In this document: piece by piece, positions 1-32,291 of the stretch
How positions within the stretch are numbered: position 1 is the stretch's first letter
Layout of the letters: every line of letters begins with the position of its first letter
Assembly (NCBI GenBank): GCA_014730005.1
Contig: WJIY01000021.1
Location: forward strand, 1 to 32,291
Direction: 5' to 3'
Length of the DNA: 32,291 nucleotides
DNA from: Candidatus Babelota bacterium
GTDB lineage: Bacteria; Babelota; Babeliae; Babelales; UASB340
Made by a program: the position numbers and the translations under genes
Notes under the pieces: generated by a model
The model's database searches: none
The model's input: only the letters and a program-made list of their open reading frames with translations
What the model was told of the DNA's origin: nothing

Positions 1-270
1 ACCGATATTGAAGTTGTGTTTGTTTGCTACACCGAAGTATTTTCCTACATCATCACTTTCGGTTGAATCTTGATAGAAAACTGTTGCTTGGAAATGAGCA
101 CCGAAGCGATCACCTTTTTCCATTTGAATTAATTCATTCCATACAGGTGTATATTGCATTGCCAAATTAGGGTTTGAAGATCTAGGAAGTAAGACTGTTT
201 TATTTGTTGCTGCATTAATGCTACTTGCGCAAAGAGCGATTAAAAGCAAACCTTTTAGAAGTTTGTTCAT
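1..270 (-). CDS. Exported protein, N-terminal part only (continues past window start); possible Dependentiae-type outer-membrane/beta-barrel protein
   Basis: Reverse strand reads MNKLLKGLLLIALCASSINAATNKTVLLPRSSNPNLAMQYTPVWNELIQMEKGDRFGAHFQATVFYQDSTESDDVGKYFGVANKHNFNIG with no stop to the window edge. Clear signal peptide; AGGAGA ribosome-binding site just upstream of the ATG at 270. Not in the ORF track because it is truncated. Confidence 0.8.
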   Translation of the reverse strand, partial: MNKLLKGLLLIALCASSINAATNKTVLLPRSSNPNLAMQYTPVWNELIQMEKGDRFGAHFQATVFYQDSTESDDVGKYFGVANKHNFNIG

Positions 271-774
271 AACCTTTTTCTCCTAAAGTTATAAAGATAA
301 ACTTATTACCAACACTTCTCCGGGAAAAATTTTCGTCAAACAATTTAAATTTGTTTAACTGAAAAATTATGTAAAAACCAGGATGTAATTTTTGTAAGAC
401 AAGGATGAAAAAAATTATTTTCGGGTTTTAATTAAATTGAAAATATAGATTGTTTAAACTTCCTCCTTTCTTACTTTATTAATTTCCACTATTCGACACC
501 TACCCTACCTGTTTGTGTTTGAAATTTTTAGAGCATAAAATTTTTGCAAAAATCGCTTCTAAAAGTTATATGCAAGATGTATTGTAAATTTTCGATACTA
601 ATGTTAACTGTTCTGGATGGAGATATCAAGAGTTTTTTTTATTTATTTTTATTCCAATTTCATTTTGGACTCAGATTTTAGAGATGATTTTGTTTTAAGA
701 TGATGAATTTTTTTATTTTTAAATATATATTTATGTATATTTAAAGATACATATTTTTTTTAAAGGAAATTTGT

Positions 775-1650
775 ATGGAATTAATTTTTTTAATAATTTT
801 TGTTCAAATATTTTTTGAATCATTTCCTGTAAGTAGCTCAGGTCATGTTGAATTGGTTAAAAAAATTTTCGCAAAATCCTCAAATTCAATTCCTAATTTT
901 TTTGATCATTTTTTACACGGACCAACTTTGTTTATTTTAATGATCTTGTTTTTCAAAGAGTGGTTTTATCCTTGCAAAAAATTAATAAAGGGGATTTTTA
1001 ATAAAAAGTTTTCGCAAAAAGATAGTTATAAAAGTTTACTTAAAATATTTTTTAAAATATGTAGTTACCTTTTAATTACAACCTTATTTGCGTTATTTGG
1101 ATGGTTTTTTGTACAAACAAAATTAAATAAAATCGATTTATTTGCCGCCAATATAAGCTTATTAATAGGCTTTTTTATAACAATGACATTTCTGTTTTCA
1201 TTATTGTTACAAAAATATTTATATAAACATTTTTATAAATATCAAAGGGTTTTTTTTAAAATTCACAAGGGTTTGACAATTGAAAAAGTTGTGATTATTG
1301 CTTTGGTGCAAATGTTAGCTTTAGTTCCTGGAATTTCTCGCTTCGCAGTTGTTTATTGCACAAGTAGATTGCTTAAAGTTCCATCTAGGCGAGCATTCCA
1401 ATTTACATTTTTAATACAAATTCCATTAATTGTGCCAGCATTTTTTTTAGGTTTTATCAAATTAATTAGTTTTCAGAATTTTGAGAAATATTTTAATTTT
1501 TCCGTTTTTGTTACAATTTTAATTTCAACTTTTTTTGCATATTTTGGATTACTTTGGATGCAAAAACTTTCGCAAAAAAATAAAATAGGTTTTTTGGGCT
1601 TTTATCTATTTGTACCGATTGGAATTTTAGTATGGTTGATTTTGGCATAA
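775..1650 (+). CDS. uppP: Undecaprenyl-diphosphatase, UppP/BacA family (divergent)
   Basis: Polytopic membrane protein with ESFPVSSSGHVEL (cf. E-FLPVSS-GHL) and LVPGISRF...RAFQFTFLIQIPLI (cf. PGxSRSG...FSFLLSIP). AAAGGAAA upstream of the ATG. Confidence 0.8.
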   Translation: MELIFLIIFVQIFFESFPVSSSGHVELVKKIFAKSSNSIPNFFDHFLHGPTLFILMILFFKEWFYPCKKLIKGIFNKKFSQKDSYKSLLKIFFKICSYLLITTLFALFGWFFVQTKLNKIDLFAANISLLIGFFITMTFLFSLLLQKYLYKHFYKYQRVFFKIHKGLTIEKVVIIALVQMLALVPGISRFAVVYCTSRLLKVPSRRAFQFTFLIQIPLIVPAFFLGFIKLISFQNFEKYFNFSVFVTILISTFFAYFGLLWMQKLSQKNKIGFLGFYLFVPIGILVWLILA

Positions 1651-1882
1651 TTTAACACAGGTTTGATAACTAAAGATTAAAAATAAAGTGCTTATGCAGA
1701 ATAATTTTTCAAGCAACGCCTCCTTTTAATACATCTGACTGCACTAAAGTTACAATAGACTGTTTCACGTTTTTGCCAAGGCTTTGACAACACAAGGCAA
1801 AGCAAATAAGGTATGGGGATTTTTATTTTTTGTACCAAAATTAATTTAACTATTTTTGAAATTATAAGTTATAAAATTTATG

Positions 1883-3142
1883 TTAAATTATGTTTGCAAT
1901 AGTTGGTTTTGTATAGAATCTTATTAACTGTGCCATTTGATTATCAGATTTTTCAACTAATTGGGCTACTTCTAAAGCTGTTAATGGTTGATTGCCTGTT
2001 TCGAATGAATTATTTAAAATTTCTGCTTCATTACATAAATGGTATAAACTTTCATCATAAAAGGTTCCTTTATAATTAAAATTAATTTTGGCGGAATAAT
2101 TTTCCATTATATGACCAGTTAAATTTAATAAGCTTTTCTTGGTATTCAATAGCTCTCTTGTTTGATTCATTATTTTTATTAGATTATGAATTATTTTTAA
2201 AAATTTTTGTCTAATTGAATTGTCAGTTATATACAGTTTCAAACTTTCAACTATATAATCTTCAATTATGAGTTTTTCCTTATTTATTAGTTTGCTAATT
2301 AAATTTAAAATTTTTTGTTTATTTTCTTTATTTGATAAGAGACCATTTAAATATTCAGTTAAGTCTTCAATTATGAGTTTTCCCTTATTTTTTAGATGGA
2401 TTAAATTGCTTTGTGTTTCAACAAAAGAGCAACTTAATAAAAATAATATGGTTCCTTTTACAATTTTATGATTATTTTTTTCATCGTATGTTTCTATTTC
2501 TATAATGTCCTTTAAACTCAAATGTTCATTTAAAAAAAACCAATCAAAATATTGAACATTAGATGTTTGTATTAGAAAAAAAAATATTAATTTATTTCCT
2601 TTTTTAAAATAATTATTTGTAGAAAGAATAAGAATGTCAAAAGCATGAAGAGGAATTTCTAATTCATGCAGCCATATATTGAAAAACTGTAAAAACATAA
2701 ATTCTTTTACGCTAAATTGTTTTATTTTATCAATAATTTTGTTACATAAATCATTAAATTTTTTTGTGCAATAATCTTTATTATTTTGACGTATTTTGCA
2801 TATATATTTAAAATCACTTAGGAGGTTCCTTGTTTCTGTCAATTTATCTGGAAATTTTATTTGTTGCTTGGTTGAATTTGTCAATGAAGATTTTATTGTT
2901 TTTTGGGTGATATTATTTGCAGTAATTAAATTTTTATTGTCCAGCATTGATTTAAAATTTTTTTTTATATCAAGGATGGAATTTGGCATAATTTTATTGC
3001 AAGTTTTTTTATGCTTAATTTGCTTAATTGCAAAAGAATTATTTTGATTTTCAGTTGCAAATATATTAATAAATATATTTAATATATTTAAACTCAAAAA
3101 AAGAGATAACATTTTTAGTTTGATTATATTATGTATATTCAC
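1883..3142 (-). CDS. Exported protein of unknown function; tandem paralog of 3213..4280
   Basis: GTG start preceded by GGGAGAAAG; hydrophobic N-terminus; extended similarity to the adjacent ORF (FDWFF, YDEKNN...GTILFLLSCSFVE, YKGTFY, LTALEVAQLVEK). Confidence 0.75.
   Translation of the reverse strand: MNIHNIIKLKMLSLFLSLNILNIFINIFATENQNNSFAIKQIKHKKTCNKIMPNSILDIKKNFKSMLDNKNLITANNITQKTIKSSLTNSTKQQIKFPDKLTETRNLLSDFKYICKIRQNNKDYCTKKFNDLCNKIIDKIKQFSVKEFMFLQFFNIWLHELEIPLHAFDILILSTNNYFKKGNKLIFFFLIQTSNVQYFDWFFLNEHLSLKDIIEIETYDEKNNHKIVKGTILFLLSCSFVETQSNLIHLKNKGKLIIEDLTEYLNGLLSNKENKQKILNLISKLINKEKLIIEDYIVESLKLYITDNSIRQKFLKIIHNLIKIMNQTRELLNTKKSLLNLTGHIMENYSAKINFNYKGTFYDESLYHLCNEAEILNNSFETGNQPLTALEVAQLVEKSDNQMAQLIRFYTKPTIANII
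2177..2389 (-). repeat. Internal tandem repeat of about 35-36 codons within CDS 1883..3142
   Basis: Unit 1 NKGKLIIEDLTEYLNGLLSNKENKQKILNLISKLI and unit 2 NKEKLIIEDYIVESLKLYITDNSIRQKFLKIIHNLI. DNA copies share TCTTCAATTATGAGTTTT(T/C)CCTTATTT. Confidence 0.7.
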
Positions 3143-3212
3143 TTTTTCTTTCTCCCAAAAATTAAGTTGTATTTTTGCATTTTACAAAAAAAATGATATT
3201 TAGTTATACAAT

Positions 3213-4280
3213 TTATACGTTTGATTGTTTTGTTTGGCCTTTTGGAATTTTGTTGTTTATGGCACAATTTATTAAAATTGCCATTCGGTTATCCCATTTT
3301 TCGATTAGTTTGGCTATTTCTAAGGCTGTTAAATGTTTGTCATATTTAATATTATTAAAAACTTCAGGGAAAATATTATATAAGCCTTCTCCGTAAAATG
3401 TTCCTTTATAATTAATATCAATTTCAGTAAGATATTTTTTAATTATGTGGTTAGTTAATTTTAATAATTTTTCTTTTTTGTTGGATAATTCATTTATTTC
3501 TTTTTCTTCTTCAGGAGTTAATTTTTGTTTGCTGTTTATTTCGATTTGTATTTCTACAAAAGAGCAACTTAATAAAAATAATATAGATCCTTGTATAATT
3601 CCACGATTGTTTTTTTCATCATACATTTCTATTGTTGCAATGTCGTTTACATTTAAATATCTATTATGAAAAAACCAATCAAAGCATTTAGTATCAGAGA
3701 TATTTATTAAATAAATAATTATTAGATTATTACTACCATCTGTTAGTTCATCAATCTCAGATAAAATAAGATTATCAAAAGATTTGAGAGGAATATTTAA
3801 TTCAATTAGCCAGACATAAAAAAATTGATTAAGCATGTTTTCTGATTCGCTAAGTTGTTGAATTTTTTTAAAAATATCTTTACATAAATTTTTAAAAGTT
3901 CCTGCACAAAAATTTTCATCTTTTTGTCGTATTTCATATAGATATTTAAATGTTGTTAATTGTTCTATTAGCTCGTCATCTATTTCTTCATTTGGTAGTT
4001 TAGTTTCTTGTTGAATTGTATTTTTAAAGGATAAAAGTTGTATTAATTTTGGAACAAAATTATTGATAGAAGTTGAACTTTTATTGATATTGATTGATTG
4101 AATATTTTCTTTATCAGAACTAGAATTTTGCATAATTTTATTGCAATTTTTTTTAGTATTAATTGTAAAAATATAATTTGGATTCTCAGTTGCAAATGTA
4201 TTAATAAATCCATTTAATATTATTAATATGGTCAATTGCCAAAATAAAAAGCAGATATTTTTTTTGATTTTATTATTCAT
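3213..4280 (-). CDS. Exported protein of unknown function; tandem paralog of 1883..3142
   Basis: ATG at 4280 follows a strong GGGGGAG ribosome-binding site, so it is preferred over the ORF-track start at 4328. Signal-like N-terminus MNNKIKKNICFLFWQLTILIILNGFINTFA; co-linear similarity to the neighbour. Confidence 0.75.
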   Translation of the reverse strand: MNNKIKKNICFLFWQLTILIILNGFINTFATENPNYIFTINTKKNCNKIMQNSSSDKENIQSININKSSTSINNFVPKLIQLLSFKNTIQQETKLPNEEIDDELIEQLTTFKYLYEIRQKDENFCAGTFKNLCKDIFKKIQQLSESENMLNQFFYVWLIELNIPLKSFDNLILSEIDELTDGSNNLIIIYLINISDTKCFDWFFHNRYLNVNDIATIEMYDEKNNRGIIQGSILFLLSCSFVEIQIEINSKQKLTPEEEKEINELSNKKEKLLKLTNHIIKKYLTEIDINYKGTFYGEGLYNIFPEVFNNIKYDKHLTALEIAKLIEKWDNRMAILINCAINNKIPKGQTKQSNV

Positions 4281-4604
4281 ATTCTCCCCCTGACGAAATA
4301 TAATTTTGCAAGTTATATAATTATTCAATTTAAACGCATAATAACAATTTAAAGAATCTCAAAATAAAACATGTAAATAAATAAATTATTAAAAAAGTGC
4401 TTATTTTATTATTAGATAGATAATTCACTTTAAAAAAAATTAAAAAAGAATATTGGGTTTTGGATTTGCAAAATTGCAGAAAAATTATTAATCAGGGGCG
4501 GTTTAAACTAATTGTAAAAAGCGAAAACAATCTTTTATAGAAAAAATGATAATAGAGATATAAAATGTAAATTAAAGTAGATTTATTTTAAATGTGGGAG
4601 TGGT

Positions 4605-7118
4605 ATGATGTTTTATAATAAAAAGAAAAAAAATGCATTTAAGCTAGCAAAAAAACAGAGCAAAAAATTATCTTACAAACGTGAAATTATTGGAATTTTA
4701 ATTTTAGCATTTTTTTCTTTTTTGATTATTTCTTTAATATCTCATGATCCAAAAGATGTCTCATGGTTTTATTTTTCAACAATTCAACAAAAAATTGTTA
4801 ATTGGGGTGGAATTATAGGTGCAAATATTTCAGCATTGTTTTTCTATTTTTTTGGAGAGGCTGCATATATTTTGGCATTTTTGCTTTTATATGCAGCTTT
4901 TATATTTTTACTTAAAAGAACTTTTAGACAAGAATGGGATAAATTTTTTGCTTTATCATTGTTATTATTTGCAAGTAGCGCACTATTACAGCTTTATAAT
5001 TTAGATTTTTCAAAAAACTATGCTGGTGGTTTGGTTGGTGATTTTTTATTAAATTTTATATCCAAATTTTTGGGTTTTTGGGGAACGAATATTTTATTGT
5101 TAGCGGTTTTGACTATTAGTATAGTTGTTTTTTTTAGAATATCTATTTTTAAAGTTGCGCGTTTTTTAATAAATCTTGCTGTGAAGTTTTTGAAGTTTAT
5201 TGCCAAAAAAATTTTTGTTTACTGTGTAAAAATAATTAAATTTATCGCTGAAAAAATCAAAAACTTTTTTAAAGATATTTTTAGTAAAATTTTTTCTATT
5301 TTCAAAAAGGGTGGTGATCAGGGTACATATGTGCATGTTGGAAAGTTGAGCAGTATATTCGGTTGGCACAGAAAAAATAAGCAAGAAGAATATAATTTTG
5401 AAAACAACAATTTTGATAATAGTCAAAATGAAACAGCGCAGACAGAAAAATTTTGGGATTCACTTTCTAAATTAGAACAAGACGATTTACAAAATTTTGA
5501 AGAGCAAAACAAGACTGAATCGCTTTGGGCAAAGAAACAAATTTTTAATAATTCGTATACTCAAAAATTTGGTAATTATGAATTTGTTTTTTTACCCAAT
5601 ACAATTTTTGAACAAAATATTTTTACAAACCAAGAAATTTGTAAGTTTCTGTTAGAAACTGAAAAAATTAAAAAAAATATAAAACAAAAACAAAAGAAGT
5701 CTATTCCAAAAATTGAATATGATTTACCAAGTTTAGAAATGTTTAGAAAAACAGAATCTATTGATGATAAAAGTTTTAAAAAATCAATTGAGAATGAATG
5801 TTTAAAAAGAGCAGAAAAACTTGAAGAAAAATTAAAACATTTTGGAATTAAGGGCAGTGTAAGTGCTGTTCGACCTGGCCCTGTAATTACTTTGTTTGAA
5901 TATAAACCAGAAATTGATAGCAAAATTAGCAAAATTGTAGCACTTGAAGATGATTTAGCTTTAGCGTTAACTGCTATGAGTATAAGAATTGTTGCACCAA
6001 TTCCAGGTAGAAGTGTTGTAGGTTTTGAAATTTCTAATCAGAAGCGACAAGGAGTTTTTCTTTCTGATGTTTTGATTAGTGAAGAGTTTGAAGAATTTGA
6101 AGGTGAATTGCCAGTAAATTTAGGAGTGGATATAGTAGGTCGACCAGTGGTTGAAGATTTAGTAAGCATGCCACACCTTTTAGTTGCAGGTTCAACAGGA
6201 TCAGGAAAATCGGTTGGCTTGAATGCAATGCTTGCAGGATTGTTGTGTAAATTACGACCGGATCAATTGAAATTGATTTTAATTGATCCTAAAAGATTAG
6301 AATTTTCTCCTTTTGCAGATATTCCACACTTACTTTTTCCAATTGTAACTGATCCTAGAAAGGCTGCACCGGTTTTAAAATGGTTGGTACAAGAAATGGA
6401 AAAACGATATGACAAGATGGCCCAAGTTGGTGTTCGCAATATTGTTGAATATCAAAAATTAATAAAAAAATCTGATGAGCATGAAAATATGCCATTCATT
6501 GTCTTAATGATAGATGAGTTAGCGGATTTGATGATGGTTGCAGGAAAAGATGTTGAAATGCAAATTGCAAGAATTGCGCAAATGGCAAGAGCCGCAGGAA
6601 TTCATATGATTGTTGCAACACAACGTCCATCTGTTGATGTTGTTACAGGACTAATCAAAGTCAATTTTCCAAGCAGAATTGCTTACAGAGTTTCATCTAA
6701 AATTGATTCAAGAACAATTGTTGATTGTCAGGGAGCTGAAAAACTTTTAGGAAAGGGTGATTTGCTTTATATGAATTCCGCTTCATCGGATTTAAAACGA
6801 ATACATGGTGCTTATATATCGGAAAAAGAAATTGTAAGTTTAACAAGCCACTTAAGATCTCAAATGCAACCCTCTTATTTAGATTTAAATGAAGAATTGC
6901 GCAAAGTTAGTAGACAAGAATTAGAAGATTTTGAAGATGATCTTTATCCAGAAATTATTGAATTTATAAAAGATCGTGATGAAATTTCTATTTCACAATT
7001 ACAAAGATTTTATAAAATTGGTTTTAATCGATCCGCAAAAATCATTGAACGTCTTGAAATGGACGGAATTATTGCACCCGCACAAGGAAGTAAGCCAAGA
7101 AAAATTTTGAGGACATAA
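4605..7118 (+). CDS. ftsK: DNA translocase FtsK/SpoIIIE family
   Basis: N-terminal TM segments, Walker A (AGSTGSGKSVGLNAML), Walker B (FIVLMIDELADLMMV), ATQRPSVDVVTGLIKVNFPSRIAYRVSSKIDSRTI, and C-terminal gamma winged helix (ISISQLQRFYKIGFNRSAKIIERLEMDGII). Confidence 0.97.
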   Translation: MMFYNKKKKNAFKLAKKQSKKLSYKREIIGILILAFFSFLIISLISHDPKDVSWFYFSTIQQKIVNWGGIIGANISALFFYFFGEAAYILAFLLLYAAFIFLLKRTFRQEWDKFFALSLLLFASSALLQLYNLDFSKNYAGGLVGDFLLNFISKFLGFWGTNILLLAVLTISIVVFFRISIFKVARFLINLAVKFLKFIAKKIFVYCVKIIKFIAEKIKNFFKDIFSKIFSIFKKGGDQGTYVHVGKLSSIFGWHRKNKQEEYNFENNNFDNSQNETAQTEKFWDSLSKLEQDDLQNFEEQNKTESLWAKKQIFNNSYTQKFGNYEFVFLPNTIFEQNIFTNQEICKFLLETEKIKKNIKQKQKKSIPKIEYDLPSLEMFRKTESIDDKSFKKSIENECLKRAEKLEEKLKHFGIKGSVSAVRPGPVITLFEYKPEIDSKISKIVALEDDLALALTAMSIRIVAPIPGRSVVGFEISNQKRQGVFLSDVLISEEFEEFEGELPVNLGVDIVGRPVVEDLVSMPHLLVAGSTGSGKSVGLNAMLAGLLCKLRPDQLKLILIDPKRLEFSPFADIPHLLFPIVTDPRKAAPVLKWLVQEMEKRYDKMAQVGVRNIVEYQKLIKKSDEHENMPFIVLMIDELADLMMVAGKDVEMQIARIAQMARAAGIHMIVATQRPSVDVVTGLIKVNFPSRIAYRVSSKIDSRTIVDCQGAEKLLGKGDLLYMNSASSDLKRIHGAYISEKEIVSLTSHLRSQMQPSYLDLNEELRKVSRQELEDFEDDLYPEIIEFIKDRDEISISQLQRFYKIGFNRSAKIIERLEMDGIIAPAQGSKPRKILRT

Positions 7119-7164
7119 GTTTTATATTTAGTCTTGATGTATTCATTTTTTATAAAGTATTTTT

Positions 7165-7770
7165 TTAACCTTGTTTTTTTATAAAATCAAGAATAAAAGT
7201 TTTCCTGTCTTCTATAGTTAATTTAGGGACGCGAATAACTGAATATCCATATTCACCATATGCTTCAATTAATTTAAAAAATAATTCTTCAAGTTCTTCT
7301 TTTTTTTCCAGTCTTACTTCATCTGTGCAATATTCATTAAGAGGTTCAAATATAAAAACAAAATTAAAAAAGTCTCTTTTTATATTATTTACTAATTCTT
7401 TTGGTGGTTCATGTTTATTAAATTTTGAATAGGCAAGCCCATCGATTATAGATCGATCTAAAAAAACGATTTCCTGTTCGTCTATGTTGGCAATTTTATA
7501 TTGATCCTCTATTTGTTTTTCTACAATTTTTTTTTGAAAAATAGCTGGATTTTTATTTGGATTTTCAAATCCTTTTTTGAGGTCATTTTCAATTATTTCG
7601 GTTGCAGCTTCCGGAAAAATTGTATATCCATCTTGTTCAAGACGGTTTAAAACACTAGTTTTACCTGTTTTTGGAGCTCCGGTAAAAACACAGATTATTG
7701 GTTTGCAAATAGTTGAATTAACAACAAATACGATAGCAGATAAAATAAAAATTATTTTTAAATTTTTCAT
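7165..7770 (-). CDS. AAA_28-like P-loop ATPase with signal-like hydrophobic N-terminus
   Basis: GAPKTGKTSVLNRLEQDGYTIFPEAATEII and FLDRSIIDGLAY match the AAA_28/NadR-like pattern. N-terminus is MKNLKIIFILSAIVFVVNSTICKP. Confidence 0.75.
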   Translation of the reverse strand: MKNLKIIFILSAIVFVVNSTICKPIICVFTGAPKTGKTSVLNRLEQDGYTIFPEAATEIIENDLKKGFENPNKNPAIFQKKIVEKQIEDQYKIANIDEQEIVFLDRSIIDGLAYSKFNKHEPPKELVNNIKRDFFNFVFIFEPLNEYCTDEVRLEKKEELEELFFKLIEAYGEYGYSVIRVPKLTIEDRKTFILDFIKKQG

Positions 7771-8045
7771 TAAATTTTTCCTCTTAGTTTAATTAAATTG
7801 TTTTTAAAACATTAATGACCGGTGTGAATGGAGGAGGGCGTTTTTAATTTTTTTCTTGCTTTTTAAAAGGAACTTTTTTTTGAATTATTAATAGTTGATA
7901 TAAAAAATGTTCTTTTTTTTAAAAAATTAAAATTTTCATAAACATTTCTCAATTAATTTAAATTTTCATTTTTAATATGGGATGATTTTATATAAAATAA
8001 GATTAAATTTGTCAACTTTTTAAATAGATTTTATGGGAAAAATTT

Positions 8046-9503
8046 ATGCATTTAAGTGAACGCTTTTTACAGTTATCTTTATCTAAAGCAGAATTCAAAT
8101 TTTTTAATAACAAATCACAACTTCCAGTGAAAAAATTTTTTGAAAAAAATGAGATTGAAGAGTTTTCAATTGATAGTAGAACGATAAAGAAAAATCATTT
8201 ATTTGTGGCTTTAAAAGGTGAAAAAATTGATGCGCATCAATTTTTAGAGGATGTTTTAAAAATCGGCGTTCAGATTTGCATTATCAATAAAAAAAAAGAA
8301 GATCTTTTAAATTTAATTGATAAAAAGTTGTTGCAAGAAAAATTATTCATTTTAGTTGATGATACTTTATCTGCATTAAAAAATCTTGCGAAAAATTGGA
8401 GGCGGCAGTTTAATTATCCAATAGTTGGTATAACTGGTTCGATTGGAAAAACTACAACAAAAGGAATGTTCGAAAGTATTGTGAAAAGTGCAAGATATTC
8501 TGCTTATGTTTCTTATTTGAATCAAAATACAGTTATTGGATTAAGTCTTAATATTTTAAAGCTATCTAACAAGTATAAGGTTGGTGTTTTTGAATTAGGA
8601 ATAGATTCTGCAGGTGAGATGGATCAATTGGTTGATATTTTAAAACCGGATATTGCGCTTATAACTTGTATTTCTCATTCACATATGTTGGGTTTAGGGG
8701 GCTTGAATAATATTGCAAAGGAAAAAAGAAAAATTTTTAAATATTTTAAGCCAGATAATTTTGGAATTATTTTTGGTGACCAAGAGATTTTAGATCGTTT
8801 CAGCAGAAACTTTCCTATGATTAAATTTGGTTTAAAAACTAAAAATCAGATACAAGCAAGAAAAATTAAAATTATTTCAGGTGATTCTGATAATTATGAA
8901 TTTAAAATTCAATTTGTTTTAAAAGTTTATAAAGCAAAAAAAACAGTTTATTTGCAGGGAAATAATTTAGGTTTTGTAAAAAATGCTTTAGCTGCCAGCG
9001 CAGTAGCGAATCTTTTGAATATAGATATAGACAATATTGTTAAAGGATTAGAAAAATTTTCAAGTATTAAAAATAGATTTGAAAAGAGAACTTTAAAAAA
9101 TTATCAAGGCATTGTTATAAGTGATTGTTATAATGCAAATCCCGAAAGTATGAAAGTTGCTTTAAATGCTTTAGGACGAGTAGAAACAAAGAATATTAAA
9201 ATAGCAATTTTAGGTGATATGCTTGAGTTAGGTTCAAGAACTACATTTTGGCATAAAAATATTGGTAGATTTTTGCATAAAGTGGGCGATATTGATTATT
9301 TAATTTTGGTTGGAAAAGCTGCTCAGCAGATTTCAAAAACATCTCCTTTAAATTTTAAAACAAATTGTGTTGAAAATTGGCAACAGGCACAAAAGCATTT
9401 AGAAAATATTTTAAAATATAACAAAAATAATAAAGCAATAGTATTAGTTAAGGCATCAAGAGGGGTATTGCTTGATCGACTTATTAAAGAAATTAGCGTT
9501 TAG
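8046..9503 (+). CDS. murF: UDP-N-acetylmuramoyl-tripeptide--D-alanyl-D-alanine ligase
   Basis: Mur ligase: FSIDSRTIKKNHLFVALKGEKIDAHQF, GITGSIGKTTTK, FELGIDSAGEMDQLVDILKPDIALIT, DCYNANPESMKVAL, LGDMLELG. Confidence 0.93.
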   Translation: MHLSERFLQLSLSKAEFKFFNNKSQLPVKKFFEKNEIEEFSIDSRTIKKNHLFVALKGEKIDAHQFLEDVLKIGVQICIINKKKEDLLNLIDKKLLQEKLFILVDDTLSALKNLAKNWRRQFNYPIVGITGSIGKTTTKGMFESIVKSARYSAYVSYLNQNTVIGLSLNILKLSNKYKVGVFELGIDSAGEMDQLVDILKPDIALITCISHSHMLGLGGLNNIAKEKRKIFKYFKPDNFGIIFGDQEILDRFSRNFPMIKFGLKTKNQIQARKIKIISGDSDNYEFKIQFVLKVYKAKKTVYLQGNNLGFVKNALAASAVANLLNIDIDNIVKGLEKFSSIKNRFEKRTLKNYQGIVISDCYNANPESMKVALNALGRVETKNIKIAILGDMLELGSRTTFWHKNIGRFLHKVGDIDYLILVGKAAQQISKTSPLNFKTNCVENWQQAQKHLENILKYNKNNKAIVLVKASRGVLLDRLIKEISV

Positions 9504-9645
9504 TGCATTTTTGTTTCATAAATTTAAGTTTCTTGTCTGCTTTTTTAAAAACAAGTAATTTAATAATGAAAACATTTCAATCGTTATTAGGTTTTTTGCT
9601 GCATTGTTTTTTTTCAATTATAAAATGTTTTTAAAAGGAGATAAG

Positions 9646-10194
9646 ATGGATAATGCAAAAAATAGCTTATTTTGTGAACATGATCTAAATTTGGCAAATC
9701 ATCTTTCAGGTTTATTACATAAAGTTTTATTTTATCATGAGGTTGATGGATTGCCTGATATGATATTACACGAGCTTGGACATGATAATTGTTTTGGTTT
9801 AAAAAAAGCTACATATCTTGTTGATAATCCAGATTTTGATCATCTATTAGGAGTTGCAGGGTTTTGCAAAAACGAGTGCCCATATCATAAAAACGACCTA
9901 TGGCAAAATCCGTATACATTCAAAAATGATATGAAAAAAGCACAATATCATAATGATGTTAAAAATTTTTTGCGTGATAGTTTGCGACGAAGAGACATTA
10001 ATCTTAATGATTCAGAGGATGTAAAAGAATTAGGAGTTAATCTTGGAATTGAATCACCTAACTATTTTAGCTGGAATATGAAACATGGAAATCATGGACT
10101 TTTAATTTTTGAACAAGGTAACAGACCAATAAATACATGGCGAAGAAATTTTCTTGCAAACATAGCCGCGCTTTTGAGTTTTTGTGCAATTTAA
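9646..10194 (+). CDS. Conserved-looking soluble protein of unknown function with HELGH and a Cys/His-rich segment
   Basis: ATG at 9646 preceded by AAAGGAGATAAG, preferred over the ORF-track start at 9604. Sequence contains ILHELGHDNCFGLKKATYLVDNPDFDHLLGVAGFCKNECPYHK. Confidence 0.7.
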   Translation: MDNAKNSLFCEHDLNLANHLSGLLHKVLFYHEVDGLPDMILHELGHDNCFGLKKATYLVDNPDFDHLLGVAGFCKNECPYHKNDLWQNPYTFKNDMKKAQYHNDVKNFLRDSLRRRDINLNDSEDVKELGVNLGIESPNYFSWNMKHGNHGLLIFEQGNRPINTWRRNFLANIAALLSFCAI

Positions 10195-11975
10195 ATTTTT
10201 TTAATCAAAATAATACTTTTTATAGAATCTGTTTTTTTTTGTGCAACTAATTTTATGCATTTTTCTAATTCTCCATATTCTTTAGAATAAAAACCTGTTT
10301 TTACTTTAAAATTTAAATTTGATTCAAGAGAAACAAAATCTTTTTGATTTATAGAAATTTTATATAAATTTTTTTTTGTTTTTTTTAATTTTATTTTTGG
10401 ATGAAAAATTAAATTCCAATAACTTATTAATGGATGTTTAGTGTTATACCAATCATTGATTTTCAAGGTATCTTTTTTGCAAAAAATTATTTTTCTAAAT
10501 TGTGTTAATCCAAAGTTATAATATTTATAGCAGGAACTTTCTATTTCAATTAAATGATTTGTGTTTTTAATCTTAGTAGCATCAGGATGTTCTTTTTTGG
10601 AAAGTTGAAATAAATCGATATTTTTTAGTTTTGTTTCTAATGAAGGAATATAAAAAGTATTATGATTCTTAATAGATCTAAAAAAATTTCGCCATTTTGT
10701 ATTTGCAGTATAAGTATAAGTTCCCGGATCAATTAATATTGGAATTCCATTAATACTTAAAGTCATTGTTAGTTCATCTTGATGAAAGTGTCCAGTAGGT
10801 TGTTTTTTATTAAAAGTTGGATGTCTAAGCGTTATATGCCAATTTTTATTTTTTATAATAGTTAAACCAAAATTTGGATAATGAAATAAGTTTTGATCAA
10901 TATTTTTTTTTTGATTTGGCAAAATTTTATTTAAGCCAGTTAAAATTTTACCGGAATCATTATCACCTATTTGGATTAAATTGCCATTTTGATCTGAACA
11001 AGTTGATATAAATTGGATCATTTTTTGTAGTTTAGATTCAAAATGTTGTGGTAATTGAAGATTATTTGTTTTGCATAAAATATAAAAATGCAGAAAAATT
11101 TCAGTATTAAGTTTGTGATAGTTTGTTGATCCTTCATAGGATGTTCCATCATTTTGTATTTGATGATCAAATTGTTCTAAAATTTTTTTAATGGTTTTGA
11201 TTTTTTCTTTTTTGAAATGTTTTAAATCTTGCAAAAAAAAACATAAATAAAGATATCCAATTAAATCTGCAAGATAATGATTGTTGGGTTTATCAGAAGT
11301 TTCCCAATTATTTTGCAGATATTTAGCATGATCATAAAGAGAACAAATAAGTTTTTTCCAGAAATATTTTGGTATATTTTTTGAATCTTTAAAAAAATAA
11401 AAACCATAGATCCAATTTATTGCACGAATTGCAACCTCCATAGGGCAAAACCAATTTATGCCAAGTAGATAAGGATTATTATTTATCCAATTATTTATTT
11501 GATTATAAAAAGTTATATCGGAATTTGAATTTTTCCATATAAAAATATCTTGAAAGCGAGATTCTTCCCATGGAATTTTTATATCAAAGTTAAATTCTTT
11601 GAGATTCTCAATTTGTTTTTGTTCAATTTTAATGTTTTGATAGAAAGTCTTTGATAGAAGCTTATAGTTGGTATTTTTGTAGTTTACATAACAAAACTTA
11701 TTTGATTTAGATTTTTGATTTAAAAAAACTTTAAATTCATTAGATTTTAAAATTTTATTTATAAAATCTTTTTGTTTTAGATTTTGTAAATAAACCTCAA
11801 ACTTTATATTACTAATTTGATTCCAGATGTGATTGGCCTTTAATTTCTTGGCTTTTGATTTCCAATAAAATTTATAAATAGTTTGATTGCTTTTTGCGTT
11901 TATTCTTTTGATGGTATTGGAAAAACCAAGTTCTTTAATTCTTTTTAAGTAATAGATAGTTTTATTTATTTGCAT
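10191..11975 (-). CDS. Heparinase II/III family protein
   Basis: WEESRFQDIFIW N-terminal alpha/alpha-type region, NHYLADLIGYLYLCFF, GHFHQDELTMTLSINGIPILIDPGTYTYTANTKWRNFFRSIKNHNTF, typical of Hepar_II_III. Confidence 0.88.
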   Translation of the reverse strand: MQINKTIYYLKRIKELGFSNTIKRINAKSNQTIYKFYWKSKAKKLKANHIWNQISNIKFEVYLQNLKQKDFINKILKSNEFKVFLNQKSKSNKFCYVNYKNTNYKLLSKTFYQNIKIEQKQIENLKEFNFDIKIPWEESRFQDIFIWKNSNSDITFYNQINNWINNNPYLLGINWFCPMEVAIRAINWIYGFYFFKDSKNIPKYFWKKLICSLYDHAKYLQNNWETSDKPNNHYLADLIGYLYLCFFLQDLKHFKKEKIKTIKKILEQFDHQIQNDGTSYEGSTNYHKLNTEIFLHFYILCKTNNLQLPQHFESKLQKMIQFISTCSDQNGNLIQIGDNDSGKILTGLNKILPNQKKNIDQNLFHYPNFGLTIIKNKNWHITLRHPTFNKKQPTGHFHQDELTMTLSINGIPILIDPGTYTYTANTKWRNFFRSIKNHNTFYIPSLETKLKNIDLFQLSKKEHPDATKIKNTNHLIEIESSCYKYYNFGLTQFRKIIFCKKDTLKINDWYNTKHPLISYWNLIFHPKIKLKKTKKNLYKISINQKDFVSLESNLNFKVKTGFYSKEYGELEKCIKLVAQKKTDSIKSIILIKKI

Positions 11976-11981
11976 AATTTT

Positions 11982-13205
11982 TTAATGTATCATTGCTTGG
12001 AAAGTTGCTAATTTTTCAAACGGGTTTTGGATGCTTAAAAAAGTTAATGTTGCTCCGCCACCGGTTGATAAAAATTGAAATTTATCTTGTAAGCCAAAAA
12101 GATAAATTGCTCCAACACAATCACCACCTCCTGCAACAGAATACAAATTTGAATTTGCAATAGAAATAAGAATTTTTTTACTGCCCGTTGCAAATTCTGG
12201 TTTTGTATAAATTCCCATTGAACCATTGGTAAAAATTGTTTTTGCTTTAGCTATTTCTTCTTCAAATTCTTTTATTGTACTTTTTCCTATATCAACACAA
12301 ATATCATCTTTTTGAATTGAATCTTTTTCTCGATGTTCAGTTGTTTGCTGATCCATTTGTTTAACGACGAGAAAATCCTTAGGTAACAAAATATCAATTT
12401 TTTGCAGTTTCGCTTTTTGTAAAAAATCTTTAGTGAAATCTAAAAAATCATCGTTTATCAAAGATTTACCCATCTGGAAACCTTGTGCTTTTAAAAATGT
12501 ATGGGCTATTGCTCCACCGATTAAAATCTTTTTAGGTCTATTTTTTTCATCTATTGTTAAAAAGTTTTCAAGAAGTTTGGTTTTATCTTTGATTTTATCT
12601 CCACCAACAATGAGAATAAATGGTTGATCTACATTTTGTTTTAATTTATTTAAATTTTTAATTTCTTGTTCAACAAGCAACCCGAAACTTTTTTTTCCAG
12701 GGTTGAATTTTTGGGCAAGCAAATCAACCGAGCAATCATCGCGATGTATTAAACCAAAAGCATCATTAACATAGATATCTGCAAGTTTACTTAAAATATC
12801 TGCAAAACGTTCTTTTTCTGAAAATGATCCTTTTTCACCATTAAAAAAGCGAAGATTTTCTAAGAGTAGAATTTCTGAAAAGTTTTCATGACTTAAAATT
12901 TTTGCATGTTCTAAATCGCGTTCTAATTTAATTTGATATTCTCTGCTTTCAAACCAAGATATTAAATTTTTAGTTGAAAATTTTTCATCATAAAAATTTG
13001 TTTGACTTTGTGCTTTTGGTCGTCCAAGATGTGTGGCTAATATAACTTTACCACCATTTTTTTGAATATATTTAATTGTTGGAAGAGTTTTTTGCAATTT
13101 AAAATCTTGCAAAATTTTACCATTTTCTAAAGGTACATTTAAATCTGCACGAAGAAAAACTCTTTTGTGTTGTAAATTTATGTCTTTGATATAAGGAATT
13201 TGCAT
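11982..13205 (-). CDS. pgk: Phosphoglycerate kinase
   Basis: KRVFLRADLNVPLENGKI, LATHLGRPK, LLENLRFFNGEK, YVNDAFGLIHRDDCSV, VAGGGDCVGAIYLFGLQDKFQFLSTGGGATLTFL. Confidence 0.96.
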   Translation of the reverse strand: MQIPYIKDINLQHKRVFLRADLNVPLENGKILQDFKLQKTLPTIKYIQKNGGKVILATHLGRPKAQSQTNFYDEKFSTKNLISWFESREYQIKLERDLEHAKILSHENFSEILLLENLRFFNGEKGSFSEKERFADILSKLADIYVNDAFGLIHRDDCSVDLLAQKFNPGKKSFGLLVEQEIKNLNKLKQNVDQPFILIVGGDKIKDKTKLLENFLTIDEKNRPKKILIGGAIAHTFLKAQGFQMGKSLINDDFLDFTKDFLQKAKLQKIDILLPKDFLVVKQMDQQTTEHREKDSIQKDDICVDIGKSTIKEFEEEIAKAKTIFTNGSMGIYTKPEFATGSKKILISIANSNLYSVAGGGDCVGAIYLFGLQDKFQFLSTGGGATLTFLSIQNPFEKLATFQAMIH

Positions 13206-13349
13206 GTTTTACTCTCCTGATTAATTAAAATTTTACTTTGTTTTAATTTGTGATAATTTTTTTATCTTTATTTAAAGCATATAATTAAAATAAAATCCAG
13301 TTTGGTAGGGTAATCATTTTTTAAATCTTTTTTTAAAGGAGCTTTGATT

Positions 13350-14159
13350 ATGCAAAAAAACTTACAATTATTTTTTGCTTTTGTTTTTTCGTCATTTATA
13401 TTTCCTATTTTTGGTGTTCCGGAAGACATTGAAAATTGGCCGGCAGAAAAACAAGTTTTTTGGCATGCAGAAAATGATAATACTGAAGAAGTTTTGGAAT
13501 TGTTAGATACGCAAGAAATTGATATTAATGTGACTGATAAAAATGGAGAAACATTGTTACATTGGGCTTGTTATAAAGGAAGTTTGCCTTTAGTTAAGGA
13601 ATTGGTCAAGCGTGATGCTGATTTAAATGCACAAGATACAAATAAGTATTCACCATTATTTTGTGCCTTAAGTCAAAAAAGATTAAAAGTTGTAAGATTC
13701 TTAGTTGAAAATGGGGCAGATGTTAATTGTAAAAATGTTGTAAATGGCTGGACAGCATTACATTACTTAATAGATTTTAATGTTGATTTTAGTTTAATTA
13801 AATTGTTTATAGAATTAGGGGCAGATGTTAATGCCCGTACTCAAAGTGGTGAAACTCCGCTTATGCTTGCAGTTATAAAGAATTCTTTGTCCTTATGTAT
13901 TTTATTATGGTTATATGGTGCTGATGTAAGTTTAAAAGATAATGATAATGCAAATGTTTTAAATTATTGTTTAGATGAATGCGCGGCAACCGGAGAACCA
14001 TATCTTAATATTAATAAAAGAGTTACTGCATTTATTTTATGGGCTTTTTCAATGAATGCAATAAAAAGATCGATATATTTTCCATTTAGAAAAATGGGTG
14101 AATTATACGAAAATATCGAAGATTTTTTGGTTTCAATTAGTATGTATGAAGAGGTTTAA
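13350..14159 (+). CDS. Exported ankyrin-repeat protein
   Basis: Signal peptide (MQKNLQLFFAFVFSSFIFPIFG) followed by about 4-5 ankyrin repeats (DKNGETLLHWACYKGSLPLVKELVKRDADLNAQD, SGETPLMLAVIKNSL). AAAGGAG precedes the ATG at 13350; the ORF-track start at 13344 is TTG. Confidence 0.9.
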   Translation: MQKNLQLFFAFVFSSFIFPIFGVPEDIENWPAEKQVFWHAENDNTEEVLELLDTQEIDINVTDKNGETLLHWACYKGSLPLVKELVKRDADLNAQDTNKYSPLFCALSQKRLKVVRFLVENGADVNCKNVVNGWTALHYLIDFNVDFSLIKLFIELGADVNARTQSGETPLMLAVIKNSLSLCILLWLYGADVSLKDNDNANVLNYCLDECAATGEPYLNINKRVTAFILWAFSMNAIKRSIYFPFRKMGELYENIEDFLVSISMYEEV

Positions 14160-14323
14160 TTATAAGCTGATGTGACTATGAGAATAAAAAAAATAGTATG
14201 TTTTTAAAAAATCTTTTTTAATACAATATTAAAAGACTGAAAATAAGGGCATTTTACAGTTATTTAAGAATAAATTACTATTATATTTAGAATATAATAG
14301 GGCATTAAATGGAGGTTTTAATA

Positions 14324-15199
14324 ATGCGGAAAAGCATAAAAAAGATTTTTTTATCATTTATTTTAATTTTCACTTCAATTGCTTGTAGTAATGTATTTTC
14401 AATGCATCATTATAGTTTGAATAATAATTCTAGAAATAAAACAAAATTGCAAGCTAGGATATCTGAGATTTCTAGATCGTTTTCAGATAATCTTTTTACA
14501 GCATTAAAAAATTTAGAAATTTCATTTCAAGATAATGAATTTAGACAATTTTTAATTAAAAATGAAAAAACCATCAAAGGCGATTTGAATGAAGGTTTTG
14601 AAGCACTTTTTTCTGATGCCAATTATATAGATGATTCAATTATATTTGATTTATCTAATCATGCTTCAGATTTTCCTTATGAACGCCTTGTAGATAATAA
14701 GGTCATAGTGCCATTAACACAATTATTGAGAAGTATAGTTAATAAGTCTGGCAATGATAATGTGCAAGAAATAATTATCTCTCCAGAGTTTCAATTACAA
14801 TTAAAAAACTTCATTTCTAATGAATTAAAGAAATTTGAAATAAAACCAGGAAATTTTGCTGGGTGGATTTCAAAGGTGAGCAGCGGGGGGAATCTTGCAT
14901 ATAATTCAGCATTATTATTTGGTATGTTATTTGCTTTTTATAGTTCCTGCCGTGCGATAGCTCTTATTAGACATGGTTACATAAAAGAGGGAATAGCGAT
15001 TTTTTCATTTTTTGGTGTTAGTTATATTTTGTTAAATATATTTAACAAATTTATTCCACCTATTTATAGGGCGATAAGTTCACAGGGACAACATGTATAT
15101 AATGATGGAAATGTATTATTACATGGTCCGCAAAGACGTTCTGAATTAGAACAAGCTATTCGTAATATTGCAAAAGATGAAGCAAAAAAGAATAAGTAA
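14324..15199 (+). CDS. Exported/membrane protein of unknown function
   Basis: ATG at 14324 after GGAGG, preferred over 14309. Signal peptide MRKSIKKIFLSFILIFTSIACSNVFS; C-terminal hydrophobic segments. Confidence 0.7.
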   Translation: MRKSIKKIFLSFILIFTSIACSNVFSMHHYSLNNNSRNKTKLQARISEISRSFSDNLFTALKNLEISFQDNEFRQFLIKNEKTIKGDLNEGFEALFSDANYIDDSIIFDLSNHASDFPYERLVDNKVIVPLTQLLRSIVNKSGNDNVQEIIISPEFQLQLKNFISNELKKFEIKPGNFAGWISKVSSGGNLAYNSALLFGMLFAFYSSCRAIALIRHGYIKEGIAIFSFFGVSYILLNIFNKFIPPIYRAISSQGQHVYNDGNVLLHGPQRRSELEQAIRNIAKDEAKKNK

Positions 15200-15220
15200 A
15201 TAAATATTTGGAGGATTAAT

Positions 15221-16075
15221 ATGTTTAACTTTTGTAAAAAATTAATTTATCAAATTTCTCTTTTTTCGCTTTTGATACCAACAGTTTTTAATTTGGCAGC
15301 AAAACAGAATTTAGATTATTTATTTCGTGAAAATCAACATGCAAAAATAAATGAACTTTCAGTTTTGCAAGATAAAATTGACTCTCAAATCGAAGACATT
15401 TTAAATATGTTTGATGCAGAAAATGTAAGTAAAAACGTGGAAACTGTTCCATTTACGGATTTTTTGGTTAAACAAGATTTAGTTGGATCTGATGTTTCAA
15501 AAGAAGTGAGTTTTTTTTCAAAACTTTTTGGAAGTGATACATTTGAAAAAATATTATTAGATAAACTTTTAAAGTTGAAACAGATGGTTAATATTTATAC
15601 AAAAAATGCTAAGGGAAATGTTACTTTTATTCCAAAAAAGAGTTGGCAAGAATTTGAAACATTTTTAGATTGTTATTTAAAATTTAAATTGGCAAAAGAT
15701 GCAAAATCTAAATTGACTTATATAAAGCAAATATTATTGATGCCATTAAAACATATTTTTTCTTCTATGTTTGGAAAAACAAATTACTATTCAAAATGGA
15801 TTTTGGATAAATGTATAAGACTATCAATTATTTGTTTGCTTACAGGTATAGCTTGCGGATCTTATCATTGGTTGTATACAGATTTTGGATTTTTTTCAGG
15901 ATTCATTGTTCCATTTAATGTTGTAAAAAATTTATCTATGTATAGCTATTCATTATTAAAATATTTTCATGAACAAGCAAGCAGCAAACCTCAAGAGTTG
16001 AGCTGGGAATTAGAGCTACACAGGAAATTTGGAGCTTGGTTATGGAGTTGGCCAGATTATTATTTATTCCAATAA
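15221..16075 (+). CDS. Exported/membrane protein of unknown function
   Basis: TTGGAGGA ribosome-binding site; signal-like N-terminus; hydrophobic segment SIICLLTGIACGSYHWLY; 21 nt downstream of the preceding CDS. Confidence 0.7.
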   Translation: MFNFCKKLIYQISLFSLLIPTVFNLAAKQNLDYLFRENQHAKINELSVLQDKIDSQIEDILNMFDAENVSKNVETVPFTDFLVKQDLVGSDVSKEVSFFSKLFGSDTFEKILLDKLLKLKQMVNIYTKNAKGNVTFIPKKSWQEFETFLDCYLKFKLAKDAKSKLTYIKQILLMPLKHIFSSMFGKTNYYSKWILDKCIRLSIICLLTGIACGSYHWLYTDFGFFSGFIVPFNVVKNLSMYSYSLLKYFHEQASSKPQELSWELELHRKFGAWLWSWPDYYLFQ

Positions 16076-16108
16076 TTTGTAATGAATAATAACTAGCAAT
16101 TTTTAAAT

Positions 16109-16151
16109 ACGCCAAGAATGAGTTGACTTATAATCTACTTATTCTTGGCGT
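16109..16151. terminator. Hairpin between convergent genes, probable bidirectional terminator
   Basis: Perfect 11-nt inverted repeat ACGCCAAGAAT (16109-16119) / ATTCTTGGCGT (16141-16151), with further pairing inside the spacer (AGT/ACT, GA/TC). Right arm overlaps the last codons (RQE) and stop of the minus-strand permease gene. Confidence 0.6.
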
Positions 16152-17455
16152 AATACTTGAGCAATATTAATTCGTTTAGTTCTTTGTGCTGGTATCCAGG
16201 TTGCTAAAAAGCCAAGAAACATTGTACATATAAAAACAATAATAAATATCTCAATATCCATTCGTGCAGGAAGATGAGAAACATAATAAACATCTGGTAA
16301 TTGTATGAAAGGGTATTTTTCTAACAAAAATCCTGCAATTGCTGCCAAAATTAATCCGGAAATTGAAGCCCAAAAAGTTATTCTTAAACCAATACGCAAA
16401 AATATAGATAGAATTTTTTTGTTGCTAAGCCCCATAGATTTGAAAATGGCAATATCACGTCTTTTTTGTTGAATATACATGAAAAGTAATGAAACCATTG
16501 TCATGCATGCAACAAGAGTTATTAATGCAAGAATAAAAAACATAACATATTTTTCTAATTTTAATGATGCTACAAGTGCTGGATATAAGTCTTTCCAAGA
16601 ACATACATTAAGCATAGGAAATCTTTTTTGTAGTTTTTTAATGATTAGATTTTCTTGATTTTGAAATGTAATAAATTTAAAAAATTCTTTAACTAAGTTT
16701 TGCAATAAATTTTTTGATTTTTGTAAAGAGAGTAACTTGGAGAAATTATTATTACTCTTTAATTTCAAGCTTAATTGATCGATACCTTTTTTTTCTTTAA
16801 ATATGTTTTGTATAAAATTTAAAGAACAAAATGCAAAATTATTATCATATTCTTCTAAGCCTATTTTAAATATAGCAGAAATTTTAGCAGTTTTTTTCTT
16901 TAAAAATACTTTTTTTTCACTCGCAGGTTCTGGAATTAAAAGGTTTATTTGATCGCCAACATTTAAATTAAAATGTTTTGCAGTTTTATAACCAATAATA
17001 ATTTGATTATTTTGCAATAGATTTTTCAATGAGTTGGCGTTTGATTTAATTGGAAAAATTATTTTTTCCTCAATATTTGTAACATGTCCTTCATTTTGAG
17101 GATCAACTCCTTTTAAAAATAAAATTGATTGTATTTTATTTTTGCTAATTAAAACTTGACGTGTACTACTTGCACTGATTGCTTCTAATTGATCAAATTC
17201 TTCAAGTAAAGTATTTTTAAGATTTTCATAATCTAATTTATTTCCAGGGCTGTAGATAATTATTTGTGAATTGATACCTTGCATTTTTTCATGAATTGTT
17301 TTTTCAAAACCGTTCATAATAATAAGAGTTAGCATTAATGAAAATGTTCCGATTAAAATCCCAAGAAAACAAACTTTAATCATTAATGAAATATTTCGAT
17401 CTTTTTGTTTAAATTGTAGATATTTTTTAGATACAAAACCTGCTAGATTTTTCAT
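16139..17455 (-). CDS. FtsX-like ABC transporter permease, LolC/LolE-type lipoprotein-releasing family
   Basis: N-terminal TM plus MacB-PCD-like periplasmic domain (MNGFEKTIHEKMQGINSQIIIYSPG), C-terminal FtsX region (LLFMYIQQKRRDIAIFKSMGLSNKKI...PAQRTKRINIAQVLRQE). Start could be 17455 or 17500. Confidence 0.88.
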   Translation of the reverse strand: MKNLAGFVSKKYLQFKQKDRNISLMIKVCFLGILIGTFSLMLTLIIMNGFEKTIHEKMQGINSQIIIYSPGNKLDYENLKNTLLEEFDQLEAISASSTRQVLISKNKIQSILFLKGVDPQNEGHVTNIEEKIIFPIKSNANSLKNLLQNNQIIIGYKTAKHFNLNVGDQINLLIPEPASEKKVFLKKKTAKISAIFKIGLEEYDNNFAFCSLNFIQNIFKEKKGIDQLSLKLKSNNNFSKLLSLQKSKNLLQNLVKEFFKFITFQNQENLIIKKLQKRFPMLNVCSWKDLYPALVASLKLEKYVMFFILALITLVACMTMVSLLFMYIQQKRRDIAIFKSMGLSNKKILSIFLRIGLRITFWASISGLILAAIAGFLLEKYPFIQLPDVYYVSHLPARMDIEIFIIVFICTMFLGFLATWIPAQRTKRINIAQVLRQE

Positions 17456-17590
17456 TTTATTTCTTTCTTTTTTATTTTTTTTAATTTGTTTAAAGTACAA
17501 AAAGTTAGTATTTTTATCTTGATATTATTAAAATATGAATAATGTTTAAAGATATTTAAGTAAATAAATAAAGTAAGGAGTACTTTTATA

Positions 17591-18283
17591 ATGCTGATAA
17601 AAAGAAATTTTTTAATTTTTTTGTCAATTTCTACTTTATTGTTTTTTACTTCATGTATTAAATATCATAAATTATCAAAAGAAGAAACTCCTCAAGGTAG
17701 AAACCTTCCTGATTATAGGCATGTTGTATACGATAATTTGAGATCCAAAACAATTTATAATGAATTTTCAACATTAGCACATTTTGATGTTTTAAGGCTT
17801 TCAGATGAAGTAAGAGAAGCATATGTAAATATTAATGCTGATAAGCGTGGTAAAGATAAGCAGGCAAAAAAGGCAATGTTGCGTCGTCAATTAGAAGAAA
17901 ATAAACACTGGATTAGTATGTATATTTTAGCGGACATAAGAGATAAAAATCATGTTTCATTGACCGATAAAAATTCTTTATGGTCACCCTTTATTGTATT
18001 AAGCGATGGAAGAAAAGTTATGCCAATTAGTATAAAAGAAGTTGATTTAGAACCGGAATATCAATTTTTATTTGGATATCGATTTAATGTTTTTAAGCGT
18101 TCTTATGAAGTTAAATTTCCAGTTGCAAATGCTCAAGGTGAGAATTATCTACGCGATGATATAACTTATACATTAATAATGAGTTCTCCAGCAAAGCAAG
18201 TTGAATATGATTGGAGTAGGCCGCAAGATTTTTATATGGAAGGAAAAAGGGATATAAGAGATGATGATTACTATTGGATCTGA
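17591..18283 (+). CDS. Predicted lipoprotein of unknown function
   Basis: MLIKRNFLIFLSISTLLFFTSC has a lipobox-like Cys; AAGGAG ribosome-binding site upstream. Confidence 0.75.
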   Translation: MLIKRNFLIFLSISTLLFFTSCIKYHKLSKEETPQGRNLPDYRHVVYDNLRSKTIYNEFSTLAHFDVLRLSDEVREAYVNINADKRGKDKQAKKAMLRRQLEENKHWISMYILADIRDKNHVSLTDKNSLWSPFIVLSDGRKVMPISIKEVDLEPEYQFLFGYRFNVFKRSYEVKFPVANAQGENYLRDDITYTLIMSSPAKQVEYDWSRPQDFYMEGKRDIRDDDYYWI

Positions 18284-18686
18284 TCATAGGGGATATGAAT
18301 TAAAATCTGCAATTATTAAAAAATTTGAAGATATTGAATGGATTGATGTTGGAACTACTAGTAAAGATAGGGTGGATTATCCTATTTTTGCTAAAAAAGT
18401 TTGTGAAAATATTTTAAACACAAAAATTAAATTAGGAATTTTGATTTGTGGTTCAGGAGTTGGAATTTCGATGGCTGCCAATAGATTTAACAAAATTTAT
18501 GCAGCACTTTGTTGGAATAAAGATGTAGCAAAAGTTGCTAGATCTGATGATAAAGCCAATGTTTTAGTGCTTCCCGCTGATTTTATTTCTATTGAGGAAG
18601 CTTTTGCAATAATCAAAACATGGTTATATACTGAATTTCAAGGTGGTAGGTATCGAAAAAGATTAGAGCAGATTGATAAATTTTAA
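18261..18686 (+). CDS. rpiB: Ribose-5-phosphate isomerase B
   Basis: MITIGSDHRGYELK, VDYPIFAKKV, ILICGSGVGISMAANRFNKIYAALCW, RSDDKANVLVLPADFI. Confidence 0.94.
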   Translation: MMITIGSDHRGYELKSAIIKKFEDIEWIDVGTTSKDRVDYPIFAKKVCENILNTKIKLGILICGSGVGISMAANRFNKIYAALCWNKDVAKVARSDDKANVLVLPADFISIEEAFAIIKTWLYTEFQGGRYRKRLEQIDKF

Positions 18687-18827
18687 TTTTTTATGTTTGT
18701 TTTAAGAAAAATTATATAATCATCCCCTAATGAAGATAAAATATTTTTATCATTTAATTATCGATATTTTTCTATAAATATTAGAATCTTAGATTTTTAA
18801 TTATTAAGTTTTTTAGGAATAGTCAAA

Positions 18828-21827
18828 ATGAGTAATAAAGAAAAAAAGAAAAATCCATATCAAGATACTCTTAATCTTCCAAAAACAGAATTTTCAATTC
18901 GTGCAAATGCTGCAAAAAAAGAACCCGAAATTTTAGATAAGTGGAAAGAGGATGATTTATATTTAAAGACTTGGAATAAAAATAAAGAAGAAAAAAAATA
19001 TGTTTTGCATGATGGTCCTCCTTATGCAAATGGCAATATTCATATGGGTCATGTGTTAAATAAAGTTTTAAAAGATTTTGTTACAAAATTTAAAAGAATG
19101 TCTGGATACCACGTCCCCGTAAAGCCTGGTTGGGATTGTCATGGTCTTCCTATTGAATTAAAGGTAATAGCTGATTTTAATAAAACTTCTGAGAATAAAA
19201 AACAACAAACAAAATGGAATAGTGAAGAAAAATTAGCATTAAAAAAGGCATGCAGAGAATATGCAAACAAATGGATAAATATTCAAAAAAAAGAATTTGA
19301 AAATTTAGGTGTTGTAATGAATTGGAATAATCCATACATTACAATGAATCCAAAATATGAAGCAAATATTTTACGAGCATTTGCAATGTTTGTTGATGGT
19401 GGCTATATACAGAGAAAAGGTAAATCGGTTCCATGGTGTGCTTCTTGCCAAACAGTTTTGGCTACAGCTGAAATTGAATATAAAGATCGTAAAGATCCTT
19501 CAATTTATGTTTTGTTTCCTTTTTCAAGCGATATAAGTAAAAAACTTTTTCCCGAAGTTATTCAAGTTAATCCTGATTTAAATATTAATTTTTTAATTTG
19601 GACAACAACTCCTTGGACTTTGCCATTAAATAGAGCTGTAGTTTTAAGCAATGTGGCGCAATATGTTTTATTAAAGCATCCTGAAAAAAATTTAGCCTTC
19701 ATTGTGGCAAAGGATTTAGCAGATAAAATTTGTAGCATTTTGGGAATAGAAAAAGATATTTTAGCTATTTTTAGTTCTAATATTTTTGAAGGCAAAAAGG
19801 TAAAACATCCATTTATCCAAAATTTGCAAGTTCCTGTGATTTTGGATGATAGCGTTTTACTTGATGAAGGAACTGCATGTGTACATACTGCTCCTGGATG
19901 TGGACCCGAAGATTATTTTATAGGTGTAAAAAATAATCTTGAAATTTTTTCTCCTTTATCTGCAGATGGGAAATATACTTTGGGAATAGAGCCTAAAGAT
20001 TTGGAAGGAATGTCTGTTAGAGATGGTCAAATTTGGGTATTGAAAAAGTTGACAGAAAAAAATCGATTGTTACATAAAGCTAATATTAAACACTCATATC
20101 CTCATTGTTGGCGATGTCACACTGGTTTGATATTTAGAGCAACAGATCAATGGTTTTGTAATTTACAAAAAAATAATTTAATTCCTGAGACATTAAAAAC
20201 TATAGAATCTATTGACTTTATTCCTGCTTGGGGGAAAAAGAGATTGGATTCTTTTATTAATAATAGAACAGAATGGTGTATTTCACGTCAAAGAATTTGG
20301 GGTGTGCCAATTCCTGCATTATTATGCAAAAAATGTGATAATGCATATATTTCAAAAGATTTTATTGAAAAAATTGCAACAAACGTTGAGCGTGAAGGTA
20401 TTGAATTTTGGGATAAAACAACAATTGAGCAAATGCAATATCAAAAAATTGTTCCAACTGATTTTAAATGTGAAAAATGCAATAATTCAGATTTGAGTGA
20501 TTTTAAAAAAGAAACTGATATTTTAGATGTATGGTTTGATTCTGGAGTTAGTCACTATGCTGTTTTAGATCAAGATCCAAAAAATTTAGGAGTTCCTGCC
20601 GATATTTATCTTGAAGGGTCAGATCAACATCGTGGATGGTTTCAAAGTTCATTACTTTCTTCGATGATAATAAATAAAAAAACATGTACCAAAGAAATTA
20701 TTACACATGGTTTTGTTGTTGATGCAAAAGGCTATAAGATGTCTAAATCTTTGGGTAATGTAATTTTACCAGATCAAGTTATTAATAAATATAGCCGAGA
20801 TATTTTAAGATTATGGGTGGCAAGTTCTGATTATCATGGTGATATTTCAATTTCTGAGAATATTTTAAAAAATGTTTCAGAAGTTTATCGTAAAATTAGA
20901 AATACCTGTCGATTTATGCTTTCAAATCTTTATGATTTTGATCCTTTAAAAGATGCAGTTGAATATGAGCAATTATTAAAAATTGATCAGTACGCTTTGG
21001 CAAATTTATTCGAATTAAATGATAAAGTATTAAGTTCTTATAATCAGTCAGATTTTGCGGCGGTTTATTATTATTTGAATAATTATTGCTCAAATCAATT
21101 AAGTTCACTTTATTTAGATATTTCAAAAGATCGACTTTATGTAGAAAAAGCTGGTGGACATTTACGTAGATCAGCTCAAACAACAATATATTTAATTTTG
21201 GATGTAATAACTCATCTTATGGCTCCAATAATGTCATTTTTAGCTGAAGAGCTTTCAGATTATTATCAAAGAGTTAAGACAAAATCTATTCATTTACAAT
21301 CTTTTTTGTTTGTTACAAATATTTGGGAACTTTTAAGTAAAAAAGAAATACCTTCGCATTTAAAAGCTATTCATCCGTATGTAAATTTAGCAGATCTTCA
21401 AGCATTTAGTGATATTGTTAAAATGCGCTTGTTTTGGAATATTTTAGAACAATTACGTGATGCAGTATTAAAAGAGCTTGAACAAAAACGTCAGCAAGGA
21501 ATTATAAAACATTCATTGGGGGCTAAAGTTGAAATTTTTATAGAGCCAAGCAGTGATCAAAAACAACAAATTGATAAATTTTTAGTGATTCTTAAAGATT
21601 CAAAAGAGAGTGTTGATAGATTTTTTAAAGATTGGCTTATTGTGTCAAAATGTGATTTTGTAAATCATAAAGAAAATTTATCAAAAACTGATTTTGATTG
21701 GATTTATGTAAAAGTTTCTCGAGCTGATGGTGTTAAATGTCCTAGGTGTTGGCAATGGGAAAAAACAGATCATGAAAATGGTTTGTGTTCGCGATGTTAC
21801 AATATTTTGAATAACACGAACTCGTGA
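18828..21827 (+). CDS. ileS: Isoleucyl-tRNA synthetase
   Basis: DGPPYANGNIHMGHVLNKVLKDF, WDCHGLPIE, YLEGSDQHRGWFQSSLL, KMSKSLGNV, C-terminal zinc motif CPRCWQWEKTDHENGLCSRC. Confidence 0.97.
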   Translation: MSNKEKKKNPYQDTLNLPKTEFSIRANAAKKEPEILDKWKEDDLYLKTWNKNKEEKKYVLHDGPPYANGNIHMGHVLNKVLKDFVTKFKRMSGYHVPVKPGWDCHGLPIELKVIADFNKTSENKKQQTKWNSEEKLALKKACREYANKWINIQKKEFENLGVVMNWNNPYITMNPKYEANILRAFAMFVDGGYIQRKGKSVPWCASCQTVLATAEIEYKDRKDPSIYVLFPFSSDISKKLFPEVIQVNPDLNINFLIWTTTPWTLPLNRAVVLSNVAQYVLLKHPEKNLAFIVAKDLADKICSILGIEKDILAIFSSNIFEGKKVKHPFIQNLQVPVILDDSVLLDEGTACVHTAPGCGPEDYFIGVKNNLEIFSPLSADGKYTLGIEPKDLEGMSVRDGQIWVLKKLTEKNRLLHKANIKHSYPHCWRCHTGLIFRATDQWFCNLQKNNLIPETLKTIESIDFIPAWGKKRLDSFINNRTEWCISRQRIWGVPIPALLCKKCDNAYISKDFIEKIATNVEREGIEFWDKTTIEQMQYQKIVPTDFKCEKCNNSDLSDFKKETDILDVWFDSGVSHYAVLDQDPKNLGVPADIYLEGSDQHRGWFQSSLLSSMIINKKTCTKEIITHGFVVDAKGYKMSKSLGNVILPDQVINKYSRDILRLWVASSDYHGDISISENILKNVSEVYRKIRNTCRFMLSNLYDFDPLKDAVEYEQLLKIDQYALANLFELNDKVLSSYNQSDFAAVYYYLNNYCSNQLSSLYLDISKDRLYVEKAGGHLRRSAQTTIYLILDVITHLMAPIMSFLAEELSDYYQRVKTKSIHLQSFLFVTNIWELLSKKEIPSHLKAIHPYVNLADLQAFSDIVKMRLFWNILEQLRDAVLKELEQKRQQGIIKHSLGAKVEIFIEPSSDQKQQIDKFLVILKDSKESVDRFFKDWLIVSKCDFVNHKENLSKTDFDWIYVKVSRADGVKCPRCWQWEKTDHENGLCSRCYNILNNTNS

Positions 21828-22024
21828 TTTAAAAAATAACTTTTATAATTATTTTGCTCAGATATTTTAATAAATAAAGTGTTTACCCTAAATAATGATT
21901 TTTGAAGCATCGATCTCTGAATATACGATGCAAATTTCCGGATTTGGGATTATCATTGTAAGAATTTTTTGTTATTTTTTTTCCAAAATAGGTGTTAATA
22001 AAACGTAGAAGTTATAGAAATATT

Positions 22025-22056
22025 TAATAAGGAAGGTTACTTAACCTTCCTTATTA
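22025..22056. terminator. Perfect hairpin between convergent ileS and 22064..22879, probable bidirectional terminator
   Basis: TAATAAGGAAGGTTA (22025-22039) CT TAACCTTCCTTATTA (22042-22056): 15-nt perfect inverted repeat. Confidence 0.8.
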
Positions 22057-22063
22057 TTAAAGT

Positions 22064-22879
22064 TTAGGAAATTTCTAATTGTTCAATATTTAAATTAAGA
22101 AACTCTGTCCATTTATCTTTGTCAGATTTTTCTTTTTCACATATTTGATTTAATAATTTAAATATTTCAACAAATACATCTCTATTATTTCCTTGAAATA
22201 TTTTAATATTATCTTCTTGAGTACATAACGTCTTTATATTTTTATCTACCGGACGAAAGTAAATTGTAGTCGAAGAAAGAAAGGAAGTGTAGGGAGTTGT
22301 AACCCAATCAGGACATGAAAAATCATTTTTTACTTTAGTTTCACTTATTTTAAACCAACTATCAACTTGATTGATTACTTCATTAAAGTTGGGACAAATT
22401 CTTTGTAATTTTTGACGCCACCAATATAAAAATTTATTTAAATAGATATTATACGAATCAAAATATTTTTTATATCCATCGTCAATTTTTTTTAAGCTAT
22501 AAATATCTTGAGTTATTCTTATTAAACATATTGTCATTGCTTTAAAATAATTGGTTATATCTTCGAATTCAGGATTTTTGAGGTTTATTTTATAATAATT
22601 ATTTCTTGCTAATATATACCAAAAAAATGGATTTGCTTTATCTTCTGCTTGTTTTTGTACCCAATTGTAAATTTCTTTTGTAGGATCTTTTTCTAATTTT
22701 TTATATAAAATATCTCTAATTTCTTGATACTGGTGTTCTTCTAAATATTCGTTCAATTGTTTAATCGTTGGATTTTCTACTTTTTCTGTTTCTGTATCGG
22801 GTGGCATTAGCTTTATATTATTAAATGAGACAAAAAATATACATGATAAAGTAATTATATTCAGCTTATTTTTGATCAT
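22064..22879 (-). CDS. Exported protein of unknown function
   Basis: AAGGAG upstream of ATG; N-terminus MIKNKLNIITLSCIFFVSFNNIKL. Lies 35 nt downstream of the 22915..25191 gene on the same strand. Confidence 0.7.
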   Translation of the reverse strand: MIKNKLNIITLSCIFFVSFNNIKLMPPDTETEKVENPTIKQLNEYLEEHQYQEIRDILYKKLEKDPTKEIYNWVQKQAEDKANPFFWYILARNNYYKINLKNPEFEDITNYFKAMTICLIRITQDIYSLKKIDDGYKKYFDSYNIYLNKFLYWWRQKLQRICPNFNEVINQVDSWFKISETKVKNDFSCPDWVTTPYTSFLSSTTIYFRPVDKNIKTLCTQEDNIKIFQGNNRDVFVEIFKLLNQICEKEKSDKDKWTEFLNLNIEQLEIS

Positions 22880-22914
22880 GTTTTTCTCCTTTTTTTAAAA
22901 AAATTAAACATTTA

Positions 22915-25191
22915 TTACTTTGATGTGATATCTTTAAGTTGCCATTTTTTATCTAAACTTCCTTTATTTGAATCTAAATAAACGGAACCATCGGATTTTT
23001 GTGCTCCAAGTTGTAAGCCTTCTAATGTTTGCAAATAAATTGGATTAGTGAATGCTTTTTCAATTTCACTTGTATCTTGTTTATTTAATTGATTAACAAC
23101 TTTAAATATTGTTGCTTCTTGAGGTGTTGAAACAGATGCTGTTAAAAATGATTTATTTTCATCGATTTGTTTTGATGTTATATACATTTCATTTAATATA
23201 GATTTAATTATAATTTCCTGATTAAATTTTAAAGGGGCGGAGGAATTTGGATTTTTTGGATCGATGAAAGAAAAACTTTCGGGCCAAGTTGTTGTTGCGG
23301 CAATTACATTGTTTTCAGGATTTACAGTTAAATATTTTGAAAAAAAACTTTCTAATGCGATTGGTGAATTTAAGGTTCTTACTTCTTTTGTTTTTTTATA
23401 TGTTGTATTTGGTTTATTTGCATTATATACAATAGCCCAAATATCACCAGTTGAACTTATTGAGACATAATTAATATGTCTTGCTGGACCGATTTCTTGA
23501 AATTTATTATTTTTCCATTTATAAACTTTGAATTCTCCAATTCCCCAGATTTCTTTTCCTACAGCAATTTGTTTTAAGCTTATTCCTGGAATTAAAATCC
23601 AATTGATATCATTTTTTGAATTAGCTTTTGCAAGTAAACGAAAAACCTGATTTTCTGTGGAAATAGCCCATACATCTGCTTGACTAGCTGATATTTGTTT
23701 GAATTTTTGTGTACCAATAGGTTGTAATGTTTTTGTTTCCAGATTTGTTTGAAATACATTTTTGTTTGTATCGATTAGCCAGATGCGATTTTTATTTTCG
23801 ATACTTACATCTAAAAAATTAGAATTGAAAAGTTGTGTTATTTGTCCTGAATAAATAAATGGGATTGATTGTTTAATTTCAAGTAGATATAATTTATTTT
23901 CATTACTTATAATTATTATTGTGCCATCACTACCTATAGCAACGTCTTTTAATTCTATATTTTTGATAACTACGGGCAAAAAATTATTTGCTTGTTCATT
24001 CCAAATAAATAAATTTTGCAGCATATTTATCCCAAGAGTTATTCCATTATTCGTGGCTATTTTAGTTAAATCGCCTGGAACTTTTTTGAATCCTATTTCA
24101 TTTAAATCTTGTTGGATATTTTCTTCTGTCGCGACAGTTTTTTTACCAATTAAAAGTTCTTTTTTGGTAGGAATTTGAATCTTTTCGCCTTCAAGATATG
24201 TATGCTGATATGTATTAGGACCGAATTTGTAAGTTATTTCGAGTTGTTTGATTATATTTGAATTTGGATGCGTTAATCCAATATTACCGAAGACTTCATT
24301 GAAATTATTTTCTATAGTTATTCCATCATCCAAAGTTCGGATAGTATTTTTGGGATTTTTAATTAATCCATTTAAATAATCAACGATATCTGTGTTTTTG
24401 ATTTTTTTTGTTTTAAATGCGACCGTTAATAATGGATTTATATTTCCTTTTTCAGGAGGAACAACTTTATAGATATAAAATTTTTCGCTATCTTCGGCTT
24501 TTTTAGTGCTTCCTTCAACAACGCCTATTTGTGTTGGATATTTTGTATCATAAAGATATTTATTACTTTTTAATGATTTTAAAGTAATTATACCTGTTTC
24601 TTTAACATCCCCTTTAATTTCCCAATGAGCTGCAGGATCTGTTTTTTTAGTAACAAGATATGAAAAGTAATACTTTTTTGCTCCTTGCGCTATTGCCCAA
24701 CCTGCTTTTTTATTAACTCCTAAATAATAAGCAGCTTCTTGTGCAAAAGGGGTAAGACTTTGAAATGTAACTGTGTCACCGGATTTTATTATTTCTCCAT
24801 GGTGGCCATTTAATTTTTCTATTTTAAAAATAAATTGTTTATTAAAATTTTCTAACTTGTTTTTTGTGTGTACCCATAAACTTTTATCAGCTTCCAAGAA
24901 AGATTTGGTTCTTTTATTTTGTAAAACAACATTTTCTCCAGAACGGATTTTATCATCTAACACTCCATAAGTTGCATTTAAAATTTCTAATTTTACACCA
25001 ACATCTTCAAGTTGAGTTGGTATTTGCATGGGAAATTGTGAAAAAGATTTTTTAGTTGAAACTTTTAAAGTGTTTTCAGGTGTTGAGATTTCAGGAATTG
25101 ATTCTTTTATATTTTCTGTTTGTGTACAAAAATACATTTGTGAGATGTTTATTAAAATCAAAAATATTATTTTTTTTAGATTGACTATCAT
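22915..25191 (-). CDS. Exported mosaic protein: beta-trefoil-like modules, DUF3395-like domain, tectonin-type beta-propeller
   Basis: ATG at 25191 after AGAGGAA (ORF-track start is 25218). Trefoil-like repeats (SGENVVLQNKRTKSFLEADKS; SGDTVTFQSLTPFAQEAAYYLGV). About six tectonin-like blades (LKDVAIGSDGTIIIISNENKLYLLE; FKQISASQADVWAISTENQVFRL; LKQIAVGKEIWGIGEFKVYKWK). Confidence 0.75.
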   Translation of the reverse strand: MIVNLKKIIFLILINISQMYFCTQTENIKESIPEISTPENTLKVSTKKSFSQFPMQIPTQLEDVGVKLEILNATYGVLDDKIRSGENVVLQNKRTKSFLEADKSLWVHTKNKLENFNKQFIFKIEKLNGHHGEIIKSGDTVTFQSLTPFAQEAAYYLGVNKKAGWAIAQGAKKYYFSYLVTKKTDPAAHWEIKGDVKETGIITLKSLKSNKYLYDTKYPTQIGVVEGSTKKAEDSEKFYIYKVVPPEKGNINPLLTVAFKTKKIKNTDIVDYLNGLIKNPKNTIRTLDDGITIENNFNEVFGNIGLTHPNSNIIKQLEITYKFGPNTYQHTYLEGEKIQIPTKKELLIGKKTVATEENIQQDLNEIGFKKVPGDLTKIATNNGITLGINMLQNLFIWNEQANNFLPVVIKNIELKDVAIGSDGTIIIISNENKLYLLEIKQSIPFIYSGQITQLFNSNFLDVSIENKNRIWLIDTNKNVFQTNLETKTLQPIGTQKFKQISASQADVWAISTENQVFRLLAKANSKNDINWILIPGISLKQIAVGKEIWGIGEFKVYKWKNNKFQEIGPARHINYVSISSTGDIWAIVYNANKPNTTYKKTKEVRTLNSPIALESFFSKYLTVNPENNVIAATTTWPESFSFIDPKNPNSSAPLKFNQEIIIKSILNEMYITSKQIDENKSFLTASVSTPQEATIFKVVNQLNKQDTSEIEKAFTNPIYLQTLEGLQLGAQKSDGSVYLDSNKGSLDKKWQLKDITSK

Positions 25192-25387
25192 TATAATTCC
25201 TCTATTCCTGTGTATCAAAATTAATAATTTAAAATTGATAATAATGATGCAAAAACATTATGGCATTTTGTTATATGTGTTAGTCAATAATATTAATTAA
25301 AAAGTTTTTTTAAAAATTATAGAAAAATAAGGATTTAAATGTTTATTCTTTTTAAAAATATCAGATGTAGTCACAGGAGGATTTTTA

Positions 25388-28300
25388 ATGATTTTTAAAA
25401 AAATATTTTATTTTTTTTCTTTATTAACTTTGTTATTAAATATAACTATTTATGAACAAACACTAAATTCACAGACTGCAAAACTTTTAAGAATTACAAA
25501 TGATACAGAATATCAAATATTATTTGAAGAAAGTGTTATTGTTCCTCCACGTAAAACTCTTTCAAGTGCACCTTTACCCGCAACAATTCCAAAAGAGCAA
25601 CCTGGAATTTCGATTCAAGGAACAGGAAAAAGAGTAGAACCTTTTTTTACAGGACAGGTTATTGATCTGTATCCGCTTTTGGGGATGGGGTGGGGTTGGT
25701 TAGATGAAGAATATTTACGAGCACAAGTAACAGTTGTTTTTCAAGCAAAAACTGAATCTGATATAAGAATTGCTTTGCATAATAAATTTTCTACTGATCC
25801 TATCTATGTAATTATTATTGGAGGTGATGGTAATACACGTTCTTCGATTTTAAAAAATGGTGTTGTAAAATCAAGTATTACAAGAGATGAAAATCCTGAT
25901 GCGATGGTAAGTATTATAAGGGGACAAGAATCGGGAGCTTACATTCCTTTTTGGATTTGTTTTGATAAAGGTTTAATTTTAGTAGGAAAAGGGTGGCCGG
26001 GAGATAATATTTTTCTTTCTTGGAAAGATCCTAAACCAAATTTATTTATAAATAAAATTGGTTTAGGGAGTGGAAGTCAACAAGTAAGATATACAAATGT
26101 TTTACTTTTGCCACCAGTTATTACTTTTCCTCCAACGGCCTCATATGATAGTATTCCGGTTAAACCTATTGAAGAAAAAAAAGAAGAAGTTCAATTAAGT
26201 TCGGATAAATTTATTCGGTATGGAAGTATTGTAAGAATCAAACATATACAAAGCGATCAAGGTTTAAAAGTTTATGTTCCAACTCCAAAAGTGATAGTTG
26301 CAGGCCAATCAGATTTATGGACTATAAAAGGTCCGCATGGTAAACCAGATTCTTATCGATACGGCGAACAAATTCGATCCGGTTCTGTAATTAGATTAGA
26401 AAATCTACATTCTAAACAAAATTTGAATTTTAAAGAAAATGTTGAGGTTGTAGGACAAGGTGGCATTGGGAATGATTATGATAATTGGATTGTCGATATT
26501 CCTGAAACAAAAAAAGGAAGTATTCTTGAAGTTGGAAAAAATTTTTATTTGATTAATGAACAAACAAAAAAGAATTTAGTTTTTTCAGGAGGATCTTTGG
26601 TTTCAGCATTAGATGTAAAAGATAATTCTGCTTTATGGAAAATCAGTTTTAATCAAGATCCCATTACAAGTATAGATTTACCTACAGGTTCGATAATTGC
26701 ATTGAAAACGAATGAAAATAAATATTTATCAGTTCAACCAAAAGCAACAGATGTTCAAGCTCCTATGCGATATGGTGACAATATTATTTTAAAGAATACT
26801 AAAGATATTATCATTGAGGGGGAATCTAAAATTATAGAACAATATTTAGCAGCTGATGGAGCACAAAGAGTTTTTGCATCACCTAAACAACAACGTTGGA
26901 AAATTTTAAATTTTACTGATCCTAGTTCGTTAGAAGAGATTAGATATGGTGATATTGTTATTTTGCAAACGACGTTTGAAAAATTTTTGGGTAAAATTGA
27001 TAAAGATCAATTAATTCCGGCATTTGAAAAACCTGTAAGAGCAATTTCCTTTGTCATAACTGATCCCCAAAATCCATTGAATCGAAATGTTGTTTTAAAA
27101 GGAGATAAGGTTGCTTTTGAATCTATTGGAAGATCATATATAAGCAATTTGATTGGAACAACTATTTCTTTGAAACAATACATTGGTACAAATGAAATTT
27201 GGGAAATTATAAAAGAAGGGGAAGAAATAAAAGGAGAAGTATCTAGAGTTTTAGTGGATCCAAAAAATTCTTCTAGCCAAAATTTTGCTTCGAGATTTAG
27301 AGTTTTACGATCTGGTGAAGAAATTGGTTTGCAGTCAATGTTTAATAATAAAAATCTTACATCCTCTAAAAAATATGGATGGGAATTGATTACACAAAAG
27401 TCAGATTTATTTTATAAAAATGATAAATCGCAAAAATTTCTTATTCAAAAAATAGGCGAAGATTATTTTTTAGTTAGCTTATCAACAAATGGTGTTATAG
27501 ATTATGAGGGTAAAACAGGGAGTTTAGGAAAACCTAATAAATATACTGCTAATACAATTTTTAAATTAGAGATTATTTCAAAACCAGATATTGAGATATT
27601 GGAGGCAACATATGGAACATCCCAGAAGGTTTATAATGTTGCAAATATTGTGCAAAGTTTAGTTGATGGATCTAAGTTAATCATTCCTGCGGGTCAAAAA
27701 AGTAAAGTTGATCTTTTTGGTGATCCTACAAGAGGTGAGGAAAAAGTATTAAATATTACATATAAAAAAATAGATCAAGATTTAACAAAAATAGCTATTA
27801 CAGATAATGAACCGTTAATGCTGGGAATTCAAGATGAATTTGCAAAAACGGGGATAGTTAATTTTTCTTCTGGAACAAATGGAGTTTATTTTTGGTTGCC
27901 ATATTCTTTTCGAGTTGCAGGGAGAGGAACTGTTTCATTTTTAACAAACGCAATTGATGATTTATACATTGCTTTTAGTGATAGTGCGGAGCCTGTTTGG
28001 GGAACAGATAAAGAATTTTATGAGATTGGGATAGGTGTAAAAAATAATTCTGAAATTGTGTTACGTAAAAAACATAAATCAAATCAACTATCTTATGCTT
28101 CCACCCCAGATGTTATTTCAAGTGATGGTAAATTTCAAAAATATTGGGTAAGTGTAAATAATGGCATTGTTCTTGTTGGGAAGGGTGAAATAGGACAAGG
28201 ATTGTTACTTGCATATAAAGATTTGGACTCTATATTAAATATTAATACTATTGGTGTTAGTAATGGTGAAAAAGCTGTTGAGTATAAAGAGTTTAATTTT

Positions 28301-29893
28301 GCACCACCAGTAGATATTGGAAATCCGCCAGATCTTTTTGAGGAATATCAAAAAAAATATCAAACTTTTTTAGAAAGTTCACGTAAGTTAATATTTTTAA
28401 CACCTTTTACATATTGGTTTTTTCATCAAGATTCAAAACAAATTATGATCAAAGATGAAGTGGGTAATCAAAAGGCTATTGCACAAACGGCTAAAAAAGG
28501 AGTGAAGGATTATCCTTTTACAATTACTATTAATGCTGCTGGTGATCCTATTCCTCAATTAGAATGGCAACCTGAAGAAACTGGATTGCGAAAGGGTTTA
28601 AAATTTGGAGGAGCAATGCTTTCTTCTGTTAGCGGAGCTGCAGGCGCTATTCCAGATCCTAGAGCACAGGCGGCTGCAGCTGCAGGAATGGCTGTAGGTG
28701 AGGTTGCACAAATAACTTCACAGATGCTGGGTGGAACAGTTGAAGGAATTCGAACTGAAGCATATGTTAGAAAAACACCAGCTGCTTATTCTGATCCTGA
28801 AATTGCAGCAAATAATCAAAGAATTCAAGCTTTAATGGCAAATATTCGCAAAGTTAATCCTCAAAATTCGGCACATTTTAAATATATGATTGATTTATAC
28901 CGTGAACTAATTTTATTAATTGTTAGTCCAGATAATGTTGATGATGTATTAAAAGATCAGATATTTAATGATTTAAGAAATTTAATAAAATATCATACAA
29001 CGCATTCACCTGAAACTTATAATTCATTAATAAATATGTTGTTAAAAGCACATAATAATAGATTTTTATTTACACTAAGAGGAGATGAAACAAAAAGAAA
29101 TTATATTTTTGCAGGTATAAATGATGTTGCAAAAACTTTGTTTCGATCCGAAAATGAGTTTGAAATAGAAGAGCTTTTAGGTGAATATTTATGGTTAAAG
29201 CAGGAGCTGCCTGAAGCTGGTAATGGTTCGATAACATTTAAAGTGAATGGAGAAAAAGATGTCTTTGTGGCATTTAGTTCGGAAGTTGGTAAAGTTCGTG
29301 ATACACAAAAAACTATACCTATGTATGAATTAATAATTGGTACCAGAAATAATACTGCAAGTATTTTTAGATTAGAGAATAAAGGTTTTGAAATTCCAGG
29401 TGCTATTATTGCTGCCAATGTTAAACCAAAAGCTGTTCTTGAATTGGGCAAATATAGAAAATTTTGGTTTAGTATAACAACGAGCAAAATTGATGGTAAA
29501 AAAAGAGCTGTTTTATCATTTGGACATGATGATATGAGAAAGGAAAATACATTGCTTGAATGGACTGATACTCAGCCTTTTGAAAATATTAAATATGTGG
29601 GTATAGGTAGTTGGGAATCATTGTTTTCAATAAAAGATATCAAAATTGGACCTCCGGTAGGACAAATTTATGAACAAGATATGTTTCCTATTTGGCAGGG
29701 TGCACGTGAAGGAGCTCCCCCTTATTCTAAATGGATTGAGCATTGGAAACAGATACAAGTACAAACAGCTAAAACTAAAACAGATGAATTAAAATCCAGT
29801 TCAATGAAACAAGAAAATCAAATAGCAACTGTTGCAAAAAATATTTTGGAAAAAATTTGGGATAATATTTTTCCAAAATATTATCAAAGTTAG
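25388..29893 (+). CDS. Giant exported mosaic protein (1501 aa) with three farnesoic-acid-methyltransferase-like modules, beta-trefoil-like modules and a DUF3395-like domain
   Basis: AGGAGG ribosome-binding site and signal peptide. Three related modules ending in KFQKYWVSVNNGIVLVGKG.../IPFWICFDKGLILVGKGWPGDNIFLSWKD.../YRKFWFSITTSK...; trefoil-like GSVIRLENLHSKQNLNF and GSIIALKTNENKYLSV; DUF3395-like ILEATYGTSQKVYNVANIVQSLVDG...LFGDPTRGEEKVLNITYK. Confidence 0.78.
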   Translation: MIFKKIFYFFSLLTLLLNITIYEQTLNSQTAKLLRITNDTEYQILFEESVIVPPRKTLSSAPLPATIPKEQPGISIQGTGKRVEPFFTGQVIDLYPLLGMGWGWLDEEYLRAQVTVVFQAKTESDIRIALHNKFSTDPIYVIIIGGDGNTRSSILKNGVVKSSITRDENPDAMVSIIRGQESGAYIPFWICFDKGLILVGKGWPGDNIFLSWKDPKPNLFINKIGLGSGSQQVRYTNVLLLPPVITFPPTASYDSIPVKPIEEKKEEVQLSSDKFIRYGSIVRIKHIQSDQGLKVYVPTPKVIVAGQSDLWTIKGPHGKPDSYRYGEQIRSGSVIRLENLHSKQNLNFKENVEVVGQGGIGNDYDNWIVDIPETKKGSILEVGKNFYLINEQTKKNLVFSGGSLVSALDVKDNSALWKISFNQDPITSIDLPTGSIIALKTNENKYLSVQPKATDVQAPMRYGDNIILKNTKDIIIEGESKIIEQYLAADGAQRVFASPKQQRWKILNFTDPSSLEEIRYGDIVILQTTFEKFLGKIDKDQLIPAFEKPVRAISFVITDPQNPLNRNVVLKGDKVAFESIGRSYISNLIGTTISLKQYIGTNEIWEIIKEGEEIKGEVSRVLVDPKNSSSQNFASRFRVLRSGEEIGLQSMFNNKNLTSSKKYGWELITQKSDLFYKNDKSQKFLIQKIGEDYFLVSLSTNGVIDYEGKTGSLGKPNKYTANTIFKLEIISKPDIEILEATYGTSQKVYNVANIVQSLVDGSKLIIPAGQKSKVDLFGDPTRGEEKVLNITYKKIDQDLTKIAITDNEPLMLGIQDEFAKTGIVNFSSGTNGVYFWLPYSFRVAGRGTVSFLTNAIDDLYIAFSDSAEPVWGTDKEFYEIGIGVKNNSEIVLRKKHKSNQLSYASTPDVISSDGKFQKYWVSVNNGIVLVGKGEIGQGLLLAYKDLDSILNINTIGVSNGEKAVEYKEFNFAPPVDIGNPPDLFEEYQKKYQTFLESSRKLIFLTPFTYWFFHQDSKQIMIKDEVGNQKAIAQTAKKGVKDYPFTITINAAGDPIPQLEWQPEETGLRKGLKFGGAMLSSVSGAAGAIPDPRAQAAAAAGMAVGEVAQITSQMLGGTVEGIRTEAYVRKTPAAYSDPEIAANNQRIQALMANIRKVNPQNSAHFKYMIDLYRELILLIVSPDNVDDVLKDQIFNDLRNLIKYHTTHSPETYNSLINMLLKAHNNRFLFTLRGDETKRNYIFAGINDVAKTLFRSENEFEIEELLGEYLWLKQELPEAGNGSITFKVNGEKDVFVAFSSEVGKVRDTQKTIPMYELIIGTRNNTASIFRLENKGFEIPGAIIAANVKPKAVLELGKYRKFWFSITTSKIDGKKRAVLSFGHDDMRKENTLLEWTDTQPFENIKYVGIGSWESLFSIKDIKIGPPVGQIYEQDMFPIWQGAREGAPPYSKWIEHWKQIQVQTAKTKTDELKSSSMKQENQIATVAKNILEKIWDNIFPKYYQS
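29840..29882. repeat. Perfect 15-nt inverted repeat inside the 3' end of the 1501-aa CDS (possible intragenic terminator for the convergent pair)
   Basis: AATATTTTGGAAAAA (29840-29854), 13-nt spacer, TTTTTCCAAAATATT (29868-29882). The downstream gene is convergent and its stop lies about 25 nt beyond the right arm. Confidence 0.6.
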
Positions 29894-29907
29894 AAATCAT
29901 TTTTTAT

Positions 29908-30720
29908 TTAGAAAGGGTTGCTATGTTCGGCTGCCGATAAAAATAAATCGGCAATTTTTTTAAATTCTTCTTCTGATTTTTTTTTCAATAAATCTTTGAT
30001 TAATGTATTTTGAATTAAATATTGATGTATAAAAGTCCAATGAATACATTTATCGTTTGAAAAACGTTTAGAGCAATCTATAACATCTTTAATTTGATTA
30101 TAAGGATCGTCTAGTTTTGAATTATTTGAAGTAAGCGAAGCTAAGATAATTAGATGGGTTAATGTATTTTGATAATCCTCTTTATATATATAGTGTCTTA
30201 AGGAACTAATTAAAACTCTGGGTAAATATGTATTATTAGCAATACGTTCTTTATTTGTAATTAAATTATCAATTTCCTTTTTTTTCAATATATATATACG
30301 TTTATATTGATCTTGTGTGTCCAATAGTTTTTGAATTTCTTTGTTATTTATCATCGAGGTAAGCAAATTGAGTAAACGATAATTTATTTGTTCATTTAAT
30401 ATCTCCGTTAGTTCGTTAATTTGTGATTTGGGATCTTTTAGTTCAATTTTTTGTTGATTTGCTAAAAACAAGATTTGATTTAAATTTTGCACAGTATGAA
30501 AATCATCATTTTTCGCATAATGAATAATACTTTCAATTAGGTTAGAACTTATTGAATCACTTATACGTGAATCATATGGCTTTAAAAGGTTATAATTTTG
30601 TGCCAAATTAGATATGTATTCTTGATGCATAATTATAGAAAATACTTTTAATGGCATAAATAAATTGATGCTTATTAAAATTATTAAAACAGTTTTTTGA
30701 ATTTTTTTTAAATTTTTCAT
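29908..30720 (-). CDS. Exported protein of unknown function
   Basis: Long ORF with signal-like N-terminus MKNLKKIQKTVLIILISINLFMPLKVFS. Confidence 0.65.
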   Translation of the reverse strand: MKNLKKIQKTVLIILISINLFMPLKVFSIIMHQEYISNLAQNYNLLKPYDSRISDSISSNLIESIIHYAKNDDFHTVQNLNQILFLANQQKIELKDPKSQINELTEILNEQINYRLLNLLTSMINNKEIQKLLDTQDQYKRIYILKKKEIDNLITNKERIANNTYLPRVLISSLRHYIYKEDYQNTLTHLIILASLTSNNSKLDDPYNQIKDVIDCSKRFSNDKCIHWTFIHQYLIQNTLIKDLLKKKSEEEFKKIADLFLSAAEHSNPF

Positions 30721-30888
30721 AATTTAATTTTAAGATTTTTAAGATATTTTTTACAATAGTTTAAAATAATTGTGTATTTTTAAAAGAAATAAAATTTTTA
30801 TTAAAAATAAAACGATTGATAGTTTTTTAAAATTGAATTCGTTTTTAAGTGTTAATTTATTATGCAATGTAATGTAAATTGAAATTAA

Positions 30889-30907
30889 TAACGCGAGTTC
30901 GATAACT
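30889..30907. repeat. Outermost imperfect inverted repeat, left copy
   Basis: TAACGCGAGTTCGATAACT; 15/19 match to the reverse complement of 31864-31882, all four differences being transitions. Confidence 0.5.
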
Positions 30908-31043
30908 GATAATCTCAAAAAAATCTATTCTACAAGCCCTTAGATGCAGTTTTACCTTTCCGTCATTCCGAGTTATTTTTGCTTTGCAAAATCGTATCAA
31001 AAGATTATCCCTCTTATCCCACATAGCTTTAGCAAAGTAGGAA

Positions 31044-31205
31044 ATGGCCACCATAGTTTACTGGTCAAACATAGTGTTCTTGCAAACAATAGAAGCGGCG
31101 GTGGATGTATCACAAGGAATATGGTGTTTGCAAATCACTCAAGGTAACTATGCATTACCCACCTATTTTACTAATCCAATGCAGGCTTGGAATAAAAAGA
31201 GATAA
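31044..31205 (+). other. Short open reading frame (53 aa), uncertain coding status or relic
   Basis: Reads MATIVYWSNIVFLQTIEAAVDVSQGIWCLQITQGNYALPTYFTNPMQAWNKKR then TAA. Below the ORF-track cutoff. Composition looks protein-like, but it lies inside the repeat-rich segment. Confidence 0.3.
31147..31162. repeat. Middle inverted repeat, left copy
   Basis: ACTATGCATTACCCAC; perfect 16-nt reverse complement of 31802-31817. Weaker similarity continues toward the cassette on both sides. Confidence 0.7.
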
Positions 31206-31244
31206 TTAGTAAAGTTTATTTTTTAAATTATTATTTTGTAGAAA

Positions 31245-31329
31245 CTACTACTCCGTTCGCCCTGCCTGCGCGTCGAAGCCTTGGCGAAGACGTGAGGGAG
31301 CCCGTCGTAGTCGGGCGAGTCGAATGGGT
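31245..31329. repeat. GC-rich long inverted repeat, left arm (85 nt)
   Basis: CTACTACTCCGTTCGCCCTGCCTGCGCGTCGAAGCC...GTCGTAGTCGGGCGAGTCGAATGGGT; identical to the reverse complement of 31659-31754 except for an 11-nt gap. Confidence 0.95.
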
Positions 31330-31361
31330 CTTGTTTAAATGAATATGGAATAAATATTAAA

Positions 31362-31751
31362 ATGCTAAATTTTTATGTGTACATTTTAAAATGTTGTGAT
31401 GGTTCTTATTATACAGGCCATACCGATAATATTGAAAAAAGACTTTCTGAACATGTTGCTGGTTCTATAAAATGTTATACAAGCAATAAGTTACCAGTAA
31501 AGTTAGTATTTATGGAAAACTTTTCATCCAGATATGAAGCATTGTGCGCCGAACGAAAAATTAAGAAATGGACTAAAAAGAAAAAAGAAATTTTAATTAC
31601 TAAAGGTTGGAAAGCAATGGAAGGAATTAATGCAAAACTAAGAAAAACATATAATAAAACCCATTCGACTCGCCCGACTTCGCTAAGGCTACGACGGGCT
31701 CCCTCACGTCTTCGCCAAGGCTTCGACGCGCAGGCAGGGCGAACGGAGTAG
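31362..31751 (+). CDS. GIY-YIG nuclease family protein with repeat-encoded C-terminal tail
   Basis: VYILKCCDGSYYTGHTDNIEKRLSEHVAG...RYEALCAERKIKKWTKKKKEILI is a classic single-domain GIY-YIG (UPF0213/YhbQ-like). The last residues (..STRPTSLRLRRAPSRLRQGFDAQAGRTE) and the stop are encoded by the right inverted-repeat arm. Confidence 0.92.
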   Translation: MLNFYVYILKCCDGSYYTGHTDNIEKRLSEHVAGSIKCYTSNKLPVKLVFMENFSSRYEALCAERKIKKWTKKKKEILITKGWKAMEGINAKLRKTYNKTHSTRPTSLRLRRAPSRLRQGFDAQAGRTE

Positions 31752-31754
31752 TAG
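31659..31754. repeat. GC-rich long inverted repeat, right arm (96 nt)
   Basis: ACCCATTCGACTCGCCCGACTTCGCTAAGGCTACGACGGGCTCCCTCACG...GGAGTAGTAG; reverse complement of 31245-31329 plus 11 nt. Confidence 0.95.
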
Positions 31755-31801
31755 GATTATTTATTTCTTTTTCCTAAGCTCTTTTCAAATTAGCAAAAGA
31801 T

Positions 31802-31817
31802 GTGGGTAATGCATAGT
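31802..31817. repeat. Middle inverted repeat, right copy
   Basis: GTGGGTAATGCATAGT; perfect reverse complement of 31147-31162. Confidence 0.7.
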
Positions 31818-31863
31818 CAAGGTAAGTGGATTTATAGATATGCAATTTATTTCATTGCAAAAT

Positions 31864-31882
31864 AATTATCGAGTTTGCGTTA
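31864..31882. repeat. Outermost imperfect inverted repeat, right copy
   Basis: AATTATCGAGTTTGCGTTA, partner of 30889-30907. Confidence 0.5.
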
Positions 31883-31892
31883 AATAAATGTT

Positions 31893-32291
31893 TTAAGTTG
31901 CAAGTTCCGCAGTAAGAATAGAATTAATTTTATTATATTTACTAATTTCAGATGTTAATCGATTTATCTGATTTTCTATTCGTAATGCTATTTTTTCTCT
32001 AATTTCTCGTTGATCAGGAGTTTGCTGATTTATTACAGTTGTACTTTGATAATTAGAAGTTATTTTTTGAAAAATTTCAGTTTTCCAAGTAGTTGGAACT
32101 GTCCAATTTTCCATACGAGTATCGATAGCACTTATCCTTTCTAGGACAGAGTTAATGATAGATTGTTTTAATGTTGGAAGTTGAGTATTTTCAATTAAAT
32201 AACTTTTTTTTCCACGCATATTTTGAGTGGTTTCAAGTAATTGCTTTTGTGTGATTTGTTCTTGTATTTGATCTTCTTGTGCCATTGGTTG
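31893..32291 (-). CDS. C-terminal part of a Gln-rich protein of unknown function (probably continues past the window end)
   Basis: The frame stays open upstream of the ORF-track ATG (..QPMAQEDQIQEQITQKQ), so the true start is probably beyond 32291. Confidence 0.55.
   Translation of the reverse strand, partial: QPMAQEDQIQEQITQKQLLETTQNMRGKKSYLIENTQLPTLKQSIINSVLERISAIDTRMENWTVPTTWKTEIFQKITSNYQSTTVINQQTPDQREIREKIALRIENQINRLTSEISKYNKINSILTAELAT

What the first reader, a model, noticed from the sequence alone, without database searches (positions are those of the whole stretch)
31245..31754. GIY-YIG nuclease gene enclosed by long GC-rich inverted repeats: candidate mobile or self-propagating cassette
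Seen directly: an 85-nt left arm and a 96-nt right arm are reverse complements with no mismatch apart from one 11-nt indel. They are strikingly GC-rich in an AT-rich window and enclose only one small GIY-YIG ORF. GIY-YIG domains are established nucleases found in homing and repair enzymes. Inference: the arms are the boundaries of a mobile or gene-convertible unit, or a REP-like family with its dedicated nuclease, conceptually like RAYT/REP but with a GIY-YIG enzyme. I cannot tell whether this has been described.
Basis: partly seen in the sequence, partly recalled or inferred. Interest (0 to 1): 0.85.

Follow-up and report, generated by a model that had tools for sequence, protein, structure and literature searches.

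The report
GIY-YIG nuclease gene between hairpin repeats
A Babeliales bacterium carries a small DNA-cutting enzyme gene between two mirror-image copies of a hairpin-forming DNA repeat; the same gene-plus-repeat pairing recurs across many bacterial phyla, which suggests the enzyme recognises and cuts that repeat as single-stranded DNA.

Summary
Arms 31245-31335 and 31653-31754 are reverse complements (91 aligned bases, 2 mismatches, one 11-nt gap), about 60% GC in a 27% GC window, and enclose one GIY-YIG ORF. The pairing is not unique. Of 80 relatives of this protein from about nine phyla, 61 are enclosed by inverted repeats, against 1 of 283 control positions. The repeats share a motif, CCGTTCG-YCC-TGAGC..GTCGA-RGG, whose stem changes by compensatory pairs while flank and loop letters stay fixed, so it probably acts as a folded single strand. 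The home genome also has a broken copy with both arms, two gene remnants, a gene-less arm pair and solo arms. The cassette sits in an older nest: a TIR element with a perfect 7-bp target duplication, inside an IS982-type MITE whose empty copies exist elsewhere. A sister GIY-YIG clade, with a Neisseria homologue, is flanked by CGTC-type REPs (dRS3), a class reported in 2013 to lack a dedicated enzyme. I read the finding as a Babeliales member of the GIY-YIG/REP ("Ssn/NTS-like") kind: a nuclease that cuts its own flanking hairpins as ssDNA. Self-propagation in the RAYT sense is not shown.

The parts
31362..31751 (+). GIY-YIG nuclease ORF, 129 aa; domain core 31371-31586; catalytic-type residues Y7, Y17-G19, R27, E64 present; C-terminal ~32 codons read through the right arm
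31245..31335 (+). left REP-like arm: contains CCGTTCGCCCTG near its outer end and GGGCGAGTCGAATGGG near its inner end; folds as a compound hairpin
31653..31754 (-). right REP-like arm, inverted copy; 2 mismatches in 91 columns plus an 11-nt gap near the tip of an inner hairpin
31147..31175 (+). left terminal repeat of the middle element, ACTATGCATTACCCAC..., perfect over 16 nt with the right end
31789..31817 (-). right terminal repeat of the middle element
31140..31146 (.). left copy of 7-bp target duplication CAAGGTA; single in empty MITEs
31818..31824 (.). right copy of 7-bp target duplication CAAGGTA
30889..30905 (+). left end of surrounding IS982-type MITE (TAACGCGAGTTCGATAA)
   Evidence: IS982 link by transposase fragment on C34
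31866..31883 (-). right end of surrounding IS982-type MITE (TTATCGAGTTTGCGTTAA)

Best explanation
It is a GIY-YIG/REP unit: a single-domain GIY-YIG nuclease gene enclosed by an inverted pair of hairpin repeats that are the nuclease's own recognition sequence. Most likely the protein binds the repeat when it is folded as single-stranded DNA (lagging strand, incoming DNA or repair intermediates) and nicks it, reading the fixed CCGTTCG flank and TGAGC..GTCGA loop. Shown: the gene-repeat pairing across phyla; the hairpin covariation; copies and remnants in the genome; within-locus arm homogenisation; the IS/MITE nest. Inferred: binding, ssDNA cutting, and that cutting causes the arm-to-arm gene conversion and the gain or loss of the gene between solo REP and REP-gene-REP forms. 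Spread in this genome probably also used the IS982-type MITE and the 7-bp-TSD element in which the cassette now sits.
For: 61 of 80 relatives have inverted repeats within 350 nt on both sides versus 1 of 283 offset controls. Motif density is 3.77/kb near the gene versus 0.13/kb beyond 600 nt, mostly in mirrored orientation on the two sides. Stem pairs: 216 of 236 paired versus a shuffle mean of 146 and maximum of 166; stems CCC/GGG, TCC/GGA, TGG/CCA, TGC/GCA, GTT/AAC with a constant loop. In Babeliales the protein clade predicts the repeat type: type-1 clade with TCCTGAG-type repeats in 10 of 13 flanks by regex, type-2 clade with GTCATCC..GGATC repeats in 5 of 5, third clade with neither in 12 of 12, no crossing. 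The type-2 repeat pattern occurs in 6 of 31 genomes, five of which hold a clear type-2 gene. The Neisseria type-2 homologue lies among 16 dRS3 repeats in 2 kb. Catalytic-type residues are invariant. Own-genome second copy, remnants and gene-less forms. Arms of one copy resemble each other more than those of the other copy, with shared copy-specific states.
Against: No activity was tested. 19 of 80 relatives show no inverted repeat at the threshold, and a type-1 protein on a Sphingomonas plasmid has no flanking motif by regex. Motif and gene do not always co-occur: G003 and G012 carry 31 and 20 motif copies without a detected type-1 gene; G015, G020 and G024 carry the gene with 0 exact CCGTTCGYCCTG copies, their flanks bearing variants. 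The home genome has only 5 exact motif copies. The window's arms are enlarged and lack the canonical TGAGC..TCGA spacing. The survey's 80 loci are weighted to Sphingomonadales.
Confidence: 0.68

Rival explanations
1. GIY-YIG 'REPtron': the nuclease actively copies or moves REP pairs, with or without its gene, as RAYT/TnpA-REP is thought to do for GTAG REPs.
For: Gene-less REP pair on C51, solo REP inside the same composite on C25, broken full copy on C34, relatives with up to 110 motif copies, often as close inverted pairs (G026). Phylogeny joins different phyla.
Against: No insertion with arms as exact ends and no target duplication at the arms was found. The demonstrable insertion has other ends. 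GIY-YIG enzymes hydrolyse DNA and are not known to rejoin strands (established knowledge).
Confidence: 0.2
2. Passenger: the IS982-type MITE and the ACTATGC element did all the moving; the GIY-YIG gene and REP arms are cargo.
For: Perfect 16-nt terminal repeats and 7-bp TSD around 31147-31817; empty MITEs elsewhere; C25 carries the same nest.
Against: The gene-REP pairing exists in dozens of loci in other phyla, selected by the protein alone with different surroundings; the C2 paralogue has other arms.
Confidence: 0.15
3. Ordinary REP or terminator hairpins beside a housekeeping UPF0213/YhbQ-like gene; the pairing is coincidental.
For: Closest solved structures are UPF0213 proteins; B. subtilis yazA sits in an operon without such repeats.
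Against: 1 of 283 control positions versus 61 of 80; clade-specific repeat type.
Confidence: 0.05

Closest known systems
Ssn family (site-specific ssDNA GIY-YIG nucleases) with NTS repeats, Neisseria meningitidis (Chenal et al., Nat Commun 2025; from memory, not in the held library)
   Same: Single-domain GIY-YIG protein; gene lies among repeats of one family; a Neisseria homologue, 31% identical to the window protein, lies among dRS3/CGTC repeats.
   Different: The window protein belongs to a separate clade with a different hairpin (CCGTTCG-YCC-TGAG..TCGA-RGG). ssDNA cleavage not tested here.
RAYT / TnpA-REP with GTAG REPs and REPINs (PMC2817692, PMC8266576, PMC3116915)
   Same: Gene flanked by inverted REP hairpins; solo and paired REPs elsewhere; a fixed tag beside a palindrome, which TnpA-REP reads as single strand.
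   Different: Enzyme is GIY-YIG, not a tyrosine HUH transposase; the tag is not GTAG.
CGTC-tagged REPs (PMC3733652)
   Same: Inverted palindromic repeats with a fixed end tag; the sister type-2 GIY-YIG clade is flanked by this class or a close relative. [quoted passage not shown]
   Different: Window arms are of another type (CCGTTCG...).
IS982 family and derived MITEs
   Same: The surrounding ~317-bp repeat ends like the region beside the IS982 fragment on C34 (NF033520, E 1.8e-16).
   Different: No transposase in the window copy; the GIY-YIG cassette is an insert in it.

Membership tests
GIY-YIG nuclease superfamily | GIY-YIG domain with catalytic Tyr, Arg and Glu | tested here: met
   Pfam PF01541 E 1.5e-18; invariant Y17, G19, R27, E64
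Ssn/NTS-like GIY-YIG units | Single-domain GIY-YIG gene beside repeats of one family, present elsewhere in the genome | tested here: met
Ssn/NTS-like GIY-YIG units | Same clade as the Neisseria protein | tested here: not met
   31% identity to the Neisseria homologue; that homologue is 55% identical to type-2 L028, and type-2 is a separate supported clade. The Neisseria row itself was not in the tree; its identity as Ssn rests on memory.
Ssn/NTS-like GIY-YIG units | Site-specific cleavage of ssDNA at the repeat | not testable with these tools
   needs purified protein
RAYT/REPtron | Y1-HUH transposase gene | tested here: not met
   enclosed ORF is GIY-YIG
RAYT/REPtron | GTAG-tagged REPs | tested here: not met
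   fixed letters are CCGTTCG and TGAGC..GTCGA
GIY-YIG homing endonuclease in intron/intein | Gene inside a self-splicing intron or intein at a conserved host site | tested here: inconclusive
   intergenic, inside a MITE; no intron model search was run
Insertion sequence | Terminal inverted repeats with target duplication | tested here: met
   for 31147-31817 (TIR 16/16, TSD CAAGGTA), not for the GC-rich arms
Insertion sequence | Own transposase | tested here: not met
   only ORF inside is the GIY-YIG gene

The most novel reading that the evidence does not exclude
GIY-YIG nucleases are the missing dedicated enzymes of whole REP super-families: the type-2 clade for CGTC REPs, the type-1 clade for the CCGTTCG-TGAG..TCGA hairpins described here. 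Each protein clade coevolves with its hairpin's fixed flank and loop and drives REP copying, loss or homogenisation through ssDNA nicking, a RAYT-like system built on an unrelated nuclease.
Probability: 0.28. Interest if true: 0.8.

Novelty: new variant of a known kind. Interest (0 to 1): 0.58.

Why it matters
REPs outside the GTAG class have largely lacked a known enzyme; a 2013 survey says so outright for CGTC REPs (PMC3733652). The pairing of GIY-YIG clades with hairpin types seen here makes that question directly testable: purify a protein, give it its own and a foreign hairpin. The covariation also predicts which letters are read (flank and loop) and which are free (stem).

Tried and rejected
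The Ssn paper was sought by DOI and by four text searches and is not held; dRS3 with GIY-YIG gave no paper. A first alignment failed because genome-search loci are not turned to the match strand; fixed. A 14-sequence alignment was too diverse for a collection scan; a closer set worked. Synteny through the right-hand neighbour gave nothing: it has no homologue in the 10 nearest genomes searched. Viral contigs hold only two weak relatives, so phage carriage does not look like the usual route. Intron homing was considered and not favoured: the gene is intergenic within a MITE. Inversion of the interior between arms, suggested by C34's left flank matching C7's right flank inverted, was left open because C34's other flank is unrelated.

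Full report
OBSERVATION. The reported arms are real. Left 31245-31335 and right 31653-31754 align as reverse complements with 2 mismatches in 91 columns and one 11-nt gap. They have 63% and 60% GC in a window of 27%. Between them lies one ORF, 31362-31751, a GIY-YIG protein (Pfam E 1.5e-18) with Y17-G19, R27 and E64 intact. The ORF does not stop before the right arm; about its last 32 codons are arm sequence.

HOST. The genome is 1.15 Mb in 58 contigs. It belongs to Candidatus Dependentiae, order Babeliales: genomes reported as of the same order carry genes that coincide in the tree with named Dependentiae records (G026/L104, G015/L115).

COPIES IN THE SAME GENOME. A second cassette with both arms lies on C34:162-666; its gene is 84% identical in protein and broken by a 10-nt deletion and stops. 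Gene remnants lie on C36 and C23, a gene-less inverted arm pair on C51, and solo arms on C25, C45, C31 and C34:2419-2463. A third, 57% identical, apparently intact gene on C2 is enclosed by different arms of the form CCGCTCATCCCGAGTG...TGTATCGAGGGATC. Within C7 and within C34 the two arms differ by 2 mismatches, while between copies they differ by 3 to 9, and several states are shared by both arms of one copy only. That is what gene conversion between arms would give.

THE NEST. Outside the arms lies a second inverted repeat, ACTATGCATTACCCAC..., perfect over 16 nt, at 31147 and 31817, bracketed by a perfect 7-bp duplication CAAGGTA. Six or more dispersed ~200-320-bp elements elsewhere in the genome match the outer flanks and join where C7 is interrupted, with the 7-bp site single. 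They are empty sites. The outer element ends in TAACGCGAGTTCGATAA; a transposase fragment on C34 beside similar ends is of the IS982 family (NF033520, E 1.8e-16). On C25 the same nest holds only a solo REP hairpin and no gene. So the demonstrable mobile boundaries are those of transposon-like ends, not the GC-rich arms; and at C25 against C7 one sees REP versus REP-gene-REP in homologous surroundings. Which came first is not known.

THE PAIRING IS GENERAL. A scan of one genome per species returned 80 best relatives: Dependentiae, Sphingomonadales, other Proteobacteria, Chloroflexota, Thermodesulfobacteriota, Nitrospirota, Planctomycetota, Campylobacterota, Dadabacteria and others. In 61 of 80 an inverted repeat joins the two 350-nt flanks; at offset positions in the same loci 1 of 283 did; mixing flanks from different loci still gave 45 of 160, because the repeat sequence is shared between phyla. 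The motif CCGYTCRYCCTGAG and variants is found in forward sense on the left in 64 loci and in reverse sense on the right in 62; density is 3.77 per kb near and 0.13 per kb far. These loci were chosen by protein similarity alone. They are not independent: Sphingomonadales are many.

THE REPEAT IS A HAIRPIN UNDER SELECTION FOR PAIRING. Among 59 distinct instances with a free stem, 216 of 236 stem positions pair, against a shuffled mean of 146 and maximum of 166 in 1000 shuffles. Stems include CCC/GGG, TCC/GGA, TGG/CCA, TGC/GCA and GTT/AAC, with constant CCGTTCG before and TGAG..TCGA in the loop. The instance regex fixed the loop and flank but left the three outer stem positions free. The shuffle keeps column make-up, not relatedness. 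The window arms are a longer, compound version: same CCGTTCGCCCTG start and GTCGAATGGG end, with extra palindromic units between.

PROTEIN CLADE PREDICTS REPEAT TYPE. In Babeliales three clades of short GIY-YIG proteins separate in a tree (90, 5 and 12 rows; supports 99/86, 100/95, 97/84). Flanks of the first carry the motif above in 10 of 13 by regex (the window's own enlarged arms and one near-match are among the three misses; the third is a pseudogene); the second is flanked by GTCATCC..GGATC repeats in 5 of 5; the third has neither in 12 of 12. The second repeat pattern occurs in 6 of 31 genomes, five of which carry a clear type-2 gene; the sixth, G024, has only 3 copies and no clear type-2 gene. 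For the first type genome-wide agreement is looser: G003 and G012 have many motif copies but no detected gene, and G015, G020 and G024 have the gene with variant repeats.

LINK TO KNOWN SYSTEMS. In named records the type-2 protein occurs in Neisseria gonorrhoeae (55% identical to L028), among 16 ATTCCC-N8-GGGAAT (dRS3) repeats in 2 kb, chance expectation 0.02. Azospirillum, Aeromonas and Shinella homologues are flanked by inverted CGTCATYCC..GGRATCCA repeats or close variants; Photobacterium has one; S. meliloti has other inverted repeats; Planktothrix a variant; R. tumorigenes none found. A 2013 survey defined CGTC REPs, identified the Neisseria ones with dRS3, and stated that they apparently lack a dedicated transposase, no RAYT being flanked by them (PMC3733652). 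From memory, Chenal et al. (Nat Commun 2025) describe the meningococcal GIY-YIG protein Ssn as an ssDNA nuclease that cuts a repeat called NTS, with thousands of homologues of varied specificity; I could not read that paper here. If that memory is right, the kind is known and the window is a Babeliales member of a sister clade with its own hairpin.

MECHANISM. Most likely: the protein reads flank and loop of the folded single strand and nicks it. Shown are the pairing, the covariation, the copies and the nest. Inferred are binding, strand preference and consequence. Nicking at two inverted hairpins would favour arm-to-arm gene conversion (arm homogenisation is seen), loss of the gene to a solo REP (C25 fits) and, less surely, spread of REP pairs. 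A role against incoming single strands in transformation is possible but untested.

VERDICT. Real, not an artefact; not unique; the best-supported reading is a known kind of unit in a new clade and host, with fresh evidence that hairpin type and protein clade go together.

Noticed in passing
window 31829-32291: The last 463 bases match the end of contig C56 at 98%; C56 breaks exactly at the MITE junction and continues the truncated ORF to 671 aa. Probably overlapping strain variants of one locus.
   Followed up: partly
L028, L039, L041, L194, L195, L199, L201: Type-2 GIY-YIG genes flanked by CGTC-type REPs, the class said in 2013 to lack a dedicated enzyme; includes a Neisseria homologue among dRS3 repeats.
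   Followed up: partly
L016 (C2:113900-115303): A second GIY-YIG paralogue enclosed by several tandem and inverted copies of a different repeat (CTCATCCCGAGTGTCCGCCGTAGC...GGATGTATCGAGGGATC).
   Followed up: partly
L196 (Planktothrix agardhii plasmid p1): Type-2 GIY-YIG gene lies between an MmeI-like type IIL restriction enzyme and DISARM drmA.
   Followed up: no
L013 950-2220 (C34): 403-aa ORF with a Fic-like HPFLDGNGR motif next to the broken cassette and an IS982 fragment.
   Followed up: no
L076-L083, L085, L086 (own genome): Family of ~200-320-bp IS982-type MITEs, about 20 copies, several with internal palindromes of their own.
   Followed up: partly
window 25388-29893: 1501-aa ORF beside the cassette, with what look like internally repetitive segments.
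   Followed up: no
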